64,000 nucleotides of DNA from Bacteroidota bacterium (lineage in GTDB: Bacteria; Bacteroidota; Bacteroidia; B-17B0; Aurantibacillaceae). Numbering within the stretch: position 1 is the stretch's first letter; every line of letters starts with the position of its first letter. A program made the translations under genes and the position numbers. The notes under the pieces were generated by a model, which ran no database searches, was not told the DNA's origin, and saw only the letters and a program-made list of their open reading frames with translations. Below, piece by piece: positions 1 through 64,000 of the stretch. Location: the NCBI GenBank assembly GCA_021156365.1, contig JAJNDK010000005.1, positions 248,001 through 312,000 on the forward strand, given 5' to 3'.

Positions 1-216
1 TCATTTGGCAGAAAAATGATGTACAACGGTGTTTGTTACGGTTGTGATAAAACCGATAAAAAGTTCACGATTGTTCTTTCTGCTCAGCAGTCCAAAGAAT
101 TTTCGACCGAGAATAAGGACAAAACCTTCTATATCTTTTCAAAGGATCTCAAAAATACGATTACTAAAACCCTCGATAGCTTCGAACTAACAAACATTGA
201 AACAACTGTACAATGA
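1..216 (+). CDS. C-terminal end of an unrecognised protein (partial, runs off left edge)
   Basis: Only the last 71 codons are visible. The frame is open to the first base, so the real start probably lies outside the window, although an in-frame ATG at 16 could serve. The visible part is short, hydrophilic and Lys/Thr-rich and contains a CYGC pair (CxxC) near its beginning; no family is recognised. Its TGA stop overlaps the ATG of the following T9SS surface protein (ATGA at 213-216), so the two genes are probably co-transcribed and translationally coupled. The C-terminus does not look like a T9SS sorting domain. Confidence 0.6.
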   Translation, partial: SFGRKMMYNGVCYGCDKTDKKFTIVLSAQQSKEFSTENKDKTFYIFSKDLKNTITKTLDSFELTNIETTVQ

Positions 217-3200
217 AAAAAACACTACTTCTTTTAGCAGTTTGCTTAGGTTATGAATCTGCACAGGCACAGTGCAGCATTAACACTTCGGCACCCACCA
301 ATACCATCACCTGTGGTCAGTCTGTAAATCTTTCGGCTTTCGGTCAATCGACAGGAATAGTGGTACTGAGCGAGAATTTTAACTCCGGGGGCTTCGGATC
401 CGGCTGGTCATCTACTCCGGGAGCAGCAGCTTTCAATAATCCCTGCTCACCTGGCGGAGTAGATGGAACCACGCATGTATGGATGGATAATAACACTGCC
501 GTGCCGAGAGCATTGATCTCAAGTCCTTACAATCTGTCTTCAGCTACTGCCGGTGTAACCATCTGTTTCGATATGCTTTTTGCCGAACAGGGTGACGCTG
601 CTCCCTGTGAAGGACCGGATGAACCGGATGAAGGAGTGTATCTTCAATACTCTACTGATGGTGGTGCCACATGGATAGACATCAATTATTTCGATCCGAA
701 CGGAGGAAATGATCCATTATTCACTACCTGGCACAACTGGTGTTTTGCCGTTCCTGCGGCTGCCATTACCTCTAACACTATGTTCCAGTGGTATCAGGAT
801 GCCGATTCAGGCGCTGATTTTGACCACTGGGGAATTGATAATGTACAGATCTATCAGAATGATGTAAACGGCCAGCTGATCTGGTTGCATGATAATTATT
901 CATATGGAATAGGAAATCCGGGCGGTGTGAACCCAAATGCAGTTTCTCCTACCACCACCACTACGTATACTGCACAACTTACAACAGGCGCAGGTACTGT
1001 TTGTACGGAAACCATTACTATCAATGTTATTGCACCTGTTTATGATGTAACGATCACTTCTACTCCGGATACACTTTGCCCGGGTGATTGTGCTAATATC
1101 ACAGCTACTGCCCAGCAAACCATAAGCCCGCACACTACACCTACTTTTGAGAACAATGAATTTGCCCTGGTTTCCAGTGGAAGCGCAAGCGTAAATATCA
1201 ACGTTCAGGGTCTGAATACAACCAGCCTCACGAGCAGTAGCATTACGCAGGTCGTTATCAATGGCTTCAACTTTTCAGGGAATGTATTTTGTACGAACTT
1301 TGGAGGCTGCCCTTGTAACGGCAGCACCATCCCTTTTGGACAAACGTGTGCCTTGAATACAAGTGGTTTTGAAGTAACACTTACTTCACCAGGAGGTTGC
1401 AGTATTACGCTTGTACCTTCAGGTATCGCTACAGGAAGTTATTCAAATACCGTTTTTGTTCCGGCAGGTCCTGCATTTGGAGGCACTTTTCCGAATGGAG
1501 GCACATGGGGACCAAGCCAGCCCTTTTCAACTATGAACGGATGTAATCCCAACGGAGTCTGGACACTGGAATTCAATGCTCCCGGCGTAGGGATCGGGTT
1601 TGGTTCTTTAACCGGTTGGAGCATCAGCTTTGATGATCCGGCCATTTATGGTCCTGTATCCTATACCTGGTCACCGACTTCCAACATGACAGGTTCTACC
1701 TCGCTTACACCAACCGTTTGCCCGACCGGTATCGGAACTACCAATTACAGTTTAACAGTAGCAACGCCTAACCCGGCCTGTCCAACACATATGGAAAGCA
1801 TTCCGATCATCATGAGCCCATGCAACGGGTGTGCTCCTCCGGTTTTCACAGTTACGCAACCTGCTGCATTGTGTGCGCCTGCTACAGTTGACATCGCAAA
1901 CAGCGTTTCAGGAACAGGGACAAATATTGTTACCTATCATGCCAGCAGTGCGGATGCCAATACGGGTGCAAACGACCTTTCTTCTACTGTTGTTTCAGCA
2001 AGCGGAACCTATTACGTACGGGTAGAAGATTCTACCGATCCTTTGTGCTTCTCCGTTCAAAGCATTACTGTAACCATTACTCCGGTTGTAACTGTATCTG
2101 TGAATCCGCCTTCGGCAGCTATTTGCGCCGGAGATTCGGTTAGCTTAACAGCAAGCGGCGCTACTACTTATGTATGGGCCAATGCTGCCGGTCTGAGCAG
2201 TACATCGCTTGCTACAGTGAATGCTTCTCCCACAGGTACTACCACCTATACCGTAACAGGTACAACCGGTTCCTGTACAGGCGATACAACAGTGGTCATA
2301 ATCGTTAACAACAGTCCTGTTGTTTCAGTAAGCCCTGCATCTTCAACGGTATGTCCAAATACACCTGTGAACCTGACGGCTTCCGGCGCTACTACTTACG
2401 CCTGGAGCCCGGGAACAGATCTCAGCGCTACTACAGGAGCAACAGTGACCTCCACTCCTTCAGCTACTATTACGTACACTGTCACCGGAACGGATAACGG
2501 CTGTACACACGATACGACTGTAACAATAACCGTATCGAACACACTGGTTGTGAGTGTTACACCTCCATCTGCTACTATGTGTCCAGGTGGATCCGTGAAT
2601 CTTACGGCTGCCGGAGCTACCACTTATACCTGGAGTCCTGCAACCGGCCTGAGTGGTACGAGCGGAGCAACAGTAACTGCTACTCCTGCTTCCACCACCA
2701 CGTATACCGTATCGGGTGCTATCGGCGGCTGTACGGGCGATACTACTGTTACGGTTACTGTTTCCAATAATTTAACCGCCAGCATAACGGGAGCTAACAG
2801 CTTTTGTGCAGGAGATTCAACTACATTAAGTGTCAACAACGGAACAACCTGGACCTGGACACCCGCCACAGGACTGAGCTGTACCAATTGTCAGAATCCT
2901 GTTGCAAGCCCGACTACAAACACTGAATACACGGTGAATATAACAAGCGGATCCTGTACAGCGAGCGCCACACATTCTATCACAGTGAATAGCGAACCAA
3001 CCGTATCGGTGTCCCCTGTTACTATTTGTGCAGGAATTGCAGGCCAATTGCAGGCTACAGGCATCAGCGGAACTAATTATCAATGGATGCCGTCTGCCGG
3101 TTTATCCTGTACCAATTGTGCGAATCCTACTGCAAATCCCGCAAACACCAACACCTATACGGTAATTGGTACCGATGCGAATGGCTGCGATGATACTACT

Positions 3201-4217
3201 TCCGTAGTAGTAAGCGTAAATCCGCTTCCCGTGATCTCTGTTGTGCAGGGCAATACAACCATCTGCCCGGGCGCATCCGACACATTGGCCGTAACTGCTA
3301 ATGCAGGAAGTACTTTCAGCTGGTCGCCGGCAACCGGTTTGAACAGCACGAGCAATGATTCGGTTGTGGTTTCCCTAAGCAACCTGGGTGTGACACAATA
3401 TACAGTAACTGCTACACTCAATAACTGCAACAGCCAGCAAACCATTAGTGTCACGGTGAACAACACCTTTAACGTAACGGTAAATCCTCTTGCACTTTGT
3501 GCCGGTGATTCCGCACAGCTCGTTGCCAACGGAGGTACAAGCTGGACGTGGAGCCCTGCAAACGACCTCAGCTGTACCTCTTGCCAGAACCCATATGCTT
3601 CTCCGAATGCTACCACTACTTATACAGTGACTGCATCACAGGGATTCTGTACAGCAAGCAATACGGTTATTGTAGTTGTCAGCCCGAATCCGGATGCTGC
3701 TTATCTTTATTCTCATAACACCACAACCGGTTTACCACAAATTGTAACATTCGACAATAATTCAACGAACGCCACGTCTTATGCATGGAATTTCGGTGAC
3801 GGCAGCGCTGTTTCTACAGCCACGAACCCTGTGCATGAATATACCGAAGAAGGAAACTACAACGTAATGCTGATCGCAAACAACAGCAACGGATGTGGGC
3901 CTGATACGATCATGTATACGGTAGTAGTGTTCGACGGATCTTCTATCGTGGTACCGAATATCTTTACACCGAACGGGGATTTGATCAACGAGACCTTTGA
4001 CATAAAAACAAAAGGCATCGAAACACTTATTTGTACGATCTTTGACCGCTGGGGATTAAAAGTAGCGGAGCTGGATAGTCCAACTAATCCGAAATGGGAT
4101 GGCAAAACACTGAACGGGAATACTGCGAGCGAGGGCACTTATTTTTATATCCTGAAAGCGACCGGAATAGATGATAAGACGTATGATATGCATGGTACGA
4201 TATTGCTTATAAAGTAA
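213..4217 (+). CDS. Giant secreted surface protein with Ig-like repeats, PKD domain and type B T9SS sorting domain
   Basis: Predicted cell-surface or secreted adhesin-like protein of 1334 aa. A signal peptide ends near residue 20 (AQAQC). Next comes a jelly-roll/MAM-like region (about 45-215, with ENFNSGG and DHWGIDNVQI), then a region resembling a proprotein-convertase P-domain (about 310-475, with NGVWTLEFNAPG). About seven tandem Ig-like repeats follow (about 625-1158; each has a Cys-xx-Asp/Pro start, a TTYxWSPxxxLS core and a TTTYTVT end). A PKD domain (about 1160-1243, WNFGDGS) precedes a gliding-motility-type CTD (about 1246-1334, PNIFTPNGD, FDRWG, WDGK). The CTD is the signal that sends proteins through the type IX system; type B members are usually secreted or held by other surface proteins. 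The repeats are rich in Thr, Ser and Cys pairs. Ligand unknown. Start overlaps the preceding stop. Confidence 0.92.
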   Translation: MKKTLLLLAVCLGYESAQAQCSINTSAPTNTITCGQSVNLSAFGQSTGIVVLSENFNSGGFGSGWSSTPGAAAFNNPCSPGGVDGTTHVWMDNNTAVPRALISSPYNLSSATAGVTICFDMLFAEQGDAAPCEGPDEPDEGVYLQYSTDGGATWIDINYFDPNGGNDPLFTTWHNWCFAVPAAAITSNTMFQWYQDADSGADFDHWGIDNVQIYQNDVNGQLIWLHDNYSYGIGNPGGVNPNAVSPTTTTTYTAQLTTGAGTVCTETITINVIAPVYDVTITSTPDTLCPGDCANITATAQQTISPHTTPTFENNEFALVSSGSASVNINVQGLNTTSLTSSSITQVVINGFNFSGNVFCTNFGGCPCNGSTIPFGQTCALNTSGFEVTLTSPGGCSITLVPSGIATGSYSNTVFVPAGPAFGGTFPNGGTWGPSQPFSTMNGCNPNGVWTLEFNAPGVGIGFGSLTGWSISFDDPAIYGPVSYTWSPTSNMTGSTSLTPTVCPTGIGTTNYSLTVATPNPACPTHMESIPIIMSPCNGCAPPVFTVTQPAALCAPATVDIANSVSGTGTNIVTYHASSADANTGANDLSSTVVSASGTYYVRVEDSTDPLCFSVQSITVTITPVVTVSVNPPSAAICAGDSVSLTASGATTYVWANAAGLSSTSLATVNASPTGTTTYTVTGTTGSCTGDTTVVIIVNNSPVVSVSPASSTVCPNTPVNLTASGATTYAWSPGTDLSATTGATVTSTPSATITYTVTGTDNGCTHDTTVTITVSNTLVVSVTPPSATMCPGGSVNLTAAGATTYTWSPATGLSGTSGATVTATPASTTTYTVSGAIGGCTGDTTVTVTVSNNLTASITGANSFCAGDSTTLSVNNGTTWTWTPATGLSCTNCQNPVASPTTNTEYTVNITSGSCTASATHSITVNSEPTVSVSPVTICAGIAGQLQATGISGTNYQWMPSAGLSCTNCANPTANPANTNTYTVIGTDANGCDDTTSVVVSVNPLPVISVVQGNTTICPGASDTLAVTANAGSTFSWSPATGLNSTSNDSVVVSLSNLGVTQYTVTATLNNCNSQQTISVTVNNTFNVTVNPLALCAGDSAQLVANGGTSWTWSPANDLSCTSCQNPYASPNATTTYTVTASQGFCTASNTVIVVVSPNPDAAYLYSHNTTTGLPQIVTFDNNSTNATSYAWNFGDGSAVSTATNPVHEYTEEGNYNVMLIANNSNGCGPDTIMYTVVVFDGSSIVVPNIFTPNGDLINETFDIKTKGIETLICTIFDRWGLKVAELDSPTNPKWDGKTLNGNTASEGTYFYILKATGIDDKTYDMHGTILLIK

Positions 4218-4239
4218 GGTCTATCCTGCATTTTTGCCT

Positions 4240-4257
4240 CCCGATAGCTATCGGGAC
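4240..4257. repeat. 18-bp palindromic intergenic repeat, copy 1
   Basis: Perfect palindrome TCCCGATAGCTATCGGGA lying 22 bp after the stop of the 1334-aa surface protein. Identical copies occur at 14007, 40951 and 56261 and a one-centre-base variant at 14173. It can fold into an 8-9 bp stem in RNA but has no U-run after it, so it is not a standard intrinsic terminator. It resembles REP-type short palindromes by position and form (inference). Confidence 0.85.
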
Positions 4258-4290
4258 GAATTTTAGGCTGATTTTTTCATTTGAATGACG

Positions 4291-4298
4291 TATTTTTG
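4291..4298 (+). promoter_or_regulatory. Putative -7 element for the S46 peptidase gene
   Basis: TATTTTTG fits the Bacteroidota -7 consensus TAnnTTTG and lies 18 bp before the ATG of the S46 peptidase. No convincing TTTG -33 element was seen at the expected distance. Confidence 0.4.
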
Positions 4299-4316
4299 CT
4301 GCGTTAAAAAATTCAT

Positions 4317-6476
4317 ATGAAGAAATTAGTTTTATCCCTTGTGCTTGTTTTTACATCCACCTTTGCAAGCATCGCCGATGAAGGCATGTGGCTTCCTTAC
4401 CTGCTGAAACAGCTGAATGAGAAAGACATGAAAAAGAACGGCTGCAAATTGTCGGCGGAAGATATATACAGTATCAACAAATCCAGCCTCAAAGATGCCA
4501 TCGTTCAGTTTGGTGGCGGCTGCACCGGGGAGATCATTTCAGATAAAGGCCTTCTGCTGACCAACCACCATTGCGGTTACAGCGCGGTCGCCAGCCATAG
4601 CACGGTAGAAAAAGACTACCTGACACACGGTTTTTGGGCCATGAACCAAAGCGAAGAGCTGCCAAACCAGGGACTCACGGCTACATTCATTATCCGGATG
4701 GAAGATGTAACGGAGAAAATAAACAAGAACCTGCAGGCCTATTTTTCTCCTGTACAAAAAGACTCCACACTCAAAGCAAATGCAAAAGAATTAGAGCTGG
4801 AAGCTGTAAAAGGCACACACTATGAGGCTTTCACCAGGCCTTTCTATTATGGCAACATGTATGTACTATTTGTCACGGAAGTGTTCAAAGATGTAAGACT
4901 GGTAGGAGCGCCGCCTTCCTTCATCGGAAAATTCGGGGGAGATACGGATAACTGGGTTTGGCCACGCCATACCGGTGATTTTTCTATTTTTCGGATCTAT
5001 GCCGGTAAGGATAATAAACCGGCTGAATACTCCAAAGACAATGTTCCCTACGTTCCGAGACGCTCGCTCAACATCAGCATAAAAGGAACAGAAGAAGGCG
5101 ATTTCACGATGGTGTACGGTTTTCCTGGCAGAACACAGGAATATCTTTTCAGTGCAGGCGTGGATATGCTAATGAATGTGGAAGATCCTGTAAAAGTTTC
5201 CCTGCGCGAAAAAAGACTGGGGATCATGGATAAATTCATGAAAGCAGATGACCAGACGAGGATCAATTATGCACCCAACTATGCATCTGTGGCCAATTAC
5301 TGGAAAAAATGGCTGGGCGAAATGACCGGTTTGAAACAATCGAATGCCGTTGAAAAAAAGAAAGCCTGGGAAAAAGATTTCCTTACGCAGGTAGCAACTA
5401 ATCCGGAAGATTCGAAAAAATTCAATGAGCTGTTTGCCGAGTTCCAGAAGATCTACGAAGAGTATGCCGTATACAATAAGCAACTGTCGTACCTGAATGA
5501 AGGGCTTTTCGGGGTGAACGCTTTTGCCTATGCCCGCAATTTTGACAAGCTGGTGAATGAGGTAAATAAAAGCAAAGCAAAAAAGACCGACTTTAAAAAG
5601 GAATATGAAAAGATCAAAGGTGAATACACGGGTTATCATAAATACACGAACAGGGCGATGGACCTCCAGCTGATGATCGCTATGCTCGATATGTATGACA
5701 AAGGCCTGGGCAAACAACAGAAAGTTCCCTACATCGATTCACTGATCATAGCCTATGAAGGCAATACGGAGCGCCTTGCAAAAGACCTCTTCCAAACCAG
5801 CGCTATACTGGACAAGGAAAAAGTTGCCAAGATCCTTGAGAACCCGGAAGGAAACCTCGATGCGATCACAAAGGATCCTATGTATGTACTCTATAGTAAA
5901 ACAATCAGCTATTACAATACTTCCGTACGACCTTATTCTTCCAAATATGAAGCACGGTTGAACGAAATGTATAAAATATACATGGCCGGACAGCTGAAAT
6001 ACATGAAAGGCAAACAATTTTACCCGGATGCCAATTCTACAATGCGCCTCACCTACGGTAAAATAAAAGGCACGAAACCAAGGGACGGATTGATCTATAA
6101 TTATTACACAACCCTCGATGGAATAATGGAAAAAGAAAATCCTGCCATTGATGATTATGTTGTATTTCCGCGGCTGAAAGAATTATATGCAAAAAAAGAT
6201 TACGGGCAATATGCCGACAAGAATGGAAAACTACGGGTAGCCTTTATTGCAGCTAATCATACTACCGGCGGGAACAGCGGAAGCCCTGTGCTGAATGCAA
6301 AAGGCGAGCTGATCGGGACCAATTTCGATCGTGCCTGGGAAGGTACAATGAGTGATGTGATGTACAACCCGGACATTTGCCGCAACATTTCGCTGGATAT
6401 CCGGTACACACTTTTCGTTATTGATAAATATGCCGGAGCGGGCTACCTGATCAATGAAATGAAGCTCGTCAAATAA
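4317..6476 (+). CDS. S46 family dipeptidyl-peptidase, DPP11-like (Asp/Glu-specific)
   Basis: Secreted or periplasmic serine exopeptidase releasing dipeptides from the N-terminus of oligopeptides, feeding amino-acid catabolism. The 719-aa length matches the family (about 720). A signal peptide ends near residue 20. The S1-like catalytic triad is visible: His85 in LLLTNHHCGY, Asp221 in RHTGDFSIF, Ser654 in GGNSGSPV. These positions nearly coincide with those of the Porphyromonas gingivalis DPP11 triad. The S1 pocket residue known to separate DPP11 (Arg) from DPP7 (Gly) is Arg672 here, in NFDRAWEG, so acidic P1 specificity is predicted. It stands alone, with a TAnnTTTG promoter motif 18 bp upstream, and is followed after 15 bp by a small lipoprotein gene on the same strand. 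Confidence 0.93.
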   Translation: MKKLVLSLVLVFTSTFASIADEGMWLPYLLKQLNEKDMKKNGCKLSAEDIYSINKSSLKDAIVQFGGGCTGEIISDKGLLLTNHHCGYSAVASHSTVEKDYLTHGFWAMNQSEELPNQGLTATFIIRMEDVTEKINKNLQAYFSPVQKDSTLKANAKELELEAVKGTHYEAFTRPFYYGNMYVLFVTEVFKDVRLVGAPPSFIGKFGGDTDNWVWPRHTGDFSIFRIYAGKDNKPAEYSKDNVPYVPRRSLNISIKGTEEGDFTMVYGFPGRTQEYLFSAGVDMLMNVEDPVKVSLREKRLGIMDKFMKADDQTRINYAPNYASVANYWKKWLGEMTGLKQSNAVEKKKAWEKDFLTQVATNPEDSKKFNELFAEFQKIYEEYAVYNKQLSYLNEGLFGVNAFAYARNFDKLVNEVNKSKAKKTDFKKEYEKIKGEYTGYHKYTNRAMDLQLMIAMLDMYDKGLGKQQKVPYIDSLIIAYEGNTERLAKDLFQTSAILDKEKVAKILENPEGNLDAITKDPMYVLYSKTISYYNTSVRPYSSKYEARLNEMYKIYMAGQLKYMKGKQFYPDANSTMRLTYGKIKGTKPRDGLIYNYYTTLDGIMEKENPAIDDYVVFPRLKELYAKKDYGQYADKNGKLRVAFIAANHTTGGNSGSPVLNAKGELIGTNFDRAWEGTMSDVMYNPDICRNISLDIRYTLFVIDKYAGAGYLINEMKLVK

Positions 6477-6491
6477 GAACTAAACCAATCT

Positions 6492-7091
6492 ATGAACTTA
6501 AACCTGAAAAGACTAATCCCTGTTTCGATCATTCTTATTTCTATTGTAACCACTGCCTGTAAAAAAGGCGAGAGCGATCCTTTCTTCTCTTTGCGTACGC
6601 GAAAAAACCGGGTGGTTGGTGAATGGACCTTAGAATCCGGTACGTACAGAAATACCGAACAAGACATTGGTGCGCCCATGACAGAATCCATCGAATTTTC
6701 AAGCAACGGCTATACCTACTTAGTAGATGGTATAGGATATGTGGCAGGAGCCAAAGGGCCTTATTACCGTAAGCTTACCTTTACCAAAGAAGGAAGGGTT
6801 CGTATTTTGGAAAGCATAGACAATTTACTCTTAACGACCGAAGGTACCTGGGATTTTAATTCAGGTGTCGGAAAAGAAAAAAATAAAGAGCAGATCATCA
6901 TCAATGTGCAATCGTTTAGTAATTCTTCCGGTAAAAAGACATATCTCGGAAATCAGAAATATTTAACCTACAGTATAAAAGAACTGCGCAACAAAAAGAT
7001 GGTGCTATATTATAAAGAAGGAGTAATAAATCCTGACGGCAGCAAACAAGATATAGTGGAAACGCTGGAATTAAAGTCAGAAGCAAAGTAG
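6492..7091 (+). CDS. Small lipoprotein with lipocalin-like domain
   Basis: 199-aa protein with an SPII signal: hydrophobic segment 8-21 and lipobox TTAC with Cys23. The body starts with VVGEWTLESGTYR and continues with alternating strand-like segments (ESIEFSSNGYTYLVDG, EGTWDFNSG, KMVLYYKEG). This is the pattern of the lipocalin-like proteins common in Bacteroidota. Function unknown; the family may bind small hydrophobic ligands. It begins 15 bp after the S46 peptidase stop, so it may be co-transcribed with it, and it ends 8 bp from the convergent end of the 1601-aa surface protein. Confidence 0.8.
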   Translation: MNLNLKRLIPVSIILISIVTTACKKGESDPFFSLRTRKNRVVGEWTLESGTYRNTEQDIGAPMTESIEFSSNGYTYLVDGIGYVAGAKGPYYRKLTFTKEGRVRILESIDNLLLTTEGTWDFNSGVGKEKNKEQIIINVQSFSNSSGKKTYLGNQKYLTYSIKELRNKKMVLYYKEGVINPDGSKQDIVETLELKSEAK

Positions 7092-7099
7092 TTTTTCAA

Positions 7100-10000
7100 C
7101 TACTCTGTTCCTATTACCTGTACATATCCTGAATACTGCTTCGCTTCATTCTTAAAGTCGCTGGTACTGATGATATAATAATATACACCATTGGAAACGG
7201 ATTTTCCACCTTTTCCTTTGCCATCCCAGCCACCGCCGATACCGCTCCATGAGTGCAATTTAAGCCCCCAGCGATCAAAAATACTTCCTTCCATCGTTTT
7301 GAGGCCCTCGGAAGTGATCACAAACAGATCGTTGAGTCCGTCGCTGTTCGGAGTAAATATATTCGGAATACTGATCGTTGCTTCCGTCAATACTTCGATG
7401 CATATGTGTGAAGTGTCTTTACAAGTGGAAGCAGTTGCTATCAGCTGCACGCAATAAGTGCCTTCTTCATCGAACATATGCGAAGGATTAGACGACGCAG
7501 AAGAATTCAATACGCCGCTCGAAGCATCCGCAAAGTTCCAGCTGTACGTTTGCGTCATGTTTGTATCCGCTAAAAATGTAACATCTGTGCCTGTGCTCAC
7601 CGTAAGACCCGGGTTCAGGGTGAATTGGGCATTCGCGCCGGAGCTGACCGTTACAGCCGATGTCACCGTTACGGTATTCGTACAGCCTTGTGTACTCGCG
7701 CCGGTCAGGGTTACATCGTAAGTTCCGGGAATCGTATAACAGTGTACCATATTTGCAGTGGTGGCTGTAGTACCATCACCAAAATTCCATTGTACAGAAG
7801 TTGCCGTACCAATACTTGGAGCAAAAGTAATACATGCAGGAGCGCAACCGGTTGATGCATTCTGAACGAAACTCAAGGCTGGTGGTGCATTTACCGTAAC
7901 AACAATAGGGGTCCGTGGACTTTCACAAGCTCCGGTTCCCTGGGAAACATAATAGGTTGTCGTTCCGGAAGCGCCTGTAGAAGGTGTCGGAGCCACAGTG
8001 CCCGATGTGCCTCCCGTAGCGGATGTACCCCACCAATTCAGTGCGGAAGTTCCGGTAGCACTAAGTGCAATTGCCGTAGCACCCTGGCAGTAACTTACAT
8101 TAGATGCAGTAGGAGAATTCTGAAGGTTGATTACCAAAACAGTAACCGTATCACTGCCTCCCTGACAACCGTTTGCATCTGTCTGTGAAACGAAATAATT
8201 TGTTGCCCCTACCGTTGATGTATTCGGTGTAGGCGCTGTTGAGCTTGCTGTTCCACCAATAACAGTATACCAATTCAGTGCGCCGGTTCCGGTTGCATTC
8301 AATGGAACAGCGCTTTCATTCTGACAATAGTTCACATCCGTTCCAACAGGTAAAGCAGGAAGTCCATGTATCACGACTTCAATTTCTGATCTGCCACTTT
8401 CACAGGCAGCGGTTCCCTGCGATACATAATAAAAAGTACTGCCCGGTGTGGATGTAGAAGGAGTCGGAGGAGCTACTGTTCCTGTACCGCCTGTAGAAGC
8501 TGTATACCAGTTAAGTGTAGTTGTTCCGCTCGCATTAAAAGTAAGAAAGTTCGCAGTAGCGCCCTGGCAGTAACTTGTATCTGTAACAGCAGGTGCAGGG
8601 AAAGAAATATTGATCGATACGATGATCGAATCACGCGGGCTTTCGCAGCCGCTTACAATGATCGAAGCATAATACGTAGTAGTACCGGCTGTGCTTGTAT
8701 TCGGTGTGATCGATGGGACTGCTGTTCCTCCGGTAGGCGTTGTGTACCAGTTAATATTGGATGAATTCGGCTGAAGTGGAGTTGCCACTTCGTTCTGGCA
8801 ATAGCTCGCTGTATCTGCAAGTGTGGGAGGAGAAGGCAGGGCGTTTACCATAACGGTAATATTCTCTTGCGCACTTTCACAAATACCGTTCGTCTGACTG
8901 ACAAGGTAAGAAGTATTGCCAGCAGTAGCTGTAGAAGGTGTGGGTGCAGTTGCACTACCCGGTCCGCCTACTGAAGTATACCATACTAAAGTATTCCCCG
9001 GATCAGCAGTAGCTGTAAGCGGAGTAGCCACATCATTCTGGCAGTAGATCACATTCGGCCCCGGAACCGTTGGTTCATTCGGTACAGCTGTTACCACAAC
9101 ATCTATCTGCGCCCTGTTGCTTTCGCAGGTAGCAGATCCCTGGGATACGTAATAAGAAACGGTTCCGGCTGTTGCTGTGGATGGTGTCGGTGCCGTAGCG
9201 CTTGAGGTTCCTCCAATCGCATCTGTTCCCCACCAGTTCAGTGTTCCGGTACCGGTAGCATTGGTGCTTAGGTCGACCGGCGTTTCACCTGCACAATAGT
9301 TTACATTGGTAACTGCAGGTGGCAGGAAAGAAGTATTCACTACTACTTTTATAGAATCACGGTTGCTTTCGCAGCCGCTTTGTGTTTGCGATACATAATA
9401 CGTTGTAGTTCCTACCGTACCCGTATTAGGTGTAGGAGTTGCTACCGGTGAACCGCCACTTGCACTTATATACCAGTTGATCCCTGCTCCTGCCGGTGTA
9501 AGCGGAGTTGCTGTTTCGTTCTGGCAATAACTGATCGTATCTGCCACCGTTGGAGGTGCAGGTAAGGCATTTACGTTTACATCGATCGGTGTCCGTGCGC
9601 TCTCACAGGTACCATTGCTTTCGCTTACATAATACGTAATTGTTCCCACCGTCCCGGCAGAAGGAGTAGGAGCGATAGCAGAAGATGTTCCGCCTGTTGC
9701 ATCCGTTCCCCACCACAGCAGACTATTTCCACCACCTGCTGTTGCAGTCAGTTGAGAGGCAGTTGCATTCAAACAATAGTCGACAGGTGTGCCTGCAGTT
9801 GGTGCATTCGGCAGGTTCAGTGTATTCACTACAATTGCCTGGCGCGGACCTTCACAGGATCCGTTGGTTTGAGAAACATAATAGGTGACAGTTCCGGCTC
9901 CTGTTGTAACAGGTGTCGGAGCCGTCGCAGAAGATGTTCCGCCAACTGCATCCGTTCCCCACCACAACAAGCTATTACCGCCGCCTGCTGTTGCAGTCAG

Positions 10001-11905
10001 TTGAGATGCCGTTGCATTCAGGCAATAAGATATCGGTGAACTTGCTGTTGGAGCTGCCGGAGCCGACGTAACGGTAACTACCACCGGTTCCCTGTATGTT
10101 CCCGGGCAGGTTCCCACATAAAAAGTTGTTGTTATTGATAGAGTTGTTGTTGTATACGAAGTACCTGTAGCGATCGGGGTTCCTCCTACCGAAGTTGTGT
10201 ACCAGTTAATGGTCACCGGATTCGGAGCTGTTCCGCTAAGGCTTGCTGAAAGAACAGCTGTTTGTCCCGAACAAATAGTTGCGCCTGTAGTTACAATAGA
10301 AAAACTCGTTGTTGAAGGTGAAACCTCACCTGCTCCGCCCCTGGTTGCACCATTCGGAGGAAAGATATCATCAATCTGGCAACTGTTCCCGGCACCGCCC
10401 GCAAGGTAATTTACAATTCCGTTATTACCACCCGCAATACTCGATGTAGCAGTTGTTCCCGCAGGAACACCAATGTAGCCGCCGCCGCCGCCGCCGCCAG
10501 GACCATAAGCCATTCTGGAAGCCGTAACCATCTGGTTCTGCATGGTATTATTTCCTCCGTTTCCTCCGCGTGCATTTATAGCAACTCCCGATACAAGACC
10601 GGTTGAACTAATAACAATAGCTCCGCCGCCTCCACCGCCGCTTGCTCCTTCTCTCCCTCTTACACTGTTGGGAGCGGTAAGCGTAGTGTTTGTATTACTT
10701 CCTACTGCTCCGTCACTTATTATTTGCCCGGCACCCGAAACAGTACCGTAACTGAGCAGGTAAACAATTCCGCCTCCATCGCCTGCTGAGCCGCCGTATC
10801 CGTTCTCGTGATCGCCACAGCCGCCGCCGCCGCCAAGAAAAATTAATCCGGTGCTATAATTCAAAGGACGGCCGCCACGGCCCCCTTCAACTCTTCTGTT
10901 ATCCGATGTTCCCCAATTTCCGTTGTTTATTCCTCCTGTGCGTGGATCATCATTGTCGTTCGAATAAGTGTATCCTCCACGACCGCCGCCGCTGGAAGAA
11001 CTGGTTGCAAAGCCGGCACCCTCCAGGTTCCAGCAGGTTGTATATGCTGTTTGTGAATTATCCGGATTACCGGTTCCTGTATAATTTGCTACAACTCCGG
11101 CATTGGCACCGCCGCCACCGCCTGCATTTACAGCGTTACCGCCACCGCCGCCATTGGCAATTGCACCTTTGCAAAATTTAGCAGAAAAGGTTCCGTACAC
11201 AACCGTATCACCGGCAATACTTTCACCTTTATTACCGCCCTCATTCCGACCTATTGCACCCCATTGTCCGGCACCGGCTGTAGAAGCCGTTTTATTCCAT
11301 ATTGCACCACCCCTGAAACCAAGTCCTGTAGCATCAATTCTTCCTCCGCTCGTGATAGTTGTATTTCCGTGTACTTCCAGTGCAATAACGCCTCCGTATC
11401 CGAGGTTACGATCCCAGTGGGGACAGGTTATCACTCCGGATGCACCAATAGCAAGACTTGTATATCTTGGAACACGAACTATCTGTGTTTTTCCTGCAGC
11501 GGAATAACTGTTTATTAAAGCGCAGTTAAATGTGATGGTATTTGCGGCAATGCTGCTGATCTCTGCCATTTCATTGTTCCCGGCGCCGTTATACGAAGTT
11601 ATTTCACCGAAAGTACTGTTGTAGGGTCCGGCTGAATTCGGATCCCCGATCCCGGGAAACGGGCTCTGAACGTTTGTTACGGCTCCCTGCATTTGTATGA
11701 TCATTACAAGATCTCCGGCACTTAGTGATGCCACGCTCCCCACTGTAATAGCGGTGGCTCCTGCAGAAACATCTGCCGATAAAGTAGTATAACTGTTTAC
11801 GATTGTTCCGGCTCCGTTCACCACACCCGCACCATCTTTTCCTTGTTGTGCAACAGCAGGTAAGCCCGCTGCCAAAACAAGCAGAGTACAAAATATCTTT
11901 TTCAT
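7100..11905 (-). CDS. Giant secreted surface protein: AgmC-like N-terminus, Gly-rich region, ten Ig-like repeats, PKD domains, type B T9SS sorting domain
   Basis: 1601-aa surface protein, made as a precursor with a signal peptide (about 1-19, ending VAQQG). Residues 25-200 resemble the N-terminal part of Myxococcus AgmC-like surface proteins (AGDLVMIIQMQG, TQIVRVPRYTSL, DATGLGFRGG). Residues 200-530 are glycine-rich with runs of five to seven Gly. About ten repeats of roughly 75-80 residues follow (540-1345), each with a YCQN or YCLN start, a LxWWGT or INWYTS core and a TYYVSQ..CES end. PKD-like domains (WNFGDGT near 1372 and WNFADAS near 1456) and a type B CTD (about 1508-1601, PNIFTPNSDG, FDRWG) complete it. 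T9SS export is established for such CTDs; adhesive function is inferred. Convergent with the lipoprotein upstream in coordinates. Confidence 0.92.
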   Translation of the reverse strand: MKKIFCTLLVLAAGLPAVAQQGKDGAGVVNGAGTIVNSYTTLSADVSAGATAITVGSVASLSAGDLVMIIQMQGAVTNVQSPFPGIGDPNSAGPYNSTFGEITSYNGAGNNEMAEISSIAANTITFNCALINSYSAAGKTQIVRVPRYTSLAIGASGVITCPHWDRNLGYGGVIALEVHGNTTITSGGRIDATGLGFRGGAIWNKTASTAGAGQWGAIGRNEGGNKGESIAGDTVVYGTFSAKFCKGAIANGGGGGNAVNAGGGGGANAGVVANYTGTGNPDNSQTAYTTCWNLEGAGFATSSSSGGGRGGYTYSNDNDDPRTGGINNGNWGTSDNRRVEGGRGGRPLNYSTGLIFLGGGGGCGDHENGYGGSAGDGGGIVYLLSYGTVSGAGQIISDGAVGSNTNTTLTAPNSVRGREGASGGGGGGAIVISSTGLVSGVAINARGGNGGNNTMQNQMVTASRMAYGPGGGGGGGYIGVPAGTTATSSIAGGNNGIVNYLAGGAGNSCQIDDIFPPNGATRGGAGEVSPSTTSFSIVTTGATICSGQTAVLSASLSGTAPNPVTINWYTTSVGGTPIATGTSYTTTTLSITTTFYVGTCPGTYREPVVVTVTSAPAAPTASSPISYCLNATASQLTATAGGGNSLLWWGTDAVGGTSSATAPTPVTTGAGTVTYYVSQTNGSCEGPRQAIVVNTLNLPNAPTAGTPVDYCLNATASQLTATAGGGNSLLWWGTDATGGTSSAIAPTPSAGTVGTITYYVSESNGTCESARTPIDVNVNALPAPPTVADTISYCQNETATPLTPAGAGINWYISASGGSPVATPTPNTGTVGTTTYYVSQTQSGCESNRDSIKVVVNTSFLPPAVTNVNYCAGETPVDLSTNATGTGTLNWWGTDAIGGTSSATAPTPSTATAGTVSYYVSQGSATCESNRAQIDVVVTAVPNEPTVPGPNVIYCQNDVATPLTATADPGNTLVWYTSVGGPGSATAPTPSTATAGNTSYLVSQTNGICESAQENITVMVNALPSPPTLADTASYCQNEVATPLQPNSSNINWYTTPTGGTAVPSITPNTSTAGTTTYYASIIVSGCESPRDSIIVSINISFPAPAVTDTSYCQGATANFLTFNASGTTTLNWYTASTGGTGTVAPPTPSTSTPGSTFYYVSQGTAACESGRSEIEVVIHGLPALPVGTDVNYCQNESAVPLNATGTGALNWYTVIGGTASSTAPTPNTSTVGATNYFVSQTDANGCQGGSDTVTVLVINLQNSPTASNVSYCQGATAIALSATGTSALNWWGTSATGGTSGTVAPTPSTGASGTTTYYVSQGTGACESPRTPIVVTVNAPPALSFVQNASTGCAPACITFAPSIGTATSVQWNFGDGTTATTANMVHCYTIPGTYDVTLTGASTQGCTNTVTVTSAVTVSSGANAQFTLNPGLTVSTGTDVTFLADTNMTQTYSWNFADASSGVLNSSASSNPSHMFDEEGTYCVQLIATASTCKDTSHICIEVLTEATISIPNIFTPNSDGLNDLFVITSEGLKTMEGSIFDRWGLKLHSWSGIGGGWDGKGKGGKSVSNGVYYYIISTSDFKNEAKQYSGYVQVIGTE
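10478..10499. repeat. GCC/CCG trinucleotide run coding poly-glycine
   Basis: About seven GCC triplets in a row on the + strand, read on the minus strand as GGC codons of a Gly run inside the 1601-aa surface protein. Several shorter CCG runs occur nearby (around 10630, 10825, 10990, 11110, 11140). Because the unit is three bases, slippage would change the length of the Gly run but not the frame. Confidence 0.8.
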
Positions 11906-11960
11906 TTTTTCATTTTTTGAATTAAAATAAACCCTTCTATTTTAATTAAATAAGTCCGCG

Positions 11961-11990
11961 CAAAGTATAAATAATTGCTTCTTTTTCAAA
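11961..11990 (-). promoter_or_regulatory. Putative promoter of the 1601-aa surface protein gene
   Basis: On the minus strand a TTTG (11987-11990) is followed after 17 bp by TATACTTTG ending at 11961, a close match to the Bacteroidota TTTG / TAnnTTTG pair with one extra base in the -7 spacer. It lies about 55 bp before the start codon, in AT-rich DNA. Confidence 0.4.
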
Positions 11991-12080
11991 ACCTTGTCTA
12001 CTAATTTACGAAAAAAAGAGGCAAAAACCATAAACTACAGAGAATTAATGCATTAGGCCTTATAGTTAACAAATTGACTC

Positions 12081-12088
12081 TATATTTG
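12081..12088 (+). promoter_or_regulatory. -7 element directly before the start codon (possible leaderless mRNA)
   Basis: TATATTTG matches TAnnTTTG and ends only 5 bp before the ATG at 12094, so a transcript starting at the usual distance would begin at or next to the start codon. No Shine-Dalgarno sequence fits in that space. Confidence 0.45.
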
Positions 12089-12093
12089 CAGGT

Positions 12094-13188
12094 ATGTTAA
12101 AACAACCCATTCAAAACCTCCTGCTGAAACCTGTTTTATATCTTATTCTGCCTGCTGCATTTTCCTGTGTGAGCGATACCTATAGGGAACAAGGTGCAGA
12201 ACAGGGCAAAGGATCTCAGCAGCAGCTTACGAAGACGGACCCTATGTACAAAGACCTTGATCTTTCTCTTGCATTACAACAAAGCGAATGGAAAGGGAAC
12301 GAAGCATTTAAAACAAAGGCGGAGATCCGTTCAATGCAGCTGATTTTTGATCTCACTCTCTCTCCTGTTAACACTTCTCTTATTCCATTGTCGGCCAATA
12401 AAAAAGACACCTTTGCAGAAACGATCCTGACAATGGAGGTATTGTTTGATGGTAAACCGATCGAATTTGATATTCCAAACCCGGAAAAAAGCTGGCTGAA
12501 AAGAACGAGCTTGCAAAAATTGCCTGGCACTGCCATGAGTTTTACATCAGGTACCTGGAACCTTACCGGATCCAAAGATCTGAGACTTGTATTACCGCTT
12601 TTTATATTCTCGGGTTTAAAAGCCAATTCTGAAGGAACAGTGAGTATCCGGGTTTGGCAGGATCTGTTTATCGGCCCGCAACACAAAAAAGAAACGAGAG
12701 TTCCTATCGGGGCGCCGGTGGTGAGTTATTACCACGACACGCTCAGAACAAAGCTGATCGATAATACTTATTCTTTTTCTTTTACCATTCCCCGGGTATA
12801 CCGCACAGCGATTATTTGCGACTCACTCATCCTGCAGAACGACAGTGAATGGTCTACGTCGGGAAGTGATAATACGATCTTTAAAAGCTCCTACCCGGAT
12901 ATTTATTTTTCCGTGAAGGATCTCTATGAAAACAAACAAAACAGTTCCGAAACTCAAAAATCAACGACCTGGTTTAGCGGAGATTCTATTTCTTTTTTCC
13001 ATTACAGCCCAAGTGAGCCTTTTTCAATAACGGTATATGATTATGATGTGCTTTCGAAAGACGATGTGCTGGGAGACTGGAAAGGTGAATTGAGTGCCTT
13101 TGAGAACAACAAACGATACCCATTAAAATTCGGGCATATAAAGACTTTCTATTTCAGGAAGAAGGAATGTGGGCAAATGAATAAATAG
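12094..13188 (+). CDS. Lipoprotein with C2-like C-terminal domain, function unknown
   Basis: 364-aa predicted lipoprotein: hydrophobic segment and lipobox AFSC with Cys25. The middle part is strand-rich without a recognised family. The C-terminal 90 residues (about 265-355) look like a C2 domain: SYPDIYFSVKD, then PFSITVYDYD and LSKDDVLGDWKGEL, where the acidic residues are placed as in Ca-binding C2 loops (D.D...DD.LG). C2 domains in bacteria are uncommon and this assignment is from motif pattern only. It is a single gene, probably transcribed from the adjacent TATATTTG promoter motif, and it ends at a bidirectional terminator shared with the convergent DUF4412-like gene. Confidence 0.75.
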   Translation: MLKQPIQNLLLKPVLYLILPAAFSCVSDTYREQGAEQGKGSQQQLTKTDPMYKDLDLSLALQQSEWKGNEAFKTKAEIRSMQLIFDLTLSPVNTSLIPLSANKKDTFAETILTMEVLFDGKPIEFDIPNPEKSWLKRTSLQKLPGTAMSFTSGTWNLTGSKDLRLVLPLFIFSGLKANSEGTVSIRVWQDLFIGPQHKKETRVPIGAPVVSYYHDTLRTKLIDNTYSFSFTIPRVYRTAIICDSLILQNDSEWSTSGSDNTIFKSSYPDIYFSVKDLYENKQNSSETQKSTTWFSGDSISFFHYSPSEPFSITVYDYDVLSKDDVLGDWKGELSAFENNKRYPLKFGHIKTFYFRKKECGQMNK

Positions 13189-13223
13189 GCAGCTACTGAA
13201 AAGAATACTGTATTTCATAAAAC

Positions 13224-13255
13224 AAAAAAACCTTCCTGTTAGAGAAGGTTTTTTT
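13224..13255. terminator. Bidirectional intrinsic terminator
   Basis: A-run, stem AACCTTC / GAAGGTT with loop CTGTTAGA, then T-run. It is symmetrical enough to work for both the + strand lipoprotein gene ending at 13188 and the minus-strand gene ending at 13273. Confidence 0.85.
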
Positions 13256-13272
13256 ATTGCTTTAAATACTGT

Positions 13273-13905
13273 TTATTGCTCGAATTTTTTGTAGTCAGCC
13301 GGAACAGAAACCTGTGTGAGCTCAAGGCCTTTTTTCTCGATCTTGGTCATCTCCAGTTTGCTGATCGTTTTGCCATCTAAGGTTGTTTCATAAGATGCAA
13401 GTGGCATGGAGCCTTTCGGCAGATCTTTGATCTCATTGAAATAAATGGATTGTTTGTCTTTACGGTTCCACATTTTTACCATCGGAACAAAGAAATCGAA
13501 TTTTTCGGTAGTGATCCAGTAGCTGATTTGCGTGTTCTCATCCGTATTCAACACCACATATTCCGTACATTTTTTGCCCAGGTATGTTTTTACATTCTTG
13601 GTTTTTGTAACCTCGCATTTTCCTTTGATAACCGCCGGCGTTTCTGATTTATGCTCTCCCCATACTTTACGGGCCGGGTTCAGGAATTTTATTTGTTTGT
13701 TGGACAGATCAAAAACGAAACTCCCTTCTACCTTGCCTGTTTTTTTACCTAACTGGTCAAGTCTCACATGGTCACCTTTTACGTAGTAAACGTTTGTATT
13801 CGTATCCTTTTTGTTTTCCATTTTAAACTCAATACTTCCTTCAAATTGTGCGAAAGCAGAAACGGAGAAGATAAGGGCGGTGACAAAGAGTGCAATTTTT
13901 TTCAT
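13273..13905 (-). CDS. DUF4412-like secreted protein
   Basis: 210-aa exported protein: signal peptide about 1-19 (ALIFSVSAFAQ). The mature part begins with FEGSIEFKMENK and contains a YYVKGDHVRLD strand pair, FVFDLSNKQIKFLNP and GKKCTEYVVLN. This is the layout of the DUF4412 family, periplasmic or surface proteins with a predicted LolA-like sheet fold; their role is not known. A single Cys pair in the centre (CEVT, KKCTEY) may form a disulfide. Single gene, divergent from hemB across about 300 bp. Confidence 0.8.
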   Translation of the reverse strand: MKKIALFVTALIFSVSAFAQFEGSIEFKMENKKDTNTNVYYVKGDHVRLDQLGKKTGKVEGSFVFDLSNKQIKFLNPARKVWGEHKSETPAVIKGKCEVTKTKNVKTYLGKKCTEYVVLNTDENTQISYWITTEKFDFFVPMVKMWNRKDKQSIYFNEIKDLPKGSMPLASYETTLDGKTISKLEMTKIEKKGLELTQVSVPADYKKFEQ

Positions 13906-14006
13906 GTCAGATTATTTAATTTATTTATTATTTAGTTATGTTCCTTTATTTTACCCGGTCTTTAACAAACTTCCCGGACTTTTACATGAATTATGCCAGA
14001 ATTTCC

Positions 14007-14024
14007 TCCCGATAGCTATCGGGA
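14007..14024. repeat. 18-bp palindromic intergenic repeat, copy 2
   Basis: Exact copy of TCCCGATAGCTATCGGGA between the divergent DUF4412-like gene and hemB. Its flanks (CCTCCCG...GGGACGCTG) resemble copy 1 at 4240 (CCTCCCG...GGGACGAAT), suggesting a slightly longer conserved unit. Confidence 0.85.
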
Positions 14025-14158
14025 CGCTGATACGGGCATTGTATTGTATTCAAAAAATCTATTTAAAGCCATGATAATTAACTATCTCGCTCAAAAATTT
14101 AGCTAATATAGAAAGATGATTTAAGAAATCAAAAAATAGGGGTAAATTTTATATTTCC

Positions 14159-14166
14159 TACCTTTG
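14159..14166 (+). promoter_or_regulatory. -7 element of the hemB promoter
   Basis: TACCTTTG, a full match to TAnnTTTG followed by C, 45 bp upstream of the hemB ATG. A start of transcription near 14171-14173 would place the palindrome variant at 14173-14190 at the very 5' end of the hemB leader. Confidence 0.55.
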
Positions 14167-14172
14167 CAGCCT

Positions 14173-14190
14173 CCCCGATAGTTATCGGGA
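14173..14190. repeat. Palindromic repeat, variant copy in the hemB leader
   Basis: CCCCGATAGTTATCGGGA differs from the family palindrome in the first base and one centre base; the stem CCCGATA / TATCGGG is intact. It sits 21 bp before the hemB ATG and just after the predicted transcription start, so it is probably transcribed as a 5' hairpin. Confidence 0.75.
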
Positions 14191-14211
14191 CCACTAAAAT
14201 TTTTTTAACAG

Positions 14212-15183
14212 ATGCTTACACACCGTCCGCGCAGAAACCGTAAATCACAAGCGATCCGTGACCTCGTTGAGGAAACAAGCCTGAGTGTAAAAGATTTTAT
14301 ATTCCCTCTTTTTCTGATCGAAGGAAAAAACAAAAAAACAGAAGTAAGCTCCATGCCCGGTATTTTCAGGCTTTCGCCGGACTTATTGATCCGGGAAATA
14401 GAAACCTGCATGAAGCTTGGCATCTATACATTCGACCTTTTTCCGAATATCGAAGAAAAGTTGAAGAACAAAACTGCTACGGAAAGCTGGAATGAAAAAG
14501 GCCTGTACCTGAGAACCATCCGCGAGCTCAAAAAAAAATTACCGGAAGCGGTGATCATGACAGATGTGGCAATGGATCCATACAGCAGCGACGGCCACGA
14601 CGGATTAGTGGTGAAAGGAGAGATCCGGAACGATGAAACACTGGAGATCCTTGCAAAAATGGCACTGGCGCAGGCCGAAGCCGGAGCCGATATCCTTGGG
14701 CCAAGCGATATGATGGATGGACGTGTGGGCTACCTGCGCGAAGAGCTGGATGAAGCAGGCTTTACCAACGTTTCGATCATGAGCTATACTGCCAAATACG
14801 CGAGTGGTTTCTACGGTCCCTTTCGGGATGCACTGGAAAGCGCTCCGCGTTTCGGCGATAAAAAAACCTACCAGATGAATCCTGCCAACAGCCGGGAAGC
14901 ATTGATAGAAGCCCAACTGGACCTGGAAGAGGGAGCGGATTTTCTGATGGTAAAACCTGCCTTGTCGTACCTCGATATCATCAAATCGCTGAGCGATAAT
15001 TTTGATCTGCCGATCGCAGCCTATAATGTGAGCGGTGAATATGCCATGGTGAAAGCTGCTGCTGCCAAGGGATGGATAGATGGCGACCGGATCCGCGACG
15101 AGATGCTGCTGAGCATGAAACGTGCCGGAGCGAAGATCATCCTTACTTATTTTGCAAAAGAATACGCGTTAAAGCATACGTAA
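14212..15183 (+). CDS. hemB: Porphobilinogen synthase (delta-aminolevulinate dehydratase)
   Basis: Condenses two 5-aminolevulinate molecules to porphobilinogen in cytoplasmic haem synthesis. The 323-aa length and motifs fit HemB: RPRRNRKSQAIR at the start, Lys195 in SYTAKYASGFYGPFRDA, and the Schiff-base Lys248 in DFLMVKPALSYLD. The metal region reads DVAMDPYSSDGHDG. The three cysteines that bind the active-site zinc in Escherichia coli HemB (120, 122, 130) are Ala120, Asp122 and Asp130 here, as in the plant-type Mg-dependent or metal-reduced enzymes. It is followed after 2 bp by a secreted protein of unknown function, likely in the same transcript. Confidence 0.96.
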   Translation: MLTHRPRRNRKSQAIRDLVEETSLSVKDFIFPLFLIEGKNKKTEVSSMPGIFRLSPDLLIREIETCMKLGIYTFDLFPNIEEKLKNKTATESWNEKGLYLRTIRELKKKLPEAVIMTDVAMDPYSSDGHDGLVVKGEIRNDETLEILAKMALAQAEAGADILGPSDMMDGRVGYLREELDEAGFTNVSIMSYTAKYASGFYGPFRDALESAPRFGDKKTYQMNPANSREALIEAQLDLEEGADFLMVKPALSYLDIIKSLSDNFDLPIAAYNVSGEYAMVKAAAAKGWIDGDRIRDEMLLSMKRAGAKIILTYFAKEYALKHT

Positions 15184-15185
15184 TC

Positions 15186-16124
15186 ATGTGTGGCAGAAAG
15201 CTGATGATCCTTGCCTGCGTGCTCTTTTGTCTCGAAACAAAGGCGCAGACAAACGATCTTTCGTTCGAGCAGCAGTATGAGCTTGTGCAAAAGGTCGACA
15301 TGAATTATAGCAGCATGCCTGAACGGATCAAAGAAATAGATCAGCTGCTTGCTTCCGGAAAGATCACACGTAAAAGCTATATTGCCGACCTCTACGCGAT
15401 GCAGGCCGGTTCTTTAATAGCCTTGCATAAAAACAAGCTATGGGAATACACTGAAAACAAACCGGATTCCGGCACCCAAAAGATCCTTACTGAAATATAT
15501 GACTTGTACAATAAAGCCGTTGATACCTGCACAGGCTGTACTCCAAAATATATATTCAAACGTTACGAGTTCGAAGCGGGGTATGATTTCCTGGAATCAA
15601 AAACCGAAGCGGATCTTCAGCAATTAAAAACCTTTGGCTACAAGCCCGATAAAGAAGGCATTTCAGCCGGGCTCACTTACTCGCATTCCAAACGATCCGA
15701 TTACATTGGGATAGAGTTTGGGGCGGCTTCTTTTTATACACCTGTATACCAGCTGCTGTCCAGAGATCCGGATACGGGAGTGGAAGAAGTGGTGGACGAC
15801 AATATCGCTCCGATCTGCTTTCATGTATTTGTAGCAGGATTCAATAAGAATATCAGCCGGCAGGGTTACGAGGTGTGGCTTTCTCCCATGCAAATGACAT
15901 CGCCCCTGATGATCAACGTCACCAAATTCGGTTTCAGTGAACACTATATCAGTGGACAAAAACCACTCTGGTTCTATCGCCCCGAAATAGGTTTAGGCTG
16001 GGGGGCCTTTTCTGTTAACTGGGGTTATTCCATTTACCTCAAAAAAGATACCCGGAAAGACTATAGTTATTCTTCTTTCACTGCCCGCGTCAGCTTTCCA
16101 TTCTACAATTATTTCAAGAAATAA
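15186..16124 (+). CDS. Secreted protein of unknown function downstream of hemB
   Basis: 312 aa from the ATG at 15186, 2 bp after the hemB stop; this start is preferred to one inside hemB because it gives a signal peptide (KLMILACVLFCLETKAQT). The mature part begins with helical segments (LSFEQQYELVQKVD, KSYIADLYAMQAGSLIAL) and ends with strand-like, aromatic-rich segments (GISAGLTYSHSKRSDYIGIEFG, GLGWGAFSVNWGYSIYL, SSFTARVSFPFYNYFKK) suggesting a small beta-barrel. The last residues end in an aromatic/Lys stretch, as in outer-membrane proteins. No family recognised. It is 16 bp before the next glycosyltransferase gene, so hemB, this gene and the transferase may form an operon. Confidence 0.72.
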   Translation: MCGRKLMILACVLFCLETKAQTNDLSFEQQYELVQKVDMNYSSMPERIKEIDQLLASGKITRKSYIADLYAMQAGSLIALHKNKLWEYTENKPDSGTQKILTEIYDLYNKAVDTCTGCTPKYIFKRYEFEAGYDFLESKTEADLQQLKTFGYKPDKEGISAGLTYSHSKRSDYIGIEFGAASFYTPVYQLLSRDPDTGVEEVVDDNIAPICFHVFVAGFNKNISRQGYEVWLSPMQMTSPLMINVTKFGFSEHYISGQKPLWFYRPEIGLGWGAFSVNWGYSIYLKKDTRKDYSYSSFTARVSFPFYNYFKK

Positions 16125-16140
16125 CCCGTATTATTGTATC

Positions 16141-17559
16141 ATGCGCAATCAAGGCTATTTTCCCTTTTACCTGCTGCTGACCGGGGTATGCATCGTGCTC
16201 CTGTTGCCTGTTTGGCTGCAGCACGGGATGTTTATGGACGGCGTGCAATATGCCTGTGTTTCGAAAAATTTAGCAGCCGGAAAAGGAAGTTTCTGGTTCC
16301 CGTTTTTGTGTGAATCCTGGTGGTATGGTACGAACCGTTTTATGGAACATCCACCTTTGTTCTACGCAATCGAATCCGTTTTTTTCAAACTGTTCGGAAA
16401 TGGCATGTATACCGAACGGATCTTTTGTGCAACTGCAGCTATTGTGAATGCGCTGCTTATTCATCTTACCTGGAAACTTATCGCGGAAAAGTATGCGCTT
16501 GAAAAGAAGATGAGCTGGTTCCCGCTCCTGGCCTGGATATCTATCCCGGTGTGTTTCTGGTCCTTTCAGAATAATATCATTGAGATTCTTGTGTCGGTAT
16601 TCACACTGATGAGTGTTTATTTCACACTGCATTTACTTTTTAAGCAACACTTCTCTGTTCTCCTGCTGATCCTTTCGGGGCTTTGCATTTTTTTTGCCAC
16701 GCTTACCAAAGGGATTCCCGGCTTTTTTCCGATCGTTACCATTCCTCTTTTTTATCTGTTTACGCGGGAGATCTCTTTCAAAAAAGCTGCAGCCTATAGC
16801 TTAGTAGTAGCTGCAGTGCCACTACTGATCTATGCGCTATTGCTTGGCTTCCACGACAAAGCCCGGGAAAGCCTTGTCTTTTATTTTACCGAACGCCTTT
16901 TGCATCGCATACAAAATGTGCCTTCTACCGACACCCGCTTTTTCATTATCGGCGGACTGTTATCGGAGTTCGTTCCTGTTGTTGTTGCAGGCCTGTTGTT
17001 GCTTTTTGTCCGCACGAAAAAAGGAGTGATGAAAGAGCGCATGCCTTTCTTTTATTTCCTGCTTGCTTTGGGGCTCAGCGGTGTGCTTCCCCTGATGATC
17101 ACGATGGTGCAAAACAAATTCTATTTCGTTCCGGCCCTGCCTTTTTTTGCGCTTGCATTCGGCATCTTGTTGTATCCGCGTATACAAAAACTAAGTGAGG
17201 CCATTCGAAGTGTTCGTTCAGGGCGGATCTGCCTGCTGGTCTTTTCTTTCCTTCTCTGTGCCAGTGGGATCGTGTATAGCATTCGCGAAGCCGGTAAGGA
17301 TTTTCGTGATGAGGAAACGCTGAGTGAAGTACGGCTGATAGGTCCGGTGGTGCAAAATACAACACTGATCAGTGTGGAAAAAGAAATCTACGAAGACTGG
17401 AATTTTCAGTTCTACCTGCTGCGTTATTACGACGTAAGCATCACACCGCTTAAAGATCCCCTTCCCTACCTGATCACACAGCGCTTAAAACCCGACAGTA
17501 TCTATCAGCGGGTTCCGCTTCCGACAAAAAAACATACCTTGTATAAACGCGTTCCTTAG
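16141..17559 (+). CDS. ArnT/PMT-like polyprenyl-phosphate-sugar glycosyltransferase (GT83-type, GT-C fold)
   Basis: 472-aa polytopic inner-membrane protein with about eleven hydrophobic segments. The N-terminal loop carries the GT-C marks of the ArnT/PMT superfamily: Asp33 in MFMDGVQYACVSKNLA and the EHPPL motif at 69-73. Such enzymes move a sugar from a polyprenyl phosphate to lipid A, protein or another acceptor on the periplasmic side; the sugar and acceptor are not visible here. The long segment 150-300 includes a periplasmic charged loop with HRIQNVPSTDTRF. The stop codon overlaps that of the convergent GH16 gene (TTAG at 17556-17559). Confidence 0.8.
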   Translation: MRNQGYFPFYLLLTGVCIVLLLPVWLQHGMFMDGVQYACVSKNLAAGKGSFWFPFLCESWWYGTNRFMEHPPLFYAIESVFFKLFGNGMYTERIFCATAAIVNALLIHLTWKLIAEKYALEKKMSWFPLLAWISIPVCFWSFQNNIIEILVSVFTLMSVYFTLHLLFKQHFSVLLLILSGLCIFFATLTKGIPGFFPIVTIPLFYLFTREISFKKAAAYSLVVAAVPLLIYALLLGFHDKARESLVFYFTERLLHRIQNVPSTDTRFFIIGGLLSEFVPVVVAGLLLLFVRTKKGVMKERMPFFYFLLALGLSGVLPLMITMVQNKFYFVPALPFFALAFGILLYPRIQKLSEAIRSVRSGRICLLVFSFLLCASGIVYSIREAGKDFRDEETLSEVRLIGPVVQNTTLISVEKEIYEDWNFQFYLLRYYDVSITPLKDPLPYLITQRLKPDSIYQRVPLPTKKHTLYKRVP

Positions 17560-18785
17560 CGGATCGTGTAGCGGACGGTTTGTCCATAGCATTTTATCAC
17601 TAACTCCCTTGCCTGGCTACGTTGCGGGGTCAGCTCGAATTCGTTCGTTCCGTATTTCAGCTGGCCGGAACTCTGTGCGGAGCCATTTACATTCAATTCG
17701 TATACCGCATCTGCCGGGATCTCTTTGCCCAGCACGATCAAATGATAAAAGCCATTTCCCTGCGGTACAAAAGACACTGTAATGCCTTCATTTTTGTGCA
17801 CGGATTTTTTTCCATATAAAAATTTGCCCTTTGATTTCAGCTTCGAGGTGGAAAGATTGGTCACCGGTTGTTTTTTGGAGCTTGCAGACAATTTTTCTTT
17901 TCCGGTTACATTTGCCTGTTGTGGATCCTTTGACCAGACACGGATGTAGTCGATCTCAAAATCGCTTGATTGTTTAATGCTGGTATCGGGAGCCGGATGA
18001 AAAGAGCCTTTCACGCCCGGTACTGCAATGTTTGCTACCAGATTTTTCGGAATATGCATACCCAATTCTGTATAAGCAATGCATTCGCCGTTGAGATAAT
18101 ATTTCAGGTAACCGGGTGTCCACTCTCCCGACAGGATATTGTATTCCTTGCTCAGGCTGCCTTTAAATTTAACCCAATCGCCCCACCATTTTTTACGGAA
18201 CACATCCCGGATCTTGTTCTCTTCTTTTTTTTGACTATGCCTGCCTACATGGATCTGGTTATCCTTTTCCGTTTTCAGCTCCATCCAGTCGATCTCCTCA
18301 TTCGGTCCGCCACCATACAGCCAGAACGCAGGCCAGAAGCCTTTTTCAGGCGGTGTTTTGAATTTGATCTCGAAGTAGCCATACAAATACGTTTTCTTCG
18401 ACTGGAGCATGCCCGCTGTATAATTATAATCACGCAGGTTGTATCCATCAAACCGGTTGTCGACTTTTATGGAATCGGTATCCGGCATCCAGTCCACTAA
18501 ACGCGCTCTTACTTTTTCATGTTTGGCATACATGTGAAGCACGCCGTCCTTTATAAAATGGTTCTTTCCGTCGCTGTAATACTGTTGTTCCTTATTCGTA
18601 TAAATATTGCGTCCCCAGCCAAACCAGTAGTTCCACTCGTTTGTACTTATTGCTTCTTCATTGAACTCATCACCGTCCTGGTAATACCAGGTATGAACAG
18701 AATCCTTGTTGATCTGCCACATGACCTGGGCTTTTGAGGCATATAAAAGAAAAAAAGTGAAGGCAATACTTAGCGATAGTTTCAT
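17556..18785 (-). CDS. Secreted glycoside hydrolase family 16 protein
   Basis: 409-aa extracytoplasmic beta-glucanase or galactanase. Signal peptide about 1-19 (LLYASKAQ). The GH16 domain spans about 30-285: DEFNEEAIST, NIYTNKEQQYYSD, GYFEIKFKTPPEKGFWPAFW, and the catalytic ExDxxE as EIDWME with Glu164 (nucleophile), Asp166 and Glu169 (acid/base). The C-terminal 120 residues are a separate strand-rich module of unknown role that does not resemble a T9SS CTD. Substrate cannot be read from sequence: laminarin, lichenin or agar-type galactans are all possible. It shares overlapping stop codons with the convergent GT83-like gene. Confidence 0.9.
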   Translation of the reverse strand: MKLSLSIAFTFFLLYASKAQVMWQINKDSVHTWYYQDGDEFNEEAISTNEWNYWFGWGRNIYTNKEQQYYSDGKNHFIKDGVLHMYAKHEKVRARLVDWMPDTDSIKVDNRFDGYNLRDYNYTAGMLQSKKTYLYGYFEIKFKTPPEKGFWPAFWLYGGGPNEEIDWMELKTEKDNQIHVGRHSQKKEENKIRDVFRKKWWGDWVKFKGSLSKEYNILSGEWTPGYLKYYLNGECIAYTELGMHIPKNLVANIAVPGVKGSFHPAPDTSIKQSSDFEIDYIRVWSKDPQQANVTGKEKLSASSKKQPVTNLSTSKLKSKGKFLYGKKSVHKNEGITVSFVPQGNGFYHLIVLGKEIPADAVYELNVNGSAQSSGQLKYGTNEFELTPQRSQARELVIKCYGQTVRYTIR

Positions 18786-18827
18786 CGGTGATTATTTGGA
18801 ACCGCTAAGGTAAAGATTCTAAACAAA

Positions 18828-18892
18828 AAAAAACGTCCTCTTCGACAACCTTCGACTTACTAAGGTTGACATCAGAATGACGAGGATTTTTT
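18828..18892 (-). terminator. Intrinsic terminator built on a fold-back sequence
   Basis: On the minus strand, right after the stop of the 1583-aa gene, TCCTCGTCATTC...AACCTT pairs imperfectly with AAGGTTGTCGAAGAGGACG, followed by a run of nine T (plus-strand A run at 18823-18831). The central AACCTT-AGTAAGTCG-AAGGTT hairpin is clean. The long arms look like a decayed fold-back repeat reused as a terminator. Confidence 0.7.
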
Positions 18893-18894
18893 TG

Positions 18895-21800
18895 CTATTC
18901 TTCTACTACTATTTTATGCACCGAACGGATGCCTTTGGATTCGATTTCCAGCCAATAAACACCTGCCGGTTGATCGATATTCATATGCACTCCGGAAGAG
19001 GCAGCTTCCAGTGATCCCGAATACATTGCTCTGCCCAAAACGTCCTTTACAGATATGTTATACCTTCCTGCATTCGGAATAGTGATAGTAAAGTTTCCGT
19101 TATTGGGATTTGGATAAATGACAATAGAAGAAATTACAGCGCTGTTTTTAATACTAATCGTGTTGACAAAGAAAACAGCGGATATATTGCTGCATCCGTT
19201 TGTGTCTATGGTTTCCACAGTATAATTCCCGTTTTGCGTAACTACAATGATTGAATCTGTTTCGCCGCTTACAGGCGTTCCTTCCAGGTACCATTGATAA
19301 GAAACAGCCGCAGATGAAAAAAGTGTATCCCACGACTGGCTGATGGATGGAGTATTTGGAGCAAAGGTATTTACTGTAACCGAAGCAGTATCGATACAAC
19401 CATTGAGATCTGTACCGTTCACCGAATAGGTGGTAGTTGTAAGCGGCGTCACATTATTAACAGCCGTTTGCACATTATCACTCCATAAATAATTATCAGC
19501 TCCGCCTGCAGTCAGTGTAACCTGGGTACCTGCACAAACGGTATCTGCACTGGCAGAGGCCGTAACAAGCAGTTGCGGATTAACCACGATCGTTATAGAA
19601 GCTGTTCCCTGACAACTGTTTATGTCGGTACCGGTAACTGTATATGTATTGGTGGTAACCGGCATAAAAGCAACACTATCCGTTACGCTTCCACTCCAGC
19701 TATATAAATCGTTACCACTGCCCGCCAGTACAATGGTTGTTCCTGCACAAACAGTATCCGCACTGGCAATTGCCAGAACAGTTGGCAGCGGATGCACCGT
19801 TACAAATCCGGTTGCTGTTGCAGTACAAGTACTATTGGTGTTGGCTCCGGTAACAGTATATGTGGTACTCGTTGTTAAAGAAGGGATAACAAGCGTGTCC
19901 GAGATAGATCCTGTACTCCACAAGTAGGAATCTGCGCCACTTGCTACAAGCATAGCCGAGTCACCATTACAAATAGATCCTGAAGCGACTGCAACAACAG
20001 GAATTGAATCGCCAACCGTAACCGTTATCGTTTGTGTATTTGTACATCCACCGGCCTCTGCTAAAGTAAGCGTGTAGATGGTAGTGGCAGCCGGGCTTGC
20101 AATTACAGTAGCTGCGGTAGTTGAAGAGAGCCCGGTGGGAGGCGACCAGGTATAAGACGGAGGTCTGAGAAAAGTGATCGTCCAGTTTTGCAAGGAGCCC
20201 ACATCAGACGGGCCATCATCCACCACTATCAACTGCCATGTACCGTTCATCTGTGAATTAGCCAAAAGAGAAAATGGCTGTTCCGGTGAATAGGTATTGG
20301 TGAAGGGTGCAGCACCGAAAGTAATAGGAGTTCCACTCATGGCAAAAACAGTATTTATGTAATTATCCCCGTTGATTCCATTGTGAGTAGAGAGTTCGAT
20401 CCTCGTTCCATCAGGTGCCTGCAGATAAATACTAAGGTCTCCGACAAAGGTGTGATTTATACGAAGCCGGACAGAAACAAGGTTCGCTCCAACTATTCCC
20501 TGCTGACCGGAAACTATTATGGACGAAGTGATCCCGGTCAGGTTGTTATCTGGGATATTTTGCACAGTGTTGTTTGAAAAACCATTGGTCAATGCCCCGG
20601 GATATGAATTAGCGCCCGCAATTATTGTTGCTGAGTTGCCTGAACATACCGTGTAGCCTGGAGTTACCAAGGGAAGTGGGTGTACGTTAGGGCTTATCGT
20701 TCCTGTAGCTGTATTTGAACAACCGGTTGAAGCCACAGTGCCTGTAACAGTATAATTGGAAACAGCAGTGACCGGGTTAATTGTCAGATTAGCTGTAGTT
20801 GCTCCTGTGTTCCATATATACGTGTCAGCACCGCTTGCCGAAATACTTCCGGAAAAGCCCTGGCATACTACAGTGGATGTTGCTGCCACCACAGGTAATG
20901 GATTTACGGGGACTGTAACAGTTGCCGTGTTCTGACAACCATTGCTATCCGTACCGATCACTGTATAAGTAGCAGTACTCAGGGGAGAGAAAGCAGTTCC
21001 ATCGGTTATATTACTTATCCAGGCATAAGAGCTGGCGCCGCTTCCGGTGAGGGTAAGAGCAGAACCCGTGCAAACCATTGGAGGATTCGCATTGGCAACT
21101 ACCACAGGCGGAGATAATACATTAAGCGACAGATCGATCCCGTTATCCGGTCCTGTATACGCAGGATTGCTGCTTACTATGCGTATCCTGTAACCGGTAG
21201 CTGCCGCAACAGAACCGGGGATCACAGCATTAATAGTCCCGGGAGTCGATGAGCTGACCGAGCCGATAACAACAGGAGATGCAAAAGAACCCGTAGAATC
21301 GGAAAGCTCGGCCGTAAAAATATTCCCGGTATTGTAGATACCTGCAATACCATACGGAATACTAAGCGTGTTGCCGCTGAGGCAGGCATTGGTCAATAAG
21401 GTATTGATCGTGCGGCCTCTTTCGATGAGTGTGCCATGCTGAGAGCTCCCTCCGTTCGTTCCGTTAAAATCCAACTTTTTTGTATATGTTAACGTGAGTG
21501 GGTTGTATTGAAAAATGACGCCCAGATTATTTGCTCCACCCATTGTAGTCATTCCATATAAATTCCCATCGGAAGCCATTAACAGAGAGCCTTCGGGATA
21601 CGCGCCGTTGCTTCCAACAAAATCAACCCGTTTGATATAGATCCCCGTACTGAGGTTATAACTGAAAATAACTCCCTTACCCTGTACACCTCCCTCATGG
21701 GTCATTCCGTATAAAGTTCCGTCGGGCCCCTGCACCAATGATTTATAGGGCCATTTACCATTGACCGCTAAACCGAAGTCAAATTTTTTAGTTAAGACCC

Positions 21801-23646
21801 CCGTAACAGGATCGTACTGGAAGAGCACACCCGTTCCGTAAGCTCCGCCATATGCCACACCATACAGCATTCCATCACTTGCTTTCAGGAGACTGCCGGA
21901 TGGGACCGAACCATTGCCGGTGCCATTAAAATCCACCTTTTTCGTGTATACGTCATTTGCGGGGTCATACTGGAAGAGAACACCCATACTGTTCACGCCG
22001 CCACTATAAGTAAGCCCGTAAAACATTCCATTCACTTCTACAAACGAGCCCATGGGCCCGGTTCCCAGGGGTATGTTCACAAGAGGTCTCGTAAAAAATC
22101 CGTTGGTGGCAGGGTCGTAGCGGATAATAGTACCGGTGCCATTGGTATATGTGCTGCGGGAAAGCCCGTACAATTTTCCGTCTGCAGCAGGTAAAAGGGA
22201 ACCCATATACGAGATGCCGTTATCCCGCGTCATAAGATCATACTTTCTTGTAAATATGCTACTCCCGGGATCGTATTGAAAAATGGCAGCGCTGCCAAAC
22301 GAGCCTTTTTCTTCCATGCCGTATAAAGTGCCATCAGATGCCTCTGCCAGTGTGCCCAGTACAGAGGTCTCGGATGTATGGCTCAGACTTATTTTCAGCT
22401 CATACCCTTCCGAAACAGGATCGTATTCATACAAGCTGCCGGTATTATTCCTTCCACCTGCCATTGTAAGGCCATACATTTTTCCATTACCGGCCTGCAT
22501 TATGGATGAAGGGAATCTTCCATCAAACGTAGGAGTCGTAATGATCGTGATATGGAATAAGTGTTTATATGCTAATGTAAAAGTGGATAGATCGAACTGG
22601 AAAATGGCGCCGTAAGTGGTGGATCCTCCGGGACCCAAAGCGGTTCCATATATCTTTCCATCGTTTGCCTCGATCAGGGAAGCCATCGGGTTAGCATATC
22701 CGGCAAAGCCCGATCGGACAATGCAGGAACCGCCAACAGGATCGTATTCATAAAGGACACCGCTATTGGCGCTATAGTTGGTTGTAGTTCCATAGATCTT
22801 CCCGTTAGATGCCTGCAGCAGAGTGCCTACAGGACCACTACTACTAATTGTAAGGTCAAAATCAACCTTTTTGATACAAACGCCGGTCGCAACATTATAT
22901 TGATAGAGCACTCCTCCTCCGTTTCCAGGAGTTCCGCCACTATATGTAACACCATAGAGATATCCGTCACTGGCCTGCATCAAACCTCCGAACGGATTCG
23001 CACCATCTGCATAAACTGAAAAATCATGTTTTTTTATACAGGTATTCGCTACGGGATCGTACTGATAAAGAGTACCCTGGTTTCCTACTCCGCCAGCAGT
23101 GGCAACTCCGTAAATCATTCCGTCGCTGGCCTGCATCAGGAGTCCGAAGGGATTTTTGCCTGTGGCAAGACTGTCGAAGTCCACTTGTTTAGTCAACGTA
23201 TTGGTCAGATAGTCGTACCGGAACAATATGCCCATGTTATTGATCCCCCCGGCATACGTTATTCCATATATTTTTCCGTCAGTTGCTTTCATCAGTCCTC
23301 CGGTTGGTCCTTCGCCTGTTTGCAATCCGTCGAAGTCGATCAGTTTTTCATAAATCCCGGTTGTCATGTTGTAGCTGAACAAAACACCTTTATTGTTTGC
23401 TCCGCCGCTGGTAACTCCATACAGCAGGCCGTTCGGGGCTTCCAGCAGTTTAAGGTGGTGAGCGCCGATACCTTCGTTCCTGCGAAAGTGGTGCTGTATT
23501 GCATGATTATTTCCGGAGTTATCCATTCTGAAAATAGTTCCGCCATGGTACTGGCCTCCCTGAGAGGTCATCCCCCAGATCTCTGTTTGTGTATTCCCAT
23601 TAAGATGGATAAGCAAGACAAAAAGGAAAACAAGTAGTTTTTTCAT
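18895..23646 (-). CDS. Giant secreted protein with GloVer tandem repeats, P-domain and type A T9SS sorting domain
   Basis: 1583-aa surface or secreted protein with signal peptide (about 1-19, LIHLNGNTQ). Residues 50-740 are about fourteen tandem repeats of the GloVer type, each around 50 residues: LYGVTSGGANNKGVLFSY, GSLLKASDGMLYGVAYGG and relatives, a beta-propeller-like array. Ig-like segments follow (about 745-1010), then a proprotein-convertase P-domain (about 1024-1160: VRLRINHTFVGDLSIYLQAP, NGTWQLIVVDDG), more Ig-like repeats, and a C-terminal type A T9SS domain (about 1509-1583: IVIYPNPNNGNFTI, AGVYWLEI, HKIVVEE). Type A CTDs lead to export and often attachment to A-LPS. Substrate or partner unknown. 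Followed by the terminator at 18828-18892. Confidence 0.92.
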   Translation of the reverse strand: MKKLLVFLFVLLIHLNGNTQTEIWGMTSQGGQYHGGTIFRMDNSGNNHAIQHHFRRNEGIGAHHLKLLEAPNGLLYGVTSGGANNKGVLFSYNMTTGIYEKLIDFDGLQTGEGPTGGLMKATDGKIYGITYAGGINNMGILFRYDYLTNTLTKQVDFDSLATGKNPFGLLMQASDGMIYGVATAGGVGNQGTLYQYDPVANTCIKKHDFSVYADGANPFGGLMQASDGYLYGVTYSGGTPGNGGGVLYQYNVATGVCIKKVDFDLTISSSGPVGTLLQASNGKIYGTTTNYSANSGVLYEYDPVGGSCIVRSGFAGYANPMASLIEANDGKIYGTALGPGGSTTYGAIFQFDLSTFTLAYKHLFHITIITTPTFDGRFPSSIMQAGNGKMYGLTMAGGRNNTGSLYEYDPVSEGYELKISLSHTSETSVLGTLAEASDGTLYGMEEKGSFGSAAIFQYDPGSSIFTRKYDLMTRDNGISYMGSLLPAADGKLYGLSRSTYTNGTGTIIRYDPATNGFFTRPLVNIPLGTGPMGSFVEVNGMFYGLTYSGGVNSMGVLFQYDPANDVYTKKVDFNGTGNGSVPSGSLLKASDGMLYGVAYGGAYGTGVLFQYDPVTGVLTKKFDFGLAVNGKWPYKSLVQGPDGTLYGMTHEGGVQGKGVIFSYNLSTGIYIKRVDFVGSNGAYPEGSLLMASDGNLYGMTTMGGANNLGVIFQYNPLTLTYTKKLDFNGTNGGSSQHGTLIERGRTINTLLTNACLSGNTLSIPYGIAGIYNTGNIFTAELSDSTGSFASPVVIGSVSSSTPGTINAVIPGSVAAATGYRIRIVSSNPAYTGPDNGIDLSLNVLSPPVVVANANPPMVCTGSALTLTGSGASSYAWISNITDGTAFSPLSTATYTVIGTDSNGCQNTATVTVPVNPLPVVAATSTVVCQGFSGSISASGADTYIWNTGATTANLTINPVTAVSNYTVTGTVASTGCSNTATGTISPNVHPLPLVTPGYTVCSGNSATIIAGANSYPGALTNGFSNNTVQNIPDNNLTGITSSIIVSGQQGIVGANLVSVRLRINHTFVGDLSIYLQAPDGTRIELSTHNGINGDNYINTVFAMSGTPITFGAAPFTNTYSPEQPFSLLANSQMNGTWQLIVVDDGPSDVGSLQNWTITFLRPPSYTWSPPTGLSSTTAATVIASPAATTIYTLTLAEAGGCTNTQTITVTVGDSIPVVAVASGSICNGDSAMLVASGADSYLWSTGSISDTLVIPSLTTSTTYTVTGANTNSTCTATATGFVTVHPLPTVLAIASADTVCAGTTIVLAGSGNDLYSWSGSVTDSVAFMPVTTNTYTVTGTDINSCQGTASITIVVNPQLLVTASASADTVCAGTQVTLTAGGADNYLWSDNVQTAVNNVTPLTTTTYSVNGTDLNGCIDTASVTVNTFAPNTPSISQSWDTLFSSAAVSYQWYLEGTPVSGETDSIIVVTQNGNYTVETIDTNGCSNISAVFFVNTISIKNSAVISSIVIYPNPNNGNFTITIPNAGRYNISVKDVLGRAMYSGSLEAASSGVHMNIDQPAGVYWLEIESKGIRSVHKIVVEE

Positions 23647-23819
23647 GGGTCAATAAAAGTCTTGGCGTATTCAATTTATCAAAAGAATACGAAACGTAAA
23701 GATAAAACTTATATTCTCAGCGAGATCCGCCAGATATCAACCCGGAGAGGCTGTATGCTAAATTGGAATGGGTTTTTAGAAGCGTTTTCCTTTTTATTCG
23801 ACCCGGTATTTCCCTGAAA

Positions 23820-23856
23820 CAAAAAATCCCCACATCGCTGCGAGGATTCTTTTTAT
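23820..23856 (-). terminator. Terminator of the atp operon
   Basis: On the minus strand, 15 bp after the atpG stop, AATCCTCGCAGCG...GTGGGGATT is followed by TTTTTT. The stem is short (AATCC / GGATT with extra pairs) but the U-run and position fit an intrinsic terminator. Confidence 0.6.
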
Positions 23857-23871
23857 TAAATCTTATTGATA

Positions 23872-24756
23872 TTACCCTTTCAGCGCTTCCGCACCTGCCA
23901 CGATCTCGAGGATCTCGGTGGTGATGGCTGCCTGGCGGGCTTTGTTGTAGGAGATCTTCAGATCGCGCAGCATTTCTTTTGCGTTGTCGGTTGCTTTGTG
24001 CATAGCCGTCATACGTGCTCCATGCTCTGCTGCTACCGAATCCAGTAATGCTTTGTACAGCTGTATTTTTAAGGATTTCGGGATCAGGTCGCTTACGATA
24101 TATTCCTTACTTGGCTCGAAAATATATTCAACTGAAGCTGTCGATTTTGATGCAGCCGAAGTGGTAGTGTCCACAGGAAGGAAACGCTCTGCTGTAGTTA
24201 TCTGTACTGCTGCATTGCGGAATTGATTGTAGATCACATCCACACGTCCGAATTGTCCGTTTACAAATGCTTCCATGATCTTCTCAGCAACGGGCGCTGC
24301 ATTTGCAAAACTCATGCTATCGAATAGTTCGCTTGTATTATGCGGAAGATCCGTTCCGTGGATTGCATGCTCTGTCCGGCGGAATGCATCATTCGCTTTT
24401 TTTCCGATCGCCAGTACCGATACTTTTTTTTCTGCGTATTCGTTCCTGATCAGGCTCCAGGCCTTTTTAATAACGTTGGCATTGAATGCTCCGGCCAAAC
24501 CCCTGTTGGAAGAGATCACCACCAATAATACATGGTCTGCAGCGTTTGTGCGTGCATAGGTGTTTTCGGAAGTATCAAGGCTTGCGCTCAGGTTTTGCAG
24601 GATCTCTCTTAATTTATCGGCGTAAGGACGCATCTGAGTGATCGCATCCTGAGCGCGTTTCAGCTTGGCAGCACTCACCATTTTCATGGCGCTTGTGATC
24701 TGCATAGTTGAACCTACCGAGGTGATCCTGTTTCTTACTTCTTTTAAATTTGCCAT
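23872..24756 (-). CDS. atpG: ATP synthase F1 subunit gamma
   Basis: Central rotor shaft of F1, coupling c-ring rotation to catalysis in the alpha/beta hexamer. 294 aa, normal length. Both conserved ends are present: the N-terminal helix (VRNRITSVGSTMQITSAMKMVSAAK, positions 7-31) and the C-terminal helix (MTAMHKATDNAKEML, YNKARQAAITTEILEIVAGA). The middle has SNRGLAGAFNANV. It is the last gene of the minus-strand operon, 106 bp after atpA, a spacing filled by a fold-back repeat at 24781-24860, and is followed by a terminator. Confidence 0.97.
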   Translation of the reverse strand: MANLKEVRNRITSVGSTMQITSAMKMVSAAKLKRAQDAITQMRPYADKLREILQNLSASLDTSENTYARTNAADHVLLVVISSNRGLAGAFNANVIKKAWSLIRNEYAEKKVSVLAIGKKANDAFRRTEHAIHGTDLPHNTSELFDSMSFANAAPVAEKIMEAFVNGQFGRVDVIYNQFRNAAVQITTAERFLPVDTTTSAASKSTASVEYIFEPSKEYIVSDLIPKSLKIQLYKALLDSVAAEHGARMTAMHKATDNAKEMLRDLKISYNKARQAAITTEILEIVAGAEALKG

Positions 24757-24780
24757 TCCTTTTTAATTTGATGATTTGGC

Positions 24781-24860
24781 AATTTGATGATTTGAAAATG
24801 GAACCCGCTTTTGTATGAAGAAACCATCTTCAAATTGGCCCATTTTCAAACTTTCAAATT
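24781..24860. repeat. Fold-back repeat between atpA and atpG
   Basis: The left arm at 24781-24801 (AATTTGATGATTTGAAAATGG) and the right arm at 24840-24860 are inverted copies matching at 18 of 21 bases, with a 38-bp loop. A partial direct repeat AATTTGATGATTTG also lies at 24765-24778. The element fills nearly the whole atpA-atpG gap and will be transcribed as a long hairpin inside the operon mRNA. Confidence 0.75.
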
Positions 24861-24862
24861 AT

Positions 24863-26443
24863 TTATGCTGCGAATTTTTTAGAAACTTCTTTCGCTACTG
24901 ACTCCAGGGTATTGGTGATCTCATCCGTATACTGACCGGCTTTCAATTGATCCAATACACCTTTGTGGCTTCTTTCCAGTACTTCTAAGAAATCTCTTTC
25001 GAATTCTTTTACTTTATTCACCGGTACTTCGCGCAATAAATTACGGGTACCGCAATAGATAATAGCAATTTGTTGCTCTACACGAAGCGGGGAGAATTGT
25101 CCCTGTTTCAGGATCTCCACGTTACGCGCACCTTTGTCGAGCACCGATTTGGTAGTTGCATCGAGGTCGGAACCGAATTTCGCGAAAGCTTCCAGCTCAC
25201 GGTACTGTGCCTGATCCAGCTTCAATGTACCTGCCACTTTTTTCATGGATTTGATCTGTGCATTACCCCCTACACGCGATACAGAGATACCTACGTTGAT
25301 CGCAGGACGAACACCGGCGTTGAATAAATTCGACTCGAGGAATATCTGACCATCGGTAATGGAAATTACGTTGGTAGGGATGTACGCAGAAACGTCACCT
25401 GCCTGTGTTTCGATAATTGGTAAAGCCGTTAAGGATCCACCACCTTTTACGATACTGCGGATAGAATCCGGAAGATCGTTCATACCCTGTGCAATTGCAT
25501 CGGATGCATTGATCTTTGCAGCACGCTCTAACAAACGACTATGCAGATAAAATACATCACCAGGATATGCCTCACGTCCCGGAGGGCGACGTAATAACAG
25601 GGAAACCTCACGATAAGCAACTGCCTGTTTCGACAAATCATCAAACACGATCAAAGCCGGACGACCGGTATCGCGGAAGAACTCACCGATAGCAGCACCT
25701 GCAAACGGAGCGTAGAACTGAAGCGGAGCAGGATCAGAAGCATTAGCCGCTACGATGATCGTATAAGCCATTGCACCTGCATCTTCCAATACACGCTGAA
25801 CGTTGGCAACGGTCGAACCTTTTTGTCCGATCGCTACATATATACAAAATACAGGTTTTCCTGCATCAAAAAATTCTTTCTGGTTGATGATGGCATCGAT
25901 ACAAACAGCTGTTTTTCCTGTCTGACGGTCACCGATCACAAGCTCCCGCTGTCCACGCCCGATAGGGATCATCGCATCGATGGATTTGATACCTGTCTGC
26001 AGAGGCTCTGTAACCGGCTGACGGTAGATAACACCCGGTGCTTTACGCTCCAGGGGCATCTCATACGTAGTACCTGCGATAGGACCTTTACCGTCGATCG
26101 GTAAACCCAATGTATCAACTACACGGCCTAACATTCCTTCACCTACTTTCAGGGAAGCAATTTTTCCTGTGCGTTTACAGGTAGAACCTTCGCTGATCCC
26201 CTCGCTGCTACCTAAAAGTACAGCACCCACGTTGTCTTCTTCAAGGTTCATTACGATACCTCGTAATCCGGTGGTGAACTCGATCAACTCACCTGACTGA
26301 ACTTTGGAAAGTCCGTAGATACGAGCGATACCATCACCTACCTGTAGTACGGTACCAACTTCTTCCAATTCCGCTTCCGATTTGAAGCCTGATAATTGCT
26401 GACGTAGAATTGCAGATACTTCTGCCGGTTTTATTTCTGCCAT
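24863..26443 (-). CDS. atpA: ATP synthase F1 subunit alpha
   Basis: Regulatory nucleotide-binding subunit of the F1 hexamer, 526 aa. Walker A is [10 protein letters not shown] (about 169-178); the family signature [14 protein letters not shown] (about 365-380) carries the arginine that reaches into the neighbouring beta catalytic site. The N-terminal [10 protein letters not shown] and the C-terminal helical part are intact. It starts 11 bp after the stop of an embedded lipoprotein gene rather than directly after atpH, which is the usual neighbour. Confidence 0.98.
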
Positions 26444-26454
26444 TTTGTTTTAAT

Positions 26455-27108
26455 TTACATGTTTTTGAATTGAGCGATCAGCACACCGTTGGTGATGGTC
26501 TTTTTGAGCGCTCCACTGCTGTTATATAATTTACAGGAAAAATTTGCTTTGATCTTCACGTAATGATTTCCCCCTTCGTCCACTATTTTTTTGTCCACGA
26601 TATTGAACCCGGTACCGGTTTGCGGACCGGCGCTGGTCAGCTGATCGTTTTCGATATACATATTGATCCCGATCCCGTTAAAAGCACCTGCCGAATAAGG
26701 AATATTTGTTTTAGGAAAAAATGCATCGAAGGTTGCATTGTCCACCGTCGTTCCGTTCGGGTAGCTGAGTGTTCCTTTCGAGGCTGTAAAAACAAAATGG
26801 CCGGTATTGGTGTCGGTCAGATACATAGACCAGATCTGTGTAGTGTTGGTGCTTCCTGTAAAAGTTTGTGTATTATAACTGTTGCTGATCGTGCCGGTCC
26901 CGTCCACAAATGTATAGTTTGTTCCATCCATAGTATAACTTACCTGAATCGCTGAGTTAACCGTAGCGCTACCACCCGTAGAACCACCGGTTGTGGTAGC
27001 CGATGTGGTCGTAGAAGCGGTACTGGTACTTTTGTTTTCCTTTTTACATGCAAAAGACAACATCACTATAAGTGCTGCACTTGAACATATGTAGGTAAGT
27101 TTTTTCAC
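26455..27108 (-). CDS. Lipoprotein of unknown function embedded in the atp operon
   Basis: 217-aa predicted lipoprotein: lipobox SFAC with Cys21, followed by a Ser/Thr/Gly linker (about 27-52). The rest is strand-rich: YTMDGTNYTFVDGTG, IWSMYLTDTNTGHFVFTASKG, NGIGINMYIENDQ and HYVKIKANFSCKLYN, a pattern seen in small Bacteroidota surface lipoproteins of unknown role. It lies between atpH and atpA with gaps of only 7 and 11 bp, on the same strand and without its own visible promoter or terminator, so it must be co-transcribed with the ATP synthase genes. A structural or assembly role in ATP synthase is not supported by sequence: the protein would be outside the cytoplasm while delta and alpha are inside. 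A late insertion into the operon is the simplest reading. Confidence 0.88.
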   Translation of the reverse strand: MKKLTYICSSAALIVMLSFACKKENKSTSTASTTTSATTTGGSTGGSATVNSAIQVSYTMDGTNYTFVDGTGTISNSYNTQTFTGSTNTTQIWSMYLTDTNTGHFVFTASKGTLSYPNGTTVDNATFDAFFPKTNIPYSAGAFNGIGINMYIENDQLTSAGPQTGTGFNIVDKKIVDEGGNHYVKIKANFSCKLYNSSGALKKTITNGVLIAQFKNM

Positions 27109-27115
27109 TTCCGGT

Positions 27116-27664
27116 TTAAAATTCTTTTACAAAAGGATTCTCGGAAAAATTCTTGCGCAGATCATTCAACTTCCTTGCAACACTTGCATCGATCTGTTTG
27201 TCGCCAACCGTAAGAACAAATCCCCCGATAAGGTCTTTATCTGTTTTTTCGATCAGTTCTACTTCCCCGTTTGTGGTTGCTTTTACCAGCTCTAATACTT
27301 TTGATTTGGTAGCAGCGTCAATTCCGTTAGCAGAGGTGATCACTGCGGTCAGGATATTTTTATAGGCTTTGTATTGTCCATCAAATGCTTTGGCGATGTC
27401 GTCGATATATCCTTCACGACGTTTGTCGGCAATGATATTGATGAAAGAAAAAGTAAGATCGCTTATTTTTCCCTTGAAGATCTCTGCGAGGATCGCCTTT
27501 TTCTTGTCGGTCTTTACAACCGGACTTTCCAGTAAATTCACAAAATCCGGATTGGAATCGCAAAGACCTTTGATCATTTGCATGTCTTTATGAATGGCTT
27601 CCAACTGTCCTTTTTCGACTGCCAGTCCAATAAGTGATTTCGCGTATCTGCTTGCTGCTCCCAT
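27116..27664 (-). CDS. atpH: ATP synthase F1 subunit delta
   Basis: Peripheral-stalk subunit joining the b dimer to the top of F1. 182 aa, usual length. Typical features are the N-terminal SRYAKSLIGLAVEKGQLEAI helix pair and the C-terminal DLIGGFVLTVGDKQIDASV segment, the family's conserved G-G-x-x-x-x-x-D-x-x-x-D block. It starts 7 bp after atpF and ends 7 bp before the embedded lipoprotein gene. Confidence 0.95.
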   Translation of the reverse strand: MGAASRYAKSLIGLAVEKGQLEAIHKDMQMIKGLCDSNPDFVNLLESPVVKTDKKKAILAEIFKGKISDLTFSFINIIADKRREGYIDDIAKAFDGQYKAYKNILTAVITSANGIDAATKSKVLELVKATTNGEVELIEKTDKDLIGGFVLTVGDKQIDASVARKLNDLRKNFSENPFVKEF

Positions 27665-27671
27665 TTTCTGA

Positions 27672-28166
27672 TTAGTTAAGCGTAACTTCTTTCATTAAAT
27701 TGTTCACCAGCGTTTTTTGCTTTTCATCGCTTGAAAGGGTTTCTTTCAGGATCTTCTCAGCAATATCAATGGAAAGTGTAGCTACCTGGTTTTTCAATTC
27801 GGTGATAGCAGCCAGTTTCTCGTTGTTGATTGTTTCGCGGGCCTGGGCTACCAAACGGTCTGCCTCGGTTTTTGCCTTTGTTTTTGCTTCGCTGATGATG
27901 GCGTCTTTCATGTCGCGCGCTTCTTTCATCATCGTTTCTCTTTCTGCACGTGCTTCTGCAAGGATACGCTCGTTACCAGCCTGCAGCTCTTTCATTTCTT
28001 CACGAGCTTTCTCTGCAGCTTTGATAGCGCCGTCGATAGAGTCTTCACGGGCTTTGATCATTTTAAGGATCGGTTTCCAGGCAAACTTTTTCAGTAACAG
28101 GAAAATGATCGCGAATGTTACCAACATCCAGAATACAAGACCTAATGCGGGGGTTACTAATTCCAT
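27672..28166 (-). CDS. atpF: ATP synthase F0 subunit b
   Basis: Peripheral-stalk subunit: one N-terminal membrane helix (about 8-28, LGLVFWMLVTFAIIFLLLKKF) followed by a long charged coiled coil rich in Ala, Glu and Lys (EKAREEMKELQAGNERILAEARAERE). 164 aa. It begins about 80 bp after atpE; that gap contains a strong hairpin followed by a U-run (28211-28237), so its expression may be lower than that of atpE. Confidence 0.95.
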   Translation of the reverse strand: MELVTPALGLVFWMLVTFAIIFLLLKKFAWKPILKMIKAREDSIDGAIKAAEKAREEMKELQAGNERILAEARAERETMMKEARDMKDAIISEAKTKAKTEADRLVAQARETINNEKLAAITELKNQVATLSIDIAEKILKETLSSDEKQKTLVNNLMKEVTLN

Positions 28167-28205
28167 TGTATATTTATTTTTTTAAATTTTAATCTAAATA
28201 ATCAA

Positions 28206-28237
28206 AGTAAAAAGCGGTAACCAACCGTTACCGCTTT
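28206..28237 (-). terminator. Strong intrinsic-terminator-like hairpin between atpE and atpF
   Basis: Read on the minus strand: an 11-bp perfect stem AAAGCGGTAAC / GTTACCGCTTT (28211-28237) with loop GGTTG, running into TTTTTAC. It stands 8 bp after the atpE stop and 45 bp before atpF. As a full terminator it would cut the operon, so partial read-through or an RNA-end-stabilising role for atpE mRNA is more likely. Confidence 0.8.
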
Positions 28238-28244
28238 CTTACAA

Positions 28245-28484
28245 TTAACCTAATACTACCAATAGCGCAACAACCATCGCGAAGAAAGCAGCACCCTCAA
28301 CAAGGGCAGCAGCTAAGATCATGTTTCCACGGATGTCGTTAACAGCTTCAGGCTGACGAGCGATTGATTCTAAAGCAGAACCACCGATACGGCCAATACC
28401 TAAACCTGCAGCTAATGCAGCAATACCTGCTCCAACTGCAGCAACACCTGCAGCCATTGGAACTTCTAATAACATTGTTGTCAT
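28245..28484 (-). CDS. atpE: ATP synthase F0 subunit c
   Basis: Proteolipid of the rotor ring. The ATG at 28484 gives 79 aa; an in-frame TTG at 28511 would add nine charged residues and is less likely. Two hydrophobic hairpin helices are joined by the conserved polar loop ARQPE. The ion-binding carboxylate is Glu in ALVEGAAFFAMV; the residue after it is Gly, and the extra Gln/Thr ligands of sodium c-rings are not seen, so protons are the likely ion. The helix 1 glycine motif is present (GAGIAALAAGLGIG). The gene is framed by two hairpins, an AT-rich one before it (28515-28535) and a terminator-like one after it. Confidence 0.96.
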   Translation of the reverse strand: MTTMLLEVPMAAGVAAVGAGIAALAAGLGIGRIGGSALESIARQPEAVNDIRGNMILAAALVEGAAFFAMVVALLVVLG

Positions 28485-28514
28485 TTTTGTTTTATTTAAA
28501 TTGTTTAACAATAC

Positions 28515-28535
28515 GTTGTTTTTCGAAAAAACAAC
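28515..28535 (-). other. AT-rich hairpin in the atpB-atpE gap
   Basis: GTTGTTTTT..AAAACAAC arms pair almost perfectly across a TCGA-type centre, 30-50 bp before the atpE start. There is no U-run after it on the minus strand, so it is not a terminator. It could be an RNA processing or translation-enhancing element for the highly expressed c subunit; that is inference. Confidence 0.5.
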
Positions 28536-28557
28536 AAAAAAGTACTTTCCAATTTCC

Positions 28558-29760
28558 TTATACGATCACATGTGTTGGCTCATGACCCTTCTCCACATGA
28601 TGATCATGCTCGTGATGTCCTTCTTCCACCGCTGCACCGATATAAATAGCCGATAATAATGTGAAAACGTATGCCTGTAAAAATGCTACCAGTAATTCGA
28701 GGAAGCCCATAAATACAGTGAACAATACCGATACGATCGATACACCGTAACCTGCGCCTGTGCTTTTCTCTCCGAAAATGAAGATCAAGCTAAAGAATGC
28801 CAGTGCGATAATGTGGCCTGCAGTAATGTTCGCAAACAAACGGATCATCAATACAAAAGGACGAAGCACTATACCAAGCAACTCGATAGGCGTAAGAATG
28901 ATCAACACCGGAATAGGTACACCCGGCATAGCAAAAATATGTCTCCAGTAATGTCCGTTTCCGCTGATCAGGGTAATGATCAGGGTGATGGCTGCCAGTA
29001 CAAGACAAACGGAAATATTACCGGTAAGATTGGATCCGAATGGAAAGATAGGGATAAGCCCCATCAGGTTATTGATAAAAATGAAGAAGAATACCGTTAA
29101 CAGGTACGGCATATAGCGCATGTATTTTTTTTCTCCGATAGAAGTTTTGGCTACATCATCACGGATAAAAAGGATCAATGGTTCCATGAACGACTGCAAG
29201 CCTTTCGGCGCCATTCCTTCACGGCGTTTGTATGCTCTTGCCACACTGAGGAACATCCATAACATCAACAGTGCGCTGACGATAATGGTAAGTGCATTTT
29301 TAGTGATGGAAAAATCTTTCACCTTAGCCGTTGCGTCTTTATCTACATTTCCGAAATCATCCACGATCTCGATATGCTCATGACGCAACATGTATTTATA
29401 ATGTGTGCCCTGGTAAATATCTTCCGAATGTTCTACATTAGAAGAAGAGAAAATTTCAAGTCCCTTGTCGGTCCATAAAATAACCGGAAGTGGAATGTGA
29501 ACACCATGTCCGTGATCACCCCACAAATGCCACTGATGCGAGTCGCCAATGTGCTCAATGATCATTTCGCCTGCATTGAATTTTCCGCTTTCCTCGTGTG
29601 TATCAGCTTTTGCTGTATCAGCAACCACTGCTTCAGCCTGCATAACTGCCTCTTCCACCGGTTCGTAGGCGAAGCTTTTGGCAGGGAACAAGGCGAAAAC
29701 GACTAAAATTAGGGAAAAACAGAAGTTTTTTACGGAGAATATGCTGATTTTACTACTCAT
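28558..29760 (-). CDS. atpB: ATP synthase F0 subunit a
   Basis: Stator channel subunit, 400 aa, longer than the Escherichia coli protein (271 aa) because of an N-terminal export-type segment (about 1-31, ending AKSFAYEP) and a periplasmic His/Asp/Glu-rich region to about 160, as is usual in Bacteroidota. Membrane helices start near 165. The essential arginine is Arg307 in MIRLFANITAGH. The C-terminus carries a tail of about 20 residues with seven His (EEGHHEHDHHVEKGHEP). First gene of the operon, preceded by a TACCTTTG promoter motif 37 bp upstream. No atpI or bactofilin-like gene precedes it here. Confidence 0.96.
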   Translation of the reverse strand: MSSKISIFSVKNFCFSLILVVFALFPAKSFAYEPVEEAVMQAEAVVADTAKADTHEESGKFNAGEMIIEHIGDSHQWHLWGDHGHGVHIPLPVILWTDKGLEIFSSSNVEHSEDIYQGTHYKYMLRHEHIEIVDDFGNVDKDATAKVKDFSITKNALTIIVSALLMLWMFLSVARAYKRREGMAPKGLQSFMEPLILFIRDDVAKTSIGEKKYMRYMPYLLTVFFFIFINNLMGLIPIFPFGSNLTGNISVCLVLAAITLIITLISGNGHYWRHIFAMPGVPIPVLIILTPIELLGIVLRPFVLMIRLFANITAGHIIALAFFSLIFIFGEKSTGAGYGVSIVSVLFTVFMGFLELLVAFLQAYVFTLLSAIYIGAAVEEGHHEHDHHVEKGHEPTHVIV

Positions 29761-29797
29761 TGCTCTTGTTTTGAGAATACACCTTAAAATTCGGGTG

Positions 29798-29805
29798 CAA
29801 AGGTA
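29798..29805 (-). promoter_or_regulatory. -7 element of the atp operon promoter
   Basis: On the minus strand TACCTTTG followed by C, an exact TAnnTTTG match, 37 bp before the atpB ATG. The region behind it is very AT-rich; no clear TTTG -33 box at 19-21 bp. Confidence 0.55.
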
Positions 29806-30464
29806 GGTATAGAAAATGAATTTTGAAAATTTTTAAAGGTGCTAATTTCCACTTGTTCGGGCCTCTCGACAAAGACTTGTTTATTAGGTATATAAACGAC
29901 TATAAAACAGACTAAACAGCTTTCACAGAGCACCGGAATTTAGCCGGTTTTCAAATTCGGCTTTAATTCGTACTTAATATGGATAAATCAGCCTGAGCAG
30001 GCAATTTTTTATGATCTTTTTCAGCCTGCTTTTGAAACCGGAAAGATATATGACCAAAATGCAAGGGATCGAACTGAAATTTTGATTTTGCATATTGCTC
30101 CAAAAAAAACCGTTTTTCAGCATTTTTTACCTCTATTTGGTATAAAATGAGCAATAAACTGCAAAATTATTAGCCTTTTCATTATATTTCTTCAATTCCC
30201 GGGAACCTAAAAAATCAGGTTTAAAAAGCTGCCCGCATAGAACGGACAGCTTTTTTGAATTGCATTCCTGCTTTGTGTTTCAGTTCATTAACCCTCTAAA
30301 GAAAATGAATGGGCAGGTATTACATTTCTTCAAAAGTGCTGCATCCTTCTTAAACTTCATTGGATGATTTCAGGAACAGTGGTTTTAGGTTTATGAATGG
30401 CAAAATCAGGAAGGCAGGGATCGACGATCTGTTATTTGTGACTTAATGCATTCACATATGCGAA
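29806..30464. other. Long intergenic region with one terminator hairpin
   Basis: About 660 bp, AT-rich. A terminator-like hairpin lies at 30223-30256. A 63-codon open frame on the minus strand (29963-30154) starts with TTG, is Lys/Phe-rich and has no family features, so it is not called. No tRNA, tmRNA, 6S or SRP RNA pattern was recognised, but an unrecognised small RNA ending at the hairpin cannot be excluded. Confidence 0.5.
30223..30256. terminator. Intrinsic terminator (bidirectional form)
   Basis: AAAAAGCTGCCCG and CGGACAGCTTTTTT pair across a short loop (CATAGAA), with an A-run before and a T-run after, so it could act in either direction. On the minus strand it is about 210 bp past the BamE-like gene; on the + strand no gene precedes it. 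Confidence 0.75.
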
Positions 30465-30803
30465 TCATTCTATCAGCATCACTACCTCGCTTACTTTCTT
30501 ATCCGTAAACTTTATACGCAGGCGCCATGGGCAATAGCTATCCTTTTCGCAATTCTTCGGATCGTAGAACCAATAGCTCTCGTCCGGTGCGCTTACCGGT
30601 TTTCCAAGCAGCTCCGTTATTTCCTGCTTTGTTTTGCCGCTTAAGCTGTTTTTTTCCACGAGGATGGAATTGTCTTTGGCAAACGCAACTGTCTTATTAT
30701 TGATCTGCATACAGGGCTTTGGCTGCGCCTGGCTTTTTTGTGCATGTATTTTTATGCTGATCAAAAGAACAAATGCGGACAGGTAACTGATGCGGGATCT
30801 CAT
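30465..30803 (-). CDS. Small secreted protein with BamE/SmpA-like domain
   Basis: 112 aa with an N-terminal signal peptide (about 1-21, LLISIKIHAQ). The C-terminal half has the pattern of the BamE/SmpA/OmlA fold: two-helix start (LSGKTKQEITELLGKP, where K-x-x-I-x-x-L-L-G-x-P is the mark) followed by strands (SYWFYDP, WRLRIKFTDKKVSEVVM). Unlike true BamE it has a cleavable rather than a lipoprotein signal, and it has two Cys in the strand region (NCEKDSYC). It is probably a periplasmic protein of unknown role. Located 44 bp after the next minus-strand gene. Confidence 0.65.
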   Translation of the reverse strand: MRSRISYLSAFVLLISIKIHAQKSQAQPKPCMQINNKTVAFAKDNSILVEKNSLSGKTKQEITELLGKPVSAPDESYWFYDPKNCEKDSYCPWRLRIKFTDKKVSEVVMLIE

Positions 30804-30847
30804 GCTTTAAATTTATGTATAAATTATCTGTTATTGATTCAACCTGA

Positions 30848-31339
30848 TCATGCCCGATATCCGAATTGCGTTACCCAGGCATTGATCTCCGACTGGCTCA
30901 TCAGTTCTTTCGTAAGGATCGCGTCGACTGCCTGGTTGATACACACATAGATCGTTTCTTCCTTAAAAGCTGTCATTTCTTTTCCGTTGAGATGCTCCAG
31001 CAGATTGAAGCTGGCATAAAAGATCCGTTCCACTTCGTAAGGCAATTCCCAGTCATTGTCCTGCAAGGCTACAATGGGATCGGTGTATTCATCATCTAGC
31101 GCTTTTAATTCGGCAGCATGGGTGCCCGGCTCCTTCAGTTCTTTTGCGGCTACTTCCAGCATACGTTCCAACAGGTTCGCTTTCACTTCATGCGACATCC
31201 CCACCACCGTATCAATATAGTCCAGTTTATTCGCAGCAGCATACTGATCCCAGATGATAATGGCTTTCTGTAAGAACTGTATGGCAAGCTCCAGCTGACG
31301 TGGCTTACTGAGTGTGGAAACGATCTCGCTGATGGTCAT
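30848..31339 (-). CDS. Hypothetical cytoplasmic protein, helical
   Basis: 163 aa from the ATG at 31339, chosen because AAAAGAGG lies just before it and it avoids overlap with the preceding gene. Alternative ATG at 31396 or a further start at 31429 would add 19 or 30 residues and overlap that gene. Strongly helical and acidic: ISEIVSTLSKPRQLELAIQFLQKA, VKANLLERMLEVAAKEL, ERIFYASFNLLEHLNGK. No signal peptide. No family recognised. Its position directly behind the DKNYY lipoprotein suggests a shared transcript. Confidence 0.65.
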   Translation of the reverse strand: MTISEIVSTLSKPRQLELAIQFLQKAIIIWDQYAAANKLDYIDTVVGMSHEVKANLLERMLEVAAKELKEPGTHAAELKALDDEYTDPIVALQDNDWELPYEVERIFYASFNLLEHLNGKEMTAFKEETIYVCINQAVDAILTKELMSQSEINAWVTQFGYRA

Positions 31340-31358
31340 GTTAGCCTCTTTTAATTCT

Positions 31359-32255
31359 TTAGTCCCAAAGACCTTTACAATCGATTTTTTGTCCATCACG
31401 ATAACAACCCGATCTATCTTTTGCAACAAAAGTGGTGGTATTCACTTTAATAGTAGCAGGATCCGCGCCTTCCATGATCCAATAATTAAAATAGACATTG
31501 TTTTTATCTTTTGCATAGCTCGCTCCCAGGGCTTCAAAACTGCTGACATCTATGCCCGCAATCGCTTTGCCATAATAATAACAAGCTGATCTGTCTTTTG
31601 CCCATTCATCGCTCAGCACCTTGAACGTTTGAGGATCGGCACCTACAACGATCGAATCCAGGCGATACACGTTCACTGTATCCAGGGCAAATCCATTCCG
31701 GAGAAGGGTGAAGCTTTCATAATCGGCCAGCAGGAATTTTTTACTTTCTATATAATAATGTGTTTTATCTTTTGCGCGGTAATCATACATGTTCTCTGAA
31801 GCAAGCAATCGAAAGCTGTTCATATCATTCACCTGCAAAGGTTTTGCTTCGAAATAATAATCGTTCCTGTCTTTTGCATAAGGTTTATCTGGTAAAAGTT
31901 TAAAGCTGGCAGGATCCGCTCCGGGAATTTTTTCGGCATACCTGTATACCGATCTCGCATCTTTACCATAGTCCTCTCCTATTGGCTTGAAACTATTTGG
32001 GTCTGCTCCATCCAACATAACACTCTGGTAAAATACATGGCTCTTGTCGATCGCATAATAGGAATCCGAAAGTTTTTCATAGGTGTCCGCATCAGCGCCC
32101 TCTATCAGTGTTTTCACCTTCCCGCTTCCTTCGTTCCAGGAAACGTAATATACTTTTCCGTCTTCGATCTCTGTACTGTTACATGCGCTTAATAGGATGC
32201 ACAGAAGAAGAACGGATAGCTGGTAAACGGCTGTTTTTTGCAGGTTAATTTTCAT
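31359..32255 (-). CDS. DKNYY-repeat lipoprotein
   Basis: 298-aa lipoprotein: hydrophobic segment and lipobox LSAC with Cys25. The mature part is made of about seven tandem repeats of roughly 35 residues with the DKNYY-family pattern: GADPxSFxxL, then xYAKDKxxVYYxxxxI (for example SFEALGASYAKDKNNVYF and SFKLLPDKPYAKDRNDYYF). The family is widespread in Bacteroidota and Fusobacteria and its role is unknown. Two Cys at the C-terminus (SGCYRDGQKIDCKG) probably pair. It overlaps the longest form of the following gene. Confidence 0.85.
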   Translation of the reverse strand: MKINLQKTAVYQLSVLLLCILLSACNSTEIEDGKVYYVSWNEGSGKVKTLIEGADADTYEKLSDSYYAIDKSHVFYQSVMLDGADPNSFKPIGEDYGKDARSVYRYAEKIPGADPASFKLLPDKPYAKDRNDYYFEAKPLQVNDMNSFRLLASENMYDYRAKDKTHYYIESKKFLLADYESFTLLRNGFALDTVNVYRLDSIVVGADPQTFKVLSDEWAKDRSACYYYGKAIAGIDVSSFEALGASYAKDKNNVYFNYWIMEGADPATIKVNTTTFVAKDRSGCYRDGQKIDCKGLWD

Positions 32256-32298
32256 GTGTAGCTAAAGTAGGAAAATACCCGATTGTGTACAATAACTA

Positions 32299-32892
32299 TT
32301 ATTTAAGAACCGACAGATCCAAATAATCACCACTGTCGTGCCCGGTCGCAAAAAACAATTCGGGTTTATGTGTCAAAAATAATTTTTTGTCAAGCGAAGT
32401 TCGGATGATCTCATCAAGGATAAAAGCGCAGTAGGCTACAGGTAAGATCCAGTCCAGGAAATGATAATCCGTTTTATCCTTTTGGATCAGTCCCTCTATT
32501 TCATTCAGGGTAGCGGGAATAGCATACCGGTCTTCCGGCAGGTAAGAAGGATCACTTGCCCACTCGATATCATCTTTGGTATAGCTGTCAGACCCTGTCA
32601 GATAGATCATATACACTTCTTTCTCTTCCCGCATATGTTTGAACATGCCTACCCACAAGGCAGAAACCGTTTCCGGCAGAGGCGACCGCTTAACAAGCTC
32701 CTGCAACCAGTCTTTTATCACTATTTGCTCTGCAGCAAGATCAATCTCTTTTAATTTGGCCCAATAGGTTTTCGGCGCCTTCTTCTCATGAAATTCAATG
32801 AGCTTGTTCCAGGCTTCATTAGCAGGTAAATGCGCGTTAAACATTTTTAAAAGATAGTCCCAGGATGTATCGTGATCGAAATTGTATTTCAT
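32299..32892 (-). CDS. Hypothetical cytoplasmic protein
   Basis: 197 aa without signal peptide or membrane segment, rich in Trp, Tyr and acidic residues. Helical start (SWDYLLKMFNAHLPANEAW), then KEVYMIYLTGSDSY and DWILPVAYCAFILDEIIRT. No family recognised; proteins of this kind in Bacteroidota genomes are often immunity-like or orphan. It lies 43 bp upstream of the DKNYY lipoprotein on the same strand and may share its transcript. Confidence 0.65.
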   Translation of the reverse strand: MKYNFDHDTSWDYLLKMFNAHLPANEAWNKLIEFHEKKAPKTYWAKLKEIDLAAEQIVIKDWLQELVKRSPLPETVSALWVGMFKHMREEKEVYMIYLTGSDSYTKDDIEWASDPSYLPEDRYAIPATLNEIEGLIQKDKTDYHFLDWILPVAYCAFILDEIIRTSLDKKLFLTHKPELFFATGHDSGDYLDLSVLK

Positions 32893-32960
32893 GTTGGAAG
32901 ATTAATTCGGTGAAGGTAGGGTTTTGTGGGGCACATATTACAAACCAACCAACTCATATT

Positions 32961-33482
32961 TTATAGTTTATCGTCCCTCACCAACTTCCAGGTGAGCCAG
33001 TCTTCCCGGCTATCACTGCTTCTCTGCAGATCAATGATCATCGTGTCGTTTTGTAGTTGCAACGTACCATGAGCCAAAAGAAAAAACGCGGTCGTATTTA
33101 AGTTGAGCAGGTTTTTATCTTTTAGCATTTCATAATAGCCAATTTTTGGTCCATTACTAATACTTATAGAAATAGGAGCAACTCCGTTCTTCATTCTTAC
33201 TTTTCCTATCCAGTACCAATCAATATAGTCTTTAAAGTAACTAAGACCTTCTTTTTTTTTACAGTATCCTTTTGTTATTCTGAAACCGGAAGAAAATCCA
33301 CTGGAAAAACTTAAATAATATTCCCCATCTACTTTATGTTCCTGCGGGCTGAGAGAAGACCTGGATGATACAATTCGCCATATATAACTTTTATATTTAG
33401 GCCGGAATGAAGTGCTCAGAGCAAAAACAATAAGTGTGCTTATTATTACAACTGCTTTATGCATTTTAGAATACTTCTTCAT
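32961..33482 (-). CDS. Hypothetical membrane-anchored or secreted protein
   Basis: 173 aa. An N-terminal hydrophobic stretch (about 9-25, AVVIISTLIVFALSTSF) is an uncleaved anchor or signal peptide. The body has strand-rich segments (GEYYLSFSSGFSSGFRITKG, TMIIDLQRSS) and ends WLTWKLVRDDKL, resembling small lipocalin-like or DUF-type proteins. No family recognised. Base composition is more AT-rich than in neighbouring genes. Confidence 0.6.
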   Translation of the reverse strand: MKKYSKMHKAVVIISTLIVFALSTSFRPKYKSYIWRIVSSRSSLSPQEHKVDGEYYLSFSSGFSSGFRITKGYCKKKEGLSYFKDYIDWYWIGKVRMKNGVAPISISISNGPKIGYYEMLKDKNLLNLNTTAFFLLAHGTLQLQNDTMIIDLQRSSDSREDWLTWKLVRDDKL

Positions 33483-33553
33483 GTTTCCAACTTTATTTTA
33501 GTATCCGGGTTTTATATACTTTACCCGATTACCTTGCGTGCAGAAAAAACCAA

Positions 33554-34444
33554 TTATTTAATGACGGTGATCTTTCCGCTATCCGTCTGCATTTTATTTT
33601 TATCCAGGATTCTGTATAAATAAATTCCTCCGGAGTACTCTTTCAGGCTGATTTGTTCAGTGGTATTCGTTACCAAAAACCTCCCGACAATAAAACCAGC
33701 ATTGTTATATATAATCAGATCGCAGGGTTCATTGCCCTGTACCTGAAGAGTAATTTCATCGCTGGTTGGGTTAGGAAAAACAATACTCTTTCCCTGTTCT
33801 GTTTCATTACCTTTCAGCCCCACCGGCACATCCATATATACATCATCAATGATCAAGGTAGAATTGATATGAATATTTGAGTATCCTCCCGAATGAAAAA
33901 ATAACATAAGTGTATCAGGGTTTCCAGGCATTGTATATGTAAGTGGAACAATCATCTGTGTAAATACAGAAACGGTATCATAAATGAATACAGTGGTATC
34001 ACATAATGTATCCCTTATTCCTGTCAGAGTGTTCCATTTTGTGAAAATTGCATTCGTACTGGCCACATCACCTCCTACAGGACTGTATTTATAATAAAAA
34101 GAATAAGAGGATGGCAGATCTGTATAAGGCCTTCCTTTATATTTAATACCAACTCCTGACCAGGCAAAAGTCATCGTACCATTAAATAACGCCGCATGCG
34201 TGTTATATGGTGCTCCCATGTTTTGGGATCGAAGCTGAATCGCATAAGAACCAGTATGTCCGGGGCTAACCTGAGAATCGAATGAAGTTCCCGAAATACC
34301 CATGTATACAGTAAGCAGTGTGTCATACCCCTGCCAGTTATCCGGGTTGTCATTGGTGAAATTTTCAAAGCCTGCGTTTGGCAGTTGTTGCGCATTCAAA
34401 GAGAACTGTATACAAATAAATGCAAAAAATATTTTTTTCACCAT
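33554..34444 (-). CDS. T9SS type A secreted protein with PCMD-like domain
   Basis: 296 aa from the ATG at 34444; a TTG start 42 bp upstream would add 14 residues before an otherwise good signal peptide (KKIFFAFICIQFSLNAQ), so the ATG is preferred. The mature part starts LPNAGFENFTNDNPDNWQGY, as in carbohydrate-related PCMD-like jelly-roll domains, and runs to about residue 205. The C-terminus (about 215-296) is a type A sorting domain: SIVFPNPTSDEITLQV, GGIYLYRI and the basic end GKITVIK. Exported by T9SS; ligand unknown. Confidence 0.85.
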   Translation of the reverse strand: MVKKIFFAFICIQFSLNAQQLPNAGFENFTNDNPDNWQGYDTLLTVYMGISGTSFDSQVSPGHTGSYAIQLRSQNMGAPYNTHAALFNGTMTFAWSGVGIKYKGRPYTDLPSSYSFYYKYSPVGGDVASTNAIFTKWNTLTGIRDTLCDTTVFIYDTVSVFTQMIVPLTYTMPGNPDTLMLFFHSGGYSNIHINSTLIIDDVYMDVPVGLKGNETEQGKSIVFPNPTSDEITLQVQGNEPCDLIIYNNAGFIVGRFLVTNTTEQISLKEYSGGIYLYRILDKNKMQTDSGKITVIK

Positions 34445-34602
34445 TCTTCTTAATTTAAATATCAAACATACATTTAATAGTTTCAATTCCCAATATTATT
34501 TAGCAGGTGGTAGGTTTCTCCGAGTATATGTGCCTACTTCCCTGATAACTGTGTTGCAGAAAGAAGCTATTATACATTTCAGTCGTTGGTGATATAAAAA
34601 GT

Positions 34603-34642
34603 AAAAAGCCCGTTTCCTTCGATAAAACAGGATGACGGGCTC
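34603..34642 (-). terminator. Terminator of the aconitase gene
   Basis: On the minus strand AGCCCGT (34636-34642) pairs with ACGGGCT (34608-34614) and is followed by TTTTAC. It starts about 24 bp after the acn stop. Confidence 0.7.
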
Positions 34643-34665
34643 TTAAATTATTTATGAATTATTCC

Positions 34666-36933
34666 CTAAGCCTTCACACTTGCCCTAATAATATTCAGTG
34701 CACCACCTGCTTTGAACCACTCGATCTGCTGAGCGTTGTAGCTGTGGTTTACATTGAATTCTTCTTTCGTTCCGTCTGCGTGGTTCAACACTACTGTTAA
34801 GTGTTGTCCCGGAGCGAAGCTGGTAAGGCCCAGTATATCGATCGAATCGTCTTCCTGGATCTTATCGTAATCTGCGTTATTAGCAAAGGTGATCGCCAGC
34901 ATTCCCTGTTTTTTCAGGTTGGTTTCGTGTATACGTGCGAATGATTTTACGAGTACCGCTTTCACACCTAAGTGACGCGGCTCCATTGCTGCGTGCTCAC
35001 GTGATGAGCCTTCTCCGTAGTTCTCATCACCTACCACGATACTGCCGATGTTCTGCGCTTTGTACTGGCGCTGCACCACCGGAACACCTTCGTAATTTCC
35101 ATTCAGCTGGTTTTTGATATTATCGGTTTTGCTGTTGTATGCATTCACTGCACCGATCAGCATGTTGTTCGAAATATTGTCTAAATGTCCGCGGAATTTC
35201 AGCCATGGACCTGCCATAGAGATATGATCCGTTGTACATTTTCCTTTTGCTTTGATCAATAATTTCAGTCCGTTGAAGTTCATTCCGTTCCAGGCTGCGA
35301 ATGGATCGAGCAACTGCAAACGGTTAGAAGTTGGGGATACCAATACTTCTACTTTACTTCCATCCAGAGCCGGAGCCTGGAAGCCTGCATCTTCTACTGC
35401 AAATCCTTTGGTCGGCAATTCATCACCGCTCGGAGCATCCAATCTTACCTGCTCACCTTTTTCGTTAGTAAGCGTATCGGTAAGCGGATTGAATCCTAAA
35501 TCACCTGCGATCGCAAGCGCAGTTACCAGCTCAGGCGATGCAACGAATGCAAAGGTATTTGGATTTCCATCCGCACGTTTCGCGAAGTTACGGTTGAAGG
35601 AATGAACGATGGTGTTTTTCTCCTGTTTCTCTGCGCCCGTACGATCCCACATACCAATGCAAGGTCCGCAGGCATTGGTGAACACCGTTGCTCCTACCTC
35701 ATCGAATACTTTCAGGAAACCATCGCGCTCGATCGTGAACCGGATCTGTTCGGAGCCCGGGTTGATCATAAATTCCGCTTTGGATTTCAGACCTTTTGCA
35801 GATACCTGCTTTGCCAATGATACGGCACGCGCAATATCTTCATACGAAGAGTTGGTACAGGAACCGATCAGACCTGCTTCTATTTTCATCGGCCAGCCGT
35901 TTGCGGTAGCCACTTCTTTCAGCTTGGAAATAGGTGTTGCCAGGTCCGGTGTGAACGGCCCGTTTACATGCGGCTCCAGTTCAGACAAGTTGATCTCGAT
36001 CACCTCATCGAAATAGCTTGCAGGATTTGCATATACTTCTGCATCACCCGTCAAATGTTGTTTGATGCCATCTGCGAGAGCAGCCACATCTGCACGTCCT
36101 GTTGCTTTCAGGTAACGGCTCATGCTGTCGTCATACCCGAAGGTAGAAGTAGTAGCACCTACCTCGGCACCCATGTTACAGATCGTTCCTTTTCCGGTAC
36201 AGCTCAGGTTGATCGCTCCTTCGCCAAAATATTCGATCACTTTGTCGGTACCACCTTTTACAGTAAGGATACCTGCAACCTTTAAGATCACATCTTTTGC
36301 ACTTGCCCAGCCGCTCAGCTTACCGGTCAGTTTCACACCGATCAGTTTCGGCATTTTCAGCTCCCACGGCAAACCTGCCATTACATCACAGGCATCCGCT
36401 CCACCTACACCGATTGCGATCATCCCTAATCCGCCGGCATTCACCGTATGCGAATCCGTACCGATCATCATCCCGCCGGGGAATGCATAATTCTCTAATA
36501 CTACCTGGTGAATGATCCCAGCGCCCGGTTTCCAGAAACCGATGCCGTATTTATTGGAAACAGAAGCAAGGAAGTCATATACTTCTTTACTTTCCGTAGT
36601 AGCTACCTGCAGATCCGTTTTCGCTCCTACTTTCGCAGTAATTAAGTGGTCGCAATGTACTGTAGAAGGAACCGCTACTTTCGGACGGCCTGCCTGCATA
36701 AATTGCAATAAAGCCATCTGGGCTGTTGCATCCTGCATAGCTACCCTGTCCGGGTTAAAATCAACATAGGATTTTCCACGCTCGTATGCAGCTCCGGGAA
36801 GCGCTCCGTCTAAGTGAGAGTACAAAATTTTCTCAGCCAGTGTCAGCGGGCGGCCAAGCATTTTACGGGCAGCTTCAATCCTTGAAGGCATTGCTTCGTA
36901 AACCTTTTTGATCATGTCTATGTCGAAAGCCAT
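34666..36933 (-). CDS. acn: Aconitate hydratase
   Basis: Citrate-isocitrate isomerase of the TCA cycle, a cytoplasmic 4Fe-4S enzyme. The 755-aa form lacks the extra length of AcnA (about 890 aa) and matches the mitochondrial-type enzyme found in Bacteroidota. The three cluster ligands are Cys359 (IGSCTNSS), Cys422 and Cys425 (NACGPCIG), almost at the positions of bovine aconitase. Other marks are [15 protein letters not shown] and the C-terminal swivel-domain motif [12 protein letters not shown]. Single gene with its own terminator; an inverted repeat at 36993-37010 upstream may be an operator. Confidence 0.97.
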
Positions 36934-36992
36934 AATTGTATTGTGATTTGGTTAATAATTTCTGTTTGTAGAGACAACGAATTTACGGATTT

Positions 36993-37010
36993 ATACCATA
37001 AATAAGGTAT
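36993..37010. promoter_or_regulatory. Inverted repeat upstream of acn, possible operator
   Basis: ATACC-N8-GGTAT (ATACCATAAATAAGGTAT), 60-77 bp before the acn start and just upstream of a weak -7-like TAAATTCG (36979-36986, minus strand). The form suits a dimeric regulator, but no regulator is identified. Confidence 0.3.
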
Positions 37011-37094
37011 TTTTTGGGGAAAAAAGTGGATTTCGGGAATAGAAAAAAGAGGGGTGATCTCTTGAAAAGAATCAGATACGGGTCCCAGGTCTTA

Positions 37095-37201
37095 GCCGCG
37101 GATTTTCGCAGATTGCACAGATTTGTTGGTTCTGTACTGAATATATATATGCCTGATTGGCTATCACAGAATTATCCGCGAAATCTGTGAAAATCTGCGG
37201 C
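37095..37201. repeat. Fold-back repeat of the GCCGCAGATT family, copy 1
   Basis: The left arm (37095-37124) and the right arm (ending 37201) are inverted, imperfect copies built on GCCGCAGATTTTCACAGATT-like sequence, with internal CGCGGAT and CAGATT units, around an AT-rich centre. It lies between acn and the next minus-strand lipoprotein gene. A second member is at 43777-43864. Confidence 0.75.
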
Positions 37202-37229
37202 AGGTATTCAAAACCGATACTTAAATCTT

Positions 37230-37967
37230 TTACTGATTATACCATTGCGCAATATCAAACACCAGTCCGAGGGAAGCAAAATCCGGATCGTGTTTGATCC
37301 TGTTTCCCATATTGAGCGTAAGTCCGTATTGTGCCTGTAGCTTTATGAATTTGTAGCCTCCGCGGATAGTGATAGCCGGTTCTGCAAAGAGGTAAGCTGA
37401 GCGCGTGATCTCATTATCATAGAGGTAATCATTCCGGAGTTCGTTTTCGGGATATGCATCGGAGCTGAAAGAGGTGTATTTTACCAGGGAAAATTTAGGT
37501 GTAAGTGCAATATCGAAAAAACGGGTGGCAAAACCGAAGGAAGGCTGTACAAAAAGTTTCCCGCCATTGGCCTCAAAACTGCCCAGGTACAGGTTGCCAT
37601 TCTCCGGGTTCCTGAATTCCTGTTGCTTGAAAACTTTGCCCAGACCGATGCCTCCGTATGCTTCGAAAATCAGGTTGTTATTGCTTTCGAGCGGCTTGAA
37701 ATAACCCATACCGAGCTCTCCCTGGAAACCATTGTGTTTATAATTGTCGTTCTTGTAATTCCGGTAAAAACCATTGGCCATGATGGCTACATGATCGGAC
37801 ACTGCCACAGCGGCCTGCAGGTCGTTTTGGGTTACATTCAGCTTCACTTCTCCTTTTTCCCTCAGCAAAGGAGCGTTCACAGCATTACTGACATACATTG
37901 TCGTACTGCAGGAAGAAATTAAAAAACAGAAAGCTGTTATGGGCAGGAGGTGTAAAATTGTTCTCAT
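37230..37967 (-). CDS. Lipoprotein-type protein with beta-barrel-like body
   Basis: 245 aa with an SPII-type signal (lipobox ISSC, Cys20). The body consists of alternating amphipathic strands separated by polar turns: GFQGELGMGYFKPL, NLIFEAYGGIGLGKVF, FVQPSFGFATRFFDIALTPKFSL, SAYLFAEPAITIRGGYKFIKLQAQYGLTLN. This looks like an eight-stranded outer-membrane barrel, unusual with a lipid anchor. Function unknown. It lies 56 bp downstream of the UbiE-like methyltransferase gene. In some Bacteroidota porT follows ubiE, but this protein does not look like PorT. Confidence 0.7.
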   Translation of the reverse strand: MRTILHLLPITAFCFLISSCSTTMYVSNAVNAPLLREKGEVKLNVTQNDLQAAVAVSDHVAIMANGFYRNYKNDNYKHNGFQGELGMGYFKPLESNNNLIFEAYGGIGLGKVFKQQEFRNPENGNLYLGSFEANGGKLFVQPSFGFATRFFDIALTPKFSLVKYTSFSSDAYPENELRNDYLYDNEITRSAYLFAEPAITIRGGYKFIKLQAQYGLTLNMGNRIKHDPDFASLGLVFDIAQWYNQ

Positions 37968-38023
37968 AGTGTCTTTTTAAACTCACATGAAAATTTCATT
38001 CCAGCCGGAAAAAGCAAAGAATT

Positions 38024-38764
38024 CTACACACTGTTCTTACTTCCGCTGATTCCCGAAGCGCAGCCATAAAAATACGCCTCGTGCCTGGCTTGTAAGCCCA
38101 CATCTGCAAAGATCTTTGCTGCCTTTTCTGCGTTGACGAATATAGAGGTGTATTTCCACAACATCCGGTATTCATGTGAATTGCCTAACATCAGTCGGCC
38201 GAGTACCGGTATCAGGTGCTTTAAATAGGATTTATAGAAAAAGTGTAACAATGCGTTTTTCGGCACAGAGACTTCAATAAATGAAAATTGTCCTCCCGGT
38301 TTCAGGATCCGTTTTACCTGTTCCGCCAGGCGACCCAGCTGTTCTTCATTGAATGTTTTCAGACCGAAACCACAGACCACCACATCAAAAGAATTGTCTG
38401 GTAACTTATTGTTCAGTACATCCTCCTTCAGAACGATCACTTCATTCCCGAATTTTTTACTGTTCTTTTTATGTGCATTGGCGATCATCCCGTCACAAAA
38501 ATCAAGGGCGGTGAGCTTGCTTCCGGGCAAATAATCCTTTACAGGTATCCAGGTCTCACCCATGCCAGTCATCAGGTCCAGCACCTGCAGGCCGGGTTGG
38601 CGGATCGTGATCTTTTTGAGGAACTGAAGCCGCCACCTGTACGAAAAACCGAATGAAGTAATGTAATTCATTCGTTCGTAAGAAACACTCATGGAATTAA
38701 AAAGGTCTTTGATGTATTCGGCCTCGTAAATATCAGCCGTATTCTTTTGAGAAGGAGCTTCCAT
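38024..38764 (-). CDS. UbiE/MenG-like SAM-dependent methyltransferase
   Basis: 246-aa class I methyltransferase. Motif I is LDLMTGMGETW, motif post-I ALDFCDGMI, then DVVVCGFGLKTFNEEQL and RILKPGGQFSFIEVSVP. The order and the N-terminal FNSMSVSYERMNYITSFGFSYRWR match the UbiE/COQ5/MenG family, which methylates (demethyl)menaquinone. It diverges at normally conserved points: FGLKTF in place of FGLRN, and TGMGE in place of GTGD. It may be a MenG or a paralogue acting on another lipid. It starts 11 bp after the gldH stop and is likely the third gene of a ricT-gldH transcript. Confidence 0.75.
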   Translation of the reverse strand: MEAPSQKNTADIYEAEYIKDLFNSMSVSYERMNYITSFGFSYRWRLQFLKKITIRQPGLQVLDLMTGMGETWIPVKDYLPGSKLTALDFCDGMIANAHKKNSKKFGNEVIVLKEDVLNNKLPDNSFDVVVCGFGLKTFNEEQLGRLAEQVKRILKPGGQFSFIEVSVPKNALLHFFYKSYLKHLIPVLGRLMLGNSHEYRMLWKYTSIFVNAEKAAKIFADVGLQARHEAYFYGCASGISGSKNSV

Positions 38765-38775
38765 ACAGGTAAAGC

Positions 38776-39255
38776 TTATTTGCTTTTCTCTATACTAATG
38801 CCCACATCCAGAATGAGGGGCAATGGATCGATCGCTTCTTTGTCGCCGAAACGCATCGCCTGCTGAAAAGTAAAGGTGTATTTTCCTTTTACCGGGAATC
38901 TGGTATTCTTCTTAAATAAAATGCTGTTATCCCACAGATCGCCGGATCCGCTACCCAGCCAGTTTCCCTTTTCATCGGCGAGTACACATTCTACCGTATC
39001 CGTTTTTACGTTGCCATCCGGGTATTTGGTTTCGAGGAACATGAAGAGATTGCGATACGGGTACGCATCTGCATTGCGCACAGTGATGTATACATCGTGC
39101 CTGCTTTCGGTATCCTCGATATTTGCCTCGAAAGACAATTTATTTTTTACCGCCCAGCCTTCATCTTCCGGAATACTTTTGTACTCGCTGAATACTACAT
39201 TACCATTACAGGCAAACAAAAAAACAAGCGGGATGAAATAAAAAAATTTACGCAT
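38776..39255 (-). CDS. gldH: Gliding motility lipoprotein GldH
   Basis: 159-aa lipoprotein (lipobox LFAC, Cys16) needed in gliding Bacteroidota for T9SS-linked motility. The family pattern is clear: VVFSEYKSIPEDEGWAVKNK near the start, VYITVRNADAYPYRNLFMF in the middle, and GSGDLWDNSILFKKNTRFP then YTFTFQQAMR near the end. Its ATG overlaps the ricT stop by one base (TGATG on the minus strand), giving tight coupling, a gene order known from many Bacteroidota. Its presence together with four CTD proteins supports an active T9SS. Confidence 0.93.
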   Translation of the reverse strand: MRKFFYFIPLVFLFACNGNVVFSEYKSIPEDEGWAVKNKLSFEANIEDTESRHDVYITVRNADAYPYRNLFMFLETKYPDGNVKTDTVECVLADEKGNWLGSGSGDLWDNSILFKKNTRFPVKGKYTFTFQQAMRFGDKEAIDPLPLILDVGISIEKSK

Positions 39256-40706
39256 CAGGACTGTGGTTTGTCGTTATTTGGCCGGGGATTATTGTTGTTC
39301 GGTTTTTTACGATGCTGATGACCATGCGGCTTGCCCTGTGTATTCGGATTGGGCTTCTGTTGGTTGTTATTCGGCTTGTTGTGCTGCGGCCTTGGTCCCT
39401 GTGGCTTGTTTTGCTGAGCAGGTTTCGGACCATCTGCATTGGCAGGGTTCGGGCCCTGATTTTGCGGTTTGGGCCCGGCAACCGGATTTGCGCTCTTCTG
39501 TTGATTCTGAGGCTTCGGCTTATTTCCGCGATTCCCCTGGTTGCGATTGTTATTGCGCCCGCCCTGTTTTTTGCTGCGATCAAAACGCGTGATGCTATCC
39601 TGCCCTACCACATTTTCATAATCAGGGATATGTTCTTTGGCAGCAACACTTTCTGTCATCTTTGCTTTCAGCTCTTCGGGCAGGTTGCCTTCCTTGTTCA
39701 TGCTGATGATCTCTTTTACATCATCTACCGAAACAGGAATAAAATTATCGAACTCGCCTTCATAGGTAAACCACATGAGGCGCTTGAAAATATCAGTCTT
39801 TTGGTGAACCGCCAGTCCTTTTTTCGTTTTCAGTTTCAGGTGATCGGTATTCGGGAAATCCTTAATGGCATCGAGATAAGAATCCAGCTCGTAGTTCAGG
39901 CAGCATTTCAGTTTTCCGCATTGCCCGGCCAGCTTCAGCGGGTTTAGCGATAATTGCTGATACCTTGCTGCCGAAGTAGACACCGAACGGAAATCGCTTA
40001 GCCAGGTAGAACAACAGAGTTCACGCCCGCAGGAGCCGATAGCACCCAATCGTGCGGCTTCCTGTCGTGCTCCTATCTGGCGCATCTCTACACGCACTTT
40101 AAATTCATCGGCCAGTGTTTTGATCAGCTGGCGGAAATCCACCCGCGAATCGGCCGTATAATAAAAGATGGCTTTGGTTTTATCTCCCTGGTATTCCACA
40201 TCGCTGATCTTCATCTGCAGACCATGATGCAGGGCAAATGTACGGGCTTTGTACATGGTGGCTGTTTCCAGCTTCTGGGCTTCCTGCCATTTGTCTACAT
40301 CCGACTGTTTGGCTTTGCGGTATACTTTTTTGACCTCGTCGCTGTTCTCATTCACCCGTTTCTTTTTCATCTGCAAACGTACCAGCTCACCGGTAGCGGA
40401 TACAATGCCGATATCATGCCCCGGAGAGGCTTCCACCGCAATCACATCGCCTACCAGCAATGGCAGCTTGTTCACATTTTTAAAGAATTCTTTTCGCGAG
40501 TTTTTAAAACGAACTTCAATTATATCAAATTCGACCTGATTTTCAGGCAGCTCCATATTGGTCAGCCAGTCAAATACATTCAGTTTATTGCAGCCGCCTG
40601 TATTGCAGGTGCCTGTAGGGCTTCCGCAACCGCTTACTTTTTCAGCAGGATCATTATAATGGCCTCTGCCACTTGTGCTACTGGTACTACATCCGCTACA
40701 TCCCAT
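39255..40706 (-). CDS. ricT: PSP1/RicT-like iron-sulfur protein with long disordered tail
   Basis: 483 aa from the ATG at 40706 (MGCSGCSTSS); an upstream start at 40778 would add 24 residues without the typical beginning. The PSP1 domain (about 65-340) contains SPGHDIGIVSATGELVRLQM, GSCGRELCCSTWL and QCGKLKCCLNYEL; these Cys clusters bind Fe-S in the Bacillus RicT/YaaT complex, which affects RNA processing by RNase Y. The N-terminus has further Cys pairs (CGSPTGTC, GGC). The last 110-120 residues are low-complexity Asn/Gln/Pro/Gly/Lys (about 375-483) and probably disordered. Role in Bacteroidota untested. Translationally coupled to gldH. Confidence 0.88.
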   Translation of the reverse strand: MGCSGCSTSSTSGRGHYNDPAEKVSGCGSPTGTCNTGGCNKLNVFDWLTNMELPENQVEFDIIEVRFKNSRKEFFKNVNKLPLLVGDVIAVEASPGHDIGIVSATGELVRLQMKKKRVNENSDEVKKVYRKAKQSDVDKWQEAQKLETATMYKARTFALHHGLQMKISDVEYQGDKTKAIFYYTADSRVDFRQLIKTLADEFKVRVEMRQIGARQEAARLGAIGSCGRELCCSTWLSDFRSVSTSAARYQQLSLNPLKLAGQCGKLKCCLNYELDSYLDAIKDFPNTDHLKLKTKKGLAVHQKTDIFKRLMWFTYEGEFDNFIPVSVDDVKEIISMNKEGNLPEELKAKMTESVAAKEHIPDYENVVGQDSITRFDRSKKQGGRNNNRNQGNRGNKPKPQNQQKSANPVAGPKPQNQGPNPANADGPKPAQQNKPQGPRPQHNKPNNNQQKPNPNTQGKPHGHQHRKKPNNNNPRPNNDKPQS

Positions 40707-40913
40707 GATTTTATCTCCAAAACCCAAAGATAGTAAAAATCTGCTTGTAGGGGTGGCTACCCGACTAATAAAACCCATTTAATAGGCTATTAATCATGTA
40801 TTTTGACATGGATAGTTGGTTGATTCAAACAACGACCGGGGCACTAAAAAAATCTCTTATTGCAGGAAAAAATTGGCTTTTGGTAAGCATGTCAAAACAC
40901 GTAGAAGGCCTCA

Positions 40914-40988
40914 CGTATGTATCTCTCGCGAGGCTTCGCGAACACCGCGGTCCCGATAGCTATCGGGAGGGCACTCGACATGACAGCC
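40914..40988. repeat. Composite intergenic fold-back element, copy 1
   Basis: CGTATGTA, a 16-bp hairpin made of two TCGCGA halves, the 18-bp palindrome and CGACATGACAG in order. A related set (CGTATGTA, hairpin TCACGC-TATG-GCGTGA, CGACCTGACAG) occurs at 56345-56395 with the palindrome close upstream, suggesting two decayed copies of one element. Confidence 0.5.
40951..40968. repeat. 18-bp palindromic intergenic repeat, copy 4
   Basis: Exact copy of TCCCGATAGCTATCGGGA, in the gap between ricT and the minus-strand binding-protein gene. Confidence 0.85.
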
Positions 40989-41023
40989 TACCTAATTTTC
41001 AATTTTTTCCTGTAGCAGCACCA

Positions 41024-41053
41024 TAAAAAAAATCCACCCTTTCGGAGCGGATC
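41024..41053 (-). terminator. Terminator of the ABC-type binding-protein gene
   Basis: On the minus strand ATCCGCTC-CGAAA-GGGTGGAT forms an 8-bp stem (with two G-U pairs) followed by seven or eight T, about 27 bp after the gene's stop. Confidence 0.75.
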
Positions 41054-41079
41054 TTTTATTTATAAGCAGGAATCCTGTA

Positions 41080-42849
41080 CTATTTTTTAGCGGTAGCAGG
41101 AGGATTCAATTTGTCTTTAGGGATAATGTATACACGGGTAAAGTCCCTGTACTCCATCGCATTGATCGGGAAGTTGCGTACATTCTTCTGCACGAGACGA
41201 TCGTTCTCATCATAGAACAAAGGCATCAAAGCACCTTCGTCGATCAGGATCTGATCACACTCTTTGAAAAGAACAGCGCGTTTTGCAGCATCCGGCTCTT
41301 TCATAGCTGTTTCGAATTTCGCATCGAATGCATCGTTTTTGAAACGGGAGGTATTGGTGAATGATTTTTCATCCATCGTAGCAGGAACATTTTTTCCATA
41401 GAACAAACCAAGGAAAGAAGAAGGATCAGGGTAATCTGCGATCCAGGCTGTACGGAACATTTCCAGTTTACCGGATTGATAGGCATCGATCTGCTCTGCA
41501 AACGGAACCACATTGATCTCCACCGTAACGCCGATGTTTTCTTTCAGCATTTTCTGAATTACCTCTGCTATCTGCTGGTTACGCTCTCCACCGCCGCTGT
41601 TGATCGTCAGCACTACTTTCGGGAAATTCTTTCCATCAGGATAACCTGCCTTTTTCATGTAGTCTTTTGCTTTCGCTACATCATAAGAATATCCTTTCAG
41701 ACCGTCGAAATCGATCCCCAGTTTTTTGAATGCTTCCACCGGAGGGATAACACCGTACTCACCTGCTACGCCTTGTCCCTGCAATGTAAAATCCACAATT
41801 TTATTCCTATCCACTGCATAGTTAAATGCGAGGCGAACTTCTTTTTTTGCAAAAGCTGTACTTGGTACTAAAAGACCGTAGTAGTTGGTAGAGATCGCTG
41901 CCGTAGTCTGGATATCGAAATCCGTTTTACGTGCATTGGCATTCTGGTAGTCACCCATGATCTCTTTGTACATCTCGATAGGAATACGGAAAACCATATC
42001 CAGGTTGCCACGCTGGAATTCCAGCATTTCTGATTTTTTCTCTTTTACGAAGGTATATTTGATCGCATCGAGGTATGGAAGCTTGTTGCCAAACTCATCT
42101 ACCCCGTAGTAATTTTTATTTTTCTCCAGGATCACCACGTCACCCTCTTTCACTGTTTTCACCATGAAAGGGCCGGTACCAACGCAATGTGTGCGCATGT
42201 CCACTGCATATTTTGTGAATGCTTCTTTCGGATACACATAACCTGCAGGTGTAGAAAGGATATTTAAGAAACCTGAATACGGGTTCATCAGCTCGATGGT
42301 CAGTGTGGAGTCATCTACTGCTTTGATGCCCGGAACGCCTCCCTCAGCCATCTTTCCGCTTTTCGAAGCTTCGAAATATTCATTCGCTCCTTTTACTTTA
42401 TCTTTGAAAGTGATCTCGAAGAATGCATTGTTTGCATTGGATTCACACACTTTGTCGAGACAGTATTTGAAATCGGAAGCTTTCACTTCGCGGCCTTTTC
42501 CATCCGTAAAACAAGCATCATCGTGGAATAATACACCCTGGCGCAAATGGAAGGTCCATACCGTTTGTGTTTCGTTGGTTTCCCATTTGTAGGCAACGCC
42601 CGGAGTCACTGTCAGATCCGCCTGGTTCAGCTTTACCAAACCTTCATACACCTGGTTGGCTACACGATGCGATACGACATCCACGATAGCAAGCGGATAT
42701 AGATTTTTAAAATCTTCCAACTCATTCATCCGGAACACTCCGCCGTAGTATACTCCTCCCTTTGCTTCGGTCGATTCTTTTTCTGTTTTTTCACCTGAGC
42801 AGGATGCAAGTACCCCTGCCACAAGTGCAAAAGCTATCAGTTTCTTCAT
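41080..42849 (-). CDS. Peptide/solute ABC transporter substrate-binding lipoprotein (family 5, OppA/DppA type)
   Basis: 589-aa periplasmic lipoprotein (lipobox LASC, Cys17). The SBP family 5 pattern is clear: VYEGLVKLNQADLTVTPGVA, WTFHLRQGVLFHDDACF, LDAIKYTFVKEK, EVRLAFNYAVDRNKI, KAKDYMKKAGYPDGKNFP and MFRTAWIADYPDPSSFL near the C-terminus, as in oligopeptide or dipeptide binding proteins. In Bacteroidota such proteins are often orphan, without permease genes beside them, which is also the case here. Ligand likely peptide. Own terminator follows. Confidence 0.9.
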   Translation of the reverse strand: MKKLIAFALVAGVLASCSGEKTEKESTEAKGGVYYGGVFRMNELEDFKNLYPLAIVDVVSHRVANQVYEGLVKLNQADLTVTPGVAYKWETNETQTVWTFHLRQGVLFHDDACFTDGKGREVKASDFKYCLDKVCESNANNAFFEITFKDKVKGANEYFEASKSGKMAEGGVPGIKAVDDSTLTIELMNPYSGFLNILSTPAGYVYPKEAFTKYAVDMRTHCVGTGPFMVKTVKEGDVVILEKNKNYYGVDEFGNKLPYLDAIKYTFVKEKKSEMLEFQRGNLDMVFRIPIEMYKEIMGDYQNANARKTDFDIQTTAAISTNYYGLLVPSTAFAKKEVRLAFNYAVDRNKIVDFTLQGQGVAGEYGVIPPVEAFKKLGIDFDGLKGYSYDVAKAKDYMKKAGYPDGKNFPKVVLTINSGGGERNQQIAEVIQKMLKENIGVTVEINVVPFAEQIDAYQSGKLEMFRTAWIADYPDPSSFLGLFYGKNVPATMDEKSFTNTSRFKNDAFDAKFETAMKEPDAAKRAVLFKECDQILIDEGALMPLFYDENDRLVQKNVRNFPINAMEYRDFTRVYIIPKDKLNPPATAKK

Positions 42850-42965
42850 AAATTGGTATAATTCAGTTTGTTTAAAATTCTGGCAAGTGCAAATATATTT
42901 AAAATATAGTGAAAAGCTAATTTTTTTAGACAGATGGCTATAAATGCTATGCGAAGTCTAACTGC

Positions 42966-43733
42966 CTAAAAATCAATTTCTAACAGTACCGGACAGTGAT
43001 CGGAATGTACCGCATCACTCAAAATCGCGGAGTGCTTCAGATTAGATACAAGATTCCCCGTTACGATGTTGTAGTCGATCCGCCAGCCGAGATTCTTACC
43101 TCGGGAGCCTGCTCTGTAGCTCCACCAGCTGTATTGGTGCGGATCCTGGTTAAAATGCCGGAAGCTGTCCACATAGCCCGAAGCCACAAACTGATCGAAC
43201 CACTCCCGTTCTTCGGGCAGGAAGCCGGAAGTGTTGGCGTTCGACTTCGGATTGTGAATATCGATGGCTTTGTGGCAAATATTGTAATCGCCGCAGATGA
43301 TAAGCTTTTCGCGGGTTTTGCGCAGCTCATTCATATAGGTTTGGAAATCCGTAAGCCATTTCATTTTGAATGCCTGCCGCTCATTTCCACTGCTGCCGCT
43401 GGGATGATATACGCTGATCACGGAAATATCGCCATAATCGGCCCGCAGGAAACGGCCTTCATCGTCGTAGACCTTAATGCCGCAGCCATAACTCACATTG
43501 TCGGGCTTCATTTTGCTGAAAATTGCTACACCGCTGTATCCCTTCTTCTGCGCGGGATGCCAGTAATGGTGATAGCCCATTTCCTCGAACTCAAAAACGC
43601 CCACCTGTTCGGGGCTTGCCTTTATTTCCTGTACGCAGAGGATATCCGGTTCGGTGCTTTTCATCCAGTCGATCAAACCCTTGCCCATAGCGGCCCTGAT
43701 CCCGTTTACGTTGTATGTGATAATGCGCGGCAT
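42966..43733 (-). CDS. xth: Exodeoxyribonuclease III (AP endonuclease)
   Basis: Base-excision-repair enzyme cleaving at abasic sites and trimming 3' ends. 255 aa, usual length. Active-site residues of the endonuclease/exonuclease/phosphatase fold are all present: NVNGIRAA at the start, Glu36 in CVQEIKA, Asp149 and Asn151 in GDYNICHKAIDI, Asp220 in WRIDY, Asp245 and His246 in HSDHCPVLLEI. Single gene, preceded by a TATTTTTG promoter motif (43750-43757) and a fold-back repeat. Confidence 0.96.
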   Translation of the reverse strand: MPRIITYNVNGIRAAMGKGLIDWMKSTEPDILCVQEIKASPEQVGVFEFEEMGYHHYWHPAQKKGYSGVAIFSKMKPDNVSYGCGIKVYDDEGRFLRADYGDISVISVYHPSGSSGNERQAFKMKWLTDFQTYMNELRKTREKLIICGDYNICHKAIDIHNPKSNANTSGFLPEEREWFDQFVASGYVDSFRHFNQDPHQYSWWSYRAGSRGKNLGWRIDYNIVTGNLVSNLKHSAILSDAVHSDHCPVLLEIDF

Positions 43734-43749
43734 AGTATAAATTTGGGCT

Positions 43750-43757
43750 CAAAAATA
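43750..43757 (-). promoter_or_regulatory. Putative -7 element of xth
   Basis: TATTTTTG on the minus strand, matching TAnnTTTG, 16 bp before the start codon. No clear -33 box. Confidence 0.4.
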
Positions 43758-43776
43758 AGTATTAAAGTTTGGTTTA

Positions 43777-43864
43777 GCCGCAGATTTCCGCGGATTACAC
43801 ACATTTTATCCGTGTTAATTTACTAACTTGTATTTATCCGTGGAATCTGTGTTAATCTGCGACA
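43777..43864. repeat. Fold-back repeat of the GCCGCAGATT family, copy 2
   Basis: Left arm GCCGCAGATTTCCGCGGATT (43777-43796) and right arm around 43836-43864 (ATCCGTGGAATCTGTGTTAA then TCTGCGAC) are inverted imperfect copies, separated by an AT-rich centre. Same family as 37095-37201. It separates the divergent xth and 1166-aa genes. Confidence 0.75.
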
Positions 43865-43882
43865 GGCAATATTCCTTAGATA

Positions 43883-43912
43883 TTTGCGTATTCCCGCAAT
43901 TTTGTACCTTTA
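43883..43912 (+). promoter_or_regulatory. Putative promoter of the 1166-aa outer-membrane protein gene
   Basis: TTTG at 43883-43886 and TACCTTTA at 43905-43912, 18 bp apart, close to the Bacteroidota -33/-7 pair. It ends 19 bp before the GTG start. Confidence 0.45.
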
Positions 43913-43931
43913 AAAACGTTAGTAGCTGATT

Positions 43932-46900
43932 GTGCTCCGATACCTTAAAATAATTATCCTTTTTGTTTTGTTGTGCAAAGTGGGAGCTGCTCAAACCGGT
44001 TCACAACGACTTGCTTATTATAAAAACAATGCCGACACCCTTTTCCTCGATTCGCTGACATTGGTACCCGGCACACTTCAGCTGAGCATCAACGGGAAGC
44101 CGGTGGACACCAGCGATTATAAAGTGAACAAAGAACGGCATTATGTGGTCTTCAAAAAGAAGAATATCCTGGCAGCAGATACCGACAGCATCCGTGTAGC
44201 ATACAAAGTGTTTCCCATCAATTTTGAAAAGAAACAATTCAAACGAAACATCAACGATCTGAATTCCGACCAAAGCCTGAAGCCCAATCCCTTCACGATC
44301 CACTACAACGCTCAAAAACCGGTGACGCCCGTTTTCCAGAACGACGGACTGACCAAGAACGGAAGTGTTTCGCGGGGCATCAGCTTCGGGAATAACCAGG
44401 ATGTGGTGGTCAATTCGAATCTGAACCTGCAGGTAGCGGGGAAACTAAGTAAGGATATTGACCTGGTGCTGGCAGCTACCGACAATAACATTCCCATTCA
44501 GCCCGACGGAAATACACAGCAATTGCAGGAGTTCGATAAGGTATTTATCCAACTGAACGATCAGAGCTCGAAGATCATTATGGGAGATTTCCAGCTGAGT
44601 CGTCCCCAGAGTTATTTCCTGAACTTTTATAAACGTACGCAGGGTTTGTATGTAGAAAATGTATACCTGCTCGATTCGCTGGACAAGAACAAACCAAAAC
44701 TGACCAGCAAAGTTTCCGGTGCGATCTCGCGCGGGAAATTCGCCCGCAACGTGATACAGGGGATCGAAAACAACCAGGGTCCCTACCGGCTGAGAGGTGC
44801 CGACAACGAATTGTTTATCATCGTCCTTTCGGGAACTGAAAAAGTATATATCGATGGGAAGCTGGTACAGCGCGGACAGGAGAATGAGTACGTGATCGAT
44901 TACAATACATCGGAGATCACCTTCACTGCCCGGCAGATCATCACGAAAGATAAACGGATCACGATCGAATTCCAGTATTCGGAGCGGAACTACAACCGTT
45001 CTTTGTATTATGTAAGTGAAGAATACAGCAATAACAAACTGAAGCTCGGTTTCCATCTCTTCAGCGAGCAGGACAACAAGAACAAGCCTTTCCAGCAGGA
45101 GCTGAGCAATGATCAAAAACGTTTGCTGCGCGATATCGGCGACACACTGAACCTCGCGGTGACAGATGGCGCTCAGACAGCCGTTTTTAATACTACCGAA
45201 GTTTTTTACCAGCGGAAAGACACAACAGTAACAAGTGGCACCTATGCTATTTATGAATATTCCACAGCACCGGATACCGCTTACCGTGTACGTTTCAGCT
45301 ATGTGGGTGAAGGTGGCGGGAATTACAGGCAGATCCAGAGCCTGGCCAACGGGAAAGTGTACCGCTGGTTTGAGCCGGTAGCAGGAATCCGGCAGGGAAA
45401 TTACGAACCGGTGATCGTGCTGGTGACCCCGAAGAAAAAACAAATGATGATCGTAAATGGTGACTATACCTTTACGGAAGACAGGAAGCTGATATGGGAA
45501 GGCGCTTATACAAAAAACGACATCAACACCTTTTCTCCCCACGACGCAAAGGATGACAAAGGTTATGGGGGAAGGGTGCTTTTCAACAACCTGATCAAAG
45601 TGGGCAAAAGAGATTCGACCGGTCAAACAAAAACAAAACTGATAACGAACCTCGCTTATGAATACCTGGATAAAAATTTCTCACAGATCGAACGTTTCCG
45701 CTCCGTGGAATTTACGCGTGACTGGAACCGTAATTCGGATTCGGTCAAAAACATGCAACACATCGTTGGCCTGCAGGCCGGTTTCCAAAACAAAAAGGCA
45801 AAAACACTCTACACACTGAACGGGTTTGTAGAAGAGGGAAATTATCTCGGCTTGCGTCATCAGCTGGAAAATAATTACAACCTCGGAAAGCTGAAGATCC
45901 AGTTCAATCCTTCTTTCCTTAGTTCGGATAATGCCATCAATAAAAACCTCACACAGTTTTACCGACACAAATCACGGGTGTCGCAGCAGATAAAAAAGAT
46001 CGTGCTCGCCTACACGGATGAGATGGAGCAAAACAGCTTCCATTATCAATCGAAAGACTCATTGCTCGCAAGAAGCTATTCTTTCTGGGAACGTGAGGGA
46101 AGCATCGAGAGCGCCGACACTGCAGGTAACACCTATAAAATTTTCTACCGGGAGCGGACAGATAAACGCGCATTCAAAAACAACCTGAAGCCTGTGGCCT
46201 ACGCACAAAATTACGGGGCCAGCGCCAATATCAACAGCCTGAAGAATCATCCTATCCGCACGACCATCATTTACCGCCAGCTGCGGATCCTTGATTCCAC
46301 CCTTATCAGCAACCAGCCGGATAATACCTTGCTAAGCCGACTGGAATATTCGCCGCGGCTCGTAAAAGGTTTTATACAGGCCAATCTTTTTTATGAGATC
46401 GGTTACGGGCTGGAGCAGAAAAAAGAATATTCCTATGTGCAGGTAGCGGCAGGACAGGGACAATACTTCTGGAACGATTACAACGGGAATGGGATCAAAG
46501 AGCTGAACGAATTTGAGATCGCGCAGTATACCGACCAGGCTGTTTTTATAAAAGTATACACGCCTACCAACAACTATGTGAAAGCCGCCCACAACCAGTT
46601 CAGTGGCAGTTTATATTTGCGGCCTTCCGTTTTCAGCAAAACAGATTCGAAGAAAATTGTGAAGCTCGTCGGCCGCTTCTCTACACAAACAGTTTACCGT
46701 TCCGACAACAAATCGCTGGAAGATCCGGACAAACAGGTATACAATCCCTTCGATACACGGATCAACGATAGCCTACTCATTACTACTAACTCTTCCTTCC
46801 GGCAGGCCCTGTTCTTCAACCAGAATTCGGCGGTGGGCGGATTTGATTACAATTATCAAGATAACAAAAGCAAACAATTATTAGTGAACGGACTTGAAAG

Positions 46901-47432
46901 CAGGAATCATGTTACGCACGAACTGCATACACGCATTAATATCACCAAAGCATTCGGTCTCTTCACTTCCTCCACGCTTGGCAATAAGAAAACCAATTCC
47001 CTGTACCTCTCCAACCGGAATTATGACATTGAATATTATGAAGTGGAGCCCAAGCTGGTATTCCAGCCCAATACCTCTTTCCGGATCGGGCTTGGGTATA
47101 AGCGCAGCGAAAAACAAAATTCGAAAACACACGGAGGTGAGCGGGCAGGCATTGATGATATCCTGTTCGAAATGAAATTCAACAAGCTCAACAAAGGCAG
47201 CTTTACCATGCGTGCGGATTATTTGCTGATTGCATACAGCGGCGAGCAAAACTCTCCCGTTGCTTTTGAAATGCTGAGCTCTCTAAAAGCGGGACAAAAC
47301 ATTACCTGGAGCATGCAGTATCAGCAAAACCTCAACTCTTACCTTCAGATCAGCTTTAATTATGACGGGCGTAAAACACCAAATACCAAAATCATTCACA
47401 TTGGCGGGGCGCAGGTGCGTGCTTTCTTTTAA
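43932..47432 (+). CDS. Large conserved outer-membrane protein of unknown function
   Basis: 1166 aa starting with GTG. Signal peptide about 1-20 (ILFVLLCKVGAAQ). The N-terminal 350 residues have Ig-like or bacterial surface-domain segments, including KPVDTSDYKVNKERHYVVF and the repeat-like YIDGKLVQRGQENEYVIDY then SEITFTARQIITKDKRITIEFQY. The rest (about 360-1166) is rich in alternating strands and aromatic girdle residues and ends with a barrel-like strand (KIIHIGGAQVRAFF, C-terminal Phe), as in outer-membrane beta-barrels. No TonB box or plug domain was recognised. It precedes a surface-glycan gene set, from which a fold-back repeat separates it. Function unknown. Confidence 0.8.
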   Translation: MLRYLKIIILFVLLCKVGAAQTGSQRLAYYKNNADTLFLDSLTLVPGTLQLSINGKPVDTSDYKVNKERHYVVFKKKNILAADTDSIRVAYKVFPINFEKKQFKRNINDLNSDQSLKPNPFTIHYNAQKPVTPVFQNDGLTKNGSVSRGISFGNNQDVVVNSNLNLQVAGKLSKDIDLVLAATDNNIPIQPDGNTQQLQEFDKVFIQLNDQSSKIIMGDFQLSRPQSYFLNFYKRTQGLYVENVYLLDSLDKNKPKLTSKVSGAISRGKFARNVIQGIENNQGPYRLRGADNELFIIVLSGTEKVYIDGKLVQRGQENEYVIDYNTSEITFTARQIITKDKRITIEFQYSERNYNRSLYYVSEEYSNNKLKLGFHLFSEQDNKNKPFQQELSNDQKRLLRDIGDTLNLAVTDGAQTAVFNTTEVFYQRKDTTVTSGTYAIYEYSTAPDTAYRVRFSYVGEGGGNYRQIQSLANGKVYRWFEPVAGIRQGNYEPVIVLVTPKKKQMMIVNGDYTFTEDRKLIWEGAYTKNDINTFSPHDAKDDKGYGGRVLFNNLIKVGKRDSTGQTKTKLITNLAYEYLDKNFSQIERFRSVEFTRDWNRNSDSVKNMQHIVGLQAGFQNKKAKTLYTLNGFVEEGNYLGLRHQLENNYNLGKLKIQFNPSFLSSDNAINKNLTQFYRHKSRVSQQIKKIVLAYTDEMEQNSFHYQSKDSLLARSYSFWEREGSIESADTAGNTYKIFYRERTDKRAFKNNLKPVAYAQNYGASANINSLKNHPIRTTIIYRQLRILDSTLISNQPDNTLLSRLEYSPRLVKGFIQANLFYEIGYGLEQKKEYSYVQVAAGQGQYFWNDYNGNGIKELNEFEIAQYTDQAVFIKVYTPTNNYVKAAHNQFSGSLYLRPSVFSKTDSKKIVKLVGRFSTQTVYRSDNKSLEDPDKQVYNPFDTRINDSLLITTNSSFRQALFFNQNSAVGGFDYNYQDNKSKQLLVNGLESRNHVTHELHTRINITKAFGLFTSSTLGNKKTNSLYLSNRNYDIEYYEVEPKLVFQPNTSFRIGLGYKRSEKQNSKTHGGERAGIDDILFEMKFNKLNKGSFTMRADYLLIAYSGEQNSPVAFEMLSSLKAGQNITWSMQYQQNLNSYLQISFNYDGRKTPNTKIIHIGGAQVRAFF

Positions 47433-47435
47433 TAA

Positions 47436-47531
47436 GATTGGGCTAAAGCCGTATTATTTTGCACATTATCAGCCCCGGCCTTAAGGCCGGGGCTTGTTTA
47501 GATAGGGGAACGTATGGGCTTCAGCCCAATC
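47436..47531. repeat. Nested inverted-repeat element with GC-rich central hairpin
   Basis: The outer arms GATTGGGCTAAAGCC (47436-47450) and GGGCTTCAGCCCAATC (47516-47531) are inverted copies with one or two differences. Inside, 47471-47494 is a perfect 24-bp palindrome of the form AGCCCCGGCC / GGCCGGGGCT around TTAA. The element begins 3 bp after the stop of the 1166-aa gene and may also act as its 3' hairpin. Confidence 0.85.
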
Positions 47532-47548
47532 AGGCAATAATTATTTCG

Positions 47549-47556
47549 TACTTTTG
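47549..47556 (+). promoter_or_regulatory. -7 element before the glycosyltransferase gene set
   Basis: TACTTTTG, a TAnnTTTG match, ending 8 bp before the ATG at 47565 and 17 bp after the nested repeat. Transcripts would have a leader of only a few bases. Confidence 0.45.
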
Positions 47557-47564
47557 CCCTGCTT

Positions 47565-48323
47565 ATGCAAAACCTCTCTATCGTCATAATTACCTTCAAC
47601 GAAGAAAAGAACATCGGAAGATGCCTTGAATCTGTAAAGGATGTAGCCGACGATATTGTAGTGCTGGATTCCTTTTCAACAGACCGGACAGAAGCTATCT
47701 GCAGATCGTACAGCAAGGTGCAATTCATTCAGCGGGCCTGGGAAGGTTATTCGGCCAGCAAGAATTTTGCAAACGAACAGGCGAAATACGATTGGATCCT
47801 TTCATTGGATGCAGACGAAGCGCTGAACGATGAGCTGATCAGCATACTACAGGACTTAAAAAGAACAGATTCCCTGCACACCTATTCTTTTAACCGGCTT
47901 ACGAATTACTGCGGCACCTGGATCAAACACAGCGGCTGGTATCCCGATAAAAAACTGCGACTGTTTAACCGCAGTAAAAGCAAATGGGAAGGCACTATCC
48001 ATGAAGAGCTTTCTGTTCCTGCGGGCGAACAGGTAAAACACATCAACCAGGATATTTTGCATTACAGCTATTACACATTGGATGATCACCTGAAGCAGAT
48101 CGAAAAATTTACCGACATCGCTTCGAAGGACCTGTATGCGCGTGGAAAAAAGCCCGCAGCCTACAAGCTCTGGCTGAATACCATTGCCAAATTCATCAGT
48201 TATTATTTTTTGCACCTCGGATTTTTGGATGGTGCTGCCGGATTTTCCATTGCACGTTATTCTGCCTGGGCCACCTGGCTGAAATACAGAAAAACAAGAG
48301 ACCTGTTCAAACATGCCAACTAA
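47565..48323 (+). CDS. Family 2 glycosyltransferase, WaaE/KdtX-like
   Basis: 252-aa GT-A glycosyltransferase. Start IVIITFNEEKNIGRCLESV and WEGYSASKNFANEQA, then the metal-binding DxD in WILSLDADEAL, followed by KLRLFNRSKSKWEGTIHEEL. The order and the C-terminal YYFLHLGFLDGAAGF match the WaaE/KdtX group that adds a glucose or related sugar to the lipopolysaccharide core. Cytoplasmic side of the inner membrane. It overlaps the next gene by 11 bp, so translation is coupled in an operon with three further genes. Confidence 0.88.
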   Translation: MQNLSIVIITFNEEKNIGRCLESVKDVADDIVVLDSFSTDRTEAICRSYSKVQFIQRAWEGYSASKNFANEQAKYDWILSLDADEALNDELISILQDLKRTDSLHTYSFNRLTNYCGTWIKHSGWYPDKKLRLFNRSKSKWEGTIHEELSVPAGEQVKHINQDILHYSYYTLDDHLKQIEKFTDIASKDLYARGKKPAAYKLWLNTIAKFISYYFLHLGFLDGAAGFSIARYSAWATWLKYRKTRDLFKHAN

Positions 48324-49323
48324 GCTGCACATATTGATCAGCAGGACCGACAGTATTGGTGATGTAGTACTTACACTGCCCATGGCCGGCGTATTGAAAA
48401 AAAAATTCCCGGAGACACGGATCGTTTTTCTTGGGAGGAATTATACACAGGATGTGGTGAATACTTCCGGCTTCGTGGATGAATTTATCAGTTACGATGA
48501 ATTGCAGAAATTAAGCGAAACAGAACAGGTACAAAAGATCCGTTCCTTACAGCTCACACACTGCATACATGTATTTCCCCGGAAAGATGTGGCAAAGCTG
48601 ATGAAAAAAGCAAAGGTGGAAGTCCGGATCGGGACCACCAATCGTGCATGGCATTGGCTCAGCTGCAACAAGCTGGTGAAACTTTCGCGGAAAAATTCGG
48701 ATCTGCACGAATCGCAGCTGAACCTCAAATTATTGAAACCATTCGGGATAGATGAAGAAATTTCATTAATTGAAATGCCCGTGTATTACGGATTCAAAGC
48801 TAAAGGAGAGATCCCTGCAGATATAAAAAACCTGCTTTCATCCACAAAGAAAAATATTATTCTGCATCCTAAATCGCAAGGCAGCGGGCGCGAGTGGGGC
48901 CTGGAGAATTTCGGAAGACTGGTAGAGCTACTTCCTGCAGATGCATACAATGTGTTTGTTTCGGGGACAGCCAAAGAGAAAATTTTAGTACAGCCTTTGC
49001 TGGACAAATACCCCTCTCTTATCGATCTGTGTGGTAAGGTGACCTTATCGCAATTCATCGCTTTTATTGGCGCTGCCGATGCGTTGGTAGCTGCCAGTAC
49101 CGGCCCCCTGCATATTTCAGCAGCACTGGGCAACTACGCGATCGGTCTTTTTCCTTCTGTACGTCCCATGCATCCAGGCAGGTGGAAACCGGTGGGCATA
49201 CATACATATGTGGTGATGATGAAAGAAGATTGTATGGTATGCGCAGGGAAACCTAATTGTGTATGTGATTCCAATAAAGAAGCGGAAGAAGTAAAAAGTA
49301 TCCTGGAAAAGATCAAAAAATAA
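48313..49323 (+). CDS. Family 9 glycosyltransferase (heptosyltransferase-like)
   Basis: 336-aa GT-B enzyme of the ADP-heptose:LPS heptosyltransferase family. Marks are LISRTDSIGDVVLTLPMAGVLKKKFP at the start (positions 6-31), NIILHPKSQGSGREWGLENFGRL, and the donor-site ADALVAASTGPLHISAALG with LFPSVRPMHPGRW. The C-terminal MVCAGKPNCVCDS carries three Cys. Acts on a core-like or other surface glycan. Overlaps the previous gene by 11 bp; the next begins 1 bp after its stop. Confidence 0.9.
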   Translation: MPTKLHILISRTDSIGDVVLTLPMAGVLKKKFPETRIVFLGRNYTQDVVNTSGFVDEFISYDELQKLSETEQVQKIRSLQLTHCIHVFPRKDVAKLMKKAKVEVRIGTTNRAWHWLSCNKLVKLSRKNSDLHESQLNLKLLKPFGIDEEISLIEMPVYYGFKAKGEIPADIKNLLSSTKKNIILHPKSQGSGREWGLENFGRLVELLPADAYNVFVSGTAKEKILVQPLLDKYPSLIDLCGKVTLSQFIAFIGAADALVAASTGPLHISAALGNYAIGLFPSVRPMHPGRWKPVGIHTYVVMMKEDCMVCAGKPNCVCDSNKEAEEVKSILEKIKK

Positions 49324-49324
49324 C

Positions 49325-49963
49325 ATGCAGGGAATTAAGAACATCATTTTCGATCTGGGCGGGGTATTGCTGAATCTCGATTATGGCCTGACACGGAAAC
49401 AATTTGAACAATTAGGTGTAGGGAATTTTGACGCAATCTATTCGCAGGCGCAGCAGGAACAACTCTTTGACCTGTATGAAACAGGAAAGATCGGGAACAC
49501 TGAATTCATCAAGGGGCTGAAAAAACTATTGCCGGAAAACACCGCAGAAGGATCGATCATTGATGCCTGGAATGCCATGTTGCTGGACTTTCCGGAAAAC
49601 AATCTGCATTTGCTCCGCGAGCTGAAAAGCCGGTACCGGATCTTTCTTTTGAGCAATACAAATGAATTGCATATCCAGGGGTTCGAAAAAATAATCGCTG
49701 AACAGCATTGCCTGGCAGGTTTGGGATCCCTGTTTGAACAAACGTATTACTCCTCGCGTATTGGCTATCGGAAACCGGATGCTGCGATCTTTGAATATGT
49801 GCTGGAGCAGAACGGGCTGGATAAAAAAGAAACCCTGTTCTTTGACGACTCTATACAGCATATAGAAGGCGCTTCCGGTGTTGGCATAAAAGCTATATTT
49901 GTAAAAAAACCACTGAGCATAACTGATTTTTTTGATGCATCCTATAATCTGATCGAACCATGA
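49325..49963 (+). CDS. HAD family phosphatase, YihX-like
   Basis: 212-aa HAD-IA hydrolase. Motif I NIIFDLGGVLL with nucleophile Asp10 (the usual second Asp is Gly, as in the YihX glucose-1-phosphate phosphatase group), motif II LLSNTNELH, motif III RKPDAAIFEYV, motif IV LFFDDSIQHIEGA. It may remove phosphate from a sugar-phosphate intermediate in the same pathway as its glycosyltransferase neighbours, but specificity cannot be read. It starts 1 bp after the GT9 stop and its end overlaps the SDR start by 4 bp (ATGA). Confidence 0.9.
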   Translation: MQGIKNIIFDLGGVLLNLDYGLTRKQFEQLGVGNFDAIYSQAQQEQLFDLYETGKIGNTEFIKGLKKLLPENTAEGSIIDAWNAMLLDFPENNLHLLRELKSRYRIFLLSNTNELHIQGFEKIIAEQHCLAGLGSLFEQTYYSSRIGYRKPDAAIFEYVLEQNGLDKKETLFFDDSIQHIEGASGVGIKAIFVKKPLSITDFFDASYNLIEP

Positions 49964-50748
49964 ATTTAGACCTGAAAAACAAACGCGCATTGGTATGTGG
50001 AAGTACACAAGGCATAGGCAAAGCGATTGCACTGGAGCTGGCACTAATGGGAGCCAACGTAACACTGGTGGCCCGCAACGAAGAATCGCTTAAAAAAGTA
50101 AAGGCAGAATTAAATACCGATAAAGGCCAACAGCATGGTTACATCGCTGTTGATTTTTCGAAACCAGATGAAGTTAAAAAACTGGCCGATCATTACATCG
50201 AGCGCCAGGGAACCGTAAATATTTTAGTGAACAACACCGGTGGGCCTGCAGCAGGACCCATCACGAATGCACAGCCGGAAGAGTTTCTGAGTGCCTTCAA
50301 CAATCATTTATTGTGCAATCATTTATTGGCGCAGGCCTGTCTTGATGGCATGAAACGATCGGGTTACGGACGTATCATCAATATCATTTCCACTTCCGTG
50401 AAGATCCCGCTGAAGGGACTGGGCGTTTCCAATACCATCCGTGCGGCTGTTGCCAACTGGGCAAAAACACTCTCTAATGAAGTTGCTTCATTCGGTATCA
50501 CGGTGAACAATGTATTACCGGGAGCTACTAATACGGTTCGCTTAAGCGGCATCATGGAAAATAAATCACAACGCACCGGCACTCCGATGGACGAAGTGAA
50601 AAACGAAATGCTGCATGAAATTCCGGCAGGCCGTTTTGCAGAAGCGTACGAAATAGCCAATGCCGTTGCCTTCCTGGCCTCCCCTGCTGCTTCCTACATC
50701 ACGGGTATCAATGTGCCTGTAGACGGAGGAAGAACAGGTAGTTTGTGA
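49960..50748 (+). CDS. Atypical short-chain dehydrogenase/reductase (FabG-like fold without the usual Tyr-Lys pair)
   Basis: 262-aa SDR protein. The cofactor motif GSTQGIGKAIALEL (14-27) and NILVNNTGGP (88-97) are good. Ser144/Ser146 stand where the catalytic Ser would be (INIISTSVK). The normal YxxxK is absent: alignment with FabG puts Ser157 and Arg161 in GVSNTIRAAVANWAKTL. Such atypical BKR-like SDRs are known as a subgroup with an incomplete catalytic tetrad. C-terminal ASYITGINVPVDGGRTGSL is standard. Last gene of the four-gene set, with a 4-bp overlap; reaction unknown. Confidence 0.9.
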   Translation: MNLDLKNKRALVCGSTQGIGKAIALELALMGANVTLVARNEESLKKVKAELNTDKGQQHGYIAVDFSKPDEVKKLADHYIERQGTVNILVNNTGGPAAGPITNAQPEEFLSAFNNHLLCNHLLAQACLDGMKRSGYGRIINIISTSVKIPLKGLGVSNTIRAAVANWAKTLSNEVASFGITVNNVLPGATNTVRLSGIMENKSQRTGTPMDEVKNEMLHEIPAGRFAEAYEIANAVAFLASPAASYITGINVPVDGGRTGSL

Positions 50749-51184
50749 TACTTACCCGCAAAGGCACGCGAGTTTTACGCAAAGAGCACGAAGGCTGTTC
50801 TGTTGATCTAGTCATTGTTATGACAAGATATTACTGACGCAATATATTCTTTGTGTTCTTCGCCTCGTATCCATTTGCGCCTCCTTTGCGGTAAAAAAAT
50901 ATCCGAAAGAATTAGCTAAATGGAAACAGGTTTTCATTGGCACATCCTTTGTTTTTGCCGGTAGCGGATCATTTCTTCGTTTTTCCCCACATTGCTTCCC
51001 AATTGCAAAAAAGGTCGAAACCCTCACAGATAAAGGCTTTCCATCCTTTGCTATACTGCAAATTAACAAGGCTCTGTTTACAAGTTAAGCGTTACAATAA
51101 AGGCGTGCGCGATTTTTGAAATAGTTTTGCTATACTCATAAAATGTTCTATATTCATATAAACATACTATTAATATAACGTTCT
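50749..51184. other. Intergenic region with a fold-back repeat
   Basis: 436 bp. The left part (50752-50894) is an inverted-repeat element. The remainder is AT-rich leader DNA of the barrel gene at 51185. An 83-codon minus-strand frame (50818-51069) covers the repeat arm and has no family features, so it is not called. Confidence 0.65.
50752..50894. repeat. Fold-back repeat of the CGCAAAG family
   Basis: The left arm (TTACCCGCAAAGGCACGCGA, then TTTTACGCAAAGAGCACGAAG) pairs imperfectly with the right arm (TTTGTGTTCTTCGCCTCG, then ATTTGCGCCTCCTTTGCGG and TAA), around a loop of roughly 50 bp. It starts 3 bp after the SDR stop. A different sequence from the GCCGCAGATT and CCCGATAG families. Confidence 0.75.
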
Positions 51185-52483
51185 ATGAAAGTAAAATCTA
51201 TGTTAAACCAAGGGGCTGCAATATCTGTATTGTTCATGGCATCAACTGCCACACTTAGCTATGCCCAGGATCAGCCTGTCAAACATATGCCCTCTCTGAC
51301 GATTGGTGTAAGTGCGATCAAGTTTACGGGAGATGTCGGTAAACAAACCGATGTGAGCCCTCTGCTCGACACCCGCTTCGGATACTACCTAGCCATAGAA
51401 CAACGTTTCGGAAAAATATTAGGCGTTTCCATCGGTGGTATGTATGGCAAGATGGCCGGCACCGACAATACAAAAAATTCACACCTCAATTTCGAGTCGA
51501 AAATAATCCAGGGAGAACTTCTCCTCACCGCCAACTTTGATAAGATCATGAAGAATGATCCGAGTGTATCACCTTTTATCAATGCCGGGATCGGGTATAT
51601 GATGTTTGATCCGTATGGCGATATCAAAAAGGGAGATTCGCTTTATCATTACTGGACAGATGGCTCCATCCGCAATCAGACGGAAACCGGGACGAACCAG
51701 CTTACCGCTTCTGTTGTTCGCCGCGATTATAGCTATGAAACGCAGCTGAAAGATTCCGCAACCAATTACACACGTGCCACACTGGTAGTGCCTGTAGGTG
51801 GTGGTATCAATTTCCATATCGGTGAGCGCTGGGTGGCTTCTATTGGTGCTAACTATATGATCTGCCTGAGCGACTATGTGGATAATTACAAAAAAGGCGG
51901 CAATGATAGTTATGTGCAGGCCAACGTAGGCATTCAATATGAATTCAGGAAAAAAGCCAAATCGACCACAGAAGAAATTGATTTTAATGAGGTAGATCAG
52001 ATCGACAACGATGGCGATGGTGTAGGTGATCATAAAGACAGATGTCTTGGAACGCCTAGAGGTGTATTGGTAGATTCGCATGGCTGCCCTTTCGATACGG
52101 ATGAGGACGGAGTAGCGGATTACCTGGACAAAGAGCCGAAAAGTAAAAAAGGTGCAAAAGTGGACGGCTACGGAATGACCATCAATGAGAGCGAAATGGC
52201 CAAACACCAGCTCGAATGGGATGCAATAGCAGAGGAACGCAGCGATAAATTCAATGAAGCGCCGAGCCTTGGATACCTGAAAGAGGTAGAGAACAAATCC
52301 AAAGCAACTACAAAAGCAAATGCAAACACCATTCCTGCCGACCTGAGATCTGCAGATATTAACGCAGACGGATACATTTCCGCCGATGAAATTACAAAGA
52401 CAATAGATGCATTCTTTGAAGGAACCAATGACTTTACGGTTGATATGATCAACCAGCTCATTGATTACTTCTTTGAGCAGTAA
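51185..52483 (+). CDS. Outer-membrane barrel protein with TSP3 repeats and EF-hand-like C-terminus
   Basis: 432 aa with signal peptide (about 1-27, ending LSYAQD). Residues 30-258 are an OmpA-like barrel with amphipathic strands (SLTIGVSAIKFTGDVG, INAGIGYMMFDPY, LVVPVGGGINFHIG). TSP3 calcium-binding segments follow (about 265-320: DNDGDGVGDHKDRC, DTDEDGVADYLD). After a charged linker an EF-hand-like loop DINADGYISADEI (about 390-402) and two helices (FTVDMINQLIDYFFEQ) end the protein. It lacks an OmpA peptidoglycan-binding domain. The barrel is clearly paralogous to that of the gene at 53993 (shared YHYWxDGSIxN, RDYxYET and VPxGGG). It is the first gene of a three-gene module. Confidence 0.85.
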   Translation: MKVKSMLNQGAAISVLFMASTATLSYAQDQPVKHMPSLTIGVSAIKFTGDVGKQTDVSPLLDTRFGYYLAIEQRFGKILGVSIGGMYGKMAGTDNTKNSHLNFESKIIQGELLLTANFDKIMKNDPSVSPFINAGIGYMMFDPYGDIKKGDSLYHYWTDGSIRNQTETGTNQLTASVVRRDYSYETQLKDSATNYTRATLVVPVGGGINFHIGERWVASIGANYMICLSDYVDNYKKGGNDSYVQANVGIQYEFRKKAKSTTEEIDFNEVDQIDNDGDGVGDHKDRCLGTPRGVLVDSHGCPFDTDEDGVADYLDKEPKSKKGAKVDGYGMTINESEMAKHQLEWDAIAEERSDKFNEAPSLGYLKEVENKSKATTKANANTIPADLRSADINADGYISADEITKTIDAFFEGTNDFTVDMINQLIDYFFEQ

Positions 52484-52497
52484 CTAAATAAAAAACC

Positions 52498-53919
52498 ATG
52501 CTGAAGTACACAATTTTATTAATAAATTCGATTTCAATATTATTGTTCAACCTGTTCTTCAGCGATGATGTGAGTATCACTCCCAAATTTCCTTCCACTG
52601 CCAAACCCGGTTCGGAGTTTATGGCGGAAGTGGTAATTAAAAAAGGTGGAACGGCTGGTTTTGCCAAACTGCAGATCGATCTGCCACCCGGATTTACTGC
52701 AAAAGAGGTCGACAGCAAAGGCGGCAATTTCACATTCAGCAACGGCGCTGTAAAATATATCTGGACAGCCCTGCCATCGGATCCGGAATTTACGGTAAAG
52801 TTCATGGTCGTAACCGATGCCAGTGCAACGGGAGCGAAACCGATCCTGGGCAAGTTTTCCTATATTGTTTCCAATGCAAAGCAGCAGGCCGAATTCGGGC
52901 CCATCGAGGTTATAATGGAAGACGGAGGAGCTGCCGTAACTACCAATACCGTAGTGCCGACTACCACTACTACACCTACTGTTGCCACTACCAATACACA
53001 AACACCGGAGTCCTTTAATCCACCAAAAGATCCGAATGCCGCAGTAAGCAGCACCCGTACAATATCCGCTCTCAATGAGAGAGAATTCGAAGTAGAAGTT
53101 TTGATCAAAAAAGAGAACATCAAGGGCTTTGCAAAATACACCGATAAGATCCCGGCAGGCTTCATTGCCACTTCCGTAAAAACGAACGGAGCTTCTTTTA
53201 CCTTCTCCGATCAAAACGCAAAATTTGTTTGGGTTTCCCTGCCTGCTACCGAAGAGCTGCGGATCAGCTATAAGTTAGAGATGCAGACAAAACCTTCTTC
53301 CAAACCAATGTTAACCGGTGAATTTTCTTACCTCGAGAACGACCAGACACAAAAGATAAAAGCAAGCGACGAAGAGATCGTATTGGCACCGGAAGACAAC
53401 AGCAATCCGGTAACGACGAATACCGTAACAGAAACGCCGGTAACTACAAATACGGTAGCAGAAACGCCTGTAACAAATACAGTGACGACCGAGCCTGTGA
53501 AAACCATTGAAACACCGACAGTGGCTACCACCCAAACGGTGGTGGAAACTCCGGTAACGACCAATACCGTAACAAGTGATCCGGTAATTACCAATACACC
53601 TCCGCCCGTAACCAACACCACAGCAAAAACAAACGGAAGCGTAACATTTAATGTACAGATCGGAGCTTTCAAAAGCAGCATCAGCGCCTCCGCGCTGGCC
53701 TCAGCGTATAATATCAATGATAATATACGCACGGATATGCACGAAGGATTCACCAAATTCCTGATCGGCGATTTCAACGAATACAAGGCAGCAAGGGACA
53801 AACGGGAATCCGTAAAGAATAAAGGTGTAAGCGGCGCTTTTGTAACAGCATACAGCAGTGGGAAACGAATTACCGTTCAGGAAGCCTTGATGATCGCTAA
53901 TCAGAAATGGTTACGTTAA
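52498..53919 (+). CDS. Exported protein with two Ig/cohesin-like domains, Thr-rich linkers and a C-terminal SPOR-like domain
   Basis: 473 aa. An N-terminal hydrophobic stretch (about 5-20, TILLINSISILLFNLF) is a signal peptide or anchor. Two homologous domains at about 25-140 and 185-298 share the pattern GFAKxQxDLPxGF, then a FTFSxxxxKxIWxxLP strand pair, similar to Ig-like or cohesin-type folds. Linkers are Thr/Pro/Val-rich (PVTTNTV-type repeats at about 300-378). The end (about 384-473) looks like a SPOR domain: FNVQIGAFKSSISA then FTKFLIGDFNEYKAARDKRES. SPOR domains bind glycan strands of peptidoglycan lacking stem peptides. It starts 14 bp after the barrel gene, so the two are co-transcribed. 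Confidence 0.8.
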   Translation: MLKYTILLINSISILLFNLFFSDDVSITPKFPSTAKPGSEFMAEVVIKKGGTAGFAKLQIDLPPGFTAKEVDSKGGNFTFSNGAVKYIWTALPSDPEFTVKFMVVTDASATGAKPILGKFSYIVSNAKQQAEFGPIEVIMEDGGAAVTTNTVVPTTTTTPTVATTNTQTPESFNPPKDPNAAVSSTRTISALNEREFEVEVLIKKENIKGFAKYTDKIPAGFIATSVKTNGASFTFSDQNAKFVWVSLPATEELRISYKLEMQTKPSSKPMLTGEFSYLENDQTQKIKASDEEIVLAPEDNSNPVTTNTVTETPVTTNTVAETPVTNTVTTEPVKTIETPTVATTQTVVETPVTTNTVTSDPVITNTPPPVTNTTAKTNGSVTFNVQIGAFKSSISASALASAYNINDNIRTDMHEGFTKFLIGDFNEYKAARDKRESVKNKGVSGAFVTAYSSGKRITVQEALMIANQKWLR

Positions 53920-53962
53920 GATCTGCCGGAACTGATTTTTCGTTTTTTCTTACAAAAAATGC

Positions 53963-53970
53963 TACATTTG
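53963..53970 (+). promoter_or_regulatory. Putative -7 element before the SPOR-repeat barrel gene
   Basis: TACATTTG, an exact TAnnTTTG match, 22 bp before the chosen ATG at 53993. The upstream DNA has a T-rich patch (53942-53950) at the -33 distance but no clean TTTG. The gene may thus have its own promoter in addition to read-through from 51185. Confidence 0.5.
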
Positions 53971-53992
53971 GGAATATTTGAGCTTAGCTTTT

Positions 53993-56185
53993 ATGCTAAA
54001 AAACGTAGGACTAATAGTATTCGTATACCTTATTTCATTTGGCGGGATTTATTCGCAAAATGATACGGTTAGTTCTGTTTCAGTTTCCGCGCCAGCCGCT
54101 GCCGATACAGCCAAAAAGAAAACAACCGAAGCCAAACCTCCCGCCCTGGGTGAGATTTTTAAGCCGACCATTGGTGTAGGTGTTGGAATGCTCTCTTTTT
54201 ATGGTGATATGTATGGCCGGCATGCACAACCTTTTATGACTTCGCGTGTTGGCTATGAATTCATCCTCTCTCAACCCCTGAGCAAATCATTTTACCTGAA
54301 TTTTTATACGATGTTCGGCAAGCTCGGTGCGAATGAGCGTCGTGGCGGAGCCCGCAATGAAAACTTCCAGTCGGAGGTCCGGCTTGGAGGTGTGCGGCTG
54401 ATGTATGATTTCTCACATCTTTTCAAAACCGATAAATACCTGTGGAGGCCCTGGATCGAAACGGGTTTCGAGGGCTTCGAATTTTTAACGAAAACAGATC
54501 TTCGGGATAAGAACGGGAACAAATATCATTACTGGAGTGATGGATCCATTAAAAATCTTGCTGAAACAGATCCCAATGCGACTACAGCTGTCGACCTCGT
54601 GAGGGATTATACCTACGAAACGGATATCCGGGAGCTGAATAAGGATGGTTTTGGAAAATACCAGGAGCGTTCATGGGCCGTGCCGATAGGCGGAGGTGTA
54701 ATGCTGAAGGTAAGCGACAGGGCTACTTTTAAAATAGGAACTACTTTTCATCTCAGCTTTACTGATTATATTGACGGACTCAGCAACAACAGTGTGGGTG
54801 AGCGTGCCGGTACCAAAGCGAAAGATAAATTTGTGATGACCTCTTTTTCCCTTCATTACGACCTTGTTACCAAACGCAAACTGGATACACTGCCGGATGA
54901 TTATTACGATGATGTGCAGTACCTCGTATTTGATGATGAAGACGAAGACAAGGATGGCGTTACAGATTTTAAAGACGATTGCCACAAAACACCAAAAATT
55001 GCAAAAGTAGATGCAAAAGGCTGCCCGGTGGATGATGATAAAGATCTTACACCCGATTATTATGACCAGGAGCTGCCAACACCTGCAAGCATGATCGCTA
55101 ACACACTTGGTATCGGGATCACGGATGCAATGGCGCAATACTGGTATGATGTATATTACGATTCAACCGGTACCATGGCCCGGATCGTAGATCTCGATTC
55201 TGCCAAAAACCCAAAGGAAAATATAATAGATCCGAACAGCCAGAAAAAAGAATACACGGTGGAGCTGGCTAAATTCAAGGGCGGTGTGCCAAGTGATATT
55301 ATGGCCTATCTCCTGAGTATCGGTGATGTAAGATCCACTACAGTTGGCGATACGGTGATCGTCTATACGGCGGGTAGCTATGAAGATGTGAAAATGGCTA
55401 TGAAAAGAAGAGATGAATTCCGTTCGGAAGGTGTGAAAGATGCCGGTGTCGGTTATTTCCGGGGAGGAGCTTATCGCTCTATCTCTTCGCAGGAAGAGCT
55501 GGACAAAGAATTTGCCGAATCAAAAAGCATTGATACAACTGGAACAAGCACTCCGAACATAATCAGCCCGCCTGCCAATCCGAACGGTATTGTGTATCGT
55601 GTTCAGCTGGGTGCCTACAAACATCCATTGTCGGCCAGTCTCTTCAAACATGTAGGAAAGATCATCGAGCTGAAAACGGATGACGGGTATTATAAATATG
55701 TAACCGAGTCTTTCGGCAACCTCGAACGGGCAATGATCGCCAAAGCCGATGTGGTACTGGAAGGATACAGTGATGCATTTGTGGCAGCATACAAAGATGG
55801 GAAACGTATCTCATTGAGTGATGCAGGCGCTACTTATGTGGATAAGAACGATGCAAAGAAAGAAGAGCTGAACGAGGCTAAAAATATGACAAGCGCTATT
55901 GACAAATCACTTGTTCATTTCAAGGTGCAGATAGGAGCGCTTAAACGAAGCAATGATACTTCCTTTGAGGAGAAAATAAAAGATGTAAAAGACATTGAGA
56001 AGATCGAAACAGGCACAGGCTTGATCCGCTACACAAGTGGCAACTACAAAGATTACAACGAAGCGGTGAAAGCAAAAGCAATCATGGCAGAACAGGGCTT
56101 CAATGATGCTTTTGTCATTGCGATGTTCAAAGGGGAAGTGATCTCCATACAAGAGGCGCTCGAAATTCTTGGAACGAAGAAGTAG
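53993..56185 (+). CDS. Outer-membrane barrel protein with TSP3 segment and three C-terminal SPOR-like domains
   Basis: 730 aa from the ATG at 53993; a TTG 15 bp upstream would add five residues before the signal peptide (VGLIVFVYLISFGGIYSQ), so the ATG is preferred. Barrel region about 45-290 (TIGVGVGMLSFYGDMYG, VGYEFIL, WAVPIGGGVMLKVSDRA), paralogous to the gene at 51185. A TSP3-type acidic segment follows (DEDEDKDGVTDFKDDC, DDDKDLTPDYYD). Three SPOR-like repeats lie at about 420-505 (YTVELAKFKGG), 533-610 (YRVQLGAYKHPLSASLF) and 640-728 (FKVQIGALKRSNDTSF), each ending in a SDAFVAAYKDGKRISLxDA-type strand. Predicted to join the outer membrane to peptidoglycan glycan. Confidence 0.85.
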   Translation: MLKNVGLIVFVYLISFGGIYSQNDTVSSVSVSAPAAADTAKKKTTEAKPPALGEIFKPTIGVGVGMLSFYGDMYGRHAQPFMTSRVGYEFILSQPLSKSFYLNFYTMFGKLGANERRGGARNENFQSEVRLGGVRLMYDFSHLFKTDKYLWRPWIETGFEGFEFLTKTDLRDKNGNKYHYWSDGSIKNLAETDPNATTAVDLVRDYTYETDIRELNKDGFGKYQERSWAVPIGGGVMLKVSDRATFKIGTTFHLSFTDYIDGLSNNSVGERAGTKAKDKFVMTSFSLHYDLVTKRKLDTLPDDYYDDVQYLVFDDEDEDKDGVTDFKDDCHKTPKIAKVDAKGCPVDDDKDLTPDYYDQELPTPASMIANTLGIGITDAMAQYWYDVYYDSTGTMARIVDLDSAKNPKENIIDPNSQKKEYTVELAKFKGGVPSDIMAYLLSIGDVRSTTVGDTVIVYTAGSYEDVKMAMKRRDEFRSEGVKDAGVGYFRGGAYRSISSQEELDKEFAESKSIDTTGTSTPNIISPPANPNGIVYRVQLGAYKHPLSASLFKHVGKIIELKTDDGYYKYVTESFGNLERAMIAKADVVLEGYSDAFVAAYKDGKRISLSDAGATYVDKNDAKKEELNEAKNMTSAIDKSLVHFKVQIGALKRSNDTSFEEKIKDVKDIEKIETGTGLIRYTSGNYKDYNEAVKAKAIMAEQGFNDAFVIAMFKGEVISIQEALEILGTKK

Positions 56186-56260
56186 GTCGGGATTTTTAAT
56201 TATCCTGTAGAAAAAGCCGGATTAAATATAACATCAGATAGAAATCCCCTGTCCGGTCGA

Positions 56261-56278
56261 TCCCGATAGCTATCGGGA
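56261..56278. repeat. 18-bp palindromic intergenic repeat, copy 5
   Basis: Exact copy of TCCCGATAGCTATCGGGA, between the convergent ends of the SPOR-repeat barrel gene and fabH. Followed by GACGATCCTGATCTT, similar to the GGGACGAA and GGGACGCT flanks of other copies. Confidence 0.85.
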
Positions 56279-56344
56279 CGATCCTGATCTTAAAATAAGT
56301 ACTTTTCCCACTGAAAATACTGCTGTCCATTTATGGCGTCGGAT

Positions 56345-56395
56345 CGTATGTAAGGACCACATCGGTCACGCTATGGCGTGATCGACCTGACAGTC
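56345..56395. repeat. Composite intergenic fold-back element, copy 2
   Basis: CGTATGTA, the 16-bp hairpin TCACGC-TATG-GCGTGA (56366-56381) and CGACCTGACAG. The same order of short blocks occurs at 40914-40988. The region between 56186 and 56483 has no supported gene. Confidence 0.45.
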
Positions 56396-56483
56396 TGCGA
56401 AAAAATCCAACTTTTCTACAACAGCTTTTTTATTTGGTAGAATTCTCCACCTCTGAAATTCCACAATCAGACCTTTCAAAAAT

Positions 56484-57467
56484 TTAATAACTCCATTTCA
56501 GATAGACAGCTCCCCAGGTGAAACCTGCACCAAATGTGGTGAGGATCAGGTTGTCTCCCTTTTTCAGCTGGCTCTCCCATTCGTATAAGCACAACGGCAG
56601 GGTTGCCGAAGTTGTATTCCCGTACCGTTGAATATTGAGCATTACTTTGTCCATGCTCACGCCCATGCGATTTGCGGTCCCTTCTATGATACGTTTATTG
56701 GCCTGGTGAGGTACCAGGAAGGCAATATCCTCTGCCTTTAGGTTATTCCGCTGCATCATTTCTTCGGCCACATCAGCCATTTTCACAACCGCTACTTTAA
56801 AAACAGATTGACCGTCCATGGTCACAAAATGTTCCTTACTGGTAACCGTTTCGAGCGAAGACGGATGCAGACTACCTCCCGCTTTCTGGAACAGGCTTTT
56901 ACGTCCCGATCCATCACTGTACATTTTGCAATCGATGATCCCCGTTTCGTCTGTACTCGGTTCCAGCAACACCGCCCCTGCACCATCGCCAAAAAGCACA
57001 CAGGTATTACGATCGGTATAATCAATAATGCTGCTCATTTTATCAGCGCCTATCACCAACACTTTTTTGTATCTCCCCGATTCGATGTAACGGGCTCCTG
57101 TTTCCAATGCATATATAAAGCTTGAACAGGCTGCCTGGATGTCGAAGCCCCACACATCTGTTGCTCCGATAATATCCCCTACTATATTGGCAGTTGCCGG
57201 GTATTGATAATCAGGCGTTACCGTGGCAACAATAATAAGGTCCAGCTCCGTTGCTGCCATTCCCTTTTTCTTCAAAAGAGATTTGGCGGCTTCCGCAGCC
57301 ATAAATGCTGTTGCTTTGTCCTTGTCTTTCAGGATCCTTCTTTCCTTGATCCCACTCCTGCTCATGATCCATTCATCATTGGTATCCACCATGGTCTCGA
57401 GTTCCTGGTTGGTAAGAATATATTCCGGCAGATAAGCGGATACGGCGGTTATTGCAGCTCTGATCAT
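56484..57467 (-). CDS. fabH: 3-oxoacyl-ACP synthase III
   Basis: Starts fatty-acid chains by condensing an acyl-CoA with malonyl-ACP. 327 aa, normal length. Thiolase-fold active site: Cys114 in FDIQAACSSFIYAL, His254 in FLVPHQANKRI, Asn284 in RYGNTTSATLPL. Also WIMSRSGIKERR and FGAGFTWGAVYLKW. Single gene with a TAATTTTG promoter motif 17 bp upstream. Paralogues of FabH are common in Bacteroidota and may act in branched-chain or specialised lipid synthesis; the sequence does not tell which. Confidence 0.96.
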   Translation of the reverse strand: MIRAAITAVSAYLPEYILTNQELETMVDTNDEWIMSRSGIKERRILKDKDKATAFMAAEAAKSLLKKKGMAATELDLIIVATVTPDYQYPATANIVGDIIGATDVWGFDIQAACSSFIYALETGARYIESGRYKKVLVIGADKMSSIIDYTDRNTCVLFGDGAGAVLLEPSTDETGIIDCKMYSDGSGRKSLFQKAGGSLHPSSLETVTSKEHFVTMDGQSVFKVAVVKMADVAEEMMQRNNLKAEDIAFLVPHQANKRIIEGTANRMGVSMDKVMLNIQRYGNTTSATLPLCLYEWESQLKKGDNLILTTFGAGFTWGAVYLKWSY

Positions 57468-57484
57468 TGTCCAAAAAATTTTAG

Positions 57485-57492
57485 CAAAATTA
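57485..57492 (-). promoter_or_regulatory. Putative -7 element of fabH
   Basis: TAATTTTG on the minus strand (TAnnTTTG), 17 bp before the start codon. The neighbouring AT-rich DNA also serves the divergent gene at 57626. Confidence 0.4.
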
Positions 57493-57562
57493 CCCTATTC
57501 AGGGAAAAAAAGGAATTTTTATTAAATTCTCAATACAGTATCCTAATTTCTTTCTAATTCTG

Positions 57563-57570
57563 TATATTCG
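57563..57570 (+). promoter_or_regulatory. Putative -7 element of the 514-aa helical gene
   Basis: TATATTCG, one base from TAnnTTTG, 55 bp before the ATG. The 10-mer TGTATATTCG is repeated exactly at 59251-59260 before rpoN, so the two genes may share a regulatory or promoter type. Confidence 0.35.
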
Positions 57571-57625
57571 CTATAATAATTGATAATACTGACATTCTAA
57601 CTCGTAATTTCTATTTATAAATACA

Positions 57626-59170
57626 ATGTCCAAAGCAAAAACGGATAGTTTGTTCAACCTGATAAATTCACTCACAAAGAGCGAAAAATGGCAATTCAAA
57701 GTTTATGCCAACCGGCTAAACCGATCCGGTAACAAGATATTTGTGGACGTATTTGATACCATCGACCGGCAGAAAGAATACAATGAAAAAGCAATAACGA
57801 CGATCAAAGGCCTCAAGGCGGCACAGCTCCCTAATATCAAACAAAATCTTTACAAGCAGGTACTGGCAAGTCTCAGCAACAGCTCCGTCATGTCGCAGGA
57901 AAATGCGGTAACACGTTATGTGGAACATGCAAAATTCCTGTACAATAAGTGCCTGTATACTGACTGCCTCATCATTATTGAAAAAGCTAAAAAAGCTGCC
58001 TGGGAAAATTTTCAGCTCATCATGCTGCTCGAATTACTGGAGCTGGAGAAATCGGCCATCCTACAAACGTCCAACGATGATATCAGTAACCGCATCGAAG
58101 CCCTGGTTTTCGAGATCGCTGAAGTGGCCCGGCAGATCCAGAACATTCATCGTTTTTCCAACCTCTCTGTCCGGCTTACAGCATTTTATCAGCATGTGGG
58201 CTTTATCCGTAACAGTTCCGACCTTAAAAGTGTGCGGGAATATTATTCGGCCAATTTTCCGAACTTTACGATCCGGCAGCTTTCGCCACTCGAGCTTTTG
58301 TATCTCTACATTACGATCTCCGCTTATTATTTCTTTGTGCAGGATCTGAAGAACGGATACAAATATGCAAAAAAATGCCTGCAGGTGTTTGATGAGCATC
58401 CTGCCCTGATGAAAGCAAAAACAGAGCTTTACATAAAGGCCCTGAACAACCTGCTGGTAGCACAAAACAAGCTGTTCCTGTATTCGGAGTTCCGTGAAAC
58501 ACATCACCGCCTTGTATCGCTCAAACGGCAAAAGCAGATCATCCTGACGGAGAACCTGCAACTCAATTTATTCAAGGCAATTTATATCCATGAGATCAAC
58601 CGGCATTTTATGTTAGGCGAATTCAAGTCGGGTACACGTATCGTAAATGCACTAGAAAAAGAGTTGTTGAACTTTATTCCCAAGCTGAATAAGAATACGG
58701 TAATGACCTTTTATTACAAGATCGCCTGCCTGTATTTTGGTAATTATCAGTTTAAGACCGCGATCAAATGGCTAAACCATATCATCAATGAAAAGGCATC
58801 GGATCTGCGGGAAGATCTCCAGTCCTTTGCCCGGATCCTTCGCCTGATCTGCTATTTCGAGCTGAACGATGCGGAAATGATCAATTATAATATCCGCGCC
58901 ACGTATCGTTTCCTGCAGAAAAAACAAAGCTTCATCCGGTATCAGCAGCTCATCATGAATTTTTTGCGGACCATCAAAAAAACGGATACGCAGACAAAAA
59001 CGATCACCCGTTTCAGGGAATTGAAAACCAACATGCAAAAGCTGGAAAACAATCGTTTTGAAAAACGCGCCTTCATCTATTTCGATATTGTATCCTGGCT
59101 GGAAAGCAAAATAGAGAACCGCTCTATGCAGGATATCGTAAAGAAAAAATCAGCCCGGTATATTTCTTAA
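57626..59170 (+). CDS. Helical-repeat (TPR-like) protein of unknown function
   Basis: 514 aa, cytoplasmic, without signal peptide. Nearly all helical and rich in Lys, Leu and Asn; helix pairs recur throughout (IEKAKKAAWENFQLIMLLEL, LYLYITISAYYFFVQDLK, YYKIACLYFGNYQFKTAIKW), the look of divergent TPR-type repeats. Start: SLFNLINSLTKSEKWQFKVYANR; end: ENRSMQDIVKKKSARYIS. This kind of protein occurs in many Bacteroidota without assigned role. Located between fabH (divergent) and rpoN (95 bp downstream, same strand). Confidence 0.75.
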   Translation: MSKAKTDSLFNLINSLTKSEKWQFKVYANRLNRSGNKIFVDVFDTIDRQKEYNEKAITTIKGLKAAQLPNIKQNLYKQVLASLSNSSVMSQENAVTRYVEHAKFLYNKCLYTDCLIIIEKAKKAAWENFQLIMLLELLELEKSAILQTSNDDISNRIEALVFEIAEVARQIQNIHRFSNLSVRLTAFYQHVGFIRNSSDLKSVREYYSANFPNFTIRQLSPLELLYLYITISAYYFFVQDLKNGYKYAKKCLQVFDEHPALMKAKTELYIKALNNLLVAQNKLFLYSEFRETHHRLVSLKRQKQIILTENLQLNLFKAIYIHEINRHFMLGEFKSGTRIVNALEKELLNFIPKLNKNTVMTFYYKIACLYFGNYQFKTAIKWLNHIINEKASDLREDLQSFARILRLICYFELNDAEMINYNIRATYRFLQKKQSFIRYQQLIMNFLRTIKKTDTQTKTITRFRELKTNMQKLENNRFEKRAFIYFDIVSWLESKIENRSMQDIVKKKSARYIS

Positions 59171-59252
59171 TTGCTTTTTAAACGCGTTGATTTATATACA
59201 ATCTGCGTGATTTTGCAACATTTTTTTGCGAATTTTTCTTTTTAAAAAAGTG

Positions 59253-59260
59253 TATATTCG
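59253..59260 (+). promoter_or_regulatory. Putative -7 element of rpoN
   Basis: TATATTCG ends 4 bp before the chosen ATG, so an mRNA starting at the usual distance would be leaderless or nearly so. The element is one base away from TAnnTTTG. Confidence 0.35.
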
Positions 59261-59264
59261 TACC

Positions 59265-60758
59265 ATGGCGCTCAGGCAATCGCAGCAATTAAAACTTCAG
59301 CAAAAACTATCTCCCCAGCAGATTCAGCTTATGAAACTGCTGCAATTGCCTACTATGGCCCTGGAACAGCGCATAAAAGAAGAGCTGGAGGCTAATCCTG
59401 CCCTTGAAGAAGGGAATGATGAAGCAGAGGATGAGCTACAGGATGATTTTGACCAGGAAGAAATAGATACTTCCGAAGAAACGGATACATTCGATGAGGA
59501 AGAAGGCCCGATGGAAGCAGAGCGTATGGATGATGAAGTGACCTTCGATGACTACATGGACGAAGAAGAAGGTGCCGATTACAAATACGAGATCACTAAT
59601 TCAGGCAAAGACGACGATCGCAAGGAAGCGCCTTTATCGGTAGGCCCCGGCTTTCACGATGTATTAGAAGAACAATTGGGATTACGCGATCTGAGCGATA
59701 ACGAATACCGCATTGGTCTTTACCTGATCGGCTGCATTGACGAGGACGGTTACCTGCGCAGGGACCTGGATTCGATCGTGGATGATATTGCCTTCTCACA
59801 GAATATACATACGAATGTCGCGGAGCTGGAGAACGTTTTAAAGGTGATCCAGTCTTTCGATCCGGCGGGAGTAGGCGCACGTAATCTGCAGGAATGTTTG
59901 CTACTGCAGCTGGACCGGAAAAATCCACGCACCCGCGAAGTGCACTTTGCGATCGATATCGTGAAGCATTACATGGATGAGTTCTCGAAAAAACATTACG
60001 ATAAAATAGCTCGCCATATAGATGTGGATGACGAAGAGCTCAAAGATATTATCAGCGAGATCACACACCTGAATCCGAAACCGGGCGGGGCTTCTGCCAA
60101 CACCAGCATTGCCGGCGATATCGTTCCGGATTTTGTGATCAACAATGCCGACGGAAAACTGGAACTGAGCCTGAACCAGCGAAATATGCCGGAACTGAAA
60201 CTCAGCAAGGAGTATCTTGAAATGCTGACCGAATACTCCCGGAATAAAGACCGCACGAGTAAAGAAGCATCTACTTTTGTGAAAAGCAAGATAGAATCGG
60301 CGCAATGGTTTATCGATGCTTTGTTCCAGCGGCAACAAACCCTGTTGGTAACGATGAACGCGATCATGAAATACCAGGAAGAATATTTTATGACCGGCGA
60401 TGAAACCAAGCTGAAGCCAATGATCCTAAAGGATATTGCGGAATCCATCGGCCTCGATATTTCTACTGTGTCCCGTGTGGCCAACAGCAAATACGTAACC
60501 ACGCCTTTCGGGAATTTCTTATTAAAATCGTTTTTCTCCGAATCCTTAAGCACCGATAGCGGCGAAGAAGTATCCACACGCGAGGTAAAGAAAATATTAA
60601 AGGACTGCATTGCGGAAGAAAACAAGCGGAAACCGTTAACAGACGATGCTTTGATGGTCATCCTGAAAGAAAAGGGCTATAACATCGCACGCCGCACTAT
60701 CGCCAAATACCGCGAACAGCTGGATATTCCCGTGGCGCGTTTACGAAAAGAGATCTAA
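59265..60758 (+). CDS. rpoN: RNA polymerase sigma-54 factor
   Basis: Directs RNA polymerase to -24/-12 promoters activated by enhancer-binding proteins. 497 aa from the ATG at 59265 (MALRQSQQLKLQQ); an upstream TTG adds 13 residues not typical for the family. Region I is Gln/Leu-rich (QQIQLMKLLQLPTMALEQRI), followed by the acidic region II (about 45-115), the core-binding part, an HTH (DISTVSRVANSKYVTT) and the RpoN box ARRTIAKYRE (about 475-484). No enhancer-binding protein gene is in the window. Followed by a lipoprotein gene 65 bp downstream. Confidence 0.96.
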   Translation: MALRQSQQLKLQQKLSPQQIQLMKLLQLPTMALEQRIKEELEANPALEEGNDEAEDELQDDFDQEEIDTSEETDTFDEEEGPMEAERMDDEVTFDDYMDEEEGADYKYEITNSGKDDDRKEAPLSVGPGFHDVLEEQLGLRDLSDNEYRIGLYLIGCIDEDGYLRRDLDSIVDDIAFSQNIHTNVAELENVLKVIQSFDPAGVGARNLQECLLLQLDRKNPRTREVHFAIDIVKHYMDEFSKKHYDKIARHIDVDDEELKDIISEITHLNPKPGGASANTSIAGDIVPDFVINNADGKLELSLNQRNMPELKLSKEYLEMLTEYSRNKDRTSKEASTFVKSKIESAQWFIDALFQRQQTLLVTMNAIMKYQEEYFMTGDETKLKPMILKDIAESIGLDISTVSRVANSKYVTTPFGNFLLKSFFSESLSTDSGEEVSTREVKKILKDCIAEENKRKPLTDDALMVILKEKGYNIARRTIAKYREQLDIPVARLRKEI

Positions 60759-60823
60759 AAATTCGATTTTTTCTGTTTTTTCAAAACTTCATATCCTGGT
60801 GATATGAACCACTGAGCTAAACG

Positions 60824-61522
60824 ATGAAGCACATGTACAAAACATTATTCCTGGCTGGAATTCTCCTGTTTATTGGATCCTGCCAGGAACCCCAAACGGT
60901 GGTGGAAGAAGGTGTTGTGTTTACCCCCGAGCCTGAGCTTACCGACAGGGATTACGGCCTGTATGGAATAGAATCAGGTGTGGTGATACGAATCCTTAAA
61001 AGAGATAGCTCGCGGGAAGAAATTTATTTTGACCACTGGGGTTCGCGGCAGGCACACTATAAGTATATCTGTTTCGAAGGAGATACCACTACCACGCTTT
61101 GGGGCGCAACAATCCATGACAGGTCTCTTTCGCATTACCTGTCGCTTGGCAATACCTATTTTTCTGCACCTAACAACCGCGCCGATAAACGGGTAAAATG
61201 GGACAGTCTTGGCTTTGAACAGGAGCGGAAGCTTGCTGAATACGGATATATCTGCACGGGAACATCAGAAGTGGAAGGTAAGTTGTGCAACGTGTGGGAG
61301 TACGTGTTGAGAGAAAAAGATACTATGCGCTCCTACTTATATAAAGGAGTGCTTTTAAAAGAGACGGAGTATAAACGCGGTAAGCACAGGAGCAAAGAGA
61401 TCTCCGTTACAGTGAAGGAGAATGTGCAGATCCCGGAGGAAAAATTCACTGTTCCAAAAAATTACATTGTAAAGGAAACGAGCACTGCTACCGATGTATA
61501 CGAAAGACTGCTTGGCCATTGA
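60824..61522 (+). CDS. Lipoprotein of unknown function downstream of rpoN
   Basis: 232 aa with SPII signal: hydrophobic segment and lipobox IGSC, Cys20. The rest is strand-rich with basic and aromatic residues (GVVIRILKRDSSREEIYFDHWG, YICTGTSEVEGKLCNVWEYVL, RSYLYKGVLLKETEYKRGKH), which recalls LolA/LolB-like or DUF4412-like sheet folds. One Cys pair (YICFEG, KLCNVW) may be functional. Family not recognised. It may share the rpoN transcript; convergent with ispF. Confidence 0.75.
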   Translation: MKHMYKTLFLAGILLFIGSCQEPQTVVEEGVVFTPEPELTDRDYGLYGIESGVVIRILKRDSSREEIYFDHWGSRQAHYKYICFEGDTTTTLWGATIHDRSLSHYLSLGNTYFSAPNNRADKRVKWDSLGFEQERKLAEYGYICTGTSEVEGKLCNVWEYVLREKDTMRSYLYKGVLLKETEYKRGKHRSKEISVTVKENVQIPEEKFTVPKNYIVKETSTATDVYERLLGH

Positions 61523-61681
61523 GCCTGCGTGATGGTAATAGACTGCGCTCAACTGAAAACGAAAATGCCTTACTATTTACAAGGGCTTAACGCCAGCAAA
61601 AACATTGCAGGACAGCCCGATCTATCCCAACGGACAAACAGGATTTATGCATTCCAAAGCAGAGTTAGTTTCCGTTAATTT

Positions 61682-62164
61682 TTAATCGATCTTTTCTATC
61701 AAAGCCACTGCATACGCATTCACCCCATTTTCCGAGCCTACGTAACCAAGACCTTCATTCGTAGTTGCTTTAATGGAAATGGCATCCGTGGATATTTTCA
61801 TGAGTGGCGCCAGCACAGCCTGCATGGCCGGAATATGCGGGTTGATCTTTGGTTGTTCGAGACACAGCGTTGCATCCACATTCCCGATCCGGTAGTTTTT
61901 ACTTTCGAGCAGGGCAACTGTTTCTTTCAATAAGATCTTGCTATCAATGTTTTTATACTTTGCATCTGTATTGGAAAAGTGAAATCCGATGTCGCGCATG
62001 TTTGCAGCACCCAGGAGCGCATCGCAAATCGCATGGATCAGTACATCGGCATCGCTGTGCCCATCTGCACCTTTTGTGTGCTCCAATTTTATACCTCCCA
62101 ACCACAGCTCTCTTCCCTCAACAAGCGTGTGTACATCAAAGCCAAAACCTATTCGTATGTTCAT
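61682..62164 (-). CDS. ispF: 2-C-methyl-D-erythritol 2,4-cyclodiphosphate synthase
   Basis: Enzyme of the MEP (non-mevalonate) isoprenoid pathway, making the cyclodiphosphate from CDP-ME 2-phosphate. 160 aa, usual size. Metal ligands Asp10 and His12 in GFGFDVH and His44 in GHSDADVLIHAICDALLGAA; the C-terminal ISIKATTNEGLGYVG is the family mark. A TATCTTTG motif ends only 4 bp before the ATG (62169-62176), so a leaderless mRNA is possible. No ispD beside it. Confidence 0.96.
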   Translation of the reverse strand: MNIRIGFGFDVHTLVEGRELWLGGIKLEHTKGADGHSDADVLIHAICDALLGAANMRDIGFHFSNTDAKYKNIDSKILLKETVALLESKNYRIGNVDATLCLEQPKINPHIPAMQAVLAPLMKISTDAISIKATTNEGLGYVGSENGVNAYAVALIEKID

Positions 62165-62168
62165 ACAA

Positions 62169-62176
62169 CAAAGATA
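62169..62176 (-). promoter_or_regulatory. -7 element directly before ispF
   Basis: On the minus strand TATCTTTG, an exact TAnnTTTG match, 4 bp before the ispF ATG. Leaves no room for a Shine-Dalgarno leader. Confidence 0.5.
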
Positions 62177-62269
62177 GGTTTTTGCAGAAAGGATTTATTT
62201 TCCGAATATACTTAAAAAAATAGTATTGATTTTCAATATTTTACATTAAAATTGAATACATAATCTGTA

Positions 62270-62292
62270 GATACATTGGATTCTTATGTATC
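62270..62292. promoter_or_regulatory. Inverted repeat overlapping a -7-like motif before the C45-type hydrolase gene
   Basis: GATACAT-N9-ATGTATC, with the right half running into TATCTTTA, about 65 bp before the ATG at 62356; a further GATAC lies at 62305. The form suits an operator, but this is inferred. Confidence 0.3.
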
Positions 62293-62355
62293 TTTATTCT
62301 ATCAGATACGTTATAAGGGGGTAAAGAGACAAAATCCTCAAATAACAAACAGAAA

Positions 62356-64000
62356 ATGCAAAAAACGATCATCATACTCGCACTAACCATTTTAACCGGA
62401 CTGGTATTCCGCTTATTTCAAATGCCGGGTACACAGGCAATCCTTGATCTCTCCAATGTAGTGGTAGGGATCATTTACCTGGGCACGGGAATAGGTTTTT
62501 TCAGAAAAAAAGAAAAAAGGGCTTTATACTTTTTTCTCGGCTTTGTTTTACTAATTGCTTCGGCTTTTGCCATTTTGCCTCTGCTTTTTTATTTTTTAAA
62601 CGCAATCACCTTCGTTATAAACATCAATTATAACGATATTTTGTTTAACTATTATAAATACCTTTTAAATGCTTTAATAGGGCTGGCTTTATTTATAAGT
62701 GTGTGTGCAGCCGATATGCTGCTGCAGTTGAGAGAAGCAAATACCGATGCTGAAAAGAAAAAATACAAGATCCTGTTAGGTATTGCAGGAATATTAGCCG
62801 TGGTTGTATCCATTGCCATTATACGAAACCTGGGCTATCATCTTTCCTGGTCCAAAATAGTGATCAAGATCGCATTACTCTGCGCTGTTTTAATTGTTCT
62901 GCCCTACTTACTTTATACCGGTTATTTCAAAAATAAACTGTTTGCCCTATTATTTCTGAGCTCTGTTTTTATTTTTATGGCCAGCATCCAGCCGAAGTAT
63001 TTATTCTCTTTTGATTTTTCGGGCACAAAATGGCTCGTATATAACAACCCGATTAGGCAGGTAAGCGGCCCGGGAGTGGATACCTTAAAAACCATCAACA
63101 GTCTCCGGAAAGAAGGCGCCAATTTTTATTCGATAACGTTCTCCGGTGATTATACAGCTGTACTGGAAAGTAATAATAAAAAATGTGTGGAAGAATCCTT
63201 CCGGCCACAACGTTTTTGTTCCCTGTTTACCTCATTCGGAGATACATCGCATTACTTATTTGCCCGGAATTTCGATAACCCCCAGGGATGGAAATGCAAA
63301 ACACTGATATGCCGGACTGATCCGGAAGATGGATATGCATCCCTGTCGCTGGTGAGACTGGCCGATATGGGCTATGATGTGTCGGAAGACCTGGAAAACC
63401 TATCCTATGACCGAAAAAAAGGATTGGTGAACGCAGTTTTCTTTACACCTGATGGCATCAACGAAAAAGGCGTGGTAGTGGCGCTTGCCGCTGTAGATCC
63501 GCAGCGACTGAAAGGAGATAGCTCCAAACCTTTCATTAATTGTTCTTACCTGATTCGGGAGATCCTTGATCATGCCAAAGATGTGGAAGAGGCCAAAGCG
63601 ATCATTAAAAAATACAACATCATGAATGATGTATGGAGCGGTAGTTTCGACCAGCATTTATTGATCGCAGATGCATCAGGAAAATCGGTGATCGCCGAAA
63701 TAAGCGATGGAGAATTTCAGTTCATTCCGAATACTGCGAACTGGCAGGCAACTACCAATTCTCCTTCTTACCGCGTCCCTATGGCGGAGCAAAAAAAGAA
63801 CTGTACAAGGTTTAATGCCATATCCTATACAATGGAGGCTGCAAAAGGTAATATGACTACAAACGATGCTATGCAATTATTACAACAGATCGGCCATCAG
63901 TATACCGAGTGGTCTGCCGTTTATGATATATCAGCGCGTGGAATGACAGTGGTAATAGACTTTGATTTCACGAAAAAGTACCGGTTTTCAATAAAAAAAG
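62356..64000 (+). CDS. Membrane-anchored linear amide C-N hydrolase (C45/choloylglycine-hydrolase type), truncated by window end
   Basis: Starts at ATG 62356; at least 548 codons, with no stop before the right edge. Residues 1-225 form about six or seven hydrophobic helices (TIIILALTILTGLVFRLF, ALYFFLGFVLLIASAFAIL and others). From about 270 the protein has an Ntn-hydrolase pattern of the penicillin acylase/C45 type: nucleophile candidate Cys288 in RFCSLFTSFGD, ARNFDNPQGW, then EDGYASLSLVRLADMGYD, GINEKGVVVALAAV and HLLIADASGKSVIAEI. In the family the Cys becomes N-terminal after cleavage; a 287-residue membrane part before it is unusual. Substrate unknown (amide or acyl-lipid). An inverted repeat lies upstream. 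Confidence 0.8.
   Translation, partial: MQKTIIILALTILTGLVFRLFQMPGTQAILDLSNVVVGIIYLGTGIGFFRKKEKRALYFFLGFVLLIASAFAILPLLFYFLNAITFVININYNDILFNYYKYLLNALIGLALFISVCAADMLLQLREANTDAEKKKYKILLGIAGILAVVVSIAIIRNLGYHLSWSKIVIKIALLCAVLIVLPYLLYTGYFKNKLFALLFLSSVFIFMASIQPKYLFSFDFSGTKWLVYNNPIRQVSGPGVDTLKTINSLRKEGANFYSITFSGDYTAVLESNNKKCVEESFRPQRFCSLFTSFGDTSHYLFARNFDNPQGWKCKTLICRTDPEDGYASLSLVRLADMGYDVSEDLENLSYDRKKGLVNAVFFTPDGINEKGVVVALAAVDPQRLKGDSSKPFINCSYLIREILDHAKDVEEAKAIIKKYNIMNDVWSGSFDQHLLIADASGKSVIAEISDGEFQFIPNTANWQATTNSPSYRVPMAEQKKNCTRFNAISYTMEAAKGNMTTNDAMQLLQQIGHQYTEWSAVYDISARGMTVVIDFDFTKKYRFSIKK

Follow-up and report, generated by a model that had tools for sequence, protein, structure and literature searches.

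A lipoprotein gene within the ATP synthase operon

The window (the whole stretch of 64,000 nucleotides that was analysed) carries, entirely on the minus strand, a block of genes in the order atpB, atpE, atpF, atpH, lipoprotein gene, atpA, atpG. The lipoprotein ORF (26455-27108) begins with a GTG codon and encodes 217 aa; it is flanked by atpH and atpA, at distances of 7 bp and 11 bp, respectively. Thus the ORF, its orientation and its short gaps are as the initial annotation had described them. The features of the locus, listed in the order of the genes and with the basis of each assignment, are the following:

28558-29760, minus strand: atpB (a subunit); order same in relatives
28245-28484, minus strand: atpE (c subunit); order same in relatives, ATG start chosen
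27672-28166, minus strand: atpF (b subunit); sequence and position, order same in relatives
27116-27664, minus strand: atpH (delta subunit); PF00213 match
27109-27115, minus strand: 7-bp gap from the atpH stop to the lipoprotein start; sequence
26455-27108, minus strand: lipoprotein gene, 217 aa, GTG start; ORF, homologs in relatives
27049-27108, minus strand: predicted signal peptide, residues 1-20, ahead of lipobox Cys21; lipobox pattern and sequence
26971-27048, minus strand: Cys21 and Ser/Thr/Gly-rich linker, residues 21-46; sequence, variable in alignment
26458-26970, minus strand: predicted folded domain, residues 47-217, modelled as all beta apart from one short helix; alignment and model
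26444-26454, minus strand: 11-bp gap from the lipoprotein stop to the atpA start; sequence
24863-26443, minus strand: atpA (alpha subunit); ORF, conserved in relatives
23872-24756, minus strand: atpG (gamma subunit); name from sequence and position

For atpE, the ATG start was taken; the ORF list has a TTG start at 28511. The source genome, G000 (23 contigs, 5.31 Mb in all), contains one OSCP/delta gene, and the lipoprotein gene is single-copy in a search with the single sequence. Its GC3 (0.472) is close to the window background (0.482 ± 0.054). Next downstream of atpG, the minus strand (18895-23646) encodes an exported repeat protein of 1583 aa with what appears, by eye, to be a T9SS-like C-terminal tail.

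The initial annotation had seen no promoter belonging to the lipoprotein gene itself, and none emerged here. The Bacteroidetes-type promoter pattern occurs once in the window, on the opposite strand. Sigma-70-like sites remain at the level of shuffled sequences (13 versus 14.6 ± 3.9), and the idea of a separate promoter was dropped because the signals do not exceed chance. Rfam models gave no match above their gathering scores between 23000 and 31000. We infer, with fair reason, that the lipoprotein gene is co-transcribed with the atp genes. The region contains 11 terminator-like hairpins, where shuffled sequences have 6.7 ± 2.8; one of 13 pairs, at 28209-28239 on the minus strand between atpE and atpF, could be an attenuator or an RNA processing site setting the level of the c subunit.

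The product is a predicted lipoprotein with a domain modelled as all beta

The GTG codon is probably the correct start, since initiation at the next in-frame ATG (codon 16) would abolish the signal peptide. Reading from GTG, the product has a positively charged N-terminus, a hydrophobic stretch and a lipobox cysteine at position 21, as predicted for a bacterial lipoprotein processed by signal peptidase II (SPII). A PS51257-like lipobox pattern matches all nine members of the family found at the atpH-atpA junction, the window protein among them, and a crude signal rule is likewise positive for 9 of 9; the SPII signal proposed in the initial annotation is supported. Codon position 3 is the most variable one in all six homolog pairs compared. 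The homologs at the same place, this codon pattern and a confident domain model identify the ORF as a real gene rather than a chance reading frame and confirm the presence of a lipoprotein gene inside the atp operon. Seven junction members have 13 invariant columns in common, including Cys21 and, in an F-x-C stretch, Cys192. The latter, near the C-terminal end, is kept in at least 90% of 32 members and, by eye, mostly lacks a partner cysteine in the mature protein.

A model of the domain (about 170 residues), built from a 32-member alignment that includes class-wide homologs, reached a mean pLDDT of 96.0 and a pTM of 0.89; the predicted fold is all beta with one short helix. The polypeptide would thus be anchored to lipid at its N-terminus and carry, beyond a flexible Ser/Thr linker, a small domain resembling a beta barrel. 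In C. canimorsus, the lipoprotein export signal (LES) is given as K-(D/E)2 in its minimal form and as C-X-K-(D/E)2-X in its best form (available part of PMC5080379). The anchor of the window protein, C-K-K-E-N, has one acidic residue and does not conform to K-(D/E)2, a motif that belongs to C. canimorsus and perhaps not to this lineage; the C-K-K-D-D of homologs L212 and L222 does conform. Since the window anchor misses the motif while some homologs have it, a periplasm-facing location appears as likely as a surface-exposed one.

Homologs are patchily distributed

A search with the single sequence matched 8 of 100 genomes, the source genome included. One of the matches (G016, locus L008) lies in the signal peptide region and was discarded, as its profile match extends only over positions 1-51. 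In the profile search of the family to which the source genome belongs (87 genomes), clear homologs (E < 1e-19) were found in eight genomes (G000, G002, G020, G027, G032, G048, G056 and G123). All eight are located between atpH and atpA, and none elsewhere. As many as 61 of the 87 genomes match the profile at E ≤ 0.001, the best match after the eight being at 2.3e-10; among those listed, the weaker matches cover mostly the signal peptide and linker, or the C-terminal end of proteins of 370-390 aa that are perhaps distant relatives.

Extending the search to 395 genomes of the class, with up to 7 candidates scored per genome, gave matches at E ≤ 1e-8 in 25: G000, G032, G300 and 22 others. G300, a member of family f21, supplies a ninth junction homolog (L209), again between atpH and atpA; four of 36 f21 genomes have a homolog, and that of G300 alone adjoins atp genes. 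The 24 loci of the 22 class genomes (L210-L233) show no atp gene within about 1.5 kb on either side, and there is none in the flanking DNA examined for L150 and L234. A named collection contributed six loci, all from uncultured Bacteroidota assemblies; five are family members in the operon and the sixth (L150) lies outside it.

The gene order had been called unusual on first inspection, and it is so even among relatives: only 8 of the 75 atpH-atpA junctions measured in the family hold an insert, the other 67 having no gap over 180 bp. Six loci (L085, L088, L092, L202, L205 and L207) end before atpH and give no junction; G043, with a broken atpA, was left out; both atpA contigs of G024 were kept; and six genomes (G001, G019, G031, G039, G050 and G103) gave no atpA match. 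The initial annotation had proposed co-transcription with essential genes. A special link to the ATP synthase is not supported: the gene is missing from most of the relatives measured, near ones having an empty junction or another occupant, and homologs occur elsewhere in the class with no atp genes nearby. As grounds against its reading, the annotation had named relatives with the same order and a known function; half of this was found, in that some do share the order, but no function came to light.

The atpH-atpA junction receives different genes

Five junctions were surveyed in 206 atp loci (81 from the family, 125 from other families) for same-strand ORFs in gaps over 180 bp. One hundred of the class loci, from outside f1, are the first of a longer list, and distant genera are under-sampled; G246 and G300 were left out, the latter because it had been found through the lipoprotein itself. 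An inserted same-strand ORF was present at atpH-atpA in 17 of 199 cases (8/75 in the family and 9/124 in the class), as against 5 of 741 for the other four junctions together: atpB-atpE 0/170, atpE-atpF 1/191, atpF-atpH 1/197 and atpA-atpG 3/183. Gaps over 180 bp that lack any same-strand ORF of at least 50 aa occur at atpH-atpA in L265, L269 and L283, and at atpE-atpF in L051, L080, L081 and L247. The 801-bp gap between atpA and atpG in L118 was rejected as an insert, there being a stop inside atpA.

By the crude rule, 16 of the 17 atpH-atpA inserts are exported, and so are 2 of the 5 inserts elsewhere. The exported occupants comprise the lipoprotein family in eight genomes, an exported family of f29 in L112, L302, L309 and L320 (more distantly in L330), a protein with a T9SS sorting tail (PF18962) in L256, a TPR protein in L311 and a 99-aa protein in L095. 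The seventeenth, in L266, is a PF05635 protein not called exported. L311 contains a second small ORF which the signal rule calls exported, a call that we doubt. At the other junctions were found a PD-(D/E)XK protein (PF13366) at atpF-atpH in L117, PF05635 proteins (23S rRNA IVP type) at atpE-atpF in L246 and at atpA-atpG in L249, and, at atpA-atpG in L057 and L072 (genomes G006 and G041), a pair of related exported proteins (296 and 301 aa; BLAST 1.6e-20). The PF05635 genes thus occur singly in three atp junctions (L246, L249 and L266) and the PD-(D/E)XK gene (L117) in a fourth, a pattern that looks like random insertion.

Per genome, Fisher tests give 1.9e-8 and 1.0e-9, values that are too strong because they treat related genomes as independent. 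Counting by insert family, with PF05635 counted once per junction, leaves seven families at atpH-atpA versus four elsewhere (p 0.002 for 7/11) and, for exported families, six versus one (p 0.0004 for 6/7). All-against-all BLAST of 19 inserts joined only members of the same named family, with one exception (E computed for 19 proteins): L266 matched the G056 lipoprotein (27% over 73 aa, 4.1e-5), a match attributed to chance because L266 is a full PF05635 protein. The new observation is that one junction is recurrently occupied by different gene families, mostly for exported proteins.

Two LIC11966 family lipoprotein genes (NF047958) were found between atpH and the homolog of the window gene, in G020 (L077) and G032 (L048), scoring 42.2 and 39.4 bits against a cut-off of 40. 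In seven g2 genomes (G040, G045, G049, G053, G055, G057 and G104), LIC11966 genes share a contig with atpA, at a distance of about 7-9 kb.

One gain or many

A tree of concatenated AtpA, AtpH, AtpF and AtpG sequences was made by a quick method for 80 rows (74 from the family, G300 and five outgroups); L094, measured as empty, was left out. The presence of the lipoprotein gene agrees poorly with this tree and requires at least seven changes, all of them forced by starred branches. Presence is slightly clustered, the shuffled mean being 8.7 changes and 13-19 of 500 shuffles giving values as low. Rows of f21 and of the outgroup are placed within f1, and some genera are split, so that the tree describes the atp genes and cannot be taken with certainty as that of the species. 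Empty junctions occur in near relatives of carriers: G016 for G027, G029 for G123, G007 for G020, and G041, G046 and G060 beside G048 and G056.

In the tree of the lipoproteins themselves, the junction members G032, G056 and G123 form one group and the remaining ones another, with no single clade in the best tree. Distances between junction lipoproteins do not correlate with atp distances (Spearman 0.13, Mantel p 0.30, 36 pairs). G048 and G056 are the nearest pair of carriers (atp path 0.045), yet their lipoproteins belong to different groups and are 3.59 apart, about twice the distance between those of G000 and G020, which are of different genera (1.83).

These data bear on a rather unlikely alternative, in which the gene was inserted once, before the family radiated, and then underwent many independent losses and very fast divergence with no transfer. 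That all eight clear family homologs occupy one place fits such an origin and would not be expected of a purely random passenger; G000 and G002, of one genus, are both carriers and pair in the lipoprotein tree (86/82). In AU tests, moreover, neither a single clade of all nine junction lipoproteins (p 0.35) nor a grouping of G048 with G056 (p 0.148) or of the four members from genus g6 (p 0.129) was rejected. The protein data are therefore compatible with a single old origin and rapid divergence, and alone they cannot settle between transfer and old divergence. Against it, a single gain would entail 24 losses on the atp tree (midpoint root) where seven changes suffice, lipoprotein and atp distances are uncorrelated, and other families hold other genes in the junction.

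We infer that the patchy occurrence reflects transfer. Comparison of the atpH and atpA flanks detected no exchange tract between carriers, and allelic exchange through these flanks was discarded as a route, since in these regions carriers from different genera resemble one another no more closely than their empty sisters do. In the carriers examined, inserts start 0-21 bp past the atpH stop. In G020, compared with the empty G041, the insert directly follows the stop codon of atpH, and the leader of atpA survives behind it; in G048 the leader is less clear.

A probable passenger in a proposed permissive slot

The product is probably a passenger lipoprotein of the envelope, its gene lodged in a permissive, repeatedly occupied slot between the a-c-b-delta and alpha-gamma modules. 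Under this interpretation, the atpH-atpA joint of atpBEFH-AG would be a permissive slot at the module boundary, where genes, mostly for exported proteins, would arrive, remain for a while and then be replaced or lost. Transcription of the lipoprotein gene, as an additional cistron, would start from the atp promoter; the product of the gene would be exported by the Sec/SPII route, sorted to the outer membrane, and would act independently of the ATP synthase, perhaps as a binding protein. Since the slot is only occasionally occupied in relatives, and then by various genes most of which encode exported proteins, it looks like a spot where genes park again and again, and not like the seat of an added enzyme component.

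Selection for expression could add to the passenger interpretation: envelope proteins needed in proportion to growth might profit from the atp transcript, so that arrivals are kept. We regard this as doubtful. The bias toward export is evident, both per genome (16 of 17 atpH-atpA inserts, versus 34 of 99 background genes) and per family (6 of 7, binomial p 0.008). However, the background is small, consisting of 37 window genes, 20 of them called exported, and six further loci whose 62 genes, those for lipoproteins and atp subunits among them, include 14 so called; because the crude rule calls so many background genes exported, part of the bias may itself be background. Exported genes may also simply be those that turn over fastest in the phylum.

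A function of the lipoprotein tied to the ATP synthase or the proton circuit (in assembly, regulation or contact from the envelope side), suggested by the shared strand, the short gaps and the recurrence at this junction, is very improbable, given that 67 of 75 measured family junctions have no gap above 180 bp, that L210-L233, L150 and L234 show no atp gene in the DNA examined, and that an outer-membrane lipoprotein and F1Fo would not meet. For an F1Fo subunit or a dedicated assembly factor one would look for a gene kept with the atp genes across relatives, and this one is not; a role in the ATP synthase is unlikely.

Because their subunits must be balanced, operons for essential complexes are taken as closed; in this one a single junction is open, its four neighbours being nearly closed. 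The atpH-atpA inserts amount to a natural experiment on an essential operon tolerating extra cistrons, and they warn against deducing a part in ATP synthesis from the position of a gene alongside those of the enzyme. More tentatively, the junction may serve across Bacteroidia as a revolving-door expression slot, in which different exported or envelope families are installed, swapped and kept for steady expression coupled to atp, at no cost to subunit balance; it is also a possible safe expression site in Bacteroidota.

Comparison with known systems

The fold points to generic barrels and does not name a family. Foldseek searches with the domain model found no solved structure at E ≤ 0.001, and the best row of VIA-align was LpqH (4zjm_E; Z 6.9, rmsd 4.2 over 110 residues), followed among small barrels by BcnB (Z 5.4) and YceI (Z 4.1), all below the informative Z of 8. 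The barrel arrangement of the model resembles that of LpqH, BcnA/BcnB and YceI, which are small lipid-anchored or periplasmic beta barrels, but with Z under 8 and no Foldseek match no family claim is made. Pfam gave the window protein at best 11.4 bits (gathering 25.3) and, over 7 and over 32 members, no family with E below 0.0078; NCBIfam and PDB sequence searches with the window protein returned nothing convincing. The nearest named family is NF052634 (Riean_0653 family protein), which the window protein resembles in size and N-terminal layout. This family is matched by 13 of 32 homologs at E ≤ 0.1, best by L230 (2.1e-07, profile positions 1-170 of 176), and not by the window protein, either full length or as its mature part; membership was rejected, the best homolog scoring 32 bits against the curated cut-off of 57. 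The LIC11966 surface protein (NF047958) shares the atpH-atpA junction, its gene lying directly before the window-family gene in G020 and G032, but has no sequence similarity to the window protein in the all-against-all BLAST.

Among open-licence papers, no title or abstract describes inserts at atpH-atpA, nor does the available text of PMC10197588 mention any. The structure of the operon has been described by Niu et al. 2017 (PMC5709465), in whose main text, as available, the word "inserted" occurs 0 times and inserts at the junction are not described, the units there being predicted transcription units. According to the accessible part of that report, epsilon-beta stands apart from gamma-alpha-delta-b-c-a in most Bacteroidetes, a-c-b-delta is in some of them split from gamma-alpha, and the units beta-epsilon, a-c-b-delta and gamma-alpha appear near the Bacteroides and Prevotella branches. 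The break between the latter two units falls at the same delta-alpha boundary as the insert slot. The joint between delta and alpha is thus already a weak one in the phylum, and a site that permits insertion is accordingly the most economical explanation.
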